This document shows, piece by piece, positions 1 to 64,000 of a stretch of DNA of 64,000 bases (position 1 is its first letter; every line of letters begins with the position of its first letter). The stretch is from assembly GCF_000745125.1 (NCBI RefSeq), contig NZ_JQNF01000005.1, positions 620,001 to 684,000 on the forward strand. The letters are read 5' to 3'. A model generated the notes under the pieces. That model had not been told where the DNA came from and made no database searches. It saw only the letters and a list, made by a program, of their open reading frames with translations. The position numbers were made by a program, and so were the translations under genes. This stretch comes from Carnobacterium jeotgali MS3. Its GTDB lineage: Bacteria > Bacillota > Bacilli > Lactobacillales > Carnobacteriaceae.

Positions 1-562
1 AGATTTGGAAAGATTAGGTTATACAAATTCTTATAAAGTTTTGGATGCGCGAGAGTTTGGAATACCTCAAGCTAGAGAAAGGTTGTTTACTGTATCTGTT
101 CTAAACGGAGAGTGGTTTAATTTCGATTTGTTAGAAAGAAAACCTATGAGATCAATAGATGAGTTTTTAGTAAAGGAATTTAGCGATAAACATCTTATTA
201 CTCAACCTAGTATGTTAAGTAAATTGCCTGGTAAAAAAGTTTCTGGAACATATGGCGGAAGAATGTTGACGGAAATAAAAGAATATACATGGACAATCAC
301 GACTAAACAAATGAGATCTCCTAATAGTGGTGTGATAAGAGTTGAAGGTAATAAATTTAGATATTTAACTGAGCTTGAATGTTGGCGGTTAATGGGGTTT
401 GATGATATAGACTTTGAAAGAGCGCTGAAGGAACATCCTGGTCAAATGAATAAACTTAATGGAACTCTTTATCATCAAGCGGGAAACAGCATAGTAGTAG
501 ATGTTTTAGAGGCTATTTTTAAATCAATTATAAGTAATCATTTAAACGTTAAGGAGGACTAA
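1..562 (+). CDS. DNA cytosine-5 methyltransferase, C-terminal part (cut by window edge)
   Basis: The reading frame is open at the left edge, so only about 186 C-terminal residues are visible. The piece holds three late motifs of the C5-cytosine methyltransferase fold: QARERLF (motif VIII), a block ending ECWRLMGFDD (motif IX) and QAGNSIVVDVL (motif X). The enzyme transfers methyl from S-adenosylmethionine to cytosine C5 in a short DNA target; the target cannot be read from this part. It lies at the end of the prophage early region, two bases ahead of a small phage gene. No restriction endonuclease is visible beside it, so an orphan phage methyltransferase that protects phage DNA is the likely role. 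That role is inference. Confidence 0.9.
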   Translation, partial: DLERLGYTNSYKVLDAREFGIPQARERLFTVSVLNGEWFNFDLLERKPMRSIDEFLVKEFSDKHLITQPSMLSKLPGKKVSGTYGGRMLTEIKEYTWTITTKQMRSPNSGVIRVEGNKFRYLTELECWRLMGFDDIDFERALKEHPGQMNKLNGTLYHQAGNSIVVDVLEAIFKSIISNHLNVKED

Positions 563-564
563 CC

Positions 565-744
565 ATGAAACTATCAACCGAAAAAAAAGCTGATAATGCG
601 AAAGATTACGACTTAAGCAAGGTTAAGAACCCCGAATTAGTAAGTTTCATGAACGACTTGCTGAAAGTGAATGAGCGGATAAAGATGGAGGAATCAGTGA
701 AAGACATAGCATCTCATTATGGCGGAACTAATCCGAATGACTAG
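565..744 (+). CDS. Small phage protein, unknown function
   Basis: This 59-residue ORF starts with ATG just after AAGGAGG, a strong ribosome binding site that overlaps the end of the methyltransferase gene. The product is charged and hydrophilic, rich in Lys, Asp and Asn, with no membrane segment and no motif I recognise. Tight packing between early phage genes and the strong binding site support expression. Function unknown. Confidence 0.6.
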   Translation: MKLSTEKKADNAKDYDLSKVKNPELVSFMNDLLKVNERIKMEESVKDIASHYGGTNPND

Positions 745-754
745 GAGTGGAGAA

Positions 755-964
755 ATGAAACTAACAGTAGATTTAAATAAAGTAGAAAATAAGGTATTAA
801 ATATTGTTGAAATTGCTGACGAAGATATCAAAGAAGCATTGAAAGAGTCTTTAGAAGAAATGAATACAGAAGAAATGGTAACTGCGTTTGAGGACAATCT
901 AGCTTTAGGTTTAGTTCAAGGGTTAATGAAAACTTACAGTAAGGATGTGAAATTTAAAAAATGA
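755..964 (+). CDS. Small acidic phage protein, unknown function
   Basis: The frame is open from 719, but the ATG at 755 follows AGGAGTGG at good spacing and avoids a long overlap, so I use it. The 69-residue product is very acidic ([19 protein letters not shown]) and probably helical. Its stop overlaps the ssb start in an ATGA arrangement, which implies translational coupling with ssb. Short acidic proteins coded just before ssb are common in phage replication regions, but no function can be given. Confidence 0.6.
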
Positions 965-1395
965 TAAACAATATTGTACTTACAGGAAGATTAACAAAGG
1001 ATGCTGATTTAAGATATACGCCAGCAGGAAAAGCAGTAGCAACATTCAATTTAGCAGTCAATAGACAGTTTGCGAACGCTAAAGGAGAACATGAAGCAGA
1101 TTTCCCTAATGTAGTTATATGGGGCAAGTCAGCTGAGACTTTAGCTAACTTTACTCGTAAAGGAACGTTGATAGGTATCACAGGGCGTATTCAAACACGT
1201 TCATACGATAATCAGCAAGGGCAGCGAGTATATGTAACGGAAGTGGTAGCTGAAAGTTTTACATTCTTAGAAAAGAAAGCAGACAATGTGCAATCTAACG
1301 GTTCATCTCATAACCAATCAAGTAACGAGCAAAGAGATCCATTTGAAAAGAACGGTCAACCAATTGATATTCAAGATGATGATTTACCATTCTAA
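961..1395 (+). CDS. ssb: Single-stranded DNA-binding protein
   Basis: The 144-residue protein is a typical SSB. Residues 1-105 form the OB-fold (start [14 protein letters not shown], then [13 protein letters not shown] and a central VVIWGKSAE), followed by a Gln/Asn/Ser-rich linker. It ends in the acidic tip [10 protein letters not shown], the conserved tail that docks SSB-interacting repair and replication proteins. It coats single-stranded phage DNA during replication and recombination. The ATG overlaps the previous stop. A second, shorter SSB-like protein lies at the other end of the visible prophage (23192-23503). Confidence 0.96.
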
Positions 1396-1407
1396 GGAGC
1401 TGACAAG

Positions 1408-1551
1408 ATGAAGAAGACGAATGATAAAATAGGTTATGCAATCGGAACAGCATTTGCAATGTGTGCAGCAGTATTGGTATCTCTTTTAATACTAGGAGCA
1501 ATTGCTATCGCAGTGATCAAAATATGGACATTCTTCTTTCAATTACTCTAG
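1408..1551 (+). CDS. Small membrane protein, unknown
   Basis: This 47-residue ORF has ATG after CTAAGGAGC, a good ribosome binding site beginning inside the ssb stop region. About ten polar residues precede a long hydrophobic stretch (IGTAFAMCAAVLVSL through IAIAVIKI), predicted to be one membrane helix or a short hairpin. It is one of the anonymous membrane peptides common in phage early operons. Function unknown. Confidence 0.6.
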   Translation: MKKTNDKIGYAIGTAFAMCAAVLVSLLILGAIAIAVIKIWTFFFQLL

Positions 1552-1571
1552 AAATATTAGGCGGTGAATAA

Positions 1572-1763
1572 GTGGAATTTAGGCAAATATACCCCGACGA
1601 AATAGCGACATTACAAGGAAAACATGGTATAATAGTACTATCAAATGGCACAAGTTATTTTAAAGAATTACCGGATTTCGGCAAGACGAACATAACACTA
1701 ACGAACGCTGATGGAAAAGTTATGTACATCGAAGAAGAGACGAAGGTAAAGACTAAATTATAA
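1572..1763 (+). CDS. XtrA-like phage protein
   Basis: The 63-residue protein starts at GTG 1572. Its pattern IIVLSNG, then KELPDFGKTNI, DGKVMYIEEETK, resembles the PBSX XtrA / YqaO family as I remember it. That family is coded just before the late sigma-like gene xpf in PBSX. The same order occurs here: XtrA-like, Xpf-like, small terminase, large terminase. Its biochemical role is not established. The family call rests on pattern and position; a profile search would settle it. Confidence 0.55.
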   Translation: MEFRQIYPDEIATLQGKHGIIVLSNGTSYFKELPDFGKTNITLTNADGKVMYIEEETKVKTKL

Positions 1764-1787
1764 TTGAATAAGCTGACTAGACATACT

Positions 1788-1838
1788 AGAGGCAATGATT
1801 AATTCCTAGAAATAGGTTTAATTGTTGCCTCTTTTTTT
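1788..1838 (+). terminator. Strong intrinsic terminator before the late activator gene
   Basis: A 15-bp stem (AGAGGCAATGATTAA pairing with its near complement through two G-T wobbles) encloses a second small stem CCTA-GAAA-TAGG. Seven T residues follow. It ends the early transcript after the XtrA-like gene and sits 22 bases upstream of the start of the Xpf-like gene. Confidence 0.85.
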
Positions 1839-1860
1839 GCGTTTAAAGGGGGAGTGAGAA

Positions 1861-2415
1861 GTGAAGTACACCTATGACATTGCAAATGAATACCGAGAAG
1901 ATTTGAAACGATTAAACAAAGAGAAGTTTAGTAGAGATCGAGAGAGAGCGTTTCTAAAAGAAATAGAATATTTATCAATGGACCAACTGCAGCGATTGAC
2001 AGATTTAGAAGCAGACATTAGCCAGATTAGCGGAATGATATCAAGTACAGAATACGCATTGTTTTGGATTGAGAGTGGACATGAACGGATGGCGGGTGAG
2101 AAACGACCTATCACGAACCAGAGCAAGAAGAAGCGCACTCAATTGTGGGGGAATATAGAACATAGCAAATATCTATCGTATGAAGCGCCTAGAGAGTTAG
2201 AAAGAGAAGAGTTGCAACTAATAGATGATGTGATGAGAGAGCTGTCAGAAGTCGAGAGAGTGGCATATATCTCCATTTACGGTAAGTGCAATACTTATGC
2301 AGAGACAGCTGAATACATGAACGTGCCAAGAAGTACCGTGCAGCGTTATATAGAGAGAGCCAAGAAGAAGATAGATCATGAGTTACTCTATGGAGCGCAA
2401 CTACAATTGGTTTAG
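1861..2415 (+). CDS. Xpf/ArpU-like late transcription activator (sigma region 4-like)
   Basis: The 184-residue protein has a charged, helical N-terminal half and a C-terminal region (about residues 125-175) that reads as a sigma-70 region 4 helix-turn-helix: an LSEVERVAY helix, then TYAETAEYMNVPRSTVQRYIERAKKKI. In PBSX, Xpf of this type switches on the late operon, and ArpU-type proteins play the same part in other Firmicute phages. Position just upstream of terS fits. The GTG start follows GGGGGAG. A strong terminator precedes it, so it must have its own promoter or be read by antitermination. Confidence 0.75.
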   Translation: MKYTYDIANEYREDLKRLNKEKFSRDRERAFLKEIEYLSMDQLQRLTDLEADISQISGMISSTEYALFWIESGHERMAGEKRPITNQSKKKRTQLWGNIEHSKYLSYEAPRELEREELQLIDDVMRELSEVERVAYISIYGKCNTYAETAEYMNVPRSTVQRYIERAKKKIDHELLYGAQLQLV

Positions 2416-2472
2416 CGTACAAAAACTACTAACAAGTGAAGGAGACTTTAATAAGGTAGGTGGTGACTAGAT

Positions 2473-3261
2473 GTGATTTGGGAAGAGATACGTAAGGAAT
2501 ATGAAACAAGCGATATTACGATGAAGGATTTAGCAGAGAAGCATAATGCTAAGTTAGGTACGTTAAAGAGTAGAGCAAGTAGAGAGAAATGGTTAAGCAA
2601 CCCTAAGAAGAAAGTTGCAACCAAAAAGGCAACCGAACGTAAAAAGGTTGCAACCAAAAAAGCTGAAAAGATTATCGAAAGCAATAGTGAGTTAAAGGGA
2701 TGGGAAATTGAATTCTGTTATGAATATATAAAGAGTTGGAATGCCACTAAGTCCTACATGAAAGTAAGAGATACCACTTATAACACAGCTCGAACAGAAG
2801 GTAACAAACTACTTACAAAGCCTTGCATTATCAAGGCAATCAAAGATATCAAGAAAGAAACAGATACAGAACTGCTGATTAGTGTTGAAGATATCAAAAG
2901 AGAATACTTTAAACAGTCATTTGCTGATGTAACAGATTTCGTAGAGTACGGAGCAAATGAAATACAGGTTCACGATAAGCATGGCAATCCGTTAATGAAC
3001 ACTAATGGCGAGCTAGTCACTTACAAGGATTCGTACGTTAACTTTAAGGATATGAGTGAAATAGATGGCAGGCTAATCAAAGAAGTACGAATGGGTAAAG
3101 ATGGTCCAGTGATTCAGTTGTACGATAAACAGAAAGCTATGCAAGAGTTACTTAAGCTAATGGCTGGTGGAGACGATGAAAACACTGGTGTAGTATTCGT
3201 TGACAATGAAGAAGCAATGAATCAATACATGGCCGAACATGGTGAAGCTTATGCCGATTAA
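2473..3261 (+). CDS. terS: Terminase small subunit
   Basis: The 262-residue protein matches the PBSX XtmA / SPP1 gp1 type. An N-terminal helix-turn-helix (DITMKDLAEKHNAKLGTLKSR) is followed by a lysine-rich stretch with repeats of KKVATKKA, then a central terminase_2 core (EFCYEYIKSWNATKSYM). Small subunits recognise the packaging site and hand the DNA to the large subunit. Start is GTG 2473; the ATG at 2471 is followed at once by a stop. The gene opens the late operon and overlaps terL. Confidence 0.9.
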   Translation: MIWEEIRKEYETSDITMKDLAEKHNAKLGTLKSRASREKWLSNPKKKVATKKATERKKVATKKAEKIIESNSELKGWEIEFCYEYIKSWNATKSYMKVRDTTYNTARTEGNKLLTKPCIIKAIKDIKKETDTELLISVEDIKREYFKQSFADVTDFVEYGANEIQVHDKHGNPLMNTNGELVTYKDSYVNFKDMSEIDGRLIKEVRMGKDGPVIQLYDKQKAMQELLKLMAGGDDENTGVVFVDNEEAMNQYMAEHGEAYAD

Positions 3262-4558
3262 AGTTAACGATCCATTCAAGAAGCTAAACCCTAAATTTTA
3301 TCCGGTTTGGATTACAAAGAAGTCTGACATCATTCTAACGGGTGGTCGTTCAAGCACGAAGTCTTCTGTAGTCAGTCAAAAGCTTGTAGAAAAGAAGATG
3401 CGCTATCCAATGGGGAATGCGGTTATCTTGAGGCAGGTTGCAAATACGTTGCGTAAATCAGTCTATTCTCAAATATCATGGGCCTTGCACGATGCAGGAG
3501 TTGCAAATCAATTTATATTTAAAGCTAATCCAATGGAGATTATTCATAAAAAATGGGGAACGGGTTTCCATTTTAGTGGAGCTGATGATCCAGAGAAACT
3601 AAAGTCATTAATTATTCCAGTTGGTTACGTTCAAGATTTATGGTTTGAAGAAGCAAACTCTTTCGATGGAGAAAAAGCTTTAGATACTATTCAAGATACC
3701 TTTATCCGTAAGGTGTTGCCAGATGGTCGAGAAATGCAGACGTGGTACTCATGGAACCCAGAACGCAACCCGTATCATTGGAGTAATGAATTTGCTAAGA
3801 AGCATAAGAATAATGAAAGTTACCTAGTCCATCATTCAACTTACATGGATGATATTCGAGGATATAATTCGAAACAAATCCTTAATAAGATTGAGAACTA
3901 CAAAAAGAATGATATCGATTATTGGCGATGGATGTATAAAGGTGAAGTTATTGGAATGGGCGACAACGTTTATAATGCCGATTTATTCCATCTAATAGAC
4001 GAGTTACCAGAAGATGAGCATTTATATGGATTGTACTTTGCAACAGATACTGGGCACATGGTATCAGCTACAGCGACGATTGCGGTTGGTATCACTAACA
4101 AACAAAACATCGTGATATTAGATACTGATTACTATTCGCCAAAAGGTAAAACGCACAAGAAGCCTCCAAGTGAAATGACAAAAGACTTATATGATTTCTA
4201 CGAAAAAGTAAGAAAAAAATACAATGTGCCTATTTACCAGAAAACAATTGATTCTGCCGAGGGTGGGATTCGTAACCAATATTTCAACGATTACGGTGAA
4301 CATATCCATGCAGTAGCAAAAAGTAAGAAGGTAGACATGATTGACTACGTCCATGATTTATTGGCACAAGGTCGCGTTTATGTAATGAACATACTAAGCA
4401 ATAAAATATTCATGGATGAACACAAGAAATACCAGTGGGATCAAAAGACGTTGCAACCAGGAAGAGAACCGGAAGTTATCAAAGACGATGACCATACGTG
4501 CGACTGCTTCCAATATTTCGTTAAAGACAATTTGAGACAATTAGGACTTAAATTTTAG
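3251..4558 (+). CDS. terL: Terminase large subunit (packaging ATPase/nuclease)
   Basis: This subunit pumps DNA into the prohead with ATP and cuts the concatemer. The N-terminal ATPase shows a phage-type Walker A at about residues 31-39 (GGRSSTKSS) and Walker B LWFEEANSF. The C-terminal RNase H-like nuclease shows acidic positions in ATDTG and TIDSAEGG. Length (435) fits the PBSX/SPP1 pac-type family. I prefer ATG 3251, giving MPIKVNDPFKKLNPKF, as in relatives; ATG 3239 would add four residues. It overlaps the terS end. Confidence 0.94.
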   Translation: MPIKVNDPFKKLNPKFYPVWITKKSDIILTGGRSSTKSSVVSQKLVEKKMRYPMGNAVILRQVANTLRKSVYSQISWALHDAGVANQFIFKANPMEIIHKKWGTGFHFSGADDPEKLKSLIIPVGYVQDLWFEEANSFDGEKALDTIQDTFIRKVLPDGREMQTWYSWNPERNPYHWSNEFAKKHKNNESYLVHHSTYMDDIRGYNSKQILNKIENYKKNDIDYWRWMYKGEVIGMGDNVYNADLFHLIDELPEDEHLYGLYFATDTGHMVSATATIAVGITNKQNIVILDTDYYSPKGKTHKKPPSEMTKDLYDFYEKVRKKYNVPIYQKTIDSAEGGIRNQYFNDYGEHIHAVAKSKKVDMIDYVHDLLAQGRVYVMNILSNKIFMDEHKKYQWDQKTLQPGREPEVIKDDDHTCDCFQYFVKDNLRQLGLKF

Positions 4559-4569
4559 GAGGGTTGGAT

Positions 4570-4770
4570 ATGAAAATTGAAACGATGTTTTCGAATGTAC
4601 CAAAAGAGTTTGGAATTAATCTTCAACCAAAAGAAATTTGTATTTATTGCAACGGAACTGGTCAACTGAAGCAAATGGAAAGAGTTTCTTATTTTAATGG
4701 TGGAGGTATTTCGAAAGACAGTAAACAAACAGTTCCTTGTAATGTGTGCAACGGAACAGGTGGGCGGTGA
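4570..4770 (+). CDS. Small double-CxxC (DnaJ-type zinc) phage protein
   Basis: The 66-residue protein has two CxxCxGxG modules, CIYCNGTG near residue 24 and CNVCNGTG at the C-terminus. This is the same spacing as half of a DnaJ zinc-binding domain, so a single zinc ion is probably held by the four cysteines. The ATG at 4570 lies seven bases after AGGAGGG. It sits between terL and portal, where small zinc proteins occur in some Firmicute phages. Role unknown. Confidence 0.7.
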   Translation: MKIETMFSNVPKEFGINLQPKEICIYCNGTGQLKQMERVSYFNGGGISKDSKQTVPCNVCNGTGGR

Positions 4771-4774
4771 TTAA

Positions 4775-6262
4775 ATGTTCGATAAGACAATCGCAAAAGT
4801 AAAGGGGTGGTTAACTAGAATGGGGATTATCAAACAACTAAAGACGATTACGGAACATAAGGATATCAATGTGGATGATAAAGCATATGATCGTATCGCA
4901 AAGAATAAAGCTATCTATAGCGGGTATTTATCGGAGTGGCACGACATCGAATTTAGAACGTCTGCAGGAGAAAAGAAGAAACGCAACATGCTATCAATGG
5001 GAATGGGTAAAAAGGTTGCTGAGGAAATGGCAACGTTGATATTCAACGAGAAAGCAACGATTACAATTGCTAATGAAGCGGCACAGATGTTTGTTGACGA
5101 AACTTTGAGGAAAAATGGATTTCATAAGAACTTTTCACGCTACCTCGAATATGCTTATGCGACTGGTGGCATGGCCGTTAAAGTATTTGCTTATGATGGA
5201 CAAGTCAAACTAGCTTATGCAGTAGCAGATGCTTTTTATCCACTGTCTAGCGATTCAGAGAGCATTGACGAAGCTTTATTCATCAGCGAAGAAACGAAAG
5301 GCGACAAACACTATACATTGCTTGAGTGGAATGAATGGGAAGGTAACCAATATATTGTTACGAATGAATTGTATCAATCAACTGTCAAAGGTGAGTTAGG
5401 TACAAAAGTGGGGTTAGGAGTTCTTTATCCAGACTTACAGGAAAAGACATACATTAACAACTTAAGACGTTCATTGTTCGTGTATTTCAAGCCAAACATT
5501 GCAAACAACAAAGATATGACAAGCCCTTTAGGGATTAGCTTATTCGAGAATTGCTACGATGATTTGTATTTATTGGATTATATGTATGACTTCTTCTTTC
5601 ATGAGTTTAAGTTAGGTAAACGACGTATTGCAGTAGATAGAAGCATGGTCAAACCTTATCCAGATATGAACGGGAATATTGTAAATGTGTTAGATCCAGA
5701 AGAAACGGTATTCGATGCGTTTACTTTACAAGAAGGTAAAGGTGTTACTGATATGTCTGTAGATATCCGCTCAACTGACATTATCAATTCGATTAACTCC
5801 GTCTTAGACGTGTTAAGCATGAAGATAGGATTTAACCCGGGTTCGTTTAGATTCGACGGTACAGGTATTAAAACAGCAACAGAAGTAGTGTCTCAGAACT
5901 CTAAGACGTATCAAACAAAGAACAAGCACGAGGTTTTGATTGAAGAAGGATTGAAAGAATTAATTACGTCCATTATTGACGTAGCAAAACTATATAAATT
6001 ATATGGTGGTCCAAGTGAATTTGAAATCGGCATTGATTTCGATGATTCAATTGCTCAAGACAGACAAGAAAACTTTAATTACTATTCAGCGATGGCGGGT
6101 GCTGGCTTCATTCCTAAATTGATTGCTATTCAAAAAACATCCGACGTTCCAGAAGAGACAGCAAAAAAATGGTTAGACATGATTAAAGAAGAGCAATCCA
6201 GAACGGTTAATGCTGATGTCTCAGATTTATTCGGAGTAGCAGCAACAAACGTTAGGGAGTGA
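4775..6262 (+). CDS. Portal protein
   Basis: The 495-residue protein reads as an SPP1 gp6 / A118-type portal. The N-terminus is helical (KVKGWLTRMGIIKQL), then come an LSEWHDIEFRTSAG region and a central stem-wing domain. The C-terminal region is acidic (GIDFDDSIAQDRQENF), typical of the crown side. Twelve copies would form the ring through which terminase loads DNA and to which the neck attaches. Position between terL and the minor capsid gene fits fully. Confidence 0.9.
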   Translation: MFDKTIAKVKGWLTRMGIIKQLKTITEHKDINVDDKAYDRIAKNKAIYSGYLSEWHDIEFRTSAGEKKKRNMLSMGMGKKVAEEMATLIFNEKATITIANEAAQMFVDETLRKNGFHKNFSRYLEYAYATGGMAVKVFAYDGQVKLAYAVADAFYPLSSDSESIDEALFISEETKGDKHYTLLEWNEWEGNQYIVTNELYQSTVKGELGTKVGLGVLYPDLQEKTYINNLRRSLFVYFKPNIANNKDMTSPLGISLFENCYDDLYLLDYMYDFFFHEFKLGKRRIAVDRSMVKPYPDMNGNIVNVLDPEETVFDAFTLQEGKGVTDMSVDIRSTDIINSINSVLDVLSMKIGFNPGSFRFDGTGIKTATEVVSQNSKTYQTKNKHEVLIEEGLKELITSIIDVAKLYKLYGGPSEFEIGIDFDDSIAQDRQENFNYYSAMAGAGFIPKLIAIQKTSDVPEETAKKWLDMIKEEQSRTVNADVSDLFGVAATNVRE

Positions 6263-6266
6263 TTGA

Positions 6267-7352
6267 ATGGCGATTCAAGGGAATATATTCGTAGAAAGAA
6301 TGTATCAGCAAATTGAATTGGAAATGCTCCAGAATATTGGCAAAGTAATTGGAAATGGCGAAGGCGTAGACAAGGACGGAGTTACTCAGTGGCGAGTGGC
6401 TAAATTATCTCAGTTAGGCGTATTAAGAAACGATCAATTGAAAGTATTGGCTAAGTACAGCGACATGACGGTTCAAGAATTAATCAATTATATTAACGAG
6501 CTAGGTGTGACAGAAATCGAAGCATTCGAAGGACGCAATAAAGCGTTGGTAGATGCTGGTGTCGATTATGTTCCGCCTAGCAATAACGTTTATGATCGTT
6601 TACTAGCATTAGAAAAACAATCTAAGGACGTTACGAACATGGTTAATTCAAATATGCTGACATTCAGCGAACAGGCATACATTGACATCATAACTAAGGC
6701 TAGTACAGATGTTTTAACCGGTAACTCAACACTTTACCAGTCGTTGATTAAGGTTGCGGGAGAATGGGCAGAAAGCGGCATTCCAGCAATCATTGATAAA
6801 GCGGGTAAGGAGTGGAGTACAGAGGCTTATATCAGCATGGTGTTGCGTGCTACTCAAAAGAATGTGGTAAACGAAATGCAAGAAGGGCGCATGGATGATT
6901 ACGACATTGATTTAGTCGAGTTCAGCAGTCATACAGGAAGCCGTCCTTCACATGTTGAGTTTCAAGGGAAAGTTTATTCTAGGAGTGGAAAGTCTAAGAA
7001 GTATCCAGCAAGAAGTGAAACAACTTATGGTATCGGTGCTGATGGAATGATTACTGGTATTGCGTGCGGTCACCAAGAATACGCGTATGTTGAAGGGATC
7101 TCAACGAAACGTTATAAATCTTACGATAAAAAAGAATCAGAAGAAAAGTATATCGAATCTCAAAGGCAACGACATTTAGAAAGGAATATCCGTAAAGCTA
7201 GGAAAGAACGTGAAATGCTTGACGCTATGGAAGTTAGCAAAGAAGATTTGCTGAAAGCTGACGAAAAAATCGAGAAGAGAAAACGAGAAATGACTAAATT
7301 TATCAAAGAGTCTGGCAGAACTAGGCGTAAGCAGAAAGAAAATATCGTTTGA
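6267..7352 (+). CDS. Phage minor capsid protein (Phage_min_cap2-like)
   Basis: The 361-residue protein has the family core in residues about 190-270: a helix with TQKNVVNEMQEGRM, then VEFSSHTGSRPSHVEFQGKV, KYPARSETTYG and IACGHQEYAY. The C-terminus is a long Lys/Glu/Arg-rich coiled helix. The min_cap2 family is a head protein coded next to the portal in A118-like phages and is thought to enter the prohead with the portal. It starts four bases after the portal stop. Confidence 0.85.
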   Translation: MAIQGNIFVERMYQQIELEMLQNIGKVIGNGEGVDKDGVTQWRVAKLSQLGVLRNDQLKVLAKYSDMTVQELINYINELGVTEIEAFEGRNKALVDAGVDYVPPSNNVYDRLLALEKQSKDVTNMVNSNMLTFSEQAYIDIITKASTDVLTGNSTLYQSLIKVAGEWAESGIPAIIDKAGKEWSTEAYISMVLRATQKNVVNEMQEGRMDDYDIDLVEFSSHTGSRPSHVEFQGKVYSRSGKSKKYPARSETTYGIGADGMITGIACGHQEYAYVEGISTKRYKSYDKKESEEKYIESQRQRHLERNIRKARKEREMLDAMEVSKEDLLKADEKIEKRKREMTKFIKESGRTRRKQKENIV

Positions 7353-7501
7353 TTTGCGTACAGAAGCGACTAATAGATGAAAGAAGAAATGCGTATGCTT
7401 CATTTACACCAAGCGAGTTATCCAAGTTGTAAGAAAGGAAGTGGTCCATTTCTCTAAGCTAGTTAGTGACTAGCCTTTGTAAAATAAGAAAGGGTGAGTT
7501 A
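7353..7501 (+). other. Non-coding gap in the head operon
   Basis: No convincing gene is seen in this 149-base gap. A 25-codon frame at 7377-7457 lacks a ribosome binding site. The gap holds a short hairpin (GCTAGT-TAGTG-ACTAGC) without a T-run. Near its left end is a stretch starting GCGTACAGAAG that resembles one downstream of the Xpf-like gene near 2416. Confidence 0.5.
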
Positions 7502-7736
7502 GTGGGTAATGTAATAGATTTAAAAGAAGTTAAACAAAAAGAAAGAGCGAGGGGTTTCAGTAAACGAATTAGTTAAAGAGTTAAATGAAACTAAACAGAA
7601 TTACGATGAAATTATTATTTTGGGAATCACGTCGGATAAAGAAGTAGATATATCTTTTTCGACGGATGACACTTCTTCTGTTATAGGTCTTTTAGAGGTT
7701 ACTAAATCAATATTAGTAGATGAAATAATAGGCTAG
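7502..7736 (+). pseudogene. Small phage protein gene interrupted by a frameshift
   Basis: A GTG start at 7502 after GAAAGGG gives 24 codons (MGNVIDLKEVKQKERARG) and then a stop. A second frame continues from the GGGG run at 7551-7554 to a stop at 7736 but has no start codon of its own. It encodes LVKELNETKQNYDEIIILG and so on, ending in SILVDEIIG. Removing one G joins both into a 77-residue protein that looks like the short acidic proteins coded between minor capsid and scaffold in many Firmicute phages. A real mutation, programmed frameshifting or a sequencing error in the G run are all possible. Confidence 0.6.
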
Positions 7737-7747
7737 GAGGTTATTAA

Positions 7748-7894
7748 ATGATTAAACATCACATGACAAAGTATCGTGAAAATGGATCGCTATTCATTGA
7801 ATCATGGTTGCAAATTGATTTGTTCAGACGTTGCTATTGTTTTTCTAGAAAGAAATACTTAATCGATAAACGAGGAAACGCTATCGCTTGTTAA
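7748..7894 (+). CDS. Small conserved phage protein, unknown
   Basis: The 48-residue ORF has ATG after AGGAGGTT. The product is basic with aromatic and cysteine residues (RENGSLFIESWLQIDLF, then RRCYCFSRKKY). The pattern resembles small proteins I have seen near head genes of Listeria and Lactobacillus phages, but I cannot name a family. It lies just ahead of the scaffold gene. Expression is likely given the strong binding site. Confidence 0.55.
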   Translation: MIKHHMTKYRENGSLFIESWLQIDLFRRCYCFSRKKYLIDKRGNAIAC

Positions 7895-7970
7895 TCTCCA
7901 AGCCCAACCATGCTCAAGGCTATAAACTGGCAAGAGACAGTCAAACAAGACTTAAAAAAGGAGAATGATT

Positions 7971-8519
7971 ATGACTAAATTGTTTAAAATTCCTATGAGA
8001 TTACAATTCTTTGCTGATGGTGATGAAACTACTCCACCAGCTGATGAATCGAAATCATTCACTCAAGAAGAAGTAGATCAAATAGTTGCAGATAGAGTTG
8101 ATAGAGCAGAAAAGAAATCAGGCAAAGTAGCAACTGGATTGCAAGCTAAATTAGACGAAGCAACTGCTAAGTTGGATAACGCTGGCAAAAGTAAAGAAGA
8201 ACAAGACAACGCTGATTTAGAAGCTTTAAAAGGCAACCTATCTGCAAAAGAAGAAGAATTAGCGAATACAAAAGCTGAACTTGAAGCTTTAAAACAAGGT
8301 GTACCAGCTGATAAGCTTGAAAAGGTAATTAAACTTGCTAAGTTATCAGACGAAGAAGATATCGAAACTGCTATTGCTGGAGTTTTAGAAGAATTTCCGA
8401 TGTTTAAGGAGAGTAAAGAAGACGAAAAAGGTCCTTACTTTTCCAAAAAAGGGAATAAAAATAAAGACGATAAAGAAACCAACGCTTTTGAGTTGGTGGC
8501 AAAAAAATACAAAAAATAA
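7971..8519 (+). CDS. Capsid scaffold protein (DUF4355 type)
   Basis: The 182-residue protein starts MTKLFKIPMRLQFFADGD, the usual opening of DUF4355-type scaffolds. A long Lys/Glu/Ala coiled coil (about residues 25-115) follows, then an acidic and finally basic C-terminus. Scaffolds guide coat assembly and leave the prohead. ATG 7971 is chosen because GGAG lies seven bases before it; an in-frame ATG at 7965 is too close. It is directly followed by the coat gene. Confidence 0.87.
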   Translation: MTKLFKIPMRLQFFADGDETTPPADESKSFTQEEVDQIVADRVDRAEKKSGKVATGLQAKLDEATAKLDNAGKSKEEQDNADLEALKGNLSAKEEELANTKAELEALKQGVPADKLEKVIKLAKLSDEEDIETAIAGVLEEFPMFKESKEDEKGPYFSKKGNKNKDDKETNAFELVAKKYKK

Positions 8520-8533
8520 GGGGATAAAAAAAC

Positions 8534-9418
8534 ATGGCGATTAAATTATACACATTAGAATACATGAGTCTTTTCCAGAATATCTTTGCTAAACGAGCAC
8601 GTTTCTTGCGTTCATTTGGTGGAACTATTCAAGTAACTGATGGGGTTAAAGATACTGACAATTTCTTGCATTTGAAAACAACTGATTCAGAAGTGGTTAT
8701 CCAAACGTATAACACAGGAGCTAACGTTGGATTTGGAACAGGAACTGGAAATACAAGCCGTTTTGGTCCTCGTAAAGAAATCAAAGCAGTTGATACTACA
8801 GTTCCTTATGATGGCGCATTATCAATCCATGAAGGTGTTGATAACGTAACAGTTAACGACATCCCAGACCAAGTTGTTGCTGAACGTTTAGAAGCGCAAG
8901 CTTTAGCGTGGACTGAGCATGTAAACAAATTCCTTTTCACTTTGTTATCTACTTCTGCAAGCGAAACATTAGCAGGCGTGTTGTCAGAAGATGGCGTTAC
9001 AGCTTTATTTGCGGCAGCTCACAAAAAAATGGTCAATAACAACGTTTCTAGTGCTATTCCTTGGGTTGCTTATGTTAATCCAGATGTGTTCAACTTCCTA
9101 GTTGATAGCCGTTTAGCTACTACTGGTAAAAATTCTTCAGCTAATATTGATTCTCAAACGTTGTACGCATTCAAAGGTTTCATTTTGGAAGAAACTCCAG
9201 ATGCTTACTTTGTAACTGGTGAACAAGCTGTTTTCGCAGCAGATAACGTAGGAGTTGTAGGAACTGGCTTCTCAATGGTTCGTACAATCGATTCAGAAGA
9301 CTTTTACGGTGTTGCTATTCAAGGAGCCGCTAAATACGGTAAGTACATTCCGGATAACAACAAAAAAGCTATCTTAAAAGCTAAGTTAACAGAAGCGGAA
9401 GTAATTCCAGCAGGTTAG
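8534..9418 (+). CDS. Major capsid protein
   Basis: The 294-residue protein sits directly after the scaffold and before the connectors, the fixed place of the coat gene. The sequence has the HK97-like feel of small Gram-positive phage coats: KRARFLRSFGG, repeated Thr/Gly-rich strands (NTGANVGFGTGTGNTSRFG), a helix EAQALAWTEHVNKFLF and a C-terminal IQGAAKYGKYIPDNN. Codon use is smoother than in flanking genes, as expected for the most abundant virion protein. Confidence 0.88.
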   Translation: MAIKLYTLEYMSLFQNIFAKRARFLRSFGGTIQVTDGVKDTDNFLHLKTTDSEVVIQTYNTGANVGFGTGTGNTSRFGPRKEIKAVDTTVPYDGALSIHEGVDNVTVNDIPDQVVAERLEAQALAWTEHVNKFLFTLLSTSASETLAGVLSEDGVTALFAAAHKKMVNNNVSSAIPWVAYVNPDVFNFLVDSRLATTGKNSSANIDSQTLYAFKGFILEETPDAYFVTGEQAVFAADNVGVVGTGFSMVRTIDSEDFYGVAIQGAAKYGKYIPDNNKKAILKAKLTEAEVIPAG

Positions 9419-9431
9419 GAGGAAATTGATA

Positions 9432-9656
9432 ATGGCTAAACAAGAAGCATTAATCAAATGGCGTGATCTACAAGACAAAGCAAAAACGTTCCCTCTAGGA
9501 CGAGTTTACGAGGCGGGGGATTTATTCCCTGCAACTAAACGTAAAGTGCCTGATGATCGTATCGAAGAACTTAAACAAAAGGGTTTCATCGGTGACATTG
9601 AAGAAGAAAAAGAAGAACAAAAAGCAGCAGATGAAACGGAACAACCAAAAGAATAG
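9432..9656 (+). CDS. Small phage head-region protein, unknown
   Basis: The 74-residue protein has a folded N-terminal half (IKWRDLQDKAKTFPLGRVYEAGD) and a C-terminal tail of Glu and Lys. ATG 9432 lies nine bases after AGGAGG; TTG 9426 is a poorer choice. Such proteins follow the coat gene in many Firmicute phages and may bind the connector or coat, but this is not shown here. Confidence 0.65.
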   Translation: MAKQEALIKWRDLQDKAKTFPLGRVYEAGDLFPATKRKVPDDRIEELKQKGFIGDIEEEKEEQKAADETEQPKE

Positions 9657-9665
9657 AGGTGTCTT

Positions 9666-10049
9666 ATGTACGTGGACGCAGATTATTATAAAAATGACTA
9701 TGTCGGTGTCGCTATTAGCGATGCCGATTTTTTAACGAAACTAATTAAACGTGCTGAGCGTGATATTAACGTACTCACTCAGTATCGCATAACTGATTTC
9801 GATAAGTTGACCACATTCCAAAAAGAGCGCGTTAAAGAGGCTGTATGTGCTCAAGTTGAGTTCTTGTCTGAGAATGGTGAATTATCATCTACCGTTTCAG
9901 ATAGTGGCGGTTCGGTAAGTATCGGATCGTATTCGGAAAGTAGCGGTTCAAGTGGTAGCAATAGCAATAAGTTGTTAATTGCAGATAGTGTAAAAGGTTA
10001 TTTATGGCCCACTGGTTTGCTTTATGGAGGAGTTGGTGTAATTGGCTAA
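9666..10049 (+). CDS. Head-tail connector / adaptor protein
   Basis: The 127-residue protein starts with the helical pattern of gp15/gp6-type adaptors: MYVDADYYKNDYVGV, then DADFLTKLIKRAERDIN and a helix KERVKEAVCAQVEFL. A Ser/Gly-rich stretch follows (about residues 80-105). Adaptors form the ring below the portal. It overlaps the next gene by eight bases, as usual in neck clusters. Confidence 0.78.
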   Translation: MYVDADYYKNDYVGVAISDADFLTKLIKRAERDINVLTQYRITDFDKLTTFQKERVKEAVCAQVEFLSENGELSSTVSDSGGSVSIGSYSESSGSSGSNSNKLLIADSVKGYLWPTGLLYGGVGVIG

Positions 10050-10368
10050 TCCTATCAAAAGAAGATTGCTGATTCATTCAATTGAGTACAAGAAGAAACA
10101 AGAAGATGACGGTTGGGGTAATGAATATGCTGAGCCGTTAACTATTGAAAAAGTTAGAGTTGAACCAAAAACGAAACTCGTTCGTTCTGGTACAGGTGAA
10201 AGCGTAGAGAGCACGACAACTGTTTTTTGGGATGTTGTATTTAGCACACCGACAACATTCGTTAAAGGTTCTAAACTAACGTTTAACGGCAATGAAATGG
10301 AATTAAGACAAGTTGACGAGTTTTACGATGGCGAGAAACTTCACCATTTAGAATTGAGGTTGATTTAA
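10042..10368 (+). CDS. Head closure / minor capsid protein (Minor_capsid_1-like)
   Basis: The 108-residue, beta-rich protein starts at TTG 10042 with TGGAGGAG upstream. The string RVEPKTKLVRSGTGESVESTT and the ending DEFYDGEKLHHLELRLI match the stopper-type minor capsid proteins of A118-like phages. It would close the portal channel until the tail is bound. The stop overlaps the next start (TTTAATGG). Confidence 0.75.
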   Translation: MANPIKRRLLIHSIEYKKKQEDDGWGNEYAEPLTIEKVRVEPKTKLVRSGTGESVESTTTVFWDVVFSTPTTFVKGSKLTFNGNEMELRQVDEFYDGEKLHHLELRLI

Positions 10369-10709
10369 TGGGAATTAGTGTTAAGTCAAACTTTGCTGGA
10401 GCATTTAAGAAGGTTAAACGCAAAACTGAACGTACTCAATTTATATTGGATCAGCAGATTGTAAAAGATTCTAACTTTTACGCACCGTTTGCTGATGGTT
10501 TATTAATCGGTAGCTCATTAGTTGCGTCAGAGTTCGGTAAAGGTAAGTTGGTTTGGGATACGCCATACAGTCGTAAATTGTACTGGAATCCGCAGTTTAA
10601 CTTTAGTACCGATAAAAACCCTAATGCAGGTGCTATGTGGTTTGAGAGAGCAAAAGCAGAGCATATAGGAGAATGGTTACAAATAGCGCAATCGGAGGTG
10701 AAAAAGTAG
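10368..10709 (+). CDS. Minor capsid protein 2-like neck protein
   Basis: The 113-residue protein opens MGISVKSNFAGAFKKV and ends MWFERAKAEHIGEWLQIA. The core LVWDTPYSRKLYWNPQFNFS with NPNAGAMWFERA is typical of the Minor_capsid_2 family in A118-like phages. Its place between the stopper and the next neck gene agrees. It probably belongs to the tail completion set. Confidence 0.8.
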   Translation: MGISVKSNFAGAFKKVKRKTERTQFILDQQIVKDSNFYAPFADGLLIGSSLVASEFGKGKLVWDTPYSRKLYWNPQFNFSTDKNPNAGAMWFERAKAEHIGEWLQIAQSEVKK

Positions 10710-11095
10710 TGTTTGAATTTTATAAAGCTTTGAAAACTCATTTAGAATCGAACATGACTTTGTTCACAACGGTTGCTTTAAATGGTTTGACTACAAACGA
10801 AAGGAGTATCTCGATTGGTTCTATGCCGTCAACTTTAGGAACGAAATTCTATGACGATGAAAGACAACGAGTGATCCAAATTCAAGTATTGGTTAAAAGT
10901 CCAAACCCAGAGGAAGCGATGAACACTGCAGAAGCAATCGATACTTTTTTAGATGGTAATTCATTTAGCGTTACCGGATATAAAGTCGAAAGTTGTGAAA
11001 GTTATGTTCCGCCTTCTTTATTAGAAAAAACAACAGCAAGCGAATGGAAATACACAGCTGCTTATAAAGCGGAAATTATGAAGGAGAGTGAATAG
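10709..11095 (+). CDS. Minor capsid / tail terminator protein (Minor_capsid_3-like)
   Basis: The 128-residue protein starts at GTG 10709, which overlaps the previous stop and lies eight bases after GGAGGTG. The long in-frame extension to 10673 lacks a binding site. The pattern VFEFYKALKTHLESNM and GTKFYDDERQRVIQIQVLVKS fits the family found just before the tail tube gene, thought to terminate the tail tube. Confidence 0.72.
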   Translation: MFEFYKALKTHLESNMTLFTTVALNGLTTNERSISIGSMPSTLGTKFYDDERQRVIQIQVLVKSPNPEEAMNTAEAIDTFLDGNSFSVTGYKVESCESYVPPSLLEKTTASEWKYTAAYKAEIMKESE

Positions 11096-11097
11096 GA

Positions 11098-11547
11098 ATG
11101 GCAAGAACAAAAAACGCCCTACGAAAACATGAAATCGCACCAAGAATTGACGAAACAATTCCGGTAGAAGGATATGTTGAGTTAGCTAAATATATTAGTT
11201 CGATCACAGATGACACAGAAGAAGAAAAAGACGATGCTGTTTATTATGATGGTGATGGTACGCCAAGTAATGAAGTTATCTCGTTGGCGGAAGCATGGAC
11301 AGTTGAAGGGACATACGACCCCGAAGATGCAGCTCAAAAAATGGTTGATCGCATGAAACGTAAATTAGGCGCTGACCGTAATATTTGGCATAGAATCACG
11401 TACACAAGCGGAGTAGTGGTGGAAGGTCCTGCGACTGTTAATGATATTATAACTGGCGGTGGAGATGCTGCAGATTACGATGCATTTAGTTGTGTATTAA
11501 ATTATACACGTATCCCGACTGTTACAGCAGCTATCCCAGAAGTCTAA
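11098..11547 (+). CDS. Major tail (tube) protein
   Basis: The 149-residue protein lies between neck and chaperone genes, the normal place of the tail tube gene. Features are the start MARTKNALRKHEIAPRID, acidic EEEKDDAVYYDGDGTP and beta segments WTVEGTYDPEDAAQKMV and WHRITYTSGVVVEGPATV, typical of A118-like tube proteins. An intrinsic terminator follows at once, as often seen after abundantly made tube genes. Confidence 0.82.
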   Translation: MARTKNALRKHEIAPRIDETIPVEGYVELAKYISSITDDTEEEKDDAVYYDGDGTPSNEVISLAEAWTVEGTYDPEDAAQKMVDRMKRKLGADRNIWHRITYTSGVVVEGPATVNDIITGGGDAADYDAFSCVLNYTRIPTVTAAIPEV

Positions 11548-11553
11548 GAAGTG

Positions 11554-11583
11554 AAGGTTATCCGAAAAGGGTAGCCTTTTTTT
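11554..11583 (+). terminator. Intrinsic terminator after tail tube gene
   Basis: A 10-bp stem (AAGGTTATCC with GGGTAGCCTT, two wobbles) with a GAAAA loop is followed by seven T. It would reduce read-through from head and tube genes into the chaperone and tape measure genes. Confidence 0.85.
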
Positions 11584-11610
11584 ATTTGAAAAATTAGGAG
11601 GAGTTTAATC

Positions 11611-11988
11611 ATGGCAATCAAAATTCAATTAGGTAGTTCACTCGTAGATGTGGATTTAGGTGGAAAAATATTTGAAGCAGATATTTCAGATAAAAATGTT
11701 GAGAAATTTACAAAAGCGATTGCAACATTGGAAAACTCGTTTGATAAATACGAACAATCAGAAACAGAACAAGAAGTTTACGACTTGTTGACAGAAGATT
11801 TCAGAGGTGTTTTAGCTATCTTATTTGCAGAAAACCCTTGTGATTACATCTTAGAAAAAGTTGGTCGTGCAGTCGGTTTGCTAGATGTTGTTATTGACAT
11901 CAGAGAAGGTATTACAAACGAATTAGGAAATTCTACAAAACAGAAAATTGCCAAGTATTCTGCTAAACCTAAAAAGAAAAAAAGATAG
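11611..11988 (+). CDS. Tail assembly chaperone, first gene
   Basis: The 125-residue protein is acidic in the middle (FDKYEQSETEQEVYDLL), with a lysine-rich end KPKKKKR. Location between tail tube and tape measure, paired with a Gp15-family gene, identifies it as the first tail assembly chaperone. Its 3' end contains an A-rich slippery-looking run, but neither -1 nor +1 slippage gives a fusion with the next gene. Confidence 0.75.
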   Translation: MAIKIQLGSSLVDVDLGGKIFEADISDKNVEKFTKAIATLENSFDKYEQSETEQEVYDLLTEDFRGVLAILFAENPCDYILEKVGRAVGLLDVVIDIREGITNELGNSTKQKIAKYSAKPKKKKR

Positions 11989-11998
11989 AGGTGGCTAA

Positions 11999-12589
11999 AT
12001 GCTGTCACTTGCATATCAAACAGAAAACGAAATCGAGATAAACGATAAAAAGTATGTAGTTGATATGTCGTATGATAATATCATTCGATTATTTGATTTG
12101 CTGGAAGATACGACTATTGATGATTTGAACAAGATATTTATCGGCATGAAGATGTTGCTTGATTGCAACGTACTAGAAAAAGATAAAACTTGTGACATGG
12201 AAATGCTTGTTGCAGCTTTCTTGACCATCAAAACAGAGTTCATCATCGATAAAGGAAACGGAGAATCGCTTTTAGATTTGCAAGGTAATCCAATGCCACA
12301 ACCGAAAAGCAAAGAGTTGTATTCTTTAAACCACGATGCAGACTACATATATGCGTCGTTTGTTCAAGCGTACGGAATTGATCTAATCGAAGTGCAAGGC
12401 GAGTTAGATTGGCGAAAGTTTAATGCGTTGCTGCAAGGGTTGCCGTCTGATACACGTTTTAAAGAAGTGGTAGATATTAGACAACGTCCTTTTGCAACTG
12501 GTAAAGGTAGCCAAAAAGAAAACAAGAATTTAAGAGATTTAAAGAATATGTATGCATTGCCTGGCCACAACGTGGAAGAAGGTGAATAA
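11999..12589 (+). CDS. Gp15-family tail assembly chaperone
   Basis: The 196-residue protein matches the Bacteriophage_Gp15 family: an N-terminal INDKKYVVDMSYDNIIRLFDLL and a C-terminal YGIDLIEVQGELDWRKFNALLQGLP. These proteins are coded immediately before the tape measure gene and are thought to hold it during tail assembly. ATG follows AGAGGTGG. The tape measure start is two bases after its stop. Confidence 0.82.
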   Translation: MLSLAYQTENEIEINDKKYVVDMSYDNIIRLFDLLEDTTIDDLNKIFIGMKMLLDCNVLEKDKTCDMEMLVAAFLTIKTEFIIDKGNGESLLDLQGNPMPQPKSKELYSLNHDADYIYASFVQAYGIDLIEVQGELDWRKFNALLQGLPSDTRFKEVVDIRQRPFATGKGSQKENKNLRDLKNMYALPGHNVEEGE

Positions 12590-12591
12590 AT

Positions 12592-15519
12592 TTGGCAGAT
12601 GGTAAAGTTCTAATAGAAGTAGATTTGAATGATGATGGTGTAAATAAAGCACTAAGTAGAGTAGAAGATAAGGCGATTAGTAGTAGCAATAAGATTGGCA
12701 ATTCGGTCAATAAGTTATCTGAACAATCCGTCAACATGGCTAAAAATGCTGCATTAGGCATACTAGCTATTGCGGGTGCTTTTGGTGGATTCAGTATCAA
12801 AGCAGCTGGTGATTTACAAGCTACTAACGCACAATTTGACGCTGTTTTTAGTGGCATGGAAGAAAATGCTTCTAAAAGTGTTGATAAAATAGCGAAAGAT
12901 ACTGGTATGTTGCCAAGTCGATTGAAAGGCACATTTACTCAAATGGCCGCCTTTGCTAAAACGACTGGTTTAGAAACAGCAGATGCGCTTAAGTTGACTG
13001 AAAGAGCAACGATGGCAGCTGCAGATAGTTCGGCATTCTATGATAAATCAATTGAAGAAACAACAGAAACGTTACAATCATATTTAAAAGGTAACTATGA
13101 AAATGACGCTGCACTAGGTATTTCTTCTACAGAAACAACCAGAAATGCAGCAGCTAATAAACTTTATGGGAAATCTTTTAATGATCTTGAAGAATCACAG
13201 AAACAGTTAACTCTTTTGCAAATGGTTGAGGATGGAAACAAATTGGCCGGAGCATTTGGACAAGCAGCTCGTGAAACTAATGGATTAGAAAACGTCTTAG
13301 GTAACATGAAACAAGTTGTCACAGATGTAGCAGCCGCTTTCGGAGCTCCTTTACTGGCTCCGTTTATTGCAGGCGCTAAAGGTGCTATAAGTGTTTTGAG
13401 CGGATTTGCTAAAGCTTTAACCGCTAATCCTGCTTTAGTCTATGCAATCGCTGGAGCAATCGTTACCTTAGCTAGTGCTTTCGGTGCGGTTTATTTAGCA
13501 GCAAATAAAATGAAAATACTAGCTTCAATCCAGTCTGGTTTTGCGTTATTAACGAACCCAGTCTTTTTAGTAGTTTTAGCAATAGGAGCATTGGTTACAG
13601 CGTTTGTTTACTTTTATAAGACGAGTGAGAAATTTAGGAATATTATTCAGAAAATTGTTAGTCCGTTAAAAGCACTATCTCCATATATTGATAAAGCAAA
13701 AGATAAAATTAAAGAGTTGTTTGACAATTCCGTATTTAAAAATGCTAGTTCAATTGGCGATGCTATTACTAAATTGGTGGATAAATTCGTTGCATTTGTT
13801 AAACCAATCGCACAAGCAGCTAAATCAATGAATTTAGTAGAAATAGCCTTCACTATCCTAAAAGCAGCTGCATTAACCTTATTAGGCCCAATCGGCTTAG
13901 TTATCAAGATAGTTGAATTGGTAGCTAAAGCATTAGGTGGTGGAGATGTACAAAATGGTATTCAAAAAATGTTGGACGGATTTAGCGACTTAGCTAGTGG
14001 AGTGAAAGAAGCTGGCGGACAAGTCGGGGCAAGTGTTGGTGACATGTTAGCGGGTATTTTAACCGCAATTGGCGCTGCACTGCCGGGAATTATATCTGGT
14101 GCTTTATCAATCATTGCTGGATTTATTTCTGGTTTAGCTCAAGGGTTGCCACAAGTCGCTTTAGCAGCAACTCATTTAATTTTAGCATTTACAGCAAGCA
14201 TGTTGTTATTGATCCCAACTATTGCAGCCTCAGCTACTTTATTGATTGTTGCATTGCTTGGAAGTTTAGCGGCCGGTTTGCCACAAATCATTTTAGCAGG
14301 TATTAATCTAATCGTGTCGCTAGTTGCCGGTTTAACTGCTGGCATACCTCAATTTGTAATAGCAATTACTAATTTAATTGTTGTATTTTTAGCGAGCGTT
14401 ACTGCTAACTTACCAAGAATTTTATTAGCAGGTACAAATTTATTAATCGCTTTCCTTCAAGGATTGATTGATAATTTGCCAAAAATTGTTGAGACAGTCG
14501 GCACTTTAATCACGACATTCCTAGATGCGATTACTGAAAAACTACCGTCAATTATAACGAGTGGAACTAATTTGTTAGTTGCTTGGTTGCAAGGAATTGC
14601 GAATAATTTACCAGATGTTATCACGGCTGCCGTAGATGTAATTGTTGCTTTCTTGAGTGGAATTGCTAACAATTTACCTAGAATTATTACTGCAGCAGTG
14701 AGCGTAATCGTTGCTTTCCTAAACGGGATTGCGAATAATCTACCTCGTATTATTGCTTCTGCAGTCAATTTGATTGTGGCTTTTTTACGCGGGATTGCTA
14801 GTCAAATAGGCAGAATCGTAAGCGCAGCAATGGATTTAGTCGATGCAATGGTTCGAGGGATTTTACAAGCACAAGGTCGTTTAACTAGTGCAATCATTAC
14901 TTTAATGAACGGCTTGGCTAGAAACATTGAACAAAGCGCACCTCAAATGAAATCAGCAGCAGGTAGATTATTGAGAGCTATTATAGAAGCGTTTCCTGGA
15001 GGTGGACTAGTTACAGCTGGTTATGACTTAATGTCTGGTTTAGCTAGAGGTATTGGCAATGCGGTAGGTAACGTTATATCAAAAGCAAAAGAAGTTGCTG
15101 GAAATATCATTGGTGCTGTTAAAGGTGCTTTCGATATAAATTCACCTTCAAAAGTTTTTGAAAAAGAAATAGGGGTTTATCTACCACAAGGTATCGCTGT
15201 TGGTATGGAAAAAGATACGAGCAAAGCAGTTAAAGCGGCCAGATTAATGGCCAGTAAAGTAGTTAACTCAATACCTAGTGCCGAAATGGCAATGGGAATC
15301 AATGCCAAAATGAGCACAAGTATATCAAGTGTTTCTGGTAGTGCTGGAAGTTCTAACGCTTCTTCGGATACAAGTTACAGCGAAATGGTTAAATTGTTGA
15401 AACAACTCGTTAATAAAGACGGAAACGTCTACTTTAACGATGCGTTAATTGGAACGATTGGACCTGGTGTAGATACATTTTTAGGGACAGAAACAACAAA
15501 CAGTGGAAGGTGGGGATAG
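12592..15519 (+). CDS. Tail tape measure protein
   Basis: The 975-residue protein has an N-terminal TMP core (about residues 60-230, with ATNAQFDAVFSGMEENASK and AFGQAARETNGLENVLGN). Long hydrophobic stretches occupy about 250-330 and 480-750, the second built from near-identical repeats of about 22 residues around GIANNLPRII. The C-terminal FDINSPSKVFEKEIGVYLPQG is a common TMP ending. It sets tail length: at the usual 0.15 nm per residue the tail would be about 146 nm, an estimate. TTG start 12592. Confidence 0.95.
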   Translation: MADGKVLIEVDLNDDGVNKALSRVEDKAISSSNKIGNSVNKLSEQSVNMAKNAALGILAIAGAFGGFSIKAAGDLQATNAQFDAVFSGMEENASKSVDKIAKDTGMLPSRLKGTFTQMAAFAKTTGLETADALKLTERATMAAADSSAFYDKSIEETTETLQSYLKGNYENDAALGISSTETTRNAAANKLYGKSFNDLEESQKQLTLLQMVEDGNKLAGAFGQAARETNGLENVLGNMKQVVTDVAAAFGAPLLAPFIAGAKGAISVLSGFAKALTANPALVYAIAGAIVTLASAFGAVYLAANKMKILASIQSGFALLTNPVFLVVLAIGALVTAFVYFYKTSEKFRNIIQKIVSPLKALSPYIDKAKDKIKELFDNSVFKNASSIGDAITKLVDKFVAFVKPIAQAAKSMNLVEIAFTILKAAALTLLGPIGLVIKIVELVAKALGGGDVQNGIQKMLDGFSDLASGVKEAGGQVGASVGDMLAGILTAIGAALPGIISGALSIIAGFISGLAQGLPQVALAATHLILAFTASMLLLIPTIAASATLLIVALLGSLAAGLPQIILAGINLIVSLVAGLTAGIPQFVIAITNLIVVFLASVTANLPRILLAGTNLLIAFLQGLIDNLPKIVETVGTLITTFLDAITEKLPSIITSGTNLLVAWLQGIANNLPDVITAAVDVIVAFLSGIANNLPRIITAAVSVIVAFLNGIANNLPRIIASAVNLIVAFLRGIASQIGRIVSAAMDLVDAMVRGILQAQGRLTSAIITLMNGLARNIEQSAPQMKSAAGRLLRAIIEAFPGGGLVTAGYDLMSGLARGIGNAVGNVISKAKEVAGNIIGAVKGAFDINSPSKVFEKEIGVYLPQGIAVGMEKDTSKAVKAARLMASKVVNSIPSAEMAMGINAKMSTSISSVSGSAGSSNASSDTSYSEMVKLLKQLVNKDGNVYFNDALIGTIGPGVDTFLGTETTNSGRWG

Positions 15520-15522
15520 ATA

Positions 15523-16215
15523 ATGGGGTTTAAAACAAAACAAAAAAGTCCAGAAGAATTTGGATTAAGACTAATTTCTCGTTATCTTCCACCACCAGAA
15601 GATGTGGATCTGCCAGAAGAGATTCCTGGTATGCATGGTTCGGTTGATTTTTCGATGATGTTCGGTGAAAGGATTGCTAAAAACAGGCCATTGACTTATG
15701 AATATCAATTATTCGAACCAGAACCAATCAAGCGTAATTTTGTTAAACGTCAAGTTGAAAACTGGTTATTAAGAGGTACTCACGAACCGTTATGGGACGA
15801 TTCAGAGCCGTTGTATTATTACATGGCTAAAGTTATCAATGTGGATACAAGTGTTGATATCGCAACAGGTATGATGAAATACACGATTGAGTTTGACGCT
15901 TACCCTTATAAGATTAAAGAAACGCCAGAAGATGATCCTTATTGGGATACGAAAGATATTACGGATTACGTTCAAGATACCGCATTTACGATTAGTGGAA
16001 GCAAGGTAGTCGATTTAGTTAATGTCGGAATTATCGGAAGTGTTCCAACGATTACATCAAGTTCAGCAATGATAATCAGCAAAGGAAATAAAACCTTTCA
16101 AATATCAGCAGGAACAACTAATTCAGAACGTTTCAGACTTGAAATTGGGAACAATCCAATGACGATTACAGGTAACGGAACGATTTCATTTAGTTGGCAT
16201 AAGGAGGTCAAGTAA
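15523..16215 (+). CDS. Distal tail protein (Dit-like)
   Basis: The 230-residue protein is placed between tape measure and Tal, as Dit always is. The pattern of a central KRQVENWLLRGTHEPLWDD and YTIEFDAYPYKIKETPEDD fits Dit N-terminal domains of Gram-positive siphophages, where a hexamer forms the hub of the baseplate. The C-terminal 70 residues look like a separate beta domain. It overlaps the Tal start by one base. Confidence 0.85.
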   Translation: MGFKTKQKSPEEFGLRLISRYLPPPEDVDLPEEIPGMHGSVDFSMMFGERIAKNRPLTYEYQLFEPEPIKRNFVKRQVENWLLRGTHEPLWDDSEPLYYYMAKVINVDTSVDIATGMMKYTIEFDAYPYKIKETPEDDPYWDTKDITDYVQDTAFTISGSKVVDLVNVGIIGSVPTITSSSAMIISKGNKTFQISAGTTNSERFRLEIGNNPMTITGNGTISFSWHKEVK

Positions 16216-17804
16216 TGTATTGGTTGACCTTGCACGACGGACCAAATGATAAAGAAGGAACAGTTATCCATAACCCTTTTCCAAAAGGCGCTAAAACATC
16301 AGTAGCAAACGGTAAACTTAAAACGAAAGGCATTTCTACTATGACGTTCACTGTTAACCCGTTCAGTCCTATGTGGGGTAGAATTAAGCCTTATCAAACG
16401 TTGATTAAGGTAACAGACGACCAAACAGACGAATTAGCGTTTAACGGTCGCATATTCAATTTAAAACAGTCTATGTCAAATGGTTCGATGTTCTCAGAAA
16501 CGTATGAATGCGAAGATGTATTGGCTTATCTATATGACACTACCCAAACTTACGGGCGTTTCCAAAACATATCCGTTTTTGATTTGTTTAAGACAATAAT
16601 AGGCCGCCACAACGCGCAGGCTGAACCGCATAAACGTTTTAAAGTAGGTAATGTAACGGTAACAGATCCCAACGATTCGCTTTACCGCTATTTAGGTTAT
16701 GAGAAAACGTATGACACGATTAAAGATAAGTTGCTTGATAGATTAGGTGGCTATCTAGTTGTGCGTTATGAAGAAAGCGGTATGTATCTAGATTATTTGG
16801 CAGAAGTTGGACAAGTTGCAGAACCAACGATTCAAATGCGCAAAAACATGAAAAGTTTAGAAAAGAATATAGATCCAAGCGGATTGGTAACAGTGTTGAT
16901 TCCGAAAGGTGCAACGATTGACACAGATGATGAAGATACCAGCGCAAGCAAACCAAGAGTTGGGATTCAGTCAGTGAATAACGGCATTGAGTATATTCGT
17001 GATGAAGAGTTGATTGCTGAATTTGGTGAGGTAAAGAGTTCTGAACCTTATTACGATGATGTAAACGAACCTTCTATTTTGCTTACTAAAGCAAGAGATT
17101 TCATGGACAGTCAAAAGGCGATTAAAACAACATACAACGTTTCTTCGTTGGATTATTCGTTAATAAATGGCGGAATAGGTCAATTAAAGAAAGGAAATTG
17201 GCATTATATAGATAATCCAATTCTAGCAATTGACGAACCTATTCAAATTGCAGAAATAGGTATTGATTTCATTGATCCTCGCAACCCAGATTTAACACTA
17301 GGAGAAAAGCAACCAACGTTAACGCAGTACCAAAAAGAATCGAATAAACGTGCAGTAAATATTGATAACTTGCAAAAGATAGTGGATAACCAAGCAAATT
17401 CTATTTTTAGATTAACGGAGTCAAACATAGAAATTGTTGATAGATACAACGAAATCCAAACGTCATATAATAATTTAAACACGACTTTAGAAATAGACGA
17501 TGAAACAGGTACGAGTTTAGCTTTGCAAAATTTAAAAAAAGCAATTGACGATTTAGGCGTTAATATAGAAGACTTACCGATTTATGTTCCAGTAACTCCA
17601 GTACCAGGAAGTCCTCCTGGAACCATGACACCAGAAGACAAAGTAAAGTTAGATAACCTAAAAGAATACATCGAGGCTACTCATTTACAGAGTGGTCTTT
17701 TTAGCGCATCTGATAAGACTAAACTAGATTTGGTTACTGTTATTAGTCCGGTTGATTTGAATGACATAGTAGCAAGATTGACAGCATTAGAACAACCAGA
17801 ATAA
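16215..17804 (+). CDS. Tail-associated (Tal-like) structural protein
   Basis: The 529-residue protein has a Tal/gp27-like N-terminal domain of about 380 residues (NPFPKGAKTSVANGKLK, TMTFTVNPFSPMWGRIKPYQ, YLYDTTQTYGRFQNI). A short coiled region and a proline-rich linker (YVPVTPVPGSPPGTMTPE) follow, leading to a small helical end repeated in many tail proteins (HLQSGLFSASDKTKLD). No peptidase or lysozyme domain is seen, so it is probably the tail tip plug rather than a lysin. Confidence 0.85.
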   Translation: MYWLTLHDGPNDKEGTVIHNPFPKGAKTSVANGKLKTKGISTMTFTVNPFSPMWGRIKPYQTLIKVTDDQTDELAFNGRIFNLKQSMSNGSMFSETYECEDVLAYLYDTTQTYGRFQNISVFDLFKTIIGRHNAQAEPHKRFKVGNVTVTDPNDSLYRYLGYEKTYDTIKDKLLDRLGGYLVVRYEESGMYLDYLAEVGQVAEPTIQMRKNMKSLEKNIDPSGLVTVLIPKGATIDTDDEDTSASKPRVGIQSVNNGIEYIRDEELIAEFGEVKSSEPYYDDVNEPSILLTKARDFMDSQKAIKTTYNVSSLDYSLINGGIGQLKKGNWHYIDNPILAIDEPIQIAEIGIDFIDPRNPDLTLGEKQPTLTQYQKESNKRAVNIDNLQKIVDNQANSIFRLTESNIEIVDRYNEIQTSYNNLNTTLEIDDETGTSLALQNLKKAIDDLGVNIEDLPIYVPVTPVPGSPPGTMTPEDKVKLDNLKEYIEATHLQSGLFSASDKTKLDLVTVISPVDLNDIVARLTALEQPE

Positions 17805-17817
17805 AGGAGTGAGACAT

Positions 17818-19614
17818 TTGGCAGAAACAACTGAACAATATCGTACAAGAATTAGTCAAATAAAAACAAGTATCGAAAATGAACCAAGGATCGTAAAAAT
17901 GCGTGACGATATCGCAGAAGGTATTTCTAAAACAGGTAACCGTCAAGCAGATATCGAAGTACGACAAGACACATTAGAAGATGATTTTGTAGCCGTGCAG
18001 CAAGATGCTTCATCCGCTTCTCCATCGGGTGCTGAGGTAGCCGTTGCACGTGCAGGATATAACACGCTAAATGGAAGGTTGACGGCAAAAGAACAAGAGA
18101 TTGTCGCTCAATTCACGAGAACCGGCACTTATTTTACTGATGTAGGCGGGGTAGGAGATGGTGTGACAGACAATACCGAGGCTCTTAAAGAGTTCGTTTC
18201 TTTAGGTGGAAATCTAGTAGTTCCTGAAGGCACGTACATGTTAAGAGCTGATTTCTATGAAATAGCAAGTAACACAAAACTATTTTTTATCAATAACGCT
18301 ACGTTAAAATTGTTGCCTCATAATGCTTCAAACTATTCTATTCTACAGTGCAAAGGTGTAGATAACGTTCTTATTGTCAAACCACAAATTGACGGAAGCA
18401 AAGCGGACAATTTGGCGACGTCTGGCGAGTGGGGACACGGAATAGACATACTAAATTCAACTAAAGTTAAAGTCATCCATCCTATTGTCCGCAATACTTT
18501 CGGGGACGGTATTTATATAGGTCATGATTACTTCGGAACAAGTTTAAAAGAAACTGAAGATGTAGACATTATCAGACCCCTAATTGATGGCTCGCGCAGA
18601 AATGGCTTGTCGTTGTGTAGCGGTAGACGCATTAATGTGATATATCCAACTTTTAAAAATATTACTGACGTGAACCCTAAAGCGGGAATCGACATCGAAC
18701 CAGAAGGAGAAGGCCCATTAAAACCAATTCTCGAACACGTTCTTATAGATAGTCCTGTTTTTGAAAACTGCACGGTAGGAATAGATCATAATTTGTTCAA
18801 CTTGATGGACAGGGACCTTGGTGTTGACATCGTGATAAGAAATCCTACGTTTATAAACTGTTCGCATCCATTGATGTTTAGACCCTTGACAGGAAAGTTA
18901 GGCGGATCTATAAGCATATCCAAACCAATCATGAGAGGTACTCTTAAAGACGTTCTACATGTTGATAATTACTGCACAAGAGATACTCCACACGTGACGA
19001 TTGATAGACCTGAGATTTATGGTTTCAATTTGTCCGGTTCACAAGATGAGTTTTATAACCATTGTTTTACTTTTTTGAAATTATCTACTACGACAGATCC
19101 GGTAGATATAGGCAATTTTTCGATAATCAACCCATACATCGAAGATAATAATAATGGAGCTTTTAAACTATTATTCGCGAGTGCAGGTGGAGTCAAAAAA
19201 ATTGGGAATGTAAAAATCGTAAACCCAGAGATCAAGACAACGAATCTTTTACAGAACTTCGTTAGGGACAATCCTGATTTACAAATCATAGACGGGTTAG
19301 ATTCAATGGTTTTGAAAGATCCTTACTTCACTCACGATATAGCTCAGACTTTAGCTACACAAGTCACCAATCCCGATGCGAGTGTTTGGAATACCTATAC
19401 GTCCACAGATGCAAATATTCCTTACGGCCACAAAGTCAAATTTAGAGTGGTGAAAAACATGCGTATGACATTCAGACCAACAGGCGGAATAGTCGGATAT
19501 TCAGGGGCGAATAAAGGTATTTACAGCGAGACTGTAGGAAGCATGATAGAGCTTATTTATCTCGGCAAGTGGTATGTTGAAAATAAAGCTGGTGAATGGT
19601 TAGTAGAAACTTAA
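17818..19614 (+). CDS. Tail spike / fibre with pectate-lyase-like beta-helix
   Basis: The 598-residue protein has an N-terminal coiled region (to about residue 95), then a right-handed beta-helix. The helix starts with the pectate-lyase superfamily signature DVGGVGDGVTDNTEAL and runs through many strand turns (GIDILNSTKVKVIHPIV, GDGIYIGHDYFG, GIDIEPEGEGP). The last 90 residues form a separate cap domain. Such proteins bind or cut cell-surface polysaccharide. TTG 17818 lies eight bases after AAAGGAG; GTG 17809 would add three residues. Confidence 0.85.
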   Translation: MAETTEQYRTRISQIKTSIENEPRIVKMRDDIAEGISKTGNRQADIEVRQDTLEDDFVAVQQDASSASPSGAEVAVARAGYNTLNGRLTAKEQEIVAQFTRTGTYFTDVGGVGDGVTDNTEALKEFVSLGGNLVVPEGTYMLRADFYEIASNTKLFFINNATLKLLPHNASNYSILQCKGVDNVLIVKPQIDGSKADNLATSGEWGHGIDILNSTKVKVIHPIVRNTFGDGIYIGHDYFGTSLKETEDVDIIRPLIDGSRRNGLSLCSGRRINVIYPTFKNITDVNPKAGIDIEPEGEGPLKPILEHVLIDSPVFENCTVGIDHNLFNLMDRDLGVDIVIRNPTFINCSHPLMFRPLTGKLGGSISISKPIMRGTLKDVLHVDNYCTRDTPHVTIDRPEIYGFNLSGSQDEFYNHCFTFLKLSTTTDPVDIGNFSIINPYIEDNNNGAFKLLFASAGGVKKIGNVKIVNPEIKTTNLLQNFVRDNPDLQIIDGLDSMVLKDPYFTHDIAQTLATQVTNPDASVWNTYTSTDANIPYGHKVKFRVVKNMRMTFRPTGGIVGYSGANKGIYSETVGSMIELIYLGKWYVENKAGEWLVET

Positions 19615-19628
19615 AAAAAGGGGATTAT

Positions 19629-19943
19629 ATGATGAGTAATAGTAGAGAAATAGGTATTTCTATTAGCCGATATAAGAACGTGTTGGTCGAAGAAAAGGCA
19701 GTAAAAGAAGAATTAGTTAACGTAAATCATAACATGGCAGATAAACACATAACTATTCAATCGAGATTTTTAAACTCTGCAGGAGAATTTATCAAAGAGG
19801 ACACCACTTTCGTATCGGGAGAGGAATATGCGTTGCTGATGAGCGATTCTGATATTTTTGGAGTTGGGAAATTGTCAGGCGTATTTAAAGACTCGGATTT
19901 GTGGTACATGATTGATAAAATAAGAGGAAAACAAACAAGTTAA
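19629..19943 (+). CDS. Small tail-region protein, unknown
   Basis: The 104-residue protein has tandem ATG codons at 19629 and 19632 after AAAAAGGGG. The sequence is mixed alpha/beta with HNMADKHITIQSRFLNSAGEF and ends IDKIRGKQTS. Proteins of this size next to the receptor-binding gene often belong to the baseplate or fibre assembly set; no family is recognised. An intrinsic terminator follows. Confidence 0.6.
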   Translation: MMSNSREIGISISRYKNVLVEEKAVKEELVNVNHNMADKHITIQSRFLNSAGEFIKEDTTFVSGEEYALLMSDSDIFGVGKLSGVFKDSDLWYMIDKIRGKQTS

Positions 19944-19956
19944 TTTATGAAAACGA

Positions 19957-19985
19957 AGATCTACTCAATCGAGTGGGTCTTTTTA
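19957..19985 (+). terminator. Intrinsic terminator after tail module
   Basis: AGATCTACTC pairs with GAGTGGGTCT around an AATC loop (10 bp with two wobbles), then a T-run. It separates the tail module from the lysis module. Confidence 0.83.
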
Positions 19986-20008
19986 ATTTGAGAAAAGGAT
20001 GGTGAGAA

Positions 20009-20254
20009 ATGGTAAACAGGAAATTAAAACAAGATTTGCAGAAAGCTTCCTACAAACGCCCTAGTGACTTCTGGGGTGCTTTAATTGCTGTTGTTAGTAT
20101 TTTGTACGGTGAATTTATATTTAGAGTGGACGGCTATTTAATTGCAAGCGCGGAGCCATATTTGAGCAAACTACCAGAGAATATCATAGGAATATTACTT
20201 CTTATTTTAGGGATGCTGAAACTAGCTGGATTAGGATTGCAAATAAACCGTTAA
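20009..20254 (+). CDS. Small membrane protein of the lysis module
   Basis: The 81-residue protein has a basic N-terminus (NRKLKQDLQKASYKRPSDFW) and two hydrophobic segments (GALIAVVSILYGEFIF and NIIGILLLILGMLKLAGL). It lies at the start of the lysis cassette. It could be a holin-like or antiholin-like partner, but the canonical holin is the gene at 20696. Another conserved-looking frame overlaps its 3' end. Confidence 0.6.
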   Translation: MVNRKLKQDLQKASYKRPSDFWGALIAVVSILYGEFIFRVDGYLIASAEPYLSKLPENIIGILLLILGMLKLAGLGLQINR

Positions 20255-20283
20255 AAAAAATCAGTATTTGGCTTTTAAGTGGT

Positions 20284-20418
20284 ATGTGGAGCGGATTATT
20301 CTTTGTTGCTCTTACGTACTCATTTGGCACAGGGTATCCACATCCGTCATATTTATTTGCTGGAATGATAGCAATAGGATGTTTAAGAGTATCGCTCAAG
20401 GGGGATTATAGTGCATGA
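20284..20418 (+). CDS. Small membrane protein with unclear start, lysis module
   Basis: ATG 20284 gives 44 residues (MWSGLFFVALTYSFGTG through CLRVSLKGDYSA), and its stop overlaps the next start in ATGA fashion. The same frame continues upstream without a stop to about 20144, and its part just before the ATG (NKPLKKISIWLLSG) looks coded. No ATG, GTG or TTG occurs there, so a rare ATT start or frameshifting from the overlapping upstream gene is possible. It has two hydrophobic segments; function unknown. Confidence 0.5.
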   Translation: MWSGLFFVALTYSFGTGYPHPSYLFAGMIAIGCLRVSLKGDYSA

Positions 20419-20699
20419 CGTGGCAAATGTTAATAGGTTTATTCGTTGGAACAGGAGGCGCGGGAGCTATTCTATCCGCTTACTTCACGCACAAAAGCAA
20501 CAATCAAAATCACGAATTGAATTTGTTGGATCGTGCGCGTGTAGAAATTGAACGATTAGATACCAAAATAAAAGAATTAGAAAAAGAAGTAGACGAAAAA
20601 GACGAAGAAAATAGCACTCTGAAAGGTATCATTCAAGACTTAAGATTTCAGATGAATGAATTGAAATCAACCATAAAAAAAGGAGAGAACGCAGAATGA
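20415..20699 (+). CDS. Membrane-anchored coiled-coil protein, lysis module
   Basis: The 94-residue protein has one N-terminal membrane helix (MLIGLFVGTGGAGAILSAYF) followed by a long charged coiled coil (about residues 33-90, EIERLDTKIKELEKEVDEK). The topology resembles XhlA-type hemolysin-like lysis accessories, but sequence identity cannot be judged by eye. It overlaps both neighbours by four bases, so it is translated as part of the lysis cassette. Confidence 0.65.
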   Translation: MTWQMLIGLFVGTGGAGAILSAYFTHKSNNQNHELNLLDRARVEIERLDTKIKELEKEVDEKDEENSTLKGIIQDLRFQMNELKSTIKKGENAE

Positions 20700-20905
20700 T
20701 TTTAAATAGTAAATACTACGACATTTTAAAATGGATCGTAACAATCGTATTACCAGCTTCTATCGCATTAATTGGTACGGTAGGCGGTAGTTTCAATTGG
20801 GATTATACAGAAGTGACCATGACTATTGTTGGAGCTGTTACAACGTTTCTAGGTGCTACACTAGGGGTTTCAAACTCTAACTATAAGAAGGAGGAAAATA
20901 AATAG
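20696..20905 (+). CDS. Phage holin (r1t-like)
   Basis: The 69-residue protein has two membrane helices, ILKWIVTIVLPASIALIG and a second containing TIVGAVTTFLGATLGVSNSNY, with a charged C-terminus. This is the pattern of small two-helix holins of Lactococcus r1t type. Position just before the endolysin supports the call. Holins gather in the membrane and open it at a set time so the endolysin can reach the wall. It overlaps the endolysin GTG by one base. Confidence 0.82.
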   Translation: MILNSKYYDILKWIVTIVLPASIALIGTVGGSFNWDYTEVTMTIVGAVTTFLGATLGVSNSNYKKEENK

Positions 20906-22176
20906 TGGGTACTGTAACCAGAATTAATCGTGATGATATTATTAATGGTAAAGCAGGTAAGCGTCAAGGAAAACCAAAAGGTGCTGTAATACACAACGAT
21001 TACGGTGCTATGACACCAGAACAATACGTAGATTGGTTAGTTAGAAGAAAAAATGCAGGACAACTAGGATTAGGATTCGCTCAATACTATGTAAATAAAA
21101 CAACCGTATTAAGAGCGGATAATACTGGAAACAAAGCTTGGCACACTGCTAACAACGAAGGAAACGCTTGGTATCTAGGATACGAAGTTGTACAAAGTTA
21201 TTACGGTATTATTTCTGATAAAGAATTTATTAAAAACGAAGACATGACTTTGCGCCAAGTAGCAGAGGATTTTCATTACTACGGATTGAAACCGAATAGA
21301 GACACTATTAAATTACACAAACAATTTTCTTCAACTTCATGCCCGCATCGTTCTTGGGAATTACATGGGAAATCTACTAACGCAGTAAAAGATTATTTTA
21401 TCAATAAAGTAGCTCGCTATATGTCTTTAGGTAAAACTGTTGAAAATATGCTGGCTAAAGAAGGAGTATCTGCCCCCGTCGCAACAGTTCCGAATACGGT
21501 TACACCTCAACCAGACGGTAAGACAGTTAAAGTTGGCAAGCAAGCAACTCACTGGGAAACAGGTAAAGTTATTCCTAAATTTGTAATCGGACAAGTATAT
21601 GATGTATTAGCATCTAAGCCTGTCACAAAATCTAAGTCTAAAAAAGCCTACCTAATTGGTAAAGGAAAAGTTGCTACTGGATGGATATTAGAACAAGATG
21701 TTGACGGATTCAAAACCGCCGGTGGCGGAAACACAAATAAAGCTACTCCTGCAACTAAACCAGTAATTACAGGAACAACAACAGAGACTCAATCAATTGC
21801 TGGGGTTCAAATGTTCTTGAATCGTTGGTTCTACGGTGGTTTAACTGTTGATAATTTAGCTGGTTCTGCAACGTATAAAGCATTGATTAAAGCTTTACAA
21901 ACGGAATTAAACAACCAATTTAACGCTGGACTTGTGGTAGATGGCTACTGGGGAGCTAAAACTAAGGCAGCATGTGTAACGGTTCGTAAAGGAGCCAGTG
22001 GTAACCTTAGTCGTTTAATCCAAGCTGCATTGATTTGCAAAGGTTACAACGTTGGTAAGTTTAACGGAGTATTTTCAGACGATTTATATAATGCAGTGAT
22101 CCGATTCCAGAAAGCAAAAGGGTTATCAGCAGATGGAATTGTTGGTAAGGATACTTTTGAAGCGTTGTTTAAATAG
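20905..22176 (+). CDS. Endolysin, N-acetylmuramoyl-L-alanine amidase with wall-binding repeats
   Basis: The 423-residue enzyme cuts the bond between muramic acid and the stem peptide. Residues 25-175 are an Amidase_2 domain with the zinc-ligand pattern of the first His in AVIHNDYG (H30) and the HKQF and CPHR segments. A middle module (about 205-270) resembles an SH3-type wall binder. The C-terminal 130 residues hold two peptidoglycan-binding-like units (FQKAKGLSADGIVGKDTFEALF). No signal peptide is seen, so export relies on the holin. GTG start. Confidence 0.93.
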   Translation: MGTVTRINRDDIINGKAGKRQGKPKGAVIHNDYGAMTPEQYVDWLVRRKNAGQLGLGFAQYYVNKTTVLRADNTGNKAWHTANNEGNAWYLGYEVVQSYYGIISDKEFIKNEDMTLRQVAEDFHYYGLKPNRDTIKLHKQFSSTSCPHRSWELHGKSTNAVKDYFINKVARYMSLGKTVENMLAKEGVSAPVATVPNTVTPQPDGKTVKVGKQATHWETGKVIPKFVIGQVYDVLASKPVTKSKSKKAYLIGKGKVATGWILEQDVDGFKTAGGGNTNKATPATKPVITGTTTETQSIAGVQMFLNRWFYGGLTVDNLAGSATYKALIKALQTELNNQFNAGLVVDGYWGAKTKAACVTVRKGASGNLSRLIQAALICKGYNVGKFNGVFSDDLYNAVIRFQKAKGLSADGIVGKDTFEALFK

Positions 22177-22186
22177 ACACAACAAA

Positions 22187-22221
22187 ACCCTATCTCTTAA
22201 ATGAGGTAGGGTCGTTTTTTT
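22187..22221. terminator. Bidirectional terminator between endolysin and leftward gene
   Basis: ACCCTATCTC pairs with GAGGTAGGGT (10 bp, one wobble), with seven T on the right and four A on the left side. It ends the late operon and can also end the leftward gene whose stop overlaps its T-run. Confidence 0.88.
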
Positions 22222-22918
22222 ACAGCGTTTCTTCAATAGAATTAATAGTGTCCGAAACTCCTTTATATATTTGTTTAAGAGTCTCAATTACCGGTAGTTT
22301 TAATTCTTCAAAAGAAAGCTTGTTTTTTGCTGTGATATCTTGGTTGATTGAACCTGGAGGGAAGGTGTTTATTAAATCGTAGTCTTGATTACCTATTCTT
22401 ATAGGAACTCCGACATTTGTCATAGTGATGTTTGTAAATTTAGCTCCCCCGAACTCAAGACTTTTGATATTGATACTTTTCTCTGATGTGTTAAAAGTAA
22501 GCTTAGCGTGCTTATTTTCATTAACTAGAAATGTTAATTGACTTAACCATTGTTCGTTGTCTTTAAATGGTTGTGACTTTTCAATTTCTTTAACTATATC
22601 GTGTCTTGTATCGTTCAATCCAATAAAATTTGCGTGTAAATTGTTGTGTAATTTATGTTTTTTATAACTTATTGGATAATTATGTTTTATGTTTTTTAGT
22701 TGTTTAAAAGTGTAGTTTTCTTTACAGTAGGTATCAAATAAATAATTCGAAATATAGTCGAGTGGTGATCGACAGTTTTCTAGGCAATTTTTTATTTTCG
22801 GCTTACAACGTTCCAATAGTTCTATATCATGTATTGAATTCTTTTCTAACTCTTCTATTTGTTGAATAATTTCTTCTGCTTCATTTAAACATAGTAAAGA
22901 ATCTTTATACCAATTCAT
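22220..22918 (-). CDS. HEPN-like protein of unknown function (prophage accessory gene)
   Basis: The 232-residue protein has a helical N-terminal half (LNEAEEIIQQIEELEKN, CRSPLDYISNYLFDTYCK), a middle helix WLSQLTFLVNENKHAKLT and a beta-rich end. The pair RS-LDY and N-NKHAKL recalls a large group of HEPN-like proteins with RSALDH and N-DKHR motifs; I see no RxxxxH RNase motif. It lies after the lysis genes, against the late operon, where lysogenic conversion and defence genes collect. Start ATG follows GGAGGTGATA. Function not known. Confidence 0.6.
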   Translation of the reverse strand: MNWYKDSLLCLNEAEEIIQQIEELEKNSIHDIELLERCKPKIKNCLENCRSPLDYISNYLFDTYCKENYTFKQLKNIKHNYPISYKKHKLHNNLHANFIGLNDTRHDIVKEIEKSQPFKDNEQWLSQLTFLVNENKHAKLTFNTSEKSINIKSLEFGGAKFTNITMTNVGVPIRIGNQDYDLINTFPPGSINQDITAKNKLSFEELKLPVIETLKQIYKGVSDTINSIEETL

Positions 22919-22925
22919 ATTATCA

Positions 22926-22970
22926 CCTCCTTTATGATATAATTATATTAATAATACATCATAAAGGAGG
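22926..22970. promoter_or_regulatory. Divergent promoter region with 13-bp perfect inverted repeat
   Basis: CCTCCTTTATGAT (22926-22938) is repeated inverted as ATCATAAAGGAGG (22958-22970). Each arm contains the ribosome binding site of one of the two divergent genes. The 19-base spacer holds overlapping -10-like TATAAT boxes on both strands (22938-22943 plus, 22942-22947 minus). Shared operator or coupled control is inferred. Confidence 0.6.
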
Positions 22971-22977
22971 CTAATGT

Positions 22978-23151
22978 ATGGCTAAGGAAAATATTTTAGA
23001 AGTAGTCGATGAAATATTACAAAAATACTATTGGTCAGAAATGGCATGTATTAGTGAATTTGCAATAAACAATGATGGAAGTTTAGAAGATGAATTAGAA
23101 GTAGAAGTAAATGAATATAGAAATAAAATAAATATTCTTATAAATAGTTAA
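22978..23151 (+). CDS. Small acidic protein, unknown (prophage accessory gene)
   Basis: The 57-residue protein starts at ATG 22978, eight bases after AAAGGAGG. It is strongly acidic (GSLEDELEVEVNEY) with a helical N-terminus (NILEVVDEILQKYYW). It is divergent from the HEPN-like gene and shares its promoter region. A good terminator follows. An antitoxin or partner role for its neighbour is a possibility, not shown. Confidence 0.6.
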   Translation: MAKENILEVVDEILQKYYWSEMACISEFAINNDGSLEDELEVEVNEYRNKINILINS

Positions 23152-23187
23152 AGCCTCTAACCATAAATAATGGTCAGGGGCTTTTTT
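23152..23187. terminator. Bidirectional terminator
   Basis: AGCCTCTAACCAT pairs with ATGGTCAGGGGCT (one mismatch, one wobble) around AAATA, followed by seven T on the plus strand. It lies between two convergent genes and can serve both. Confidence 0.83.
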
Positions 23188-23191
23188 TGCA

Positions 23192-23503
23192 TTAAAACAT
23201 AGTTTTCTTAAATGGCAGTCTCCTACCTTTATAGTCCCATAATTGACCTAAAAGAGTAGGCTGACTGTCAATTTTGTATTCTTGAATGATCAGTTGTTTA
23301 CGTTCATTAATCGTGCAATCAACTGTTAAACCAGTGCCATTTTCAACCTCGTAAACAAATTTAAAAGCTTTCCGCCCAGCAATCAAACAGTTATGAATTT
23401 GTCCATTAACCTCTAAAGCAATGTAGCAAAATGGGTATCCATGTTTAGTGTTGATCACTTTTACATCCGAAACTACTTTCCCTGTCATCATTGCAGCATT
23501 CAT
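23192..23503 (-). CDS. Small SSB-like OB-fold protein in SOS-controlled operon
   Basis: The 103-residue protein reads as a minimal OB-fold of the SSB type: MNAAMMTGKVVSDVKVIN, then GYPFCYIALEVNGQ, CLIAGRKAFKFVYEV and TVDCTINERKQLIIQEY. It lacks the Gln-rich linker and acidic tip of a full SSB. ATG 23503 is nine bases after GGAGG; an in-frame ATG at 23512 is too close to it. It is the last gene of a leftward operon with a LexA box. Single-strand DNA binding is inferred. Confidence 0.6.
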   Translation of the reverse strand: MNAAMMTGKVVSDVKVINTKHGYPFCYIALEVNGQIHNCLIAGRKAFKFVYEVENGTGLTVDCTINERKQLIIQEYKIDSQPTLLGQLWDYKGRRLPFKKTMF

Positions 23504-23588
23504 GATCCTCATCCTCCTTCAATAGTTCATCTAATTCATCTTCAATAAGTAACAGTGAAGATTCACTCAATCCCCAAATATCATCCAC
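23445..23588 (-). CDS. Short acidic ORF in SOS-controlled operon
   Basis: GTG 23588 follows GGAGGAATG at seven bases and opens 47 codons. The N-terminal part is leucine- and acid-rich (VDDIWGLSESSLLLIEDEL, then ELLKEDEDHE). The end overlaps the SSB-like gene by 59 bases, which weakens the call, although the first 28 codons lie outside the overlap. An ATG at 23594 is also possible. Confidence 0.4.
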   Translation of the reverse strand: MDDIWGLSESSLLLIEDELDELLKEDEDHECCNDDRESSFGCKSDQH

Positions 23589-23590
23589 AA

Positions 23591-23851
23591 TCATTCCTCC
23601 ATTTCGATAGTAATGATAAATGCATTAAATCCAAAAGGAACGCCATCCAATCGATATTTTCCAATTTCGCCCATATAAATCGTCTGTACCATAGCTGAAT
23701 ATTCGATATTGTATTCTTTGACTTCTTGATGAGAAATCTTATCAAGTATGTAATCAGATTGGTCTCTTTCTGGATATTCTTCAAAACTCATTTCTTTTTC
23801 GTTAAACATCATATAATTTTGGTCGAATTCTTGTACTATACATTTCTTCAT
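23591..23851 (-). CDS. First gene of SOS-controlled prophage operon, unknown
   Basis: The 86-residue acidic protein starts at ATG 23851 after GAGGTGATTT. It holds ERDQSDYILDKISHQEV and ends YRLDGVPFGFNAFIITIEMEE, a mixed fold without motif I recognise. In Firmicutes, LexA-box operons on mobile DNA often carry Y-family polymerases and small YolD-like proteins. Here no polymerase is present and the YolD likeness is weak. The stop overlaps the next ORF. Confidence 0.6.
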   Translation of the reverse strand: MKKCIVQEFDQNYMMFNEKEMSFEEYPERDQSDYILDKISHQEVKEYNIEYSAMVQTIYMGEIGKYRLDGVPFGFNAFIITIEMEE

Positions 23852-23870
23852 AATAAATCACCTCGTGTTT

Positions 23871-23899
23871 ATTATACGAACGCACGTTCGTTTTGTAAA
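23871..23899 (-). promoter_or_regulatory. SOS promoter with LexA (DinR) box
   Basis: On the minus strand TTTACA (23899-23894) and TATAAT (23876-23871) are 17 bases apart. The spacer contains CGAACGTGCGTTCG (23877-23890), a perfect match to the Gram-positive LexA box CGAAC-N4-GTTCG. LexA bound here would block RNA polymerase until DNA damage. Confidence 0.88.
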
Positions 23900-24264
23900 G
23901 GGATAAATACCCTCGCTGGATGAGGGAGAGCGAGGGCTGGGTATCTATAATATATGCAAATTGAACTAAATAATTTTATTATGGTATAATTTATTTTAAC
24001 AGAACTCCAAACACCTCTTAACAATGTGTCCCACGTGGAGACGTTATTTATCATCCTACTCGCTAAGGGTTAGAACTTACTAGTTACTATAGTAGGTTCT
24101 GTTCTATTAATAGGGCAGAAAAAGGGCATAATTGTGTTTATTCATGTGTATACATATTTATTTTGGAACTCGCTTTATCAAGCGTATCACTTCTTATTAT
24201 CTCTGGTTTATTCCAGCTCTTATATAAAATTGTATGAGGCACAATTTAGTCAATAAAACAGATG
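23900..24264. other. Intergenic prophage-chromosome junction region
   Basis: No gene with a convincing start is seen. It contains an 8-bp GC-rich hairpin (CCCTCGCT with AGCGAGGG, 23910-23936) with no T-run. Several short frames are open in parallel near 24130-24260 just before the terminator, as if a gene end had been left there. The prophage right attachment site is expected in this interval, but the core cannot be defined without the left junction. Confidence 0.45.
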
Positions 24265-24311
24265 AAAAAAGCCACTAGTAGGATTATTTTCCTTACACTA
24301 GTGGCTTTTTT
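24265..24311. terminator. Bidirectional terminator after metallophosphoesterase gene
   Basis: AAAAAAGCCACTAGT and ACTAGTGGCTTTTTT form a perfect 15-bp stem with a 17-base loop, giving a T-run on either strand. It ends the leftward gene that stops at 24312. Confidence 0.88.
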
Positions 24312-25151
24312 CTAGTTTTTACGTTCAAGAGTGATAATTAATAGATGAGGTTTATTGTTAATCCGAAATGGGAACACGCTGTTCCCGATTCCTCGGCTTA
24401 CCACTAGCTGCTTTGTAGGGTCTTTTTCACTAGTGTAAATACCTGTGGTATATTTAGGGAAAAATCCTTGGCCAGGAGAGTATAAAGGACCGATAAGTGG
24501 CAGTCTTATTTGTCCGCCGTGGGCATGGCCACTAAATGTGATATCCGGCTGGATCATTGGATTAGAAGTGAGATACTGCTCGAAGTATTCCGGGTGATGA
24601 GCGAGCAGCAATAATGGTGTATCGTCGCTTATGGAATCTGATAGAGGCACTTCATTGGGAAAGGATTCATCTCTAACACCCACTAGCGCGAGTTGAGCAT
24701 CATTAACGGTTAAGGTAAGTTGACTATTGTTTAATAGCGTAACGCCACTATGACTTATTTCACTTTCCCATGCGACTAATTGTCCGCTGCTTGTTTCATG
24801 ATTACCGGATACGGCATATGTTGGAGCAATACTCATTAAAGAGCGACCAAATTCTTCAAGAGGTACTTTACTTAAGTCTGCCGTACGATCGATTAAATCA
24901 CCCGTCAAAAGAATAATGTCGGGTTCGGCTTGTTCAATTTCAGAAAGTAACGTGTCAATTGAAATACGATTTCTTTCAAAATGAGTATCCGACAAATGAA
25001 CGATTTTTAAATGGTCTAACTTTGGTGGCAAGTCTTCCAAAGCAATAGTTTGATGATCAATGTCCAATGAACGATTTTCATAGTAGCCATAGAGGCAAAA
25101 GATGATAGTTAAGCTCATGAGTAAAAGAAAAATAAATGCCAATTTTTTCAT
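24312..25151 (-). CDS. Membrane-anchored metallophosphoesterase (YkuE/YaeI-like)
   Basis: The 279-residue protein has one N-terminal membrane helix (AFIFLLLMSLTIIFCLYGYY) and then a calcineurin-like fold outside the cell. All metal-binding motifs are visible: HLSDTHF, LLTGDLIDR, SGNHE, LLAHHPE and FSGHAHGGQ. YkuE-type enzymes act at the cell surface; the true substrate is unknown. It is single, with its own promoter and terminator, divergent from niaR. Confidence 0.88.
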   Translation of the reverse strand: MKKLAFIFLLLMSLTIIFCLYGYYENRSLDIDHQTIALEDLPPKLDHLKIVHLSDTHFERNRISIDTLLSEIEQAEPDIILLTGDLIDRTADLSKVPLEEFGRSLMSIAPTYAVSGNHETSSGQLVAWESEISHSGVTLLNNSQLTLTVNDAQLALVGVRDESFPNEVPLSDSISDDTPLLLLAHHPEYFEQYLTSNPMIQPDITFSGHAHGGQIRLPLIGPLYSPGQGFFPKYTTGIYTSEKDPTKQLVVSRGIGNSVFPFRINNKPHLLIITLERKN

Positions 25152-25179
25152 TTGATCTCCTTGTTAAAACGTTTTTTAT

Positions 25180-25188
25180 AGTATAGCA
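25180..25188 (-). promoter_or_regulatory. Extended -10 promoter of the metallophosphoesterase gene
   Basis: On the minus strand TGCTATACT gives an extended -10 element about 30 bases before the ATG at 25151, with no good -35. The TTGTTAAAACG between has no operator-like symmetry. Confidence 0.5.
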
Positions 25189-25301
25189 CATTTTTGACAA
25201 ATTTTTACGGATGATAAGTTTTATATAAACGCTTTAATTGAAGCAAATTAGGGTATAATTAAGAATAAAAGAGTGCATTAATTGAAAAGGACTGATTTTT
25301 G

Positions 25302-25820
25302 ATGGAAGCAACTAAAAGAAGAGACAGTATTGTTTCGATTTTATCACAGGAGAATAGACCGGTAAGTGCCAGAAAGTTAGCAGAACGGCTAAGTGTGAGT
25401 CGTCAAATTATTGTAGGCGATGTGGCTTTATTAAGAGCGAGTGGTATTGATGTCATAGCTACTCCCAAAGGATATGTATTGGAATCTGCATCAATGACCA
25501 ATAAATTTGTCGGTCAATTAGCCAGTGACCATAGTGCATCCGAAACAAAAGCTGAATTGTATGCAGTAGTGGACAATGGAGGAGAAGTAGTAGATGTTAT
25601 CGTAGAACATCCTATATACGGAGAGTTAAAAGGGCGTTTAACGATTTCTTCGCGTTACGATGCGGATCGCTTTATGGATACGATAGAAAGTAAACAAGCC
25701 AACTTATTGTCAGAATTAACTGATGGCGTTCATTTGCATACTATTGCGTGTGCTGACAAAAAAACGTTTGATCGAATAAAAAAGGTGCTGGATACGCTAG
25801 GTCTGTTGTACAAAAACTAA
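25302..25820 (+). CDS. niaR: Niacin-responsive repressor NiaR (HTH_11 and 3H domain)
   Basis: The 172-residue protein has an N-terminal winged helix (residues 5-60: RRDSIVSILSQ, VSARKLAERLSVSRQIIVGDV) and a C-terminal 3H domain with its conserved histidines in VEHPIYGEL and GVHLHTIA. NiaR (YrxA) represses niacin uptake and NAD synthesis genes when nicotinate is plentiful; the 3H domain binds the ligand with a metal. ATG 25302 is preferred to TTG 25299. The next gene is its expected target niaX, with a candidate operator in between. Confidence 0.9.
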   Translation: MEATKRRDSIVSILSQENRPVSARKLAERLSVSRQIIVGDVALLRASGIDVIATPKGYVLESASMTNKFVGQLASDHSASETKAELYAVVDNGGEVVDVIVEHPIYGELKGRLTISSRYDADRFMDTIESKQANLLSELTDGVHLHTIACADKKTFDRIKKVLDTLGLLYKN

Positions 25821-25827
25821 AGGTGTC

Positions 25828-25855
25828 TTGACAACTTTCGGAAAACAGCTATAAT
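25828..25855 (+). promoter_or_regulatory. Promoter of niaX
   Basis: TTGACA (25828-25833) and TATAAT (25850-25855) are separated by 16 bases, directly after the niaR stop. Near-consensus boxes suggest high activity when not repressed. Confidence 0.8.
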
Positions 25856-25869
25856 TAAATTTGTTAGCA

Positions 25870-25879
25870 TGTCATGACA
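25870..25879. promoter_or_regulatory. Candidate NiaR operator
   Basis: The palindrome TGTCATGACA lies just downstream of the predicted transcription start of niaX, where a bound repressor would block transcription. It has the TGTCA/TGACA symmetry I associate with NiaR sites. Only position and symmetry support it. Confidence 0.5.
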
Positions 25880-25915
25880 CGTGATAATGCACATTTGAGA
25901 GTAGGAGTTGTTGAG

Positions 25916-26482
25916 ATGAAAACGAATAAGATTCATAAATTAACGATTGCAGCACTGTTAGTAGCGATAGGTATTTTAATTCCAATGGTTTCGCCAGTTA
26001 AATTAGTTTTAGAACCAGCATCCTTTACATTAGCGAGTCATGTAGCTATTTTTATTGCGATGTTTATCTCACCGATGATTGCCATAGCAGTGGCATTGGG
26101 AACAGCTGTCGGATTTATGCTGGGAGGTTTTCCAGTCATCATTGCACTAAGAGCCTTAACGCACGTTATTTTTGCAGGAATTGGATCGTATGTGTTGTTT
26201 AAAAAACCAGATATCCTTCAGTCTGCTGTTAAAACACAAATCTTTTCGTTTTTAATCGGTGTGCTACATGCATTTTGTGAAGTAGCCGTTGTATCTGTTT
26301 TTTATTTCGGTGGGGGAATGACAACTGCTTACTATGCGCAAGGTTTCTTACAGTCTGTTTTCTTACTAGTTGGAGCAGGGACAATTATTCATAGCATGAT
26401 TGATTTCATGCTTGCACATGTTGTTTGGAAGACACTAATGAGTCGCAACTCATTTGCTACAACTATGGCAAAAATTAAATAA
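25916..26482 (+). CDS. niaX: Niacin ECF transporter S component NiaX
   Basis: The 188-residue membrane protein has about six hydrophobic helices and the feel of an ECF substrate-binding component (KLTIAALLVAIGILIPMVSP, GGFPVIIALRALTHVIFAG). The match to the predicted niacin S component NiaX of Lactobacillales is by family resemblance and by the niaR context. It would work with the shared EcfA1A2T module coded elsewhere. ATG 25916 follows TAGGAG; an upstream start would overlap the operator. Confidence 0.8.
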   Translation: MKTNKIHKLTIAALLVAIGILIPMVSPVKLVLEPASFTLASHVAIFIAMFISPMIAIAVALGTAVGFMLGGFPVIIALRALTHVIFAGIGSYVLFKKPDILQSAVKTQIFSFLIGVLHAFCEVAVVSVFYFGGGMTTAYYAQGFLQSVFLLVGAGTIIHSMIDFMLAHVVWKTLMSRNSFATTMAKIK

Positions 26483-26491
26483 CTAAATCAG

Positions 26492-26543
26492 AAACAATTA
26501 AGTTTGGAAATTCGATGAGAATTTTCAAGGTTAATTGTTTTTA
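26492..26543 (+). terminator. Terminator of niaX
   Basis: AAACAATTAA and TTAATTGTTT form a perfect 10-bp outer stem, with a smaller GAAATTC/GAATTTTC stem inside and T residues after it. Confidence 0.65.
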
Positions 26544-26582
26544 TAATTACCATTACACCGTTTATTTATTCCTGCTAAAAAT

Positions 26583-26611
26583 TTGTTTTATTTCGCTAAA
26601 TGTGCTAATAT
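26583..26611 (+). promoter_or_regulatory. Promoter of the dnaG-rpoD operon
   Basis: TTGTTT (26583-26588) and TAATAT (26606-26611) are 17 bases apart, with TGC directly before the -10 (extended -10). The predicted start near 26618 leaves a leader of about 130 bases before dnaG, with a hairpin at 26653-26680 (GTCGCACT with AGTGCGGC). Confidence 0.6.
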
Positions 26612-26745
26612 GAATCATGTATAGTTCTGTCTGAGAATAGATTTTGAGAGTAGAGTCGCACTTGTTTTTGAGTGCGGCTTTTAGAGACTTAATGTTCTTA
26701 CTGATAGGGCCTAACGTTCTTTATTTTTATTAAGAGGTGAACAGC

Positions 26746-28605
26746 TTGGCAATGATGATTCCAGAAGAAACTGTCAATAAAATACGGCAAGAAACCAATA
26801 TAGTGGATGTCGTCAGTCAGTATGTTCAATTAAAAAAGAAAGGCAAAAATCTCTTTGGCTTTTGTCCCTTTCATGAAGAACGGACTCCGTCATTTTCGGT
26901 AACAGAAGAAAAACAAATTTTCCACTGTTTCAGTTGTGGACGAGGCGGTAATGTTTTCACTTTTTTAATGGAAGTTGATGGGTTATCTTTTCCAGAAGCG
27001 GTCATTAAAACAGCAGATTTGAGTCAATTTCAACTAGATGAATCTTTGGTTCAAGACCATAATCATAAAAATCAACCAACTGACTCAACAAAAGAAAAAC
27101 TTATTCGTGTCCACGAAGAAAGTGCTGAATTATTTCATCATATTCTATTGAACACAAAAATTGGAGAAGATGCTCTAGAGTATTTAACTCAAAGAGGATT
27201 GACTCGAGAAGTAATCGATACATTCAATATTGGGTTTGCTCCACGAGAGCGAACGATGTTGCAACAGTATTTAGTCGGGAAAAATCATGAGCAAGAGTTA
27301 TTAAAAAAGACGGGTTTGTTTGTCGAAAAAGACAATGGGGATTTGCTAGACCGGTTTTACAATCGGATCATCTTTCCTATTCGCAATCAGCAGGGTAAAA
27401 CCGTGGCGTTTTCAGGACGTATCTTTCAGCAAGATGCTGAAGACGGCGCTCCTAAATATTTAAATAGCCCTGAAACCCAGTTGTTTAATAAACGAACCAT
27501 TCTTTTTAATTTTGATCTGGCTCGTCCTGCTATCAGACGAGAAAAAGAAGTCATACTATTTGAAGGATTTATGGATGTTATTGCAGCTTGGAAAGTGGGA
27601 TTAACAAACGGAATCGCTTCAATGGGAACCAGTCTCACAAATGAACAAATTCATTTGATTGATCGGGTGACAGACCATGTACTGATTGCTTATGATGGAG
27701 ATACTGCAGGAATTGAAGCAACTAAGAGAGCAAGCGATCTGTTAGCGGCAGAGACTAACTTTGATATCGATATTATTCGTTTCTCTGAAGGCATGGATCC
27801 AGATGAGTACATTAAAAAAAATGGTGCGGATGCTTTTAAAGAGTTAATCGCTCATGGGAGAGAAACACTCTTTGGTTTCAAAATGGCTTATTATCGTAAG
27901 TCACTTAATTTATCAAATGAGAGTGAGCGTTTAGGGTATATCGAAAAAATATTATCCGAATTGCTTACGGTCACGTCGGCTGTGGAACGTGAATTGTACT
28001 TTAAACAGTTAGCCAGTGAGTTTGAACTCTCCATTGACTCTTTAAAGGAACAATTCCAACAGAAATTTCATGAGTCGCGCAATCAACGAACGAAAGAAAA
28101 ACAGCAATTGTATCAAAAGCAACCTGTTGAAAGAAATTATCCTCAAGTTCAAATGCAAAAAAGAAAACCGGATAATATTGAAAATGCAGAACGTTTATTG
28201 TTGAATCGTTTGTTTCATTTTGAAGAGGCTTGGATTATAATGAAGAATGGTGCTGATGATTTTCATTTTGTACATGATGAGTATCAAATGCTGTTTATTT
28301 TATATGAAAGTTTCCGAGAACATACGGATAATGAAGGTCCTATTGATGCCTTTATTGACTTCGTTAAAGAACCGGAACTGAAAAATTTGATTGTTGAAAT
28401 TGAACTTTTGTCTATCAGCAACGAAGTCACCGCTAGAGAAATAGAAGATTATCTAGATATGATTTCAAGAAAGTCAATTCTTCAAATGAAATTGAAAGAA
28501 AAACAAGAAGCATTGACAGAGGCATCAAGGCGAGGCGATAAAGACCAACTTCGCGTATTAATGATTGAAGTAGTCAATTTATCTCGTTTATTAAAAAATA
28601 AGTAA
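26746..28605 (+). CDS. dnaG: DNA primase
   Basis: The 619-residue enzyme makes RNA primers for Okazaki fragments. The N-terminal zinc finger has C40, H43, C61 and C64 (CPFHEERTPSF and HCFSCGRGG). The central TOPRIM domain shows LFEGFMDVIAAW and YDGDTAG. The C-terminal part (from about 430) is the helicase-binding domain. TTG 26746 lies eight bases after AAGAGG; a GTG at 26737 overlaps that site. It heads the dnaG-rpoD macromolecular synthesis operon. Confidence 0.96.
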   Translation: MAMMIPEETVNKIRQETNIVDVVSQYVQLKKKGKNLFGFCPFHEERTPSFSVTEEKQIFHCFSCGRGGNVFTFLMEVDGLSFPEAVIKTADLSQFQLDESLVQDHNHKNQPTDSTKEKLIRVHEESAELFHHILLNTKIGEDALEYLTQRGLTREVIDTFNIGFAPRERTMLQQYLVGKNHEQELLKKTGLFVEKDNGDLLDRFYNRIIFPIRNQQGKTVAFSGRIFQQDAEDGAPKYLNSPETQLFNKRTILFNFDLARPAIRREKEVILFEGFMDVIAAWKVGLTNGIASMGTSLTNEQIHLIDRVTDHVLIAYDGDTAGIEATKRASDLLAAETNFDIDIIRFSEGMDPDEYIKKNGADAFKELIAHGRETLFGFKMAYYRKSLNLSNESERLGYIEKILSELLTVTSAVERELYFKQLASEFELSIDSLKEQFQQKFHESRNQRTKEKQQLYQKQPVERNYPQVQMQKRKPDNIENAERLLLNRLFHFEEAWIIMKNGADDFHFVHDEYQMLFILYESFREHTDNEGPIDAFIDFVKEPELKNLIVEIELLSISNEVTAREIEDYLDMISRKSILQMKLKEKQEALTEASRRGDKDQLRVLMIEVVNLSRLLKNK

Positions 28606-28656
28606 GTAAGACTCTAGTAATAAAGTGCTAGTAAGATTGATAGAGGAGGCTTTTTA

Positions 28657-29778
28657 ATGGCTGATAAAAACCCAACAACGAAAAAAGCATTTGATAGCGA
28701 AGTAAAGAAATTGATTAAAGAGTACAAACCAGCAGGAACGATTCATTATGATGATTTGACAAATAAAATAGCAACGCCTTTTTCATTAACTGCTCAAAAA
28801 ATGGATGCACTTATCCAAACGGTTGAAGATGCAGGTGTTGGAGTGGTTGGAGACGATGGTGGTCCAACAGCTCGTCAATTGAAATTGAAAGAATTGAAAG
28901 CCGAAAAAGATGCTGAAAAACCTGAAGACTTAACGGCTCCTCCGGGCGTGAAAATTAACGATCCTGTTAGAATGTATTTGAAAGAAATCGGGCGTGTCAA
29001 TTTATTAACGGCAGCTGAAGAAGTTGAATTAGCCATTAAAATTGAAGAAGGCGATCAAGAAGCTCGTCAACGTCTTGCAGAAGCTAATTTACGTTTAGTT
29101 GTTAGCATTGCCAAACGTTACGTTGGACGTGGAATGCAGTTCTTAGATTTGATCCAAGAAGGAAACATGGGATTGATGAAGGCTGTTGAAAAATTCGATT
29201 ATAAAAAAGGGTTTAAATTCTCTACGTATGCTACTTGGTGGATTCGCCAAGCGATTACGCGTGCTATAGCCGATCAAGCTCGTACGATTCGTATTCCAGT
29301 GCATATGGTTGAAACAATCAATAAATTGATCCGTATCCAACGTCAATTATTACAAGATTTAGGACGCGAACCAACTCCAGAAGAAATCGGAGCAGAAATG
29401 GATTTACCGACTGAAAAAGTTCGTGAAATCTTAAAAATTGCTCAAGAACCAGTTTCTTTGGAAACGCCAATCGGAGAAGAAGATGATTCTCATTTAGGTG
29501 ATTTTATTGAGGATCACGATGCAACTAGCCCAGCAGAAAATGCAGCTTATGAGTTGTTGAAAGAACAATTAGAAGATGTTCTAGACACTCTGACAGACCG
29601 TGAAGAAAATGTATTGCGTTTACGTTTTGGTCTTGATGATGGACGTAACCGTACGCTTGAAGATGTAGGTAAAGTATTTGGGGTTACGCGCGAACGTATC
29701 CGTCAAATCGAAGCTAAAGCACTACGTAAATTACGTCACCCTAGTCGTTCAAAACAATTAAAAGACTTTTTAGAATAA
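28657..29778 (+). CDS. rpoD: Primary RNA polymerase sigma factor
   Basis: The 373-residue protein is the housekeeping sigma A. An acidic and lysine-rich region 1.1 is followed by region 1.2 ([12 protein letters not shown]), region 2 ([32 protein letters not shown]), region 3 and region 4 ([34 protein letters not shown]). ATG follows GAGGAGGC. It is cotranscribed with dnaG. Confidence 0.98.
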
Positions 29779-29787
29779 AATTAAAAG

Positions 29788-29823
29788 AGGGTCGTCCAAA
29801 ATGAGCTTTATTTGGGCGACCTT
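29788..29823 (+). terminator. Likely terminator after rpoD
   Basis: GGTCGTCCAAA pairs with TTTGGGCGACC (11 bp, one wobble). The T-tract after it is poor (CTTCATTCGTT), so termination may be partial. Confidence 0.6.
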
Positions 29824-29999
29824 CATTCGTTCATAACTAAAATTTAATCGGTTTATTTTAGTATTGATGATCTTAAAAAATTCAGGGATAAGACGGTACC
29901 AGGGATCTTACAAGCAAATCCGTCTATTCCGTAAGAATTTTTTGAAGCAGCGCACTGTTTGATGAAGAATCATAAAAATGAACGAATGACAGAAAAAAC

Positions 30000-30008
30000 T
30001 GGTATAAT
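30000..30008 (+). promoter_or_regulatory. Extended -10 promoter of the following operon
   Basis: TGGTATAAT is an extended -10 match about 33 bases before ATG 30042. No good -35 is seen. Confidence 0.55.
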
Positions 30009-30041
30009 AATAAACGATGTAAGAATGAAGGGATGAATGAC

Positions 30042-30500
30042 ATGTTATCATTTGAAGAAAAAAAGGCTATCTTTGATAGTTACGAGGAATTAACAGCAAC
30101 AAAAGTATCAATGAACCGATTGAACTACCACTTTAAGGACAGCGCAGTACCTAAAACAATGGCGATCCGTTTCCTTCACCCGAATGGAAATGCTCTGATT
30201 TATGCAGGTTATTTGCCGAAAGAAGAAACAGATAAAGGCTATGTATCCGTTAGAGATGAAACAGAAGAAACGATTCGTTCTATGGTAGATCAAGCGATTG
30301 CTCACTTAAAGAAAACAGCTGATGGCTATGAAGAAGGATACACAGAATTATGGTTTGACAATAATGGCGACATTTTACGTTTAATTTATGATAATCCTAC
30401 ATGGGTAGTAGCCTTACCAAATGATCAAGTTGAAGGTGTTTTCAATACTAAAGATGCCGCAGAAGGTTACTTAATGGATGAAGAGTTCTTCGAAGGATAA
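30042..30500 (+). CDS. Conserved protein of unknown function upstream of trmK
   Basis: The 152-residue soluble acidic protein shows HPNGNALIYAGYLPKEE and ELWFDNNGDILRLIYDNPTW, with no catalytic motif seen. I believe similar proteins occur next to rpoD and trmK in other Lactobacillales, but cannot name the family. ATG 30042 is nine bases after AAGGG; an ATG at 30033 abuts it. The next gene follows within 31 bases. Confidence 0.7.
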   Translation: MLSFEEKKAIFDSYEELTATKVSMNRLNYHFKDSAVPKTMAIRFLHPNGNALIYAGYLPKEETDKGYVSVRDETEETIRSMVDQAIAHLKKTADGYEEGYTELWFDNNGDILRLIYDNPTWVVALPNDQVEGVFNTKDAAEGYLMDEEFFEG

Positions 30501-30531
30501 AGAAAATCATTAATTGAAAGAAGTGTTGAGT

Positions 30532-31236
30532 ATGGACGAAAGTCAATTGTCACTGCGTTTAAGTACAGCTGCATCTTATGTTGAACAGGGTGATCGTTTA
30601 GCAGATATTGGTTCTGATCATGCCTATTTACCTTGTGCTTTAGCAAGTAATGGAAAAGTTGCTTTTGCGATAGCTGGGGAAGTTGTTAAAGGTCCGTTTC
30701 AAGCTGCACAAAATCAAGTGAATCGTTTAGGGTTAACTAAACAAATCAGTGTTCGTTTAGGTGATGGATTAGAAGTGCTTTCTCCAGCAGACGAAGTATC
30801 GGCCATCACTATTTGTGGCATGGGTGGTTCGTTAATTGCTTCTATTTTAGATAATGGCTTTAAAAAAGGTCATTTAACTGGTAAAGAACGATTGATTTTA
30901 CAACCGAACGTAGGAGAACTAACATTACGCAAATGGTTGGTGGATCATAACTACATGATTACTGCAGAAGATATTATCGAAGAAAATGATAAAATCTATG
31001 AACTGATGGTTGCGGTGAAAAGCCCAACAGAAAAGTTTGTAGCAACAGCTTCTCAGTTGACATTTGGATTTTATTTAAAAGATAAAAACTCAGCTATTTT
31101 CAAAAAGAAATGGCAAAAAGAACTGGAAAAGAACCAGTACATTCTCGCTAGTTTAAAAAAATCAAGTGTAGATCAAACAGCAAAAATCAAACTAATCCAA
31201 GCAGAAATTCAAGAAATAGAAGAGGTGCTGAAATGA
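30532..31236 (+). CDS. trmK: tRNA (adenine-22-N1)-methyltransferase
   Basis: The 234-residue protein matches the TrmK family: it starts LSLRLSTAASYV, has the SAM-binding motif LADIGSDHAYLPCALAS, the block TICGMGGSLIASIL, and a C-terminal coiled helix. TrmK methylates N1 of A22 in bacterial tRNAs. ATG 30532 fits the family N-terminus better than TTG 30514. The stop overlaps the next start; trmK and the Nif3 gene are usual partners in Firmicutes. Confidence 0.92.
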   Translation: MDESQLSLRLSTAASYVEQGDRLADIGSDHAYLPCALASNGKVAFAIAGEVVKGPFQAAQNQVNRLGLTKQISVRLGDGLEVLSPADEVSAITICGMGGSLIASILDNGFKKGHLTGKERLILQPNVGELTLRKWLVDHNYMITAEDIIEENDKIYELMVAVKSPTEKFVATASQLTFGFYLKDKNSAIFKKKWQKELEKNQYILASLKKSSVDQTAKIKLIQAEIQEIEEVLK

Positions 31237-32357
31237 CTAAGACTTATGGAAGTGAATTTATCCAAAAATTTGAATCATTTGCTCCAAAACAGCTAGCTGA
31301 AGCTGGAGATCCGGTTGGGTTAGCAGTAGGAACGTTAAAGAAACCGATTGGAAAAATGATGGTTACGTTAGATATTCGACCTAAAGTCGTACAAGAAGCG
31401 ATTGAGAAACAAGTAGACTTTATTTTTGCACATCATCCGCCAATTTTTCGTCCGATTAAAAACTTGGCAACAGACGATGCACAAACGAAAATGTACGCTG
31501 ATTTATTGAAGCATGATATTACCGTTTATGCTGCTCATACCAATTTAGATGTGGCAACCAACGGTATGAATACGTGGTTAGCCGATGCATTAGCGCTAAA
31601 AGAAACCGAAATCATGCACGTGACTAAAAGACTAACCTATAAAAAAATTGCCGTATTTGTTCCTGAAGAAAATCAAGCAGAAGTCCGCAATGCATTGACG
31701 GCTGCAGGAGCTGGACAAATAGGTCCAAATTACAAAGATTGTACGTATACATTTGCTGGCGTCAGCCGCTTTACACCGATTAATCAGGCTAATCCTACAA
31801 AAGGAACTATCGATGAAACGGAACATGTAGCTGAAGTTCGGATTGAAGTTGTTTTTCCAGAACACTTAACGCAAACGATTGAAAAAGCGTTATTTGGAGC
31901 GCATCCTTATGAGGAACCGCCATATGATTTGTATACAATTGAAAATTTTGTGGATGAATATGGTCTTGGGAGAGTCGGCAATTTAGCAGAACCCATTTCA
32001 GTTGCTGACTTTGCTCAAAAAGTCAAAGATGTTTTTGGAGTGTCTGGTTTGCGTTATGTTACATCAGATAAAGATCAACTAATCCAACGTGTGGCAATTT
32101 GTGGTGGAGATGCTGGAAAATATTATCCGGATGCGCTAAAAAAACAAGCTGATGTTTTTATCACAGGAGATGTTTACTACCATACAGCTCATGATATGTT
32201 AGCGGATGGATTAAGTGTGATCGACCCTGGTCATCATATTGAAAGCATTTGTAAACCAAGATTAGTAGATTTGTTTACACAATGGAAAACAGAAGCAAAT
32301 TGGGATTTTGATATTATTCAATCGAAATTAAATACTGATCCTTATAACTTTTTATAA
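31233..32357 (+). CDS. Nif3-family dinuclear metal protein (YqfO type)
   Basis: The 374-residue protein is the long Nif3 form with an inserted PII-like domain (about residues 125-235). Metal ligands are visible in [17 protein letters not shown] and the end block [12 protein letters not shown] with DPGHHIES. The family is often named GTP cyclohydrolase I type 2, but the physiological reaction is unsettled. It overlaps trmK by four bases. Confidence 0.9.
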
Positions 32358-32386
32358 AAAACAATTTTGAAAGGAAGTTATCTTTT

Positions 32387-33622
32387 ATGTATGAAAACCT
32401 TGTACCTCGTTTTATTCGTTATGTAAAAACAGAAACACGTTCTAATGAAAACAGCACGACTATTCCTTCAACGCAAAGCCAAGTTGCATTTGCTAAGACG
32501 TTAATGAAAGAATTAGAAGAAATTGGATTAAGCGATATTGCATATAACGAATCCAATGGTTATGTTACAGCAACTTTGCCTAGCAATACAGCTAAAGAAG
32601 TACCAACAGTTGGTTTTATTGCTCATATGGATACGGCTGATTTTAATGCAGAAAATGTGAACCCTCAATTCCATGAACAGTATAATGGAGCAGCAATTGT
32701 ATTAAATGAAGAACAACAAATTGTTTTAGATCCGAAAGATTTTCCTAATCTGAAAAATTACGTGGGACAAACGTTAATCACAACAGACGGAACAACTTTA
32801 TTAGGGGCTGACGATAAAGCGGGAATCGCTGAGATTATGACAGCTATGGAAGTCTTGATTAACGACGATTCAATCGAACACGGTACTATTCGTGTTGGCT
32901 TTGGTCCAGATGAAGAAATCGGCATCGGAGCAGATCGTTTTGACGTACCGGGTTTTAATGCAACATTTGCTTATACCATGGATGGTGGTCCAGTTGGCGA
33001 ATTGGAATTTGAAAGTTTCAACGCGGCTTCAGCGATTGTGAAGATTCAAGGGAAGAATGTTCACCCTGGAACTGCTAAAAATACAATGGTCAATGCCGTT
33101 AAAATTGGAATGGCTTTTGATGCCTTATTGCCTCAAGATGAAGTACCTGAGAAAACAGAAGGACGCGAGGGATTCTACCACTTAGTTGGGATTACTGGAG
33201 AAGTAGATGAAGCAACTTTATCTTATATTATCCGTGACCATGACCGTGAAAAATTCGAAGCGCGTAAAGCCTTTATGCTTGAACAAGCTGCAACCTTAAA
33301 TAAAGAATATGGCAGCGAACGAATCACGATTGAATTAAATGACTCTTACTACAATATGGGCGAAATCATTGAAAAAGATATGACTGTAGTTGATATTGCT
33401 GAAGAAGCAATGAAGAATCTGTCTATTAAACCAATCATCGAACCGATTCGCGGTGGAACAGATGGCTCGAAAATTTCCTTTATGGGGCTTCCAACGCCAA
33501 ATATTTTTGCTGGTGGAGAAAACTTTCATGGCCGCTATGAATTTGTGGCAGTTGAAAGTATGGAAAAAGCCACTGCAGTTATTGTTGAAATTGCTCGTTT
33601 GAATGCTGTAAAAGGAGCATAA
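32387..33622 (+). CDS. pepT: Peptidase T (tripeptide aminopeptidase)
   Basis: The 411-residue M20B metallopeptidase removes the N-terminal residue of tripeptides in the cytoplasm. Two-zinc site motifs are [32 protein letters not shown], a Asp-containing [11 protein letters not shown] and the final [13 protein letters not shown]. Length equals that of the Lactococcus and E. coli enzymes. It lies 30 bases after the Nif3 gene and just before a DUF1294 gene. Confidence 0.96.
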
Positions 33623-33624
33623 AG

Positions 33625-33882
33625 ATGATCTTTTTATGGATTTATTTGTTATTGTGCAACAGTTTATTATTCGTATTGATGTACGTAGATAAACAAAAAG
33701 CCGTTAAACGCCAATGGAGAATACCTGAAAGAACATTGTTAGGTCTGGGTCTTATTGGTGGTGGAATCGGTGGAATCTTAGGTATGAAATTGTTTCGCCA
33801 TAAAACGACAAAGGGTTCTTTTAAAGCTATCTACACTTTAGGCGCTGCCTTTGCTATTTTCTTGGTTGTCTATTTTTCATAA
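33625..33882 (+). CDS. DUF1294 small membrane protein
   Basis: The 85-residue protein has three hydrophobic segments with the DUF1294 signature: LLFVLMYVDKQKAV, RIPERTLLGLGLIGGGIGGILGM and FRHKTTKGSFK. It is an inner membrane protein of unknown role. ATG 33625 is two bases after the pepT stop, so it is cotranscribed. Confidence 0.88.
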   Translation: MIFLWIYLLLCNSLLFVLMYVDKQKAVKRQWRIPERTLLGLGLIGGGIGGILGMKLFRHKTTKGSFKAIYTLGAAFAIFLVVYFS

Positions 33883-33929
33883 AATAAAGGACTTATACAT
33901 TTTCATTTTGTATAGGTCTTTTATTTTTT
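33882..33929 (+). terminator. Terminator after DUF1294 gene
   Basis: AAATAAAGGACTTATAC pairs with GTATAGGTCTTTTATTT with one bulge, followed by a T-run. It separates the pepT transcript from addBA. Confidence 0.7.
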
Positions 33930-33983
33930 GCGTATGTTAAAATAAGAGAGACGAAAGTTGAACGAGAGGATGTGTGAAACACT

Positions 33984-36900
33984 ATGGGATTACAATTTGT
34001 TTTAGGTCGTGCCAATCGTAATAAACGTTCGGTACTGTTGGATGAAATAGCCGAAAGTCTGACTAACCATACTGAAGAGTCCATTTTTTATTTAGTGCCG
34101 GACCATATTAAATTTCAAGCTGAAATGACTGTTTTGGGAAGTTTGAGTCAATACCCTTATTTTAAAAATAAACCGATGATGGGTATGATGCATTTACAAG
34201 TATTTAGTTTTACACGATTAGCCTGGTATTGGTTAAAAGATACGGATATTTACGCTAAACCTCAGTTAACAACGACTGGGCTATCCATGCTGATTCGTAA
34301 ATTATTGATTGAACACGAAGAAAAATTAACTATTTATCGTGGTGAAGTCCGTAAAGAGGGCTTCGTTCAGCAAATGACCGATTTATTTTTAGAACTGCGG
34401 AGCGGTCGGATTACACAAATTGATTTAGATCAAATGATTCTTAATTTAGGTAATTCTCCTAAAGAAACTGACTTCAAATTGAAATTACAAGATTTGTCAT
34501 TAATTTACCAAGCATTTGATGCGGCGTTACTAAATAAATATATCGAATCTGAGGATATTGTGTCTGCTTTAATCCAAAAAGTAACAGAATTAGATTTATC
34601 TGAGACAACCATTTATATTGAAAGCTATTATCAATTTACGGCTCAAGAACAAGCGCTTATTTTGGCGTTAATGAAAGCTGCTAAAAAAGTAACCATTGCT
34701 TTGACTACAGATAAAGCTTATGCCGTTGAAAAACCAGAAATGCATAATTTGTTTCAAACATCAGGGACAACTTACTACAAACTGTATCAATTGGCTCGCC
34801 AAAATAATGTACCTGTTTATAAAGATAAGGTGATTCAAGAAAAAGATGCATCTTATTGTGAGGAATTAAATCAATTGGAAGATTTTTGGGTAGAGACCAG
34901 CCAACTTTCACCAGCAACCACTGTCTCTTTAGCAAGTTCTGATGCAATGGGCAACTGTATTGAGGTATGGGCCGCAGAAAATAAACAAGCAGAAATTACA
35001 CATGTGGCGAAAGAAATTCGTAAATTGGTTGCGACGGGACATTACCGATATAAGGATATATTAGTCTTGACTCGTAATATGGATGATTATTTAGCTATCA
35101 TAGAACCGCTATTTACGAGCCATGCAATTGAATTGTTCATTGATAGTGCAGAATTGATGAATCAACATCCACTTATTGAAGTGATTGACGCATTAGTCAG
35201 TATTTATAAACGCAATTGGCGTTACGCAGATGTGATGCGGCTGCTTAGAACAGAATTAGTGATTCCTGCGTTTGAAGAGCAAGAATCCCTTTCAAAAGAA
35301 CGAGCGCAACGTGTGAGTCAACAGGTTGAGCGTGCACAAAAGTATCGCGAAAAAGTGGATATTACCGAGAATGTTTTACTAGCATATGGCTACGAAGGCT
35401 ACCACTGGACGAAGACGGAACCTTGGCATTATACACGCTACTTTTATGAAGATGCCGAATTTCAGTCAGATAATGATCAACGTATTGAACAAACGGCAAA
35501 TTCGATTAAAACAGCTGTCTCAGGATTGTTAGTTCCGTTTTTCAAACGATTAGAAAAGGCTAAAACAAGCAAAGATGCGGCTAAAGAACTCTATTTATTT
35601 ATGGAAACGGTCGGCGTTAATGACCAAATAGGCTTTTGGCGTGACCAAGCTATTGAAGACAATAATCTTGAAGAAGCACGTAAACATGAACAAACGTGGC
35701 AAACTTTTTTGCAACTGCTAGATGAGTATGTAGAAGTGTTAGGTGATGAACCGTTTGATTTAGATAGTTTCCATGCCATTTTAATGACTGGATTCGATAA
35801 TGCCACTTACAGTATGGTTCCACCAAGTATTGATCAAGTGACTTTTTCAGGAATTGAAGGAACGAGAATTGGTACAGCAAAAGTGACTTTTATGTTAGGC
35901 GTGACAGATGCTCATTTGCCAGCTAAGACGGAAAATAAAAGCATCTTAACTGAAGAAGACCGAGATTTCTTTTCCTATTTCTTAGATGAAACACAGTATT
36001 TAAAACCAACTGTTGAAGCCGTAATGGCCTCTGAACCGTTTATTGCCTATCAAGCATTCTTAGATTCTTCAGAAAAACTGATTTTTAGTTATCCGACTAG
36101 TGATGAAACGAAAAATGGGCCGAAATTATCGCCTTATGTAGATAGAATTGCAAAAGCATTCCAACTTCCTATTCAAGCTAAACTCATGGATATTACTTCT
36201 TTAGAAGACCCGACTGGCAATGAATTGTTGGATTTTGTAGGTACAAAGAAAACAACTATCAGCCAGTTATTGATGGTTTTACGCAAGGAGCAAGACCAAA
36301 AAGGGCAATTAAATGCATTTTGGCAAAATCTGTACATGTTCTTTAAACGAGATAAACAAGTGGCACGCGATTTTAATCATTTGCTTGTCAGTTTAGTTAA
36401 AAAGAATGTACCAATGCCGTTAAGAAATACGATTGCGACAGATTTATATGGCAAAGATTTGTATTTATCTGTTTCGCGTTTAGAAGCTTTTTACGCGGAT
36501 CATTACGGTCATTTCTTGACTTATGGGTTGAAATTAAAAGAACGAGATGTTTTTGAGCTTTCGCCAGCGGGTACAGGAGAATTCTTCCATGATGCATTGG
36601 ATCATTTATTTAAAACAATTATTCAAAAAAATCTCAGCTTTAATCAATTGAATGAAGAGATGCTTGAAGAACTGACAACCGAAGTTTTGACGGAACTTTA
36701 TGGCAAACCAAAATTTTCTATCTTAAATGCGTCTAATCGTATGAAATATATTCGTGATCAATTAGGGCAAACCATCAAGAAAATGGTGTGGGTCATTGGC
36801 AATCAAAGTCGACGCACGAATATGAAAAATATCCAAACTGAAGTGTTATTTGGACATGTAGCAAATCAAACAGGTATCGAAGGTTTATCTTTCCGACTTA

Positions 36901-37604
36901 ATAATGGAGGAACCCTTTATTTGCGAGGGAAAATCGACCGAGTAGATGCCATGACAGTAGGAACTGAATCTTATTTAAGCGTAGTAGATTATAAGTCAAG
37001 TGCACATAAATTCAATTACCAGGATGCTTATTATGGTTTAGCGATGCAGATGATTACGTATTTGGATACTGCTCTTCAAAATGCGGTTGATTTAATTGGG
37101 CACGAAGCTAAACCAGCTGGCGCATTTTATCTACATGTATCCAATCCTTTTATGAAAAAAGGAACTTTTTTAGATGAAGATGCGTATATCAAGGAATTAT
37201 TAAAGTCTTATAAAATGGATGGTTTGTTGCTTGAAGACGAAGCGATGTTGCTGTCGCTAGATCCAACGATTGAACCAACGACTGCTTCACTCGTTTACCC
37301 TTTTAATCAGCTGAAAAGTGAAGCGTTAAAGTCTACTAAATTTGTGACATTAAATGAAATGACAGCTTTGCGTCAGCACAATAAAAAGTTGATTATCGAT
37401 GCCGGTAATAAAATAGTCGAAGGTGTAACGACTTTAAATCCTTTCTATGAAAAAAGACAATTTATCCCAACTGTTAATGGACCATTGCGCGCTGTTTCTC
37501 AATTTGATGCGATGTTGCCAGAAAATAATTACCGCCGGATGGAGTCATTAAAAAGAGAAGATATTCTTAAGAAAATGCAAGAAGAGGAGGAAGATGAAGA
37601 ATGA
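33984..37604 (+). CDS. addB: ATP-dependent nuclease subunit B (AddB/RexB)
   Basis: The 1206-residue partner of AddA repairs double-strand breaks and degrades linear DNA until a Chi site. The N-terminal block MGLQFVLGRANRNKRS stands where AddB has a Walker A but is degenerate. The C-terminal nuclease shows GKIDRVDA and VDYKSSAHKF. The four cysteines that hold the 4Fe-4S cluster in Bacillus AddB are absent (the end reads PLRAVSQFD), so this is the RexB form. The stop overlaps the addA start. Confidence 0.93.
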   Translation: MGLQFVLGRANRNKRSVLLDEIAESLTNHTEESIFYLVPDHIKFQAEMTVLGSLSQYPYFKNKPMMGMMHLQVFSFTRLAWYWLKDTDIYAKPQLTTTGLSMLIRKLLIEHEEKLTIYRGEVRKEGFVQQMTDLFLELRSGRITQIDLDQMILNLGNSPKETDFKLKLQDLSLIYQAFDAALLNKYIESEDIVSALIQKVTELDLSETTIYIESYYQFTAQEQALILALMKAAKKVTIALTTDKAYAVEKPEMHNLFQTSGTTYYKLYQLARQNNVPVYKDKVIQEKDASYCEELNQLEDFWVETSQLSPATTVSLASSDAMGNCIEVWAAENKQAEITHVAKEIRKLVATGHYRYKDILVLTRNMDDYLAIIEPLFTSHAIELFIDSAELMNQHPLIEVIDALVSIYKRNWRYADVMRLLRTELVIPAFEEQESLSKERAQRVSQQVERAQKYREKVDITENVLLAYGYEGYHWTKTEPWHYTRYFYEDAEFQSDNDQRIEQTANSIKTAVSGLLVPFFKRLEKAKTSKDAAKELYLFMETVGVNDQIGFWRDQAIEDNNLEEARKHEQTWQTFLQLLDEYVEVLGDEPFDLDSFHAILMTGFDNATYSMVPPSIDQVTFSGIEGTRIGTAKVTFMLGVTDAHLPAKTENKSILTEEDRDFFSYFLDETQYLKPTVEAVMASEPFIAYQAFLDSSEKLIFSYPTSDETKNGPKLSPYVDRIAKAFQLPIQAKLMDITSLEDPTGNELLDFVGTKKTTISQLLMVLRKEQDQKGQLNAFWQNLYMFFKRDKQVARDFNHLLVSLVKKNVPMPLRNTIATDLYGKDLYLSVSRLEAFYADHYGHFLTYGLKLKERDVFELSPAGTGEFFHDALDHLFKTIIQKNLSFNQLNEEMLEELTTEVLTELYGKPKFSILNASNRMKYIRDQLGQTIKKMVWVIGNQSRRTNMKNIQTEVLFGHVANQTGIEGLSFRLNNGGTLYLRGKIDRVDAMTVGTESYLSVVDYKSSAHKFNYQDAYYGLAMQMITYLDTALQNAVDLIGHEAKPAGAFYLHVSNPFMKKGTFLDEDAYIKELLKSYKMDGLLLEDEAMLLSLDPTIEPTTASLVYPFNQLKSEALKSTKFVTLNEMTALRQHNKKLIIDAGNKIVEGVTTLNPFYEKRQFIPTVNGPLRAVSQFDAMLPENNYRRMESLKREDILKKMQEEEEDEE

Positions 37605-40600
37605 TGAACCCACTTCCGCTAAAACCTGAAAATAGTCATTTTACAGATGGTCAGTGGCAGGCTATCTATGAAGAAGGACATAATATACTTGTATCAGCTT
37701 CGGCTGGTTCAGGAAAAACCACCGTTCTTGTTCAACGGGTCATTGAAAAAATAAAAGCTGGCACAAATGTGGATGAAATGCTGATTGTGACCTATACAGA
37801 AGCTGCAGCCAAAGAAATGAAAGCACGAATACAAGTGGCCATTCAAGAATCAGTCACTTCCGAAAGTGACATGGAATTAAAACGGCACCTTACGAGACAA
37901 GTGACGTTGATCAATCAAGCTTCTATCAGTACACTACATGCCTTTTGTCTCCAAGTTATTCGCCGGTATTATTATTTGATCAATTTAGACCCTATCTTTC
38001 GTTTGTTGACGGATGAAACAGAGATTTTGCTATTAAAGGAAAGCGTTTGGGAAGATGTACGAGAAGAGTTATACGGAGAAGAAGATACGTTGTTCAAATC
38101 TTTAACAGCCTCTTACTCTAATGATCGAAGTGATGCAGGCTTAACCGATTTGATTTTCTCGCTGTATGAATTTTCAAGAGCCAATCCTAGACCGGAAGCT
38201 TGGTTGGAGCAATTGTCTTATTTGTACCAGGTTGAAGGCAATGATTTAACCAATGGCGTTTTATTTAAAAAACTGTTAAAACCGCAAATTTTGTCGGTAC
38301 TAGACAGTCTAGTTGAACTGTCACAAACGGCTGCTCAATTAGGTGAAGGCAGTGAGGAATTGCAAAAACAAACCGCTTTAATTCGAATAGAATGGACAGC
38401 TCTGCAAGAAATACAACTGGCTATTAACGAAAACGATTATCAAACAGCTTACAATTACAGCAAACAGTTTGAATTCTCACGGTGGAATGCTGTCAAAAAA
38501 GGTACTGATGAAGCGATAAAAGAGACGGCCGAAGAAATGAAGCTGTTAAGAGATCAGTATAAAAATCGATTCAAAGAATTAACCAATGATTATTTTTCTG
38601 CTTCACCGCAAGAGCAAATTGATCTTATGTTAAATGCCGCACCGCTTGTAGAAGAGATAGCAAGAGTCACGCAGCTTTTTACCGATGCCTATCGTCAACG
38701 TAAAGATGAACGAAATCTATTAGATTTTAATGATTTAGAGCATTTGACGCTGCAAATTTTGGCTCAATTTAAAAAGCAGGATTGGGTTCCAACAGAAGCT
38801 TCCATGCACTACCGAGATAAATTTAAAGAAGTTATGGTAGATGAATACCAAGATATCAACCAGCTGCAAGAAAATATTTTACGCTGGTTAGCACATGATC
38901 AATCGGATCAAGGAAACTTGTTTATGGTAGGAGATGTCAAACAGTCCATTTACTCTTTTCGTTTAGCTGACCCAGGATTGTTTTTAAAAAAATATGAGCA
39001 ATATGGACACCATCAATCTGGTGAACGAATTATATTAGCTGAAAATTTCCGTTCTAGAGGAGAAGTTTTGCAATTCACGAATCTAATCTTTGAACAACTG
39101 ATGGATAAAGCGGTTGGACAAATGGATTACGATGAAGCTGCTCAATTGGTCCAAGGGTTTTCTGGTTTTCCAGCACTGCAAAAACACCATCCTGAATTGT
39201 TGATCTATGAAAAAGGAACAACTGATAGCGAAGAGGACAGTGAAGAAACGGAATCAGTCAATTGGGATATGCGTATTGAAGATAAAACAGAAGGCGAATT
39301 ATTAATGGTTGGCCAGAAAATACAAGAGCTCATTCAAACCCAATTTCCGATTTATGACAAACGTTCTAAAACAACTCGGCCAATCCGTTACAAAGACATT
39401 GTCTTGTTAACACCGACGAAAAAAAATAACTTGGTATTGATGGAGATGTTTAAACGACTGTCTATTCCATTGCAAGTAAATGATACGCAAAATTATTTTC
39501 AAACGACTGAAATCACCATCATGATGTCTTTATTAAAAGTGATTGATAACCCTTATCAAGATATTCCTTTGGCAGCTGTCTTGCGTTCGCCAATTGTGGG
39601 ATTGGATGAAAATGAATTGGCTTCAATTAGGATTAGTCAAAAAACGGGTGATTATTACGATGCGTTAAAAACATTTTATCAAACTTATCCAGGTATCGAA
39701 AAAGCCAGCCGCTTTACGACAAATTTATATGGAAAAATCGATGTCTTCTTGACTCGCTTGAACAAATGGCGTGAGCTTGCTCGACGTGACCACTTAGTCG
39801 CACTTATATGGGCAATTTATGATGATACAGGTTTCCTGGATTATGTCGGAGGAATGAACTCTGGTAAACAGCGGAAAGCGAATTTACACGCTTTATATGA
39901 ACGTGCAGCTAGTTATGAAAAAACTAGTTTCAAAGGGTTGTTTCAATTTGTTCGATTTATTGAGAAAATGCAAGAAAAAGATAAGGATTTGGCAGAACCC
40001 ACAGCTATATCTGAAGATGAAGACGCAGTTCGAGTCATGACGATTCATGCGAGTAAAGGGTTAGAATTTCCAGTTGTATTTGTCTTAGATTTAACGAAGA
40101 AATTTAATCTCCAAGACATCAAGAAAAGTTATGTTTTTAATGAACAATACGGTGTGGGGACTGATTACAAAGATTTGGAGCGCCGGATCCGGTATCCTTC
40201 TTTGCCAGAAACGGCTTTAAAAGTTGAAAAGAAAACGAAATTATTATCCGAAGAAATGCGAAAGTTATATGTTGCGTTGACCCGAGCAGAAGAAAAATTA
40301 TTCTTAGTGGGTTCTTATAAAAATGAAGAAGCTGCATGGAAAGAATGGGGCGTCGTTAGTTCTCATACGCCTACTGTTTTGCCAGCTGATATTCGGTTTA
40401 CAGCTGGAAGTTTAATGAAGTGGATCGGATTAGCGTTGGTTCGCCATCCTTCAAGCGAAAATGAATTTACATCTTTCACAGCTCGCAATGGCACTATTAC
40501 AAACCATTCAGCTCATTTTGCTGTTCATTTTTACGATGAAAGTGTGATTCAAGAACAACTGATTTCAAAAGATGTGGATTTAGATGAAAACTGGTTAGAA

Positions 40601-41404
40601 AAATTAGACGAGCAGCAAGAAAAAACTCCAACCGATGAATCCATCCATCAAACGGTTCAAAAAGCGTTAGCCTTGATGAATTACACTTATGAACATGAAG
40701 GAGCTTCACATACAACGAGCTATCAGTCTGTTTCAGAAATTAAACGATTATTTGAAGAACCGGATAGTGATCAAATGGTGAAAATTGATGTCAGTCAACC
40801 TAGAAACCGAAACCGGTATGTTGAAGACAGTTTAGACCGTCCTTTATTTATGACGGAACTGACAGTACCTTCTAATGCAGAGATAGGTACAGCAACTCAC
40901 TCAGTTATGCAAGCAGTTGACTTAGCTACCAAGCCAACTAAAGAGTCGCTTGAAGCGCTCATTGCTTCTCTAATCAAAGCTGGCGTTTTAAAAGAAGAAG
41001 TTGCTTCAAAAGTCAATGTAGGACAACTGGTTCAATTTTTCGCTACACCGCTGGGAAATATGATTTTAGACTATTCAAAAGAAGTCCATCGTGAAGAACC
41101 GTTCTCACTTTTACTAGAAGCTGAAAAAATCTTTACAGATATGAACGGCGATGCTGAAGATAAAATTTTGATTCACGGAATTATTGACGGCTATATCGAG
41201 TTGGAAGACCACATTATTTTATTTGACTATAAAACAGATAGAGTCAGTCATTATGGAGCACAAGCAGGAAAAAATATGCTAGAGAAGTATAAAGGTCAAA
41301 TGAATTTATATCGATCTGCATTAGAATCTATTTTAAATAAAAAAGTAACGGAAGCCTATCTTTGTCTACTGGAGACAGGTGAAATCATTCCTGTACCTCA
41401 ATAG
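37601..41404 (+). CDS. addA: ATP-dependent helicase/nuclease subunit A (AddA/RexA)
   Basis: The 1267-residue UvrD-type helicase has Walker A ASAGSGKTTVLVQ near residue 35, motif II VDEYQDIN, motif III MVGDVKQSIY, motif IV LAENFRSR, motif V MTIHASKGLEFPVVF and motif VI YVALTRAEEKLF. The C-terminal RecB-like nuclease ends with HGIIDGYIEL and LFDYKTDRV. AGGAGG inside the addB end serves its start. A strong terminator follows. Confidence 0.96.
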   Translation: MMNPLPLKPENSHFTDGQWQAIYEEGHNILVSASAGSGKTTVLVQRVIEKIKAGTNVDEMLIVTYTEAAAKEMKARIQVAIQESVTSESDMELKRHLTRQVTLINQASISTLHAFCLQVIRRYYYLINLDPIFRLLTDETEILLLKESVWEDVREELYGEEDTLFKSLTASYSNDRSDAGLTDLIFSLYEFSRANPRPEAWLEQLSYLYQVEGNDLTNGVLFKKLLKPQILSVLDSLVELSQTAAQLGEGSEELQKQTALIRIEWTALQEIQLAINENDYQTAYNYSKQFEFSRWNAVKKGTDEAIKETAEEMKLLRDQYKNRFKELTNDYFSASPQEQIDLMLNAAPLVEEIARVTQLFTDAYRQRKDERNLLDFNDLEHLTLQILAQFKKQDWVPTEASMHYRDKFKEVMVDEYQDINQLQENILRWLAHDQSDQGNLFMVGDVKQSIYSFRLADPGLFLKKYEQYGHHQSGERIILAENFRSRGEVLQFTNLIFEQLMDKAVGQMDYDEAAQLVQGFSGFPALQKHHPELLIYEKGTTDSEEDSEETESVNWDMRIEDKTEGELLMVGQKIQELIQTQFPIYDKRSKTTRPIRYKDIVLLTPTKKNNLVLMEMFKRLSIPLQVNDTQNYFQTTEITIMMSLLKVIDNPYQDIPLAAVLRSPIVGLDENELASIRISQKTGDYYDALKTFYQTYPGIEKASRFTTNLYGKIDVFLTRLNKWRELARRDHLVALIWAIYDDTGFLDYVGGMNSGKQRKANLHALYERAASYEKTSFKGLFQFVRFIEKMQEKDKDLAEPTAISEDEDAVRVMTIHASKGLEFPVVFVLDLTKKFNLQDIKKSYVFNEQYGVGTDYKDLERRIRYPSLPETALKVEKKTKLLSEEMRKLYVALTRAEEKLFLVGSYKNEEAAWKEWGVVSSHTPTVLPADIRFTAGSLMKWIGLALVRHPSSENEFTSFTARNGTITNHSAHFAVHFYDESVIQEQLISKDVDLDENWLEKLDEQQEKTPTDESIHQTVQKALALMNYTYEHEGASHTTSYQSVSEIKRLFEEPDSDQMVKIDVSQPRNRNRYVEDSLDRPLFMTELTVPSNAEIGTATHSVMQAVDLATKPTKESLEALIASLIKAGVLKEEVASKVNVGQLVQFFATPLGNMILDYSKEVHREEPFSLLLEAEKIFTDMNGDAEDKILIHGIIDGYIELEDHIILFDYKTDRVSHYGAQAGKNMLEKYKGQMNLYRSALESILNKKVTEAYLCLLETGEIIPVPQ

Positions 41405-41461
41405 AAATAGAAGGGTTATAAGTAGTAATTGAAAGAAAAATGAGTTAACAACTTTATAAGC

Positions 41462-41518
41462 AAAAAAAAAGACTAATTCCCTAATCGAGTAAAGCTCAAT
41501 TAGGGAATTAGTCTTTTT
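41462..41518. terminator. Bidirectional terminator after addA
   Basis: A near-perfect stem (AAAAGACTAATTCCCTAAT with its complement) surrounds a 13-base loop, with T-runs usable from both sides. It ends addBA and the leftward malT group. Confidence 0.9.
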
Positions 41519-41525
41519 GTAGTAG

Positions 41526-42341
41526 TTAATCTGCTATTTCGACGACAATGCCGAAGTGATCAGAAATGATAGGTTCATTGTTATCATTAAAAATTACTTG
41601 AGAAGAAATTGTTTTTACCGGTTGATTGGCAAAAATATAATCGATTCTTAAGCCGCTTTGATTTTCGGACCAACCATCGATAGCATCTGCCACCGTAAAA
41701 CCTGTGTCTTTTTGTGCTGCTAAGTGATAAGTATCAAACCAATTTTGTGTGACTAACTCATAACCCTCTTGTTTAATATGAGCTGGGTTATTGAAATCGC
41801 CAAGTAAAAAGATTGGTTCTTTTAAAGTAGCGAAATGTGCAGTGCATTTTTCCCATTGACCTGGAAAAGGGTCGTGCTTATCTTGCCACCAACCTAAATG
41901 CACGTTAAAGTACCATTGATTTTCTGATTTGATGCCAATAACTTTTCGGCTCTTATAGTCATTATACGCCGTATTTTCTGAAGCAAAGAAAGAGCGAGTT
42001 TCTTGAATCGGATTCAAACTCAAAACAGCCAGACCCTCATCATACCGGTCATAACCGATATGTGAAGGTTCCCACGTCCAGTAGTACTCCAATCCATTCT
42101 TTTGCAGTTCTTGTTGCAATAAGAACGCAAAGTTATCTTCTTTGATAGGATGCTCATTGTTCGTAGCTGAAAAGGTAACCAATAATGATTGGTCTACTAG
42201 GGCAGAAGTCATAAGTTGATTGACTTCTTGCAAGGCAATCACATCAAATGACTGACGAGTAATCGCATCACATAAGTTTTTCAATTTTATTAAAGGATCC
42301 TTTTCCATCCAACTGTGTGTGTTTAACGTTAAAAATTTCAA
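41526..42341 (-). CDS. Endonuclease/exonuclease/phosphatase family hydrolase
   Basis: The 271-residue protein has the DNase I-like fold motifs: LTLNTHSW, VIALQEVNQL, GLAVLSLNPI, FNVHLGWWQD, LLGDFNNP and IDYIFANQP with a final ISDHFGIVVEI. Substrates in this family range from DNA to sugar phosphates and lipids. It starts three bases after malT ends on the same strand, so it is cotranscribed with the maltose permease. A small-molecule phosphatase role is possible; not shown. Confidence 0.85.
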   Translation of the reverse strand: MKFLTLNTHSWMEKDPLIKLKNLCDAITRQSFDVIALQEVNQLMTSALVDQSLLVTFSATNNEHPIKEDNFAFLLQQELQKNGLEYYWTWEPSHIGYDRYDEGLAVLSLNPIQETRSFFASENTAYNDYKSRKVIGIKSENQWYFNVHLGWWQDKHDPFPGQWEKCTAHFATLKEPIFLLGDFNNPAHIKQEGYELVTQNWFDTYHLAAQKDTGFTVADAIDGWSENQSGLRIDYIFANQPVKTISSQVIFNDNNEPIISDHFGIVVEIAD

Positions 42342-42344
42342 AAA

Positions 42345-44006
42345 TTACACTCCTAATACATCATTGATATCTGATTTTAATACATCAGCTTTTGGTCCGT
42401 AAATCGCTTGAATACCTGTTCCTTTTTTGACTAAACCTAAAGCGCCTAGTTTTTTCCAAGCAGCTTCATCTTGAACTGCATCAGGATTTTTAACTGTTAC
42501 ACGTAAACGTGTCATACAAGCATCTACATCTGAAATGTTTTCACTTCCACCTAGAGCTTCGATGATACCATTAACTTGTGCATCAGCAGAAATTGTTGCG
42601 CCAGCAGGAGTTCCTTCAGTTGCAGCTCCATCTTCAGTAGCAGTTTCTTCGATATAGTTTCCTAAACGACCTGGAGTAGCAAATTTAAATTTGCCAATCA
42701 TCCAGTATGAAATAAAGTATGCCAAGAAGAAGAATACCACACAAGAGATAACAAAGTTAACAACATCCCAGATTAATCCGGCATTGACAGACATTGGGAT
42801 ACGTGTCAAGAATTCAAGCGTACCGAATGAGTGAACACGTAAATGAATTACATCTGCCAGTGCAAATGAAACACCTTGAAGAATAGCGTATACTCCATAC
42901 AAAGCAGGAGCAGCAAACATGAACATAAATTCAAGAGGTTCAGTAACACCTGTTAAGAAAACAGCTATAGCAGCTGATAAAAACATTGATTTGTATTTTG
43001 AACGTTTGTCTTTATCTGTGCGACGGTACATAGCAAATGCGATACCTAATAACGTACCAGCTGCACCAATCATTTGTCCAACTTTAAAACGTGCAGGAGT
43101 AATAGAAGATAATAATTCATTATAAGCAGTAGTATCGCCAGCATTTTTCAAGTTCACTAAGTCACTGACCCAAGCTAACCACAATGGATCTTGTCCGAAT
43201 ACTTGACTACCAGCACCAGAACCAGTTAAGACAGTGTAAGTACCACCAAGAGCGGTATAGTTTATTGGAATAGTCAACATGTGGTGTAAACCAAATGGAA
43301 GCAATAAACGTTCTAATGTTCCGTAGATAAATGGTGCGAATATAGGTGCAGTTTCGCTAGAATTTGCAATCCATTGTCCAAAGTTATTAATTCCTGTTTG
43401 AATGACCGGCCATACAAGAGCCAATCCGATTGAAATAATTACAGACCATAAAATAACGACGAAAGGTACAAAACGTTTTCCGTTAAAGAAAGAAAGGGCT
43501 TCCGGTAATTTGCGGTAATTATAATATTTATTGAATACAACCGCTCCCACAAATCCAGAAATAATTCCGACGAACACACCCATATTTAAAGCAGGTGAGC
43601 CTAGAACAGATGTAAAGTAACCATCTACAGGGATTGTTTGTCCGAATAGAGTAGACGTTGTAGCGCCTTCAGTTAATAACATATCAGAAGTGACTCCGAA
43701 GATAGCTCCTGAAGTCATATTAATTAAGATAAAAGCTAAAAGAGCAGCGAAAGCTCCACCGGCACGTTCTTTAGCCCAAGAACCACCAATAGCAACTGCG
43801 AATAAAATATGTAGGTTACCAATAATAGCCCAACCTAGGTTTTCCATAACACTACCGATTGTCAGAACTAGGGTGATGTCTCCACTGAACATGGCAATCA
43901 TTTTTCCAATACTAATCATCAATCCGGCTGCTGGCATAACAGCCACAACAACCATTAACGCTTTACCTAATTTCTGCCAAAAATCAAATGAAAAAATTTT
44001 TTTCAT
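42345..44006 (-). CDS. malT: PTS maltose permease EIICB (MalT)
   Basis: The 553-residue permease has an EIIC domain with about ten membrane helices (MPAAGLMISIG, LLPFGLHHMLTIPI, GVTEPLEFMFMFAAP) and, after a Gly/Thr/Ala linker near 445-470, an EIIB domain with phosphorylated cysteine C497 (DACMTRLRVTV). No EIIA domain is present, so it depends on an EIIA coded elsewhere. Divergence from malP-pgmB-malM-malR matches the E. faecalis maltose locus. ATG 44006 follows GAGGAGG. Confidence 0.9.
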   Translation of the reverse strand: MKKIFSFDFWQKLGKALMVVVAVMPAAGLMISIGKMIAMFSGDITLVLTIGSVMENLGWAIIGNLHILFAVAIGGSWAKERAGGAFAALLAFILINMTSGAIFGVTSDMLLTEGATTSTLFGQTIPVDGYFTSVLGSPALNMGVFVGIISGFVGAVVFNKYYNYRKLPEALSFFNGKRFVPFVVILWSVIISIGLALVWPVIQTGINNFGQWIANSSETAPIFAPFIYGTLERLLLPFGLHHMLTIPINYTALGGTYTVLTGSGAGSQVFGQDPLWLAWVSDLVNLKNAGDTTAYNELLSSITPARFKVGQMIGAAGTLLGIAFAMYRRTDKDKRSKYKSMFLSAAIAVFLTGVTEPLEFMFMFAAPALYGVYAILQGVSFALADVIHLRVHSFGTLEFLTRIPMSVNAGLIWDVVNFVISCVVFFFLAYFISYWMIGKFKFATPGRLGNYIEETATEDGAATEGTPAGATISADAQVNGIIEALGGSENISDVDACMTRLRVTVKNPDAVQDEAAWKKLGALGLVKKGTGIQAIYGPKADVLKSDINDVLGV

Positions 44007-44053
44007 TTTTAAAATCCTCCTCGTGAATATAAATATGAATAAAAGTTCGCTAT

Positions 44054-44065
44054 GCAAACGATTGC
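44054..44065. promoter_or_regulatory. LacI-type operator at malT
   Basis: GCAAACGATTGC is a near-palindromic LacI/CcpA-family half-site pair, just downstream of the predicted malT transcription start. The sequence around it (ATGCAAACGATTGCT) also fits a cre-like site, so MalR or CcpA may bind. Confidence 0.6.
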
Positions 44066-44069
44066 TTTA

Positions 44070-44098
44070 AATATACGGCTTGATTTAAAAAAATGCAA
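44070..44098 (-). promoter_or_regulatory. Promoter of malT
   Basis: On the minus strand TTGCAT (44098-44093) and TATATT (44075-44070) are 17 bases apart. A second operator-like GCAACCGTTTAA (44095-44106) overlaps the -35. Confidence 0.65.
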
Positions 44099-44112
44099 CC
44101 GTTTAAAGTAAT

Positions 44113-44142
44113 CGTTATCTTGTTACCGGTAACAAGATAACG
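44113..44142. promoter_or_regulatory. Perfect 30-bp palindrome in maltose control region
   Basis: CGTTATCTTGTTACC is followed directly by its exact complement, with centre between 44127 and 44128. The core TGTTACCGGTAACA has the form of a LacI/GntR-subfamily operator (central CCGG). It sits between the two divergent promoters. The T/A content would also allow cruciform formation, but a protein site is more likely. Confidence 0.7.
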
Positions 44143-44210
44143 GAATTGCTTTAAATCAGTGTTTCTTTAACTCTGTTCATTAGGAGAGACAAAGTTTTAT
44201 CCTTTTCAAA

Positions 44211-44239
44211 TTGACAATGCAATCGTTTGCGCTTAAACT
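44211..44239 (+). promoter_or_regulatory. Promoter and operator of malP
   Basis: TTGACA (44211-44216) and TAAACT (44234-44239) are 17 bases apart. GCAATCGTTTGC (44219-44230) fills the spacer, so a LacI-type repressor bound here blocks polymerase directly. Confidence 0.75.
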
Positions 44240-44311
44240 TGCGTTAGCTAATAAAGAAAGCGTGAATTGCGAAAATAATTTTTATGCAATTCCTGCGATA
44301 GGAGGAAAAAA

Positions 44312-46597
44312 ATGTCATATACACAATTGTTTGAGATAGATGAATGGAAAGTTAGAACAACAGAATTGAATAAAGAAGAACGTCGCTTACAAGAAAGTTT
44401 AACAAGTATTGGAAACGGTTATATGGGTATGCGGGGTAATTTTGAAGAAGCTTATTCAGGGGACCATCATCAAGGAAGTTATATCGGTGGCGTTTGGTAT
44501 CCAGATAAAACACGTGTCGGCTGGTGGAAAAATGGCTATCCTGAATATTTTGGTAAAGTAATTAATACGATGAACTTTATCCAAGTTGATTTATTGATTG
44601 ATGGCGAAAAAGTTGATTTATATACCGATAAAGTAACCAATTTTGAGTTGGAATTAGATATGCAACATGGAATCTTGAGAAGAAGCTACTTAGTAGAAAA
44701 AGGCGGTAAAAAAGTTCAAGTTGTTGTAGAACGCTTTGTCAGTTTGGATCAAAAAGAACTGTGTGCCATTAAAATGGAAGTGACCAGTTTATCCGATCAA
44801 GTGAAAGTAGAAGTGATTCCAGCTCTTGATGGAAATGTAACTAATGAAGATTCGAATTATGATGAACAATTTTGGTTGCCTATTTCTCAAGAAACGACTA
44901 GCTTAGTTATTGAAACAAAACCGAATGATTTTGGTATTGATCAGTTTACAGTGGGCGCTACAATGTCAAATCACGTTACAAATTTAGAAAAAACAACAAA
45001 TTTTGTTTCTGAAATGAAAGTTTCAGAAACGTATGCTGGAATTTTAGCCGTTGGAGAAAAAGCTGTCATTGAAAAACGAATTGTATTAACGACTTCACGT
45101 GACTACAACAAAGAAGATGTGAAAAAGCAAAGTCAAGCAATCAGTAAACGTGTTGATCAATTATCAATTGAAGAATTGCGGATGCGCCATGAATCTCTTT
45201 GGTTAGAACGTTGGAAAAAAGCTGATATTGAAATCGGTGGAGACCCTGCTGCTCAACAAGGCATTCGTTTCAATTTATTCCAATTGTTTTCAACTTATTA
45301 TGGTGAAGATACACGATTGAACATTGGACCTAAAGGCTTTACTGGTGAAAAATATGGTGGAGCAACGTATTGGGATACTGAAGCATATGCTGTACCGTTG
45401 TATTTAGCTTTAGCAGATCCAAAAATTACAGAAAATCTATTAAATTACCGTTACAATCAATTGCCACAAGCAGAACACAATGCTAGACAACAAGGTTTGA
45501 AAGGTGCTTTATACCCAATGGTAACCTTCACAGGCGTGGAATGCCACAATGAATGGGAAATCACTTTTGAAGAGATTCACCGTAATGGTGCGATGGCTTA
45601 TGCTATCTACAACTACACAAATTACACTGGCGATGAAAGCTATTTAAAAGAAAAAGGATTGGATGTGTTAGTAGGCATCAGTCGCTTTTGGGCAGACCGT
45701 GTACATTATAACCGCAGAAAAGACCAATACATGATGCATGGCGTAACTGGTCCGAATGAATACGAAAATAATGTCAATAACAACTGGTATACAAACAAGT
45801 TAGCCGTTTGGACATTGAAATATACGCTAGAATCTTTACTATTGTCAGCAGACAAAAAAGAAAGTTTACAAGTAACCGAACAAGAAATCGGGAAATGGCA
45901 AGAAATCATTGAGAAAATGTACTATCCTTATGATGAAGAAGAGCAAGTTTTTGTTCAACACGATACTTTCTTAGACAAAGAATTGCGTCCAGTTTCTGAA
46001 TTAGATGTAGCAGATCTGCCATTAAACCAAAAATGGTCATGGGATAAGATTCTTCGTTCGCCTTTTATTAAACAAGCAGATGTTTTACAAGGAATCTACT
46101 TCTTTAAAGAAATGTACACTATGGAAGAAATTGAGCGTAATTTTGATTTTTACGAACCAATGACGGTACATGAGTCTAGTTTATCTCCAAGTATCCATGC
46201 GATTTTAGCAGCAGATATTGGCAAAATGGACAAAGCTGTTGAATTTTATGAACGTACGGCACGATTGGATTTAGATAATTATAATAATGATACAGAAGAT
46301 GGGTTGCACATCACCTCTATGACAGGAAGCTGGTTGACGATTGTTCAAGGCTTTGCAGGAATGCAGACGGTTAACGGACAACTATCGTTTAGACCTTATT
46401 TGCCAGAAAACTGGACGAATTATGCTTTCCATATCAATTATCGAGGACGCTTATTGAAAATTAACGTGACGAGTGAAGAAGTATCAATCGTATTGCTTGA
46501 TGGTGAGTCTTTGGAGCTAGCTGTTTACGATGAAGCAGTCGTTTTGAATGATATATACAGTGCAAGAACCAAATCACCAAATAAAACAACTAACTAA
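44312..46597 (+). CDS. malP: Maltose phosphorylase (GH65)
   Basis: The 761-residue enzyme splits maltose, or here maltose released from maltose phosphate, with phosphate into glucose and beta-glucose 1-phosphate. The GH65 signature is clear: an N-terminal beta-sandwich, a (alpha/alpha)6 barrel with [26 protein letters not shown], and [17 protein letters not shown] with the catalytic acid Glu in PNEYE. The length equals Lactobacillus and Enterococcus enzymes. ATG follows GATAGGAGG. It is the first gene of the rightward operon. Confidence 0.95.
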
Positions 46598-46615
46598 CAG
46601 GAAGGAAGATACTCT

Positions 46616-47287
46616 ATGAAAGCAGTACTATTTGATTTAGACGGCGTGATTACAGATACAGCTGTCTACCATTATGAAGCATGGAAAGCATTAGGAACTA
46701 AGCTTGGTATCGAAATCGATGAGGAGTTTAATGAACAATTAAAAGGAGTGAGTCGGACAGACTCATTGAACCTCATTTTAGAAAAAGGCAACAAACAAGA
46801 TGCTTATACAGAAGCAGAAAAAGTAGCAATGGCTACAGAGAAAAACGACTTATACAAAACATTAATCGAAAAAATGTCGCCAACAGATTTGTTGCCTGGA
46901 ATCAAAAATTTATTAGATGAACTAAAAACAAAGTCTATTTTGATTGGCTTAGCCTCTGCCAGTCAAAATGGACCGATAATCTTAGACAAACTGCAAATTA
47001 CCGATTATTTTAATGAAATTGTTGACCCTGCTAAATTAAAAGCGGGTAAACCAGATCCAGAAATTTTTGTGACTGGTGCTCAACAACTTGGTGTTGATGT
47101 GAGTGAGTGTGTGGGTGTAGAAGATGCAGCAGCTGGCGTGGATTCAATCAATGCTGCTCATATGGTTTCTGTTGGTGTTGGCGAAGCTAAGAATTTAGGT
47201 AAAGCGACAAGAGTTGTCCCAAGTACGAGCGATTTGACAGCAGCACTATTAATGGATGTATGGAGTGAAACTGTTGGACGCGCATAA
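46616..47287 (+). CDS. pgmB: Beta-phosphoglucomutase
   Basis: The 223-residue HAD enzyme turns beta-glucose 1-phosphate from MalP into glucose 6-phosphate. The nucleophile motif FDLDGVITDT (D8, acid-base D10) is at the start, with a cap domain next (LKGVSRTDSLNLIL), then GLASASQNGP and the metal motif GVEDAAAGVDS. The gene order after malP matches the E. faecalis malB position. It overlaps the epimerase start by 32 bases if ATG 47256 is used. Confidence 0.94.
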   Translation: MKAVLFDLDGVITDTAVYHYEAWKALGTKLGIEIDEEFNEQLKGVSRTDSLNLILEKGNKQDAYTEAEKVAMATEKNDLYKTLIEKMSPTDLLPGIKNLLDELKTKSILIGLASASQNGPIILDKLQITDYFNEIVDPAKLKAGKPDPEIFVTGAQQLGVDVSECVGVEDAAAGVDSINAAHMVSVGVGEAKNLGKATRVVPSTSDLTAALLMDVWSETVGRA

Positions 47288-48281
47288 ACGACATTATGGT
47301 TGGCATGAAGGGCAAGAAGTTTTTGAGTACGTTCTTACTAATGATCAACAAGCTGTTTTTCGTTGTATCAATTATGGAGCGGTTGTAACGAAAATCGAAG
47401 TGCCTGATCAGTTAGGAAAAATAGAAAATGTCGTACTCGGATTTAATCAGTTTGAAGATTATGTAACGGACTCGCCATATTTTGGTGCTTTTGTTGGAAG
47501 AGTAGCAGGTCGTATCGCTGATGGTGCATGGTCAGATTATCAACTAACAAAAAACGAGAGAGAACATCATATTCACGGCGGAAATCAAACTTTCAGTCAA
47601 GTTGTTTGGGACAGTCAATTAGTCAAAGAACAAGATAAAATCGGTGTGTCTTTTTCATTTGTCAGTCCAGATGGAGACAACGGGTATCCAGGAAATCTCA
47701 GCGTGACGGTCACCTATTATTGGACCAATGAGAATGTGTGGGAAATGCTAATCACTGCTAAATCGGATCAAGAAACGCTGTTTAACCCTACAAATCACAC
47801 GTATTTTAATCTGAGCGGACAAACGAAACGAAACGTATTGAATCACACTCTTCAAATGGAAGCAGCAAACTATGCGGAAACGAATGAATCTAAATTGCCG
47901 ACTGGACGCTTGCTTCCTGTTGCGCAGACAGCTTTCGATTTTAGAGAACCTAAAAAGATGGATTTAGCCATTCAAGACCGGCCTGTAGGATTTGATACGC
48001 CATTTAAATTATCAGGAAACAAAACTATTCGACTTGATGATCCAGATAGTGGTCGAATCTTAAAGATGGAAACAAACCGAGAAGCCGTAGTGGTATTTTC
48101 AACTACAGGTATGGAAGAAGAATACCTGGTGGACGGTGAAAAAATGAGCAGTCATCGAGGAATTGCCTTGGAAACCCAAGAATTACCTGATGCAATAAAT
48201 CATCCTCAATTTTGCTCTATCGTGATTGAACCGGGAAAAACATATCATTATTGGACAAAGTATACGTTTACAACGCATTAA
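47256..48281 (+). CDS. malM: Aldose 1-epimerase (maltose operon mutarotase)
   Basis: The 341-residue galactose mutarotase-like enzyme equilibrates alpha and beta sugars. Motifs are VVTKIEVPDQLGKIENVVLG, GRVAGRIADG, HHIHGGNQTF with the catalytic His pair, NPTNHTYFNLSG and the end EPGKTYHY. The start is uncertain: ATG 47256 overlaps pgmB, while TTG 47274 lies nine bases after GGAG. Matches malM of the E. faecalis operon. Confidence 0.88.
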   Translation: MYGVKLLDAHKRHYGWHEGQEVFEYVLTNDQQAVFRCINYGAVVTKIEVPDQLGKIENVVLGFNQFEDYVTDSPYFGAFVGRVAGRIADGAWSDYQLTKNEREHHIHGGNQTFSQVVWDSQLVKEQDKIGVSFSFVSPDGDNGYPGNLSVTVTYYWTNENVWEMLITAKSDQETLFNPTNHTYFNLSGQTKRNVLNHTLQMEAANYAETNESKLPTGRLLPVAQTAFDFREPKKMDLAIQDRPVGFDTPFKLSGNKTIRLDDPDSGRILKMETNREAVVVFSTTGMEEEYLVDGEKMSSHRGIALETQELPDAINHPQFCSIVIEPGKTYHYWTKYTFTTH

Positions 48282-48318
48282 ATATAGCCTAGAATAAAGG
48301 AAGAAAGGATGTGCGCAG

Positions 48319-49344
48319 ATGTCAGTCACAATCAAAGATGTAGCCAAAAAAGCTGGAGTAGCCACTTCAACTGTCTCGCGCACCATCCAAGATTCTCCCA
48401 GCATCAGTGAAAAAACAAAACAAAATGTTCGACGTGTGATGAAAGAAATGGGGTACCGCCCAAATTTAACCGCACGCGGATTGGTGAATCAAACGACACA
48501 AACGATTGGAGTTATTTTGCCCGTATCTCAAGGGCAAGGTTTTCAAAACACTTTTTTTCTCAGTATGATTCGAGGAATAAGCAAGGCATGCAACGAAAAG
48601 AAATACATGGTTTCGCTTGCTTCTGGAACGACAGAAGCAGAATTGTTGGAGAGTATCCAAACAATGGCTGAAGGTGGTCGCGTCGATGGATTTATCGTTT
48701 TGTATTCTAAAAAAGATGATCCAATCATTGAATACCTGCACCAAGAAAAAACACCATATGTGATGATTGGAAAACCATATAAATATGAAAATGAAATGCT
48801 TTACGTAGACAATGACAATATTATTGCTGGAAAAGATGCAACAAATTATTTGTTGCAGTTGGGGCATAAAAAAATTGTTTTTGTTGGAGAAAACACTAAA
48901 CAAATGGTGATTCAAGCGCGTTTAAAAGGCTATACGCGTGCGTTAGAAGATGCTGGAGTTCTAGTAGACCCAAATTTGATTCTGGATGTGACCCTTCCAA
49001 AAGCAGCTTATCGTAAAAAAACGCAGCAACTTTTTGAAACTGATGATTTTCCGACGGGGATTGTAGCTAGTGATGATTTAATTGCTTTGAATATGAGTTA
49101 TTTACTTAGTGAGTTTGGTTTGAAAATACCAAACGATGTTTCGATAATCGGCTTTAATAATTCTATTTTTGCTGAAAAGTTCCGTCCTGAATTAACTTCG
49201 ATTGATTTGCATACTGATTCGTTGACTTCACAAGCAGTGTATCAACTGATTCAATTGATCTTAGGCAAACAAACATTAGCAGTCAAAATCATTTTACCTC
49301 ATCAAATCATCGAAAGACAATCCTGTATAAGAAATGATAACTAG
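48319..49344 (+). CDS. malR: LacI-family maltose regulator
   Basis: The 341-residue repressor has an N-terminal LacI helix-turn-helix (VTIKDVAKKAGVATSTVSRT) with the hinge MGYRPNLTARGL. The periplasmic-binding-protein-like core follows (GVILPVSQGQGFQ, VDGFIVLYSKKD, LLSEFGLKIPNDVSIIGFNNS). It closes the malP operon and most likely binds the GCAA-CG-TTGC sites between malT and malP. E. faecalis malR has the same place. Confidence 0.9.
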   Translation: MSVTIKDVAKKAGVATSTVSRTIQDSPSISEKTKQNVRRVMKEMGYRPNLTARGLVNQTTQTIGVILPVSQGQGFQNTFFLSMIRGISKACNEKKYMVSLASGTTEAELLESIQTMAEGGRVDGFIVLYSKKDDPIIEYLHQEKTPYVMIGKPYKYENEMLYVDNDNIIAGKDATNYLLQLGHKKIVFVGENTKQMVIQARLKGYTRALEDAGVLVDPNLILDVTLPKAAYRKKTQQLFETDDFPTGIVASDDLIALNMSYLLSEFGLKIPNDVSIIGFNNSIFAEKFRPELTSIDLHTDSLTSQAVYQLIQLILGKQTLAVKIILPHQIIERQSCIRNDN

Positions 49345-49392
49345 AAAAAAGCTGCCACCCTCCTTTTCAATAAAAGAGGGTGGCAGCTTTTT
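49345..49392 (+). terminator. Strong terminator after malR
   Basis: AAAAAAGCTGCCACCCTC pairs perfectly with GAGGGTGGCAGCTTTTT through a 13-base loop, with a T-run. It ends the maltose operon. Confidence 0.92.
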
Positions 49393-49650
49393 CTATAGGA
49401 TCTGCTTTCTTCTTCTTCATCAAGTGATATTGGCAGGGTAAATGTTTATTTACAATAGATAAAATTAGATAAAGCCGTGCGTGCATTAAAATGTAAACCA
49501 ATGGTTGCTAGATGTAAACCAAACGGTGCGTTACTTTTCAAATGAAATAAGAGATAATAGGACTCGTAAGTATTATTTCCGGTATTTATTTTAACTGGTA
49601 TTCTGTTTTAGATTATTTTCTAAATTGAGTAAGCATAAGGGGGGATAACA

Positions 49651-49821
49651 ATGAAAGTAACCAAAATATCCATGATTATAGCTATCATTATTGGAATAGT
49701 ATTCTTATTTATTATTCCTTCTGCTAAACAAACGCTTTATTTTTTGCCGCTAATAATCATTGTCAATATAATTAGAATTTGGGAAAAGGCTGTAAATAAC
49801 AACAATCAAACTAAACATTGA
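49651..49821 (+). CDS. Small two-helix membrane protein
   Basis: The 56-residue ORF has ATG after AAGGGGGG. Two hydrophobic segments (ISMIIAIIIGIVFLFIIPSA and LYFLPLIIIVNIIRIW) and a polar Asn-rich tail are seen. It is the first of several small membrane proteins in 49.6-52.4 kb. Function unknown. The 250 bases upstream (49393-49650) show no gene. Confidence 0.55.
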   Translation: MKVTKISMIIAIIIGIVFLFIIPSAKQTLYFLPLIIIVNIIRIWEKAVNNNNQTKH

Positions 49822-50140
49822 TGGTTATTATTTTAAAATGGATGAATCACTTGTATGTTGCTATAAATATGTGGATATTTTTTAGTTGTTTTAGGTAATT
49901 TTTCTTCTCTGAAAACCAGAATTGGTTGACAGAAATTCTTTAATCAAGGTTGCGATGAAAAATATAAAACTTAAATATAGATGTTTACCTTGAGGAAAAA
50001 ATAATGGTGCAGTTTTGGCATTACTAAATATTTTGAAAGCTAGACTTATGATTTTTCTTGAAAAAGATGTTTGATAGTAAAGTTAATTTATCTACAAATA
50101 CTCTAGAAAGTACTATAAAAGTATCAAGGGAGGAGATGTT
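49822..50140. other. Intergenic stretch without recognised gene
   Basis: No frame with a start and binding site is seen in these 319 AT-rich bases. There is no clear hairpin with a T-run. It separates two small membrane-protein genes and may hold the promoter of the second. Confidence 0.5.
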
Positions 50141-50429
50141 TTGAAAAATAATATGTACTATATCCTAATGATTTTTTATTTTCTTTTTATTATACCCTTA
50201 TTTTGTACCACAATATCTTTCTTTAGATGGTTTTCTATTAAGTTGGTTGTTATTTGTAGCTTTAACGGCCACGTTGATTAGATTAATAATGTCGTATTTG
50301 AAAAAAAAAAAGATAATTAATTTCATCTATCCCTTTTATAGTATTTGCATTAAACTAAAAACGATAATATGTTTTTGGTTCCAAAAATTATTCTTTATAG
50401 ATCTAAGACTATTTACATTGAAGCTATAG
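50141..50429 (+). pseudogene. Frameshifted small membrane protein gene
   Basis: TTG 50141 after AGGGAGGAG starts a 46-residue frame (MKNNMYYILMIFYFLFIIPL) that leaves the hydrophobic pattern after the TTATTTTG run near 50200. A second frame carries on with VPQYLSLDGFLLSWLLF, then ATLIRLIMSYLKKKK, to a stop at 50429. Deleting one T near 50200 joins them into one normal two-helix membrane protein. The tail after the poly-A run (KKKKI onwards) is untidy, so a second defect is possible. Confidence 0.55.
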
Positions 50430-50466
50430 TTTATTTAGATACTCAAAAAAGAAAAGAGGTACTCAA

Positions 50467-50559
50467 GTGAAAAAATACAATAAAATACTCATTGCTTTGG
50501 TCATCATACTGGCTGTTCTTGTTCTTGCTCCAGTTATTATATACTTAGTTTATAGTTGA
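50467..50559 (+). CDS. 30-residue single-helix membrane peptide
   Basis: GTG 50467 follows AAAGAGGTACTC. After MKKYNK the whole product is one hydrophobic helix (ILIALVIILAVLVLAPVII). Such mini-proteins occur alone or with membrane stress systems; nothing more can be read. Short length keeps confidence low. Confidence 0.4.
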   Translation: MKKYNKILIALVIILAVLVLAPVIIYLVYS

Positions 50560-50585
50560 TTTCATTTAAAAGGTAGGGAATGAAT

Positions 50586-50981
50586 ATGAAAAAGAATATG
50601 AGCGTTCTTCTCGCAAAAGTCATTTATAGCTTATTCATAATGGCAACGATAATAGCTCTTATAGTTGTTTATAAAAACATAGAGAATCCTGTTTCTACTA
50701 ATTTTTTATTGGGTTATGTCCTTTTTGCAGTCTTGATGGTTATTTATATTCCTATTATCACTATTGTGAATGCAAGAAATTTTACATGGAATCAAATAAG
50801 AAAAAGAATTGTTAAATTTACTAGCTTATTAATATTGTTTACTGCAGTAAATTATTGTTTTGATTACATAGTTCGACCAACTGAGATAGATTTGCTGAAA
50901 AATGCCAGTACTGGTTTAGGAGTATCATTTGGCATAGCTTTTTTTGATATCGTATTTTCAAAAAATAAAACGACGGTATAA
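50586..50981 (+). CDS. Multi-pass membrane protein, unknown
   Basis: The 131-residue protein has three or four hydrophobic helices (VIYSLFIMATIIALIVV, LLGYVLFAVLMVIYIPIITIV, FTSLLILFTAVNYCFDYIV) and a short tail. ATG 50586 lies seven bases after GTAGGG; ATG 50580 abuts it. It is followed 19 bases later by a GNAT gene and may be cotranscribed. Family not recognised. Confidence 0.65.
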   Translation: MKKNMSVLLAKVIYSLFIMATIIALIVVYKNIENPVSTNFLLGYVLFAVLMVIYIPIITIVNARNFTWNQIRKRIVKFTSLLILFTAVNYCFDYIVRPTEIDLLKNASTGLGVSFGIAFFDIVFSKNKTTV

Positions 50982-51000
50982 ATAAGAAAGGGGACAGCTA

Positions 51001-51531
51001 ATGAGTAGAGTTGACTACCGAGAAATCACAAAAGAAAGTGAACTAGATTTACGCCTGCCAAATGAATCATTCGACGTATTTGGCAAATTAATTGTCAGTC
51101 GTCTAAATGAGAACTGGAAAACAGATATAGAGTTATTTAGCGAAGTTCATTCTATGGTGTTTCCCAATGAAGCATATCAGTTTGAAGAAATGAATAAAGA
51201 CGGGTTTGCTCTGGGTGCTTATGAAGGTGGTAATTGTATTGGCTTAGCTGTTTTTAAAGCAAATTGGAACAGCTACATGTACGTTTATGATTTGAAAGTG
51301 AATCAAAAATTTCGCAAAAAAGGGATTGCCGAAGAATTGATTTCCAGAGGATTGAAAATAGCTCTGAAACTAGGTTATGTAGGATTGTACACTGTTGCGC
51401 AAGACAATAACATAGCTGCGTGCACATTTTACTTAAAACAAAAATTTATCATCGGCGGACTAAATACCAATGATTATAAGCATACAAAACAAGAAGGAAA
51501 GTCAGACATCTATTTTTACTTAGAAGGATAA
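51001..51531 (+). CDS. GNAT-family N-acetyltransferase
   Basis: The 176-residue protein shows a GNAT fold with the acetyl-CoA motif A VYDLKVNQKFRKKGIAEELI and motif B (GYVGLYTVAQDNNIAACTFY). The first half resembles streptothricin acetyltransferase and related enzymes, but the substrate cannot be inferred. ATG follows AAAGGGGACAGC. It stands alone after the membrane protein gene. Confidence 0.85.
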   Translation: MSRVDYREITKESELDLRLPNESFDVFGKLIVSRLNENWKTDIELFSEVHSMVFPNEAYQFEEMNKDGFALGAYEGGNCIGLAVFKANWNSYMYVYDLKVNQKFRKKGIAEELISRGLKIALKLGYVGLYTVAQDNNIAACTFYLKQKFIIGGLNTNDYKHTKQEGKSDIYFYLEG

Positions 51532-51631
51532 AGGAAAAAAACAGCTGGGTTTTTATTAAAATAGGACGAAGCTTTACCAGTAATAACAATAAAAATGAAA
51601 TATCCAGAAAAGATGGGAGGAATAGATCAAA

Positions 51632-51826
51632 GTGAAAGCAGTATTCCAGATTGTCTCATTTTTAATGTTCATATCTCTGATCATTATTTATATTAATTAT
51701 GTTAATTATTATGATCACTTAATTTGGTTTCCGGGGATATTATTATTCGCAGGACTAGTTTTTAATTGGTATCTTTTTTCTAACCTTTTCACTAAATTGC
51801 GTAAGCAGAAAGAGGATAAAAAATAA
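51632..51826 (+). CDS. Small two-helix membrane protein (paralogue A)
   Basis: The 64-residue protein starts at GTG 51632 after GGGAGG. Two hydrophobic helices (IVSFLMFISLIIIYINYV and LIWFPGILLFAGLVFNWYLF) precede a charged tail KLRKQKEDKK. Its second half is clearly alike to the protein at 52243 (LIW-PG, FNWY, KL). Function unknown. Confidence 0.65.
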   Translation: MKAVFQIVSFLMFISLIIIYINYVNYYDHLIWFPGILLFAGLVFNWYLFSNLFTKLRKQKEDKK

Positions 51827-51901
51827 TTCAGATTCTATAGACGGTTTATTTAGCTTCTGATTAGATTTTTACTCATATTATCAAGGCATGCGAGCGAATG
51901 A

Positions 51902-52105
51902 ATGTCAAAGGGGATGATATTTACGTTTAAATCAGAAAAATTTTATAAGTTTACTGGATTAATGATTGTTTCAATTGGATATATCAGAGTATCCGCAACA
52001 GGAGATTTTAGTAAAGGTAGATATTTAATCTTAGTCGGTTTATTGATTCAAATGATGGGATTACCATTTTATTTTCGTAAACGTTATAATAAAAAACAAA
52101 AATAA
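51902..52105 (+). CDS. Small membrane protein, unknown
   Basis: The 67-residue protein has two hydrophobic stretches (FTGLMIVSIGYIRVSATG and YLILVGLLIQMMGLPFYF) and a basic end RKRYNKKQK. ATG 51902 has only a weak binding site. It lies between the two paralogous small membrane proteins. Function unknown. Confidence 0.5.
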   Translation: MSKGMIFTFKSEKFYKFTGLMIVSIGYIRVSATGDFSKGRYLILVGLLIQMMGLPFYFRKRYNKKQK

Positions 52106-52242
52106 TTGTTTATTGTAATTTTTATTACAAAGTATAGACAGAATACAAATTAGTCCGTAATTAAAAACTCTAGAGCTCTACAAGTGAAACAGCCATAATC
52201 TATTTGCTAATAAACGTATTATAAGGATAGGTGAATTACAAT

Positions 52243-52440
52243 ATGAAAGCGATAAAAATACTCATTCATCTGGTTACAATTGTGTTGTTGATTGTCCTTG
52301 GATTTAGTTATGTTAAATATATCAAACTTGAAGCTAACTTAATATGGATTCCTGGTTTTTTATCTTTTTTTGCTATTTGTTTTAATTGGTATTTCTACTC
52401 GAAATTATTTAATAAATTAAGTAAGGATAAAAAGAAATAA
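52243..52440 (+). CDS. Small two-helix membrane protein (paralogue B)
   Basis: The 65-residue protein is a paralogue of that at 51632: both start MKA, share LIW-PG and FNWY, and end in a Lys-rich tail. ATG 52243 lies nine bases after GGATAGGTG; GTG 52231 is less likely. A strong terminator follows at 52517. Confidence 0.65.
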   Translation: MKAIKILIHLVTIVLLIVLGFSYVKYIKLEANLIWIPGFLSFFAICFNWYFYSKLFNKLSKDKKK

Positions 52441-52516
52441 AAAAACATGAAGTTGGATAAAGTCTTGTTTATAGAACCTTATTAAAGTTGAAACAGACGT
52501 GATATCTCTAACTAAA

Positions 52517-52556
52517 CAAAAGACCACCACTTTATTAGTAGAGTGGTGGTCTTTTA
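52517..52556. terminator. Bidirectional terminator
   Basis: AAAAGACCACCACT pairs perfectly with AGTGGTGGTCTTTT around a 10-base loop. It ends the rightward small membrane-protein region and the leftward gene that stops at 52558. Confidence 0.9.
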
Positions 52557-52557
52557 T

Positions 52558-52881
52558 TCAGTTGGATAATGAAACCTTTTTCTTTTTTTGTTTTTTAGAA
52601 CTAATCCAAAAGAATGTATTGAAAGCCAATACTCCAGAGATTAAAATAATGACACACATTCTTAATGCGACATACGTATCCAACAAAGTTGCCCAGTCTC
52701 CCTGGCTAATCCATTGTATGACTTGCATTAAAAGTATAGATAAACTAAGAAATGCCAGGCCTAAGCTGACCGTGAGTTTATTTGAAGAAAAATCTTTTTT
52801 CGATAAACTATAAAGTGGAATAATCCAGCTTCCCAAACCTAAAAGCAATACCAATATCAGACCAACTTCTTCTAAAAACAT
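52558..52881 (-). CDS. Three-helix membrane protein, unknown
   Basis: The 107-residue protein has three hydrophobic helices (VGLILVLLLGLGSWIIPLY, VSLGLAFLSLSILLMQVI and CVIILISGVLAFNTFFWI) and a lysine-rich end. ATG 52881 follows AAAGGAGAG. Single gene with its own terminator. I do not recognise the family. Confidence 0.65.
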   Translation of the reverse strand: MFLEEVGLILVLLLGLGSWIIPLYSLSKKDFSSNKLTVSLGLAFLSLSILLMQVIQWISQGDWATLLDTYVALRMCVIILISGVLAFNTFFWISSKKQKKKKVSLSN

Positions 52882-53099
52882 AATTATTTTCTCTCCTTTA
52901 TGTTTAGTCTATTTTATTTCTATTACAAAACCTTAATTGATTTTAGTATACATTCTCTTATTAAGAATGACCAAGTTTTAACTATTTTATTTTACTTAAG
53001 ATTTAATTTTGAGCTTCTTAAACCTTTTTGTTTTTTCATATAAATTGCTTGAAATAAGTGCATTTTTTTACTTTTTATCAAACCTCTTTAGGTGATATT

Positions 53100-54692
53100 T
53101 TATGAAAGAAATATGACTTGGTTTAATTGTTTCCGAATTGACTCGCGAAGTTGATGAGTGATCATTAATACGGTTAGTTCGTCATTTTTTATCAATTGGT
53201 TTTCGATTTCTAACGCACTCTTTTCATCTAAGCTAGAAGTTCCTTCATCAAGAAGGATGATTTTTTTGCCACGAACCAAACCACGAGCAAGCGATACGCG
53301 TTGTCGTTGTCCGCCTGAAAGTAGACGACCTGCATCACCAATATTTGTATCGATTCCTTGAGGTAGCTTTCTTACCACATCTTCTAAATAGCTACTCTTT
53401 AAGGCCTGATGAATTTGTTCATTGGAAAAATCTTCGTCTAAAGTGATATTTTCGCGGATTGTTCCTTCAAATAAATACGGAATTTGATCCATGTATAAAA
53501 TATGTTCACGCAATTCCCTTCCAGATAAGAGACTTAATTCTTTTCCTGCAAATTGGACTGAACCATCGTAATCCGTTAATTTGCCGTTTAGAATATTTAA
53601 TAGAGTTGTCTTTCCGCTACCACTTTCACCAACTATGGCATATTTTCCACCTAGCTGAAATGAGAAGTCTAAGTTATTCAGAACCACCTTGTCACCGTAA
53701 GCGTAACTTAAATTGTCTAAAAAAATTCCTGATTCAACTCGTTTAATTTCTTCAGTGGGTTTCTCAAATGAAGGTTCAATGCTTTCTAACTTTTTAAAAA
53801 TTGGGTCAGCTGATCGAATGGCAGCAATTTGTTGGCTGATGTTTCCGACGGTATTAAATACATTGCTAGCTAACTCTCCGGTTGCCATGATTGAACCTAT
53901 GGAGACGATTGATTGAAAAACTAAAAACCCAGTTAGACTCATAATCGACAGTTGCCCTAAAATATTTCCAAAAGTACCTAACAAAGCTACCTTTGCAGTC
54001 ACTTTAGCTCGATTATTTTTAGCATCAGCTAGTTTGATAGATGCTTCTTTCGTATTTTTTGTTATATTTTCTAATAAATTAAAGGAAAAAAATGTATCAA
54101 ATCCATTTAAGGTATCTGTCACTTTACTTAAGAATCGTTCGCTTTCTTCAGTTACGAATAAAGAGGACATGCTGAGCAGCTTTTGGTACACCATGGGTAA
54201 TAAAATTGTTAAAATAGTAATAGAGAGGGTCAATAAAACAATGGACCAATGAAAGATGAACATGGCAATAATGGAACTAAAAGTGCTAATCATTCCTCCT
54301 AAGACGGTATAAAATTGATCGAAAGCAACTGTTTCAATCGTATTTAAGTCATTACTGAGCCAGGAAGCATATGTTCCAACTGATTTTGTATGGAAATTTG
54401 AGTAGCTAGTCTGTTCCATTCGTTTTGTAACATCTGTTCGAATAGCAGTAGCCATTTTTTGTTTTGTTTGGCTTCTTTTATTGATTTCAATATAGGAAAA
54501 GAATAAAAACACCATAAAAATTGCCGCATTGGCTAAAATTGTCTCAAAAAATAATGTAAAATTAAGATCAACTAATGCATTTAAAGAGGAAGCCATAACT
54601 ACACTCACTAATGTTAGACAAACATTAGTGATGACTAATAAGCCAAAAATTAACAAGTTATGTTTCCAGAAACGCAATATATATTTTTTCAT
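53100..54692 (-). CDS. ABC exporter, fused membrane and ATPase domains
   Basis: The 530-residue half-exporter has six membrane helices (residues 1-290) followed by an ATPase domain: Walker A GESGSGKTT, Q-loop LYMDQIPYLF, signature LSGGQRQR, Walker B KIILLDEGTSSLD and switch ITHQL. Two copies would form the pump. No peptidase domain is present, so it is not a bacteriocin-processing transporter. It is divergent from an Rgg-type regulator, which suggests control by that regulator. Confidence 0.9.
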   Translation of the reverse strand: MKKYILRFWKHNLLIFGLLVITNVCLTLVSVVMASSLNALVDLNFTLFFETILANAAIFMVFLFFSYIEINKRSQTKQKMATAIRTDVTKRMEQTSYSNFHTKSVGTYASWLSNDLNTIETVAFDQFYTVLGGMISTFSSIIAMFIFHWSIVLLTLSITILTILLPMVYQKLLSMSSLFVTEESERFLSKVTDTLNGFDTFFSFNLLENITKNTKEASIKLADAKNNRAKVTAKVALLGTFGNILGQLSIMSLTGFLVFQSIVSIGSIMATGELASNVFNTVGNISQQIAAIRSADPIFKKLESIEPSFEKPTEEIKRVESGIFLDNLSYAYGDKVVLNNLDFSFQLGGKYAIVGESGSGKTTLLNILNGKLTDYDGSVQFAGKELSLLSGRELREHILYMDQIPYLFEGTIRENITLDEDFSNEQIHQALKSSYLEDVVRKLPQGIDTNIGDAGRLLSGGQRQRVSLARGLVRGKKIILLDEGTSSLDEKSALEIENQLIKNDELTVLMITHQLRESIRKQLNQVIFLS

Positions 54693-54846
54693 TTTTTCTC
54701 CTCCTAGTCATTCTTTCACTTAGAACAAATTATTTAGTAATTATGAGGTATAAGTCTAGTTTTAAATGAAAGGATACTGTATTGAATGTACAATTATTTT
54801 ATTTGTATCTAAATTATAAACGAACTATACTTAATCAAAATAAAGA

Positions 54847-54862
54847 ATTGCATATATGCAAT
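54847..54862. promoter_or_regulatory. 16-bp palindrome upstream of the Rgg-type gene
   Basis: ATTGCATATATGCAAT is perfectly symmetrical and lies 15 bases before ATG 54878, in the gap between the regulator and the divergent ABC exporter. It is a candidate binding site for the regulator. Confidence 0.45.
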
Positions 54863-54877
54863 AAGTTGGGAGAAAGT

Positions 54878-55774
54878 ATGAATTATAGCAAAACATTTAA
54901 GAAAATACGAATAGCAAAAGGCATGAAGCTAAAAGAAGCTGCTGGAAATACACTATCAATTTCTCAATTGTCTCGTTTTGAAAACGAACAATCCATGATT
55001 TCAATTGATTCATTTATTGAATTGCTAAAGAATGTAAACACCTCACCAGAAGAATATTTTTACTTATTGAGAAAAGAAGAAAATGAATTAAAGAAATATT
55101 TTAATATAATAAAGAATTTGCTCAATAATAGAAAGTATGACAAACTTGAAGAGTTGGCTATTGATTTAAAAAATCAAAAACCTACATCGAATAGTTGGAT
55201 GAGTTTCATAGTATTGTTTGTGGATAGCATTATTATTCTAGATAAAGAAAAAAGAATACTAAATCAACCAAGAGTTCTTTCTTACTTGATGAAAGTAGAA
55301 GACTGGGGAGAAATGGAATTATATATTTACGCCATTTTTGGTTTTGTATTTGATGTAGAAACAACCTATCTTTTAATGAAAACAGCGATTAAAAAAAGCC
55401 GATTATACCAATCGATTCCACAAGATATGAATCTACTATTTAGCATTTTGTCAAATAATTTTTCTACATTTATTCTACATAAGCGCTACGATTATGCAGA
55501 AGAAACTCTTGCTATTTTCGAAAAAAAACTATCGGAGAATACCCTATTAATTGAACCTCATTTAGATTTTTTATTTAATAAGGGGATCTTGGATTTTACG
55601 CAAGAAAAAGAAGAAAAGGCAAAAGAGCATTGCGAACAAGTATTTGAACTTTGCCGTTTATTTAAGCTAACTGAACAAGAAGAAAACTACCGAAAGCGCT
55701 ATCTTATTTGGTCGAAAAGTTATCTAGATCCAGATTTTCAAGAACTAATAATCAAAATTGGATTCATAGTTTAA
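54878..55774 (+). CDS. Rgg-family transcriptional regulator
   Basis: The 298-residue protein has an N-terminal XRE helix-turn-helix (KTFKKIRIAKGMKLKEAA, LSISQLSRFENEQSMIS) and a C-terminal helical repeat domain of the Rgg/MutR type (about residues 70-298, with ILSNNFSTFILHKRYDYAEETL). Rgg proteins bind short hydrophobic peptide pheromones or act alone. ATG 54878 fits the family start; an in-frame TTG at 54782 would add 32 residues. No pheromone gene is recognised beside it. Confidence 0.85.
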   Translation: MNYSKTFKKIRIAKGMKLKEAAGNTLSISQLSRFENEQSMISIDSFIELLKNVNTSPEEYFYLLRKEENELKKYFNIIKNLLNNRKYDKLEELAIDLKNQKPTSNSWMSFIVLFVDSIIILDKEKRILNQPRVLSYLMKVEDWGEMELYIYAIFGFVFDVETTYLLMKTAIKKSRLYQSIPQDMNLLFSILSNNFSTFILHKRYDYAEETLAIFEKKLSENTLLIEPHLDFLFNKGILDFTQEKEEKAKEHCEQVFELCRLFKLTEQEENYRKRYLIWSKSYLDPDFQELIIKIGFIV

Positions 55775-55974
55775 ATGTTGTGGCTAAATAAATTTAGAAT
55801 AAATAGTGCATCTCGATTTTATTAAGTTATGTATAATCCATTTTAAAAAGAAGTAGGATTTTTTTATAGAATTTAGTCGATAAATAATTAAAAAAGGTAT
55901 TGCCATTATGGTATCATTTAAAATTAATAGCGCTCTATTAATAAACTGAATCAATACCTGATGAAGGAGAACTT

Positions 55975-56562
55975 ATGACAACTCAAAAAAGCCGTATTTT
56001 ATTACTAGCTGAAAATACTATTTTAGAAACAGAACGTTTGATTTTAAGGCCCATAAATTTGGAAGATGGCACAGATTTTTTTGAATACGCTAGCGATGAA
56101 GAAACAATGAGATACATTTTCAATCCACATACGTCATTGCATCAAACAAAAGAGTTTATTGCGAATTATTACTTAACATCCCCATTAGGTTTTTATGCGT
56201 TAGAACATAAAGAAGATCATAGAATGATTGGCGTGATAGAGTTTAGAGTAGAGGATAAAAAGCATGAAGGTGAAATTGGGTACATGTTGAATAAAAAGTA
56301 CTGGAGACAAGGCTTAACAACTGAAGCCTGCTTACGCATATTATCACTAGGTTTCAACACGCTCCGTTTAGAACATATCTCTTCTGGTCATGATACTGGT
56401 CACATAGCTTCAGGAAATGTATTAAAAAAAGTAGGTATGACGTTCGAAAATATTACTAAAGATTCACATGAATTAAAAGGTAAGATGGTAGATACCCATT
56501 TTTATGGAATAACTAGAGATGCTTATTTAACAAGCCATCCTAAAAAAGCTGATTTAAATTAA
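55975..56562 (+). CDS. GNAT-family acetyltransferase (RimJ/RimL type)
   Basis: The 195-residue enzyme starts with the usual RimJ/RimL opening ETERLILRPINLEDGTDFF. It has the acetyl-CoA loop IGYMLNKKYWRQGLTTEAC and ends with NVLKKVGMTFE. It acetylates an N-terminus or a small molecule; the substrate is unknown. ATG follows GAAGGAGAAC. Confidence 0.87.
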   Translation: MTTQKSRILLLAENTILETERLILRPINLEDGTDFFEYASDEETMRYIFNPHTSLHQTKEFIANYYLTSPLGFYALEHKEDHRMIGVIEFRVEDKKHEGEIGYMLNKKYWRQGLTTEACLRILSLGFNTLRLEHISSGHDTGHIASGNVLKKVGMTFENITKDSHELKGKMVDTHFYGITRDAYLTSHPKKADLN

Positions 56563-56604
56563 ATAACGAAGAGTCATTTTAGTAATTCCTTACCTGAATA
56601 ATAC

Positions 56605-56630
56605 ATATATATATATATATATATATATAT
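56605..56630. repeat. (AT)13 dinucleotide repeat
   Basis: Thirteen AT units in a row lie 45 bases before the -35 of the fluoride operon promoter. Slippage-prone, so copy number may differ between isolates. Confidence 0.9.
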
Positions 56631-56674
56631 GCAATTTTCAAATATACTATACTAGTAACTGACTATACAACGTT

Positions 56675-56703
56675 TTGACTTGTAAGATGAAAAATTATAT
56701 AAT
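56675..56703 (+). promoter_or_regulatory. Promoter of the fluoride-resistance operon
   Basis: TTGACT (56675-56680) and TATAAT (56698-56703) are exactly 17 bases apart. The RNA would start near 56710, just before the riboswitch. Confidence 0.85.
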
Positions 56704-56719
56704 AGAACAATACCATTTT

Positions 56720-56812
56720 GGGAATGAATGTCTCCCTTAGCATACTGCTTAAACCGCTTATTAAAGCTGATGACTTCTGCGCATAGGCCGCAGTCTGTCT
56801 TCAGCTTTTTTT
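56720..56812 (+). ncRNA. Fluoride riboswitch (crcB motif) with terminator
   Basis: The leader shows the landmarks of the fluoride (crcB) motif: GGGAATG with the pairing TCTCCC, then AAACCGC, then GCTGATGACTTCTGC. A terminator stem follows in which GCTGATGAC (aptamer 3' part) pairs with GTCTTCAGC ahead of seven T, with CTGCG/CGCAG inside. Fluoride binding would keep the aptamer folded and let transcription reach the antiporter and CLC genes. The call rests on motif, terminator overlap and downstream genes. Confidence 0.82.
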
Positions 56813-56862
56813 GTGGAGAGTGAGCAAATTATTTTTTTATTTAGAAGGAGGTAGAGTAAAGA

Positions 56863-58038
56863 ATGCTTTTAAGTATAGCTTTGATATTAATTGTTGGTTT
56901 TATATTTAGTTCAATTTTTAGTCGTTTCCGTTTACCAGGTTTATTGGGTCTTATTTTAACTGGAATTATTTTAGGTCCATATGGTTTAAATCTTTTAGAT
57001 TCTAAAATTTTATCTATCTCAGCTGATATACGTCAAATTGCATTGATTGTTATATTATTTAGAGCAGGATTGACCATGAACATCAGTGACTTGAAAAAAA
57101 AAGGTCGTCCGGCTATTTTAATGACCTTTTTACCCGCTACATTTGAAATAATTACAGTAACGATATTAGCCCCATTATTATTTGGAATTAGTACTTTAGA
57201 AGCGGCTATTTTAGGAGCTGTTTTGGGAGCTGTTTCCCCTGCAGTTGTGGTTCCGCGAATGATTGGCCTTATCGAAAGTGGCTATGGAAAAGCGAAAGGA
57301 ATTCCCCAAATGATTCTAGCTGGTGCCTCTGTAGACGATGTTTTTGTGATAGTTTTATTCACATCATTTTTGGGAATGTTTCAAGGGAATAGATTTGACT
57401 TCTTTTCATTACTTTCGGTTCCTGTAGCGATTTTATTTGGTATTCTTTTAGGAGTTCTAGTTGGATACATTATGGTTAAACTATTCAAGTATCTTCATGT
57501 TCGCGATACTGTAAAAGTGTTGTTGATTTTAAGTGTTTGTTTTTTAATGGTTTCTCTAGAAGACAGTTTGAAAGGGATTTTTCCTATTTCTGGTCTATTA
57601 GGCGTTATGGCTTTAGGCGGGATTATATTGAAGTTATATCCACTTTTAGCTAATAGAATTAACATTAAATTTTCAAAAGTTTGGTCAGGTGCAGAAGTTT
57701 TTTTATTTGTATTAGTAGGTTCGGTAACGGATATATCGGCACTTAGTGAAGCAGGATTTTTTGTTGTTCTATTGATTTTTATTTCTCTAATCTTCCGTAT
57801 GTTAGCAGTGTTTTTAAGTGTTGCTGGTACCAATTTAACAGCTAAAGAAAAATTATTTACAGCAGGCGCTTATACACCAAAAGCTACGGTACAAGCTGCG
57901 ATTGGTTCTCTTCCGTTAGCGATGGGTGTGCCAGCAGGTAGCCTTATTCTAAGTGTCGCTGTTCTTGCTATTATTTTGACTGCTCCACTAGGTGCAATAT
58001 TTATAGATCTTTCTTACAAAAAATTATTAGATAAATAA
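56863..58038 (+). CDS. Cation/proton antiporter (CPA family)
   Basis: The 391-residue membrane protein has about twelve helices. CPA-type landmarks are RLPGLLGLILTGIILGPYG near the start, FRAGLTMNISDL, AVSPAVVVPRMIGL and AGASVDDVFVIVLF with the paired acidic residues of the transport site. It follows a fluoride riboswitch, where sodium/proton-type antiporters are known partners; it may support ion balance during fluoride or acid stress. ATG follows AGAAGGAGG. Confidence 0.85.
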   Translation: MLLSIALILIVGFIFSSIFSRFRLPGLLGLILTGIILGPYGLNLLDSKILSISADIRQIALIVILFRAGLTMNISDLKKKGRPAILMTFLPATFEIITVTILAPLLFGISTLEAAILGAVLGAVSPAVVVPRMIGLIESGYGKAKGIPQMILAGASVDDVFVIVLFTSFLGMFQGNRFDFFSLLSVPVAILFGILLGVLVGYIMVKLFKYLHVRDTVKVLLILSVCFLMVSLEDSLKGIFPISGLLGVMALGGIILKLYPLLANRINIKFSKVWSGAEVFLFVLVGSVTDISALSEAGFFVVLLIFISLIFRMLAVFLSVAGTNLTAKEKLFTAGAYTPKATVQAAIGSLPLAMGVPAGSLILSVAVLAIILTAPLGAIFIDLSYKKLLDK

Positions 58039-58120
58039 GACTTTACGCTTCTTATAACTACGCTATCATAAGCGATAGGAAAATAAAATTCGTTTTATAC
58101 TGGATGAAAGGAATACACAC

Positions 58121-59323
58121 ATGAGGAAATATATAGTAGAGTATAAAGAAATTGGGATATACGCAGTTGTCGCAGTATTTATTGGGTTAGTAGTTGGAAT
58201 GTTAGATGCATTATTTGGAGAAGTTCTTATTTTTATCAGCAGTTTTAGAGATAGTCATTTTATTTATTTAGTTCCATTCCTTCCTGTGGCTGGATTGATC
58301 ATTGTCTATATGTACAAAAAAATAGGAAAGAATACGAATAAAGGCATGAGTTTAGTCTTTTCAGCAGGCAATGAAGAATTGCACGAGATTCCTAAACGAA
58401 TGATTCCTTTAACCATTATTGGCACTTGGATAACCCATCTATTTGGTGGTAGTGCTGGACGCGAAGGTGTCGCTGTTCAGATTGGTGCGACTTTTTCTCA
58501 TGCAATTGGTCGGAAAATTCCTTTTAAAAATGCTTCAAAAATAATGTTGATTACAGGAATGGCTGCAGGGTTTGGTGGCTTATTTGAAACCCCATTTGCA
58601 GCTACATTTTTTGCACTAGAGGTTCTAGTGGTCGGTAAATTAGAATATTTAGCGTTATTTCCTGCTCTAATCGCTGCATTTGTGGCTAGTTATGTCTCTC
58701 ACTTTTTAGGCCTAGAAAAATTTTCAGTTAATCTAGATGTTGCTGTAACGATGGATAGTCAAACTATAGTTAAAATGATCCTCTTAGGTATGATATTTGG
58801 GATTGTAGGCGGCCTTTTTGCTTATGTTTTAGGCTACTCAAAACAATTTATAGGAAAGAAAATCCCAAATTTAAGTAAACGAATTTTCTTTGTAGGGATT
58901 TTAATTAGTTTATTGCTTTTAATTTTCCAAATGGGTAGATATTCAGGTCTTGGAACAAATTTAATTGCCGCAAGTTTTAGTGGAGGAAGTATTTATGGAT
59001 ATGATTGGCTTTTAAAATTCCTTTTAACAATTCTTTCCTTAGCCGCAGGTTTTCAGGGTGGAGAAGTAACACCCATCTTCTCAATTGGTGCTAGTTTGGG
59101 TGTTTGGCTTGCTCCTTTATTCGGTTTACCTATAGAGTTTGTCGCTGCATTAGGTTATGCAAGTGTATTTTCTTCTGCTACAAATACACTTATTGCACCT
59201 GCACTAATCGGAGCAGAAGTTTTTGGTTTCAATTATCTACCTTATTTTCTTTTAACCGTTTGTATTTCTTATGTTTTTAATGGCAATCATTCTATTTATA
59301 AAGGACAAAAGACAGTCTTTTAA
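58121..59323 (+). CDS. eriC: CLC-F type fluoride/proton antiporter
   Basis: The 400-residue CLC protein exports fluoride. It lacks CBS domains and is of the short size of fluoride-specific CLCs. In the selectivity region it reads GGSAGREGVAVQIG, with Val where chloride CLCs have Pro in GREGP, a mark of the F branch. Other CLC motifs are GGEVTPIFSIGASLG and a Tyr-containing end LPYFLL. It is second in the riboswitch operon, 82 bases after the antiporter. Confidence 0.86.
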   Translation: MRKYIVEYKEIGIYAVVAVFIGLVVGMLDALFGEVLIFISSFRDSHFIYLVPFLPVAGLIIVYMYKKIGKNTNKGMSLVFSAGNEELHEIPKRMIPLTIIGTWITHLFGGSAGREGVAVQIGATFSHAIGRKIPFKNASKIMLITGMAAGFGGLFETPFAATFFALEVLVVGKLEYLALFPALIAAFVASYVSHFLGLEKFSVNLDVAVTMDSQTIVKMILLGMIFGIVGGLFAYVLGYSKQFIGKKIPNLSKRIFFVGILISLLLLIFQMGRYSGLGTNLIAASFSGGSIYGYDWLLKFLLTILSLAAGFQGGEVTPIFSIGASLGVWLAPLFGLPIEFVAALGYASVFSSATNTLIAPALIGAEVFGFNYLPYFLLTVCISYVFNGNHSIYKGQKTVF

Positions 59324-59695
59324 AATAGATGAACGTAAAATGCTCATTAATTGCTTGAAATATTATTTATTGTTATTAGTTTGATAAATAACACAATTGA
59401 CAAAGGTGGTTTGACTTTAACTATCATAAATAGATGTCCTTTTTGTTCTTTAAAATTAAAGAACAAAATAATGTATCAGCAACTAAACAATTGATTAAAG
59501 CAAGATAAATATTATTATTTCTATTGAAGGTAGCTTATTAGTATGACATGACATTTTTGTAACTAAGCCAGAAATTTTCTAAGAACAATTGATAAGGGTA
59601 TCCAATTCTTTTAAAATATTTTCTTTTGAATTTAAAATAATTCTTAGTTGAAACAGTAAATGATTAATAGATTAATATATGAAATGGGTAGAATT
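59324..59695. other. Intergenic stretch without recognised gene
   Basis: No supported gene is seen in these 372 AT-rich bases. A 27-codon frame at 59411-59494 contains CPFC, but its TTG start abuts the binding site, so I do not call it. Confidence 0.5.
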
Positions 59696-59738
59696 AAACA
59701 AACAGAACCTTAATTTAACAAGGTTCTGTTTGTTTTTT
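59696..59738 (+). terminator. Intrinsic terminator downstream of the fluoride operon
   Basis: AAACAAACAGAACCTT pairs perfectly with AAGGTTCTGTTTGTTT through an eight-base loop, followed by a T-run. It lies 370 bases after the CLC stop, so it may serve a long 3' tail or a lost gene. Confidence 0.8.
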
Positions 59739-59842
59739 ATAGTTATCTTTATTATTGGATATAATAATAAAGATATATAGAATTGACAATCAGTTTAAAA
59801 AAGTATCGACACTAGTAAATTGTTGTTGCATCACCTGAAATT

Positions 59843-60667
59843 TTAGTTGTTTAACTGCCTGCTAGTAAAAAATATGAATACGTATTGAAGGAGAAGTAAA
59901 ATCCCTAAAATAACACCCACACCTATTTTACCTTCTTTTGAACTTAATAATTCTGAAAAAATGTCTATCCTAGTAAGAATTCCTAAAATAGCAGAAGTAA
60001 GTAAAATTGGAAGAAAAGGTGCCCAAAATTTTCTATCCTTTTCTTTATAAAAAAGATAGAGTATTAGTCCAGATATAAGAATGATGGTAACTATGCCTAA
60101 ATTACCACTAAGATTTACTTTGAGTGGCGTAGATATTAAAAAATTAATATAAAAACCAACTGAGACGCCTAATCCAACTAATAAAAGTAAAACTAGTTTA
60201 GAAAATTTGTCTTTAAATCGATATAAGCTAATCCCTAAAAGCCATAGAGAAAAGATAACCATAATAGCCCAATAGAATCCGCATATCAATAAGCTTCCGA
60301 TATCTAGGGGTTCATCTGGAAAAATAAGGTTGGGTAAAGTGTTAAACATACTATAACTTGCTAAAGCTATTAGGATTATCTTTAGAGTATCTAAAAGGTT
60401 AATGGGCAGTTGTTTAATGATTTCATCAGCGACTTTTTTTGGATTTTCTCCAAAATATTCTTCTGCAGAAAATCCTTGTTCTTGCGCATCTAGGATATCT
60501 CGTAACACTTCTAGCAATAATTCTTCACTCTTTTTCACATCTCTAAAAACAGCCATTGTTCTAATATAAATAAGTAGGTTTCCGTAGTATTTTTCGTTTT
60601 CTTTTGTCAACGAATCTTGTAAGCTAGCAGTTGTTTCAATCAATTCATTTTTTTCCAATTTATTCAC
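59843..60667 (-). CDS. PadR-linked membrane protein (HAAS/DUF1129-like)
   Basis: The 274-residue protein has an N-terminal helical cytoplasmic domain (residues 1-95, with VLRDILDAQEQGFSAEEYFGENPKKV) of the kind called HAAS or DUF1129-like. Six to seven membrane helices follow. Such proteins are coded after PadR regulators. It overlaps the PadR gene by eight bases and is co-translated. Probably a membrane sensor or partner; function unknown. Confidence 0.75.
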   Translation of the reverse strand: MNKLEKNELIETTASLQDSLTKENEKYYGNLLIYIRTMAVFRDVKKSEELLLEVLRDILDAQEQGFSAEEYFGENPKKVADEIIKQLPINLLDTLKIILIALASYSMFNTLPNLIFPDEPLDIGSLLICGFYWAIMVIFSLWLLGISLYRFKDKFSKLVLLLLVGLGVSVGFYINFLISTPLKVNLSGNLGIVTIILISGLILYLFYKEKDRKFWAPFLPILLTSAILGILTRIDIFSELLSSKEGKIGVGVILGILLLLQYVFIFFTSRQLNN

Positions 60668-60992
60668 TTCCTTCTACTAGATTATCAACACTTTCTCTTA
60701 ACTTATTCCATTGCACTGTAAATTCATTTTTTTCTATTAGTCCTTTTTCAGTAAGAGAATAATATTTTCTTTTGGGCCCTGTATCAGAGTCACGCAATGT
60801 CCCTTTAATTAATTCTTTTTTTTCCAGTGAGAGCAAAAGGGGATAGATCGTTCCTTTAGGAATATCAGTAAAACCAAATTTTGTAAGTTTTTCGCTCAGT
60901 TTATAACCATATAATTCTTCTTGATAAAGTAAAAGTAAGATACTACCTGATAAAATTCCTTTTAACATTTGAGAGTTTATTTTATTGTCCAT
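60660..60992 (-). CDS. PadR-family transcriptional regulator
   Basis: The 110-residue protein has the PadR winged helix: a QEELYGYKLSEKLTKFGF helix, PKGTIYPLLLSLEKKELI, then DTGPKRKYYSLTEKG as the wing. The C-terminal helix is for dimerisation. It starts after GGAGG and lies behind a perfect inverted repeat that overlaps its promoter, so self-repression is likely. Confidence 0.9.
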   Translation of the reverse strand: MDNKINSQMLKGILSGSILLLLYQEELYGYKLSEKLTKFGFTDIPKGTIYPLLLSLEKKELIKGTLRDSDTGPKRKYYSLTEKGLIEKNEFTVQWNKLRESVDNLVEGSE

Positions 60993-61004
60993 AACATTCC
61001 TCCG

Positions 61005-61062
61005 CTAGTATGCTTTACAAGTTAGTTATACCAAAAAACTACTAACTTGTAAAGCATACTAG
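61005..61062. promoter_or_regulatory. PadR operator: 22-bp perfect inverted repeat over the promoter
   Basis: Arm 61005-61026 (CTAGTATGCTTTACAA then GTTAGT) is exactly repeated inverted at 61041-61062 with a 14-base spacer. On the minus strand the promoter TTTACA (61053-61048), 17 bases, TATAAC (61030-61025) lies inside it, so a bound dimer pair covers both boxes. Very strong candidate for PadR self-control. Confidence 0.82.
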
Positions 61063-61247
61063 TTATTTTATAAAAATAGTTTGAGTTGTATTAAGCTAAG
61101 TTACTAAAAATTTCATAAGTAAATTGTGTAGGACATTCGTGATCACTTCTATGTATTCTTTGGTCAGAAATACATGATGAGTGTACCCAGAATGGCTTTT
61201 TTAGTTATCTAGCTAAGTCTTATTATACTCGGCGAAACTATATCATG

Positions 61248-61275
61248 TTGTACTCATTTAAATAGATGGTATAAT
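61248..61275 (+). promoter_or_regulatory. Promoter of the XRE regulator operon
   Basis: TTGTAC (61248-61253) and TATAAT (61270-61275) are 16 bases apart, about 40 bases before the ATG at 61316. Confidence 0.65.
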
Positions 61276-61315
61276 TTACTTAGTGTAATATATATGTCAT
61301 ATAGGGAGTGATAAT

Positions 61316-61513
61316 ATGGCTAAGAATTTAAGATTGAAGGTAGCACGAACTAAGAAAGATATGTCTCAACAGCAGTTAGCAGATGCAGTAAATGTTACTC
61401 GACAAACAATCAGCGCTATTGAAAGAGGAGATTACAATCCGACGATAAATTTATGTATAGAGATTTGTAAAGAATTTAATCTAACATTAAACGATTTATT
61501 TTGGGAGGAATGA
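61316..61513 (+). CDS. Small XRE-family regulator
   Basis: The 65-residue protein is one helix-turn-helix domain: NLRLKVARTKKDMSQQQLADAVNVTRQTISAIERG, then the YNPTINLCIEICKEFN helix. ATG follows GGGAGTG. Such one-domain regulators, homologous to those that control neighbouring membrane proteins, are common in Firmicutes. It overlaps the binding site of the next gene. Confidence 0.9.
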   Translation: MAKNLRLKVARTKKDMSQQQLADAVNVTRQTISAIERGDYNPTINLCIEICKEFNLTLNDLFWEE

Positions 61514-61515
61514 AA

Positions 61516-61968
61516 GTGAAACAATACGATGAATTCCAAAAATTAATGAGATATAAATATGGTTATTATTCATTTATTTCTTTAGCTAGTTTGATTATAT
61601 TAAATTACATTCTTGGTTTATTTCTTGATTTTCATTGGGGTGCAACTAAAGAGCTAGAAATATTGATAATAGTGTACATAGTGGCGTTATTTTTTGTGAA
61701 TATTTGTGTTTATCATAATGCTTACTTTCGCAAAAATGATAACAAAATGATTCTCTCATGGCTATGTTTAATTACGGGATTAATCGGTCTATATACGACT
61801 TACCAAACTTTTTTAATTAGGCCTGAAGAAATAATTATAGATGGAAAAATAGGTAGTGGGGTTATTCAATTATTTTCAAGTATTCTGTTTTTGTCTATCC
61901 CTGTTACTGACTTCATAAGAAATAGAATTGATAAAAAAATAGAAAAAAAAGAATGTCAACATAGTTAA
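61516..61968 (+). CDS. Membrane protein paired with XRE regulator
   Basis: The 150-residue protein has four hydrophobic helices (YYSFISLASLIILNYILGLF, ILIIVYIVALFFVNICVY, LSWLCLITGLIGLYTTYQ, IQLFSSILFLSIPV). GTG 61516 is seven bases after GGGAGG; TTG 61501 and ATG 61510 lie inside or abut the site. It is two bases after the regulator stop and cotranscribed. Family of DUF3796-like type is possible, not sure. Confidence 0.7.
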   Translation: MKQYDEFQKLMRYKYGYYSFISLASLIILNYILGLFLDFHWGATKELEILIIVYIVALFFVNICVYHNAYFRKNDNKMILSWLCLITGLIGLYTTYQTFLIRPEEIIIDGKIGSGVIQLFSSILFLSIPVTDFIRNRIDKKIEKKECQHS

Positions 61969-62114
61969 TTAAAAAAACAATACTTGTAAGGAAATAGAAT
62001 CAAGTATTAATAACTTATTATTTCAGCATCAATTGTTATAAAAAAATATTCCTAAAAGGTAAAATGATTAAAATAGTGCTATGTTTAATTTAATTAAGGG
62101 AGGTTGATTGAAGA

Positions 62115-62579
62115 ATGAAAAATAAAGGTATTTATTTTATGGAATTTAATGAAAGTGATTTATCAGAAGTGGTAAATGTTTATATCGAAGTGTTTTCAGC
62201 TGAGCCTTGGAATGATAAATTAACAGATAACCAAATTACATCCTATGTTAACCAAATGACTGAATTGAACACATTTAAAGGATATATCGTTAGAGAAGAA
62301 GGTACAGCTAATTTATTGGGTGCTGCATTAGGTTTTATTAAACCCTGGTATATGGGAAAAGAATACCAGTTAGATTCCTTCTATATTTCAAATGATTATC
62401 AAGGGAAAGGGATAGGTACAAAATTCTTGAATTTTATCAAAGGACAATTAAAAGATAGTTGTATACCCACTATAATATTAGATACCGATCGAGGCTATCC
62501 AGCTGAATTATTTTATTTAAACAATGGTTTTGAGCATTCAAATTCATCAGTTATACTTCACGGAGATACTTCTAGCTAA
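62115..62579 (+). CDS. GNAT-family acetyltransferase
   Basis: The 154-residue enzyme shows YIEVFSAEPWND (N-terminal GNAT helix), LDSFYISNDYQGKGIGTKFL as the acetyl-CoA-binding loop, and TDRGYPAELFYLNNGFE near the end. Substrate unknown. ATG follows AAGGGAGG. Its 3' end overlaps the convergent gene by 33 bases. Confidence 0.85.
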   Translation: MKNKGIYFMEFNESDLSEVVNVYIEVFSAEPWNDKLTDNQITSYVNQMTELNTFKGYIVREEGTANLLGAALGFIKPWYMGKEYQLDSFYISNDYQGKGIGTKFLNFIKGQLKDSCIPTIILDTDRGYPAELFYLNNGFEHSNSSVILHGDTSS

Positions 62580-62816
62580 GTTTAAAAATAGGATATATTT
62601 TTTTGTTAATACAAGGTTCTCTTTCATTGGAAAGCGCTTTATTTTTTTGAAATAGGCTAGTACCATAGCAATAGAGTAAAAAGAAGTACTTATGATACTG
62701 CCTATTAAGTAATTATAAATAGTTTTACCAGGATGGAAAAAGTAAAAAAAGATATACATAAAAATGAAGAAAGTAACTGCACTTAAAACTTCTCGTTTTA
62801 CTCCTTTTATATTCAT
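62547..62816 (-). CDS. Small membrane protein, unknown
   Basis: The 89-residue protein starts at ATG 62816 after AAAAAGGAG. Two hydrophobic helices (VTFFIFMYIFFYFFH and IIGSIISTSFYSIAMVLAY-like) are followed by a charged tail. It overlaps the end of the GNAT gene on the other strand, so the last dozen codons are uncertain. Function unknown. Confidence 0.55.
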   Translation of the reverse strand: MNIKGVKREVLSAVTFFIFMYIFFYFFHPGKTIYNYLIGSIISTSFYSIAMVLAYFKKIKRFPMKENLVLTKKYILFLNLARSISVKYN

Positions 62817-62984
62817 AGGTTCTCCTTTTTATGAAAATATGTTATGAGCGGTATAAAACTTTCGTTATCGCTATTACAACGTGGACACGTTGCGCTAATT
62901 GAGATCTTTGGTCATAGAAACATGAAAAGGTCACGAAGCATTATATTGAACTTCAGATTGATTTATTAAGCTTATACTTTGAAT

Positions 62985-63026
62985 AAAGTCCAATGAAATC
63001 AATTATTTTCATTGGACTTTTTTTCT
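62985..63026. terminator. Intrinsic terminator
   Basis: AAAGTCCAATGAAA pairs perfectly with TTTCATTGGACTTT (14 bp) around an eight-base loop with a long T-run on the plus strand. It overlaps the 3' end of the mutated leftward gene at 63009-63236. Confidence 0.85.
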
Positions 63027-63236
63027 ATTGTTAATAACAAAAAAATTGATTGCCACAACTATAAGTAGTGAGGGAATTGCCCAAATAAAACTAAAGAAAA
63101 ATGCTGAATTAAATGCACTTTTTATTGTTTAGTTGTTGTTAAACATAAAAATGAATCTTGTACCTAAAAGCACTAGTGCGAATGATAAATAGGAATAAGC
63201 GAAGGTTTTAAGATAGTTCTTTGCTTTTTCTGACAA
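63009..63236 (-). pseudogene. Small membrane protein gene with in-frame stop
   Basis: On the minus strand TTG 63236, with AAGGA six bases before, starts MSEKAKNYLKTFAYSYL. It reads through a first helix (FALVLLGTRFIFMFNNN) to a TAA at 63131-63129. The same frame then continues with TIKSAFNSAFFFSFIWAIP and a second helix to TGA at 63009. The unbroken 76-codon frame with two helices and the single stop mark a nonsense mutation. A short 35-residue product remains possible. Confidence 0.65.
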
Positions 63237-63347
63237 TTTAGTTCCTTCTTTTGAATTGGTTGTTATTTATTTAAAATAATTAGTTAATAACACTACTTTA
63301 TCTGCTATATTATAGATGTTATTAAAAAAATGTTTGGAGGAATTTAA

Positions 63348-63818
63348 TTGAAAAAACTAGTAGTTCTTTTATGTTGGTTCATCTTTTTTAGTCTAGACGT
63401 TACAGAAGTAAAGGCGGAAGAAGCTAATTCTATTGATACAAAAGAAGTGATCTATGATTTAGCAGTTGGAGGGACACAAACATTTGAAAGTTTGAGCCCT
63501 GATGGTGAGCAACTGATTATCGAAATTGAAGAAATACCTAGTTATTTTAGAGCTGTGAAAAATGGCAGTTACCAAATTGCAGCCTCTACTGCTGGTCAAT
63601 GGAAAGCGAGTTACCAAATTACAGTGAGTGGCGATAAAATTACAAGAGCATATTCTCCTGCTATTGTGGCTTATACAGGAAGTTTTACACAAGCAGAATT
63701 GAAATTAGATAGTTCTATTCAATCTACTTACTATTTGAAAAGGAAAGTAGGTTTATTTACAACTTCAATCAATTTAAGAGCAAAGTTACAGTCTAATAAA
63801 ATTTCTATTACGTATTAA
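63348..63818 (+). CDS. Secreted DUF5626-like protein
   Basis: The 156-residue protein has an N-terminal signal peptide (KKLVVLLCWFIFFSLDVTEVKAEE) likely cut after KAE or nearby. A beta-rich domain follows with DLAVGGTQTFESLSPDGE, GSYQIAASTAGQWKASYQ and ITRAYSPAIVAY, as in DUF5626. No cell-wall anchor is present. TTG start follows TTGGAGGA. Role unknown. Confidence 0.75.
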   Translation: MKKLVVLLCWFIFFSLDVTEVKAEEANSIDTKEVIYDLAVGGTQTFESLSPDGEQLIIEIEEIPSYFRAVKNGSYQIAASTAGQWKASYQITVSGDKITRAYSPAIVAYTGSFTQAELKLDSSIQSTYYLKRKVGLFTTSINLRAKLQSNKISITY

Positions 63819-64000
63819 TTATCCTAAATACTCAACAGTAGTTGTTCCCCAACCAAAAATATCACTTAAAATGCCATAGCCTATAAATAAATTATAGGCT
63901 ATACAACAAATGCACGCTATGTAGATCAACCTGTAGAGTGTGTTTGTTTTTTTATTTCTAATCATTAAAATAGGTGAGATAAGTAACCCTAAAGGTGAGA
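63819..64000 (-). CDS. Membrane protein, C-terminal part (cut by window edge)
   Basis: A minus-strand frame runs from the right edge to TAA at 63819-63821, 60 codons without a stop. It begins SPLGLLISPILMIRN, has a helix LYRLIYIACICCIAYNLFIGYG and ends FGWGTTTVEYLG. It is convergent with the DUF5626-like gene and abuts its stop. Too short to name. Confidence 0.6.
   Translation of the reverse strand, partial: SPLGLLISPILMIRNKKTNTLYRLIYIACICCIAYNLFIGYGILSDIFGWGTTTVEYLG

Follow-up and report, generated by a model that had tools for sequence, protein, structure and literature searches.

What does an SOS-type promoter drive at the end of a prophage when no DNA polymerase is encoded behind it? This question is raised by a locus at positions 23192-23899 of the window, the window being the whole 64-kb stretch of DNA analysed here. 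The preliminary description had claimed three co-oriented small genes at the prophage right end, encoding an 86-residue protein, a short acidic ORF and a mini OB-fold protein, behind a perfect LexA box in the 17-bp spacer of a good promoter, and each of these elements was recovered. ORF A (23591-23851, minus strand; 86 aa, acidic) is preceded by the Shine-Dalgarno sequence GAGGTGA, ORF B (23445-23594, minus) encodes an acidic peptide of 49 aa, and ORF C (23192-23503, minus) encodes a basic single-OB protein of 103 aa with an SSB/PriB-like predicted fold. The start of ORF B overlaps the end of ORF A via ATGA, and ORF B also overlaps the start of ORF C. The start codon of ORF C is probably the ATG at 23503 rather than the in-frame ATG at 23512, because it lies nine bases after AAGGAGG and agrees with the close homologues.

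The prophage ends at about attR (24221-24259), a 39-bp repeat of attL (C5:608314-608352) with 90% identity between the two copies. attL is located at the 3' end of an ORF recognised by eye as an ABC transporter and is adjoined by a tyrosine integrase ORF; this pair of repeats with its integrase confirmed the right end. The prophage measures about 36 kb and encodes a portal protein at 4775-6262 of the window, and its segment from the lysin gene to attR contains the operon and two other small genes. A neighbouring protein of 232 aa (22220-22918, minus) matched PHROG 13652, to which no function is assigned, with an E-value of 1.5e-7. Inside the left end of the prophage, the repressor region (C5:610606-611406, L096) consists of an HTH repressor and an M78/IrrE-like peptidase, and given this region we presume that lysogeny is controlled by a repressor/peptidase pair rather than by a self-cleaving repressor. 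A stem-loop at 23150-23184 (minus; -19.5 kcal/mol, z -5.2), a possible shared terminator, was found between the converging ORF C and a 57-aa plus-strand ORF. It has a T-run on the plus-strand side only and was not called by the terminator scan, and the Rfam search of window positions 22000-26000 at the gathering threshold gave no match.

The promoter scan placed the -35 hexamer TTTACA at 23894-23899 and the -10 hexamer TATAAT at 23871-23876, both on the minus strand, and the box search placed the LexA operator CGAACGTGCGTTCG between them at 23877-23890 (minus), where it fills the promoter spacer and is directly abutted by the -10 hexamer. The minus strand thus reads TTTACA-AAA-CGAACGTGCGTTCG-TATAAT, with a spacer of 17 nt, 11 of 12 promoter matches and an operator that is a perfect CGAAC-N4-GTTCG palindrome. 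The identity of promoter and operator is well supported, and their overlap, a mark of the LexA regulon, was found for the window operon itself; as read from the sequence, this geometry implies plain repression by LexA. Boxes with at most one mismatch are expected 0.83 times per shuffled 64-kb window. Taken by itself the box is therefore weak evidence, and this frequency is what speaks for a chance box standing before unrelated or decaying small ORFs. Perfect boxes, in contrast to such chance sites, were found at only two places in the 2.52-Mb genome, both preceding ORF C-family operons. A 29-nt pattern of promoter and operator, TTKACA-N4-GAAC-N4-GTTCGTATAAT, occurred in the genome twice exactly and once with one mismatch, every time before an ORF C-family operon; two further sites appeared at two and three mismatches, neither beside a C gene, and the reversed pattern used as a control had no match.

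The genome of the strain encodes LexA, and one-mismatch boxes of the same class precede its lexA, recA, uvrA and recX genes, so that the suggested LexA control held as far as sequence can carry it; the Gram-positive LexA consensus is given as GAAC-N4-GTTC in PMC11442139. Four C copies were found in this genome, and all four had a LexA box: the window operon (A-B-C), a UmuC-YolD-C operon at C5:566-568 kb, a W-B-C operon at C5:88 kb and a C-W operon at C10:338 kb, in which W is a second uncharacterised family of about 103-105 aa. The copy at C5:88 kb (L045) was missed by the 29-nt pattern because of one extra base between the box and the -10 hexamer. The UmuC of the genome is a Y-family polymerase with IMS domains, and it shares one LexA-box operon with a YolD-like protein and C. 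The absence of a polymerase from the window operon, as described before, was therefore real, and a host umuC-yolD-C operon is present elsewhere. Some other boxes of the genome were recorded in passing. At G000:C3:83394 (L083:1244-1576) a one-mismatch LexA box precedes about 110 aa of a Y-family polymerase, which looks like the remnant of a decayed copy. Two near-adjacent one-mismatch boxes (G000:C5:403252-403293, L089) lie at the start of an uncharacterised minus-strand ORF of about 127 aa. The host DnaQ-like 3'-5' exonuclease (L093:1149-1682) also has a one-mismatch box, and a similar-looking exonuclease is encoded directly behind ORF C in two relatives (L024, L025).

The ORF C family was followed with a profile of 33 members through 198 Lactobacillales genomes of 54 genera. 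Matches at E<=0.001 were obtained in 64 genomes and 27 genera, some of the weak ones being other proteins, such as frames of more than 1,100 aa in G078, G097, G175 and G189, while homologues at 31 bits or above were present in 55 genomes of 24 genera. The whole-genome loci numbered 87 after removal of redundancy, 72 of them at 31 bits or above and 15 below, which were left out of the family counts. A spread beyond the order was considered and dropped, as the two matches at E<=1e-5 in a 121-genome sample of the class, which included nine or more genomes from the order, were the strain's own genome and one other Lactobacillales genome. Upstream of 44 of the 72 C loci, a LexA box with no more than one mismatch lay within 600 bp (reversed pattern, 0); within up to 2.6 kb the number rose to 54 (reversed pattern, 3). 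A two-mismatch box within 450 bp was the only one at eight loci, a class that the reversed control also yielded at four of the 72 loci within 600 bp, and ten loci had no box within 450 bp even with two mismatches. The 15 weaker relatives, which act as an internal negative set, had no box within 600 bp.

The promoter around the box was kept as well. A TATAAT-like hexamer followed the box directly at 52 of the 54 boxed loci, against 4.7 in shuffled sequence, and just upstream of the box a TTGACA-like hexamer stood at 52 of 54, a count taken without background; at one of the two boxed loci lacking TATAAT (L049) the box taken was a site in a coding region, and loci from near relatives are not independent of each other in these counts. 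The rarity of the perfect box, the counts of the 29-nt pattern and the conservation in relatives lift the box of the window above chance. With a perfect box that fits the spacer exactly, a promoter retained in the relatives, a family found in 55 of 198 genomes and coding sequences under purifying selection (see below), a box that arose by chance is extremely improbable. These loci also bear on whether the operon is specific to phages: its location on a prophage stood, whereas a phage peculiarity did not, since chromosomes throughout the order have C homologues that follow LexA boxes. Small repair accessories under LexA control are a known kind of gene on chromosomes and phages, and no description of the ORF C family, its promoter signature or its operon linkage was found in open-licence PMC text.

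Comparison of five copies of each gene (10 pairs each) gave dN/dS values of 0.02-0.07 for ORF C and 0.05-0.22 for ORF A, some of the synonymous distances of ORF A being near saturation. ORFs A and C are thus constrained genes under purifying selection, and ORF A diverges faster than ORF C. The model of ORF A, with the predicted order beta-beta-alpha-alpha-beta-beta, reached a pLDDT of 85.8 from seven sequences, which is good for so shallow an alignment. It matched no PDB fold at E<=0.001 (the best, at E 0.07, was not taken as evidence), ORF A had no Pfam match at E<=10, and neither ORF A nor ORF B matched a known family in Pfam, PHROGs or NCBIfam at a usable E-value. The motif DDxWGLxESxLxLIE...LL of ORF B was kept in six aligned copies, two of which follow W as the first gene; a near copy of it was readable between A and C at one further locus (L010), and at another (L009) A runs straight into C and ORF B is absent. 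A survey of gene order, proposed in the preliminary description, showed that other strains and phages also have A-B-C or A-C. Single-protein searches detected no ORF A relative in viral contigs or phage records, the phage records had no DNA match, and of two scans of genome contigs one was without a match and the second gave one locus, in a Carnobacterium MAG. ORFs A and B are exchangeable neighbours of C. The idea that A and W form one family was not supported (hhalign probability 0.4%).

Structural prediction bore out the OB fold of ORF C. The AlphaFold2 model, built on a 33-row alignment, had medium confidence (pLDDT 76.8, pTM 0.59), the last approximately 20 residues not being resolved, and its elements followed the order of an OB fold: strands 3-10, 15-18, 24-32 and 35-42, a helix at 45-52, and strands 58-65 and 71-80. 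Foldseek returned 104 PDB chains at E<=0.001, the best of which were PriB (E 7.6e-5) and SSBs. In the VIA-align comparison, B. subtilis SsbA, another SSB and PriB were tied at Z of about 14 with an rmsd of 1.2-1.5 Å over about 80 residues. Among the 33 members, 26 had a Pfam SSB match at E<=1 (best 2.6e-5) and nine a match to an OB nucleic-acid-binding Pfam family at the same threshold; incidental Pfam rows, DUF7497 once (E 0.0012) and Peptidase_C30 twice (best E 0.12), were not used. Searches of Pfam, PHROGs and NCBIfam with ORF C gave only the sub-threshold SSB match, and a PDB sequence search with its profile gave none. The predicted fold is well supported as a model, now as SSB/PriB-like by structure prediction and fold search, and from fold and charge the binding of ssDNA would be the most likely activity of ORF C.

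The likeness to bacterial SSBs (PF00436; SsbA/SsbB) is confined to the OB domain, which aligns over residues 1-80 in the model. The C members are about 80-106 aa in length, and the two members whose scores were compared fell below the 26-bit Pfam cut-off, with 15.4 bits for the window protein and 23.0 bits for the other. The pI was 8.5-10.1 in all 33 members. Past residue 80 the long members had a net charge of +2 to +5 and the short members one of 0, with no negative value among them, so the acidic C-terminal tip of SSBs is absent from the 33 members by this measure; most of the long members end instead in a related basic tail, with YKGxxxPHKKVxF in the closer ones. By its description in PMC11442139, SSBC of Staphylococcus aureus, a short OB protein whose tail is less acidic, resembles C. 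The same review gives E. coli ssb as LexA-regulated, and for S. aureus it names umuC and yolD among the LexA-regulated genes, whereas the SSB genes, SSBC included, are marked as not identified as such. PriB, too, is a single short OB protein, and since it shares the fold of C, replication restart fits equally well, with C as a damage-induced PriB-like restart factor for host or phage forks. The best Foldseek match, the VIA-align result for PriB (Z 14.2, 1.4 Å, 80 residues) and the basic charge of a single short OB domain are in keeping with such a role, but SSBs scored the same within a Z of 1, and C differs from PriB in its LexA box and in its recurrent linkage, which among the neighbours searched for is to umuC and yolD. 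A restart factor is an unlikely reading of ORF C.

A linkage to lesion-bypass genes was found in the operon partners. UmuC and/or YolD were encoded in the same stretch at 20 of the 72 C loci (UmuC 11, YolD 9), in the orders UmuC-YolD-C, YolD-C, UmuC-C, C-YolD and C-YolD-UmuC. Membership of a umuC and/or yolD operon is thus seen in the C family and not in the window operon. Other boxed operons were of the types C alone among the tested neighbours, A-B-C, A-C, W-B-C and C-W. Altogether 52 of the 72 loci were without UmuC or YolD in the sequence read, which for most loci extended 1.2-1.5 kb downstream and 1.5-2.6 kb upstream, so C may not need them. When the partner labels were placed on a tree of the 72 C sequences, at least 16 changes were counted (minimum 4, shuffled mean 29.3), and W and A loci fell among UmuC loci, on an alignment of 102 columns that left many forks unresolved. 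These changes imply that C stays constant while the polymerase beside it varies.

A YolD-like match was present in 53 of the 55 genomes with C and in 111 of the 143 without C (Fisher p 0.0012, kinship ignored), and it is common anyway, occurring in 164 of the 198 Lactobacillales genomes. The Pfam YolD model PF08863 matched none of nine members of the neighbouring YolD-like proteins of 119-127 aa. In 59 genomes PF08863 gave 14 matches, two of them over the cut-off, and ten were taken as loci; the YolD-like profile hit the same frame at nine of these (E 1.6e-8 to 3e-29) and, at the tenth (L198), a frame next to it. Homology of the 119-127 aa neighbours to YolD is indirectly indicated by these sequence matches. 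A putative Gram-positive mutasome composed of YqjW/UvrX, YolD/YqjX and RecA has been described (PMC6511836, Timinskas and Venclovas 2019; PMC12926913, a 2026 survey), and the C operons resemble it in that a Y-family polymerase and a YolD-like protein are encoded with C in one LexA-box operon. Term searches of the main texts of these two papers found no OB-fold or SSB component.

Because ORF C repeatedly shares operons with UmuC and YolD, and does so in several different gene orders, its most probable setting is lesion bypass at gaps coated by RecA. The preliminary description had suggested that the small proteins may help phage DNA under damage or time induction. LexA bound to the spacer-filling operator would block RNA polymerase, and RecA filaments on damaged ssDNA would trigger the cleavage of LexA, upon which A, B and C would be made from their overlapping frames. 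ORF C, as a miniature SSB/PriB-like OB protein, would bind ssDNA at gaps and serve as an accessory of a Gram-positive Pol V-like lesion bypass by a UmuC-type Y-family polymerase, YolD and RecA. Chromosomal C is encoded in part with umuC and/or yolD; the prophage operon lacks both and may supply C, with A and B, to the host polymerases in trans. A and B would be acidic partners that can be exchanged for others and that perhaps modulate the basic C. The reading to which we lean, with confidence slightly short of even, is that the phage carries, with no polymerase of its own, a LexA-repressed and damage-induced accessory that binds ssDNA and assists the lesion-bypass/RecA machinery of the host. 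A wider proposal is that C is an undescribed ssDNA-binding third subunit of the mutasome in Lactobacillales, which polymerase-less prophage and plasmid operons, with swappable A, B, W or DUF5960-like partners, plug into the lesion bypass of the host and so set mutagenesis or SOS output. This proposal is speculative and on balance doubtful. If true, it would mean that a widespread SOS gene escaped notice because it encodes short products annotated as hypothetical, that Gram-positive error-prone synthesis, for which the set of accessory subunits is still being established, gains an SSB-like component, and that phages contribute accessory parts, not polymerases, to host mutagenesis.

The same fold and control could also serve another end, in which C competes with host SSB and RecA on ssDNA and is used by the phage and other elements to dampen or reshape RecA filaments, so that SOS and lysogeny are tuned by C and C is tuned by A and B. 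An SSB-like fold without the acidic tip would suit a competitor of this kind, and LexA control would give it feedback timing. The HTH and M78/IrrE-like repressor region described above suggests that the phage may sense SOS in some other way, and a phage protein acting on LexA, GIL01 gp7, tunes SOS according to PMC11442139. Homologues of C are, however, also chromosomal and lie inside umuC-yolD operons, which argues for a role in host repair, and we regard the modulation of RecA as rather unlikely, keeping the lesion-bypass accessory as the preferred reading.

Mobile DNA was surveyed with the promoter pattern. The IMG/VR search gave 73 stretches, 59 of them non-redundant, and five of these were left out as having less than 500 bp downstream and no match. 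Among the 54 sites assessed, a C homologue was present within 3 kb at 23; the other 31 had a YolD-like protein without C (2), UmuC-YolD (1) or no tested family (28). The earlier expectation of a Y-family polymerase in most LexA operons of mobile DNA found no support here, with UmuC at one and C at 23 of the 54 sites, counts that cover this promoter type and not all LexA boxes of mobile DNA, as the search pattern was modelled on the promoter of the window. The hdiR-umuC operon of S. uberis and Tn5252 may also be relevant here. The stereotyped 29-nt promoter/operator offers a simple handle for finding more phage SOS genes. A single-protein search of viral contigs found five ORF C loci, and phage records gave five weak ORF C matches in Latilactobacillus phages; in two of these phages, whose virions came from post-induction lysates according to the record, the C homologue lies behind a one-mismatch box. 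Enterococcus plasmids also carry C homologues, with a perfect box in two of three stretches and a two-mismatch box in the third. SaPIbov1 operon I is similar in that its small genes, carried on a mobile element without a polymerase, follow a LexA box (AGAACTTAAGTTCG), but it encodes packaging genes, including a terminase small subunit homologue, and not an OB protein (PMC11442139).

The first genes beside the constant C vary (A, W, a DUF5960-annotated protein and others), and together with the faster divergence of A and the moron-like position between lysin and attR this would suit a damage-triggered phage-host conflict module, toxin-antitoxin-like or for superinfection exclusion, in which A-B-C or W-B-C form the unit and C is accessory. 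A and B, however, match no family of Pfam, PHROGs or NCBIfam at a usable E-value, and the operons with C alone or with C-YolD-UmuC need no such partner, so a conflict module is quite improbable. In an E. gilvus plasmid a DUF5960 protein is the first gene of a LexA-box operon and is followed by a C homologue; ORF A differs from it in lacking any Pfam match.

Several further small genes were seen behind promoters of this kind. A DUF5960-annotated protein follows the same kind of LexA promoter in an Enterococcus plasmid (L079:2254-2508), and proteins of about 96-101 aa that looked DUF5960-like by eye are the first or second genes behind the promoter in phage contigs (L213, L216, L224, L225, L236, L240, L243, L259, L262, L269, L277 and L280). 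Three phage contigs (L063, L064, L065) have the order YolD, a second OB gene, an acidic ORF of about 60 aa and C, so that each operon encodes two OB proteins, and L065, for which upstream sequence was available, has a perfect LexA box. A protein of about 80 aa with a FIIESNRI-like motif was found behind TTGACA-type LexA promoters (L208, L212, L222, L226, L234, L241, L248 and L256), and in the phage contigs L208, L222, L241, L248 and L256 it is followed by a CPCCKNxRLFDA protein of about 60 aa, the pair forming another uncharacterised phage module.
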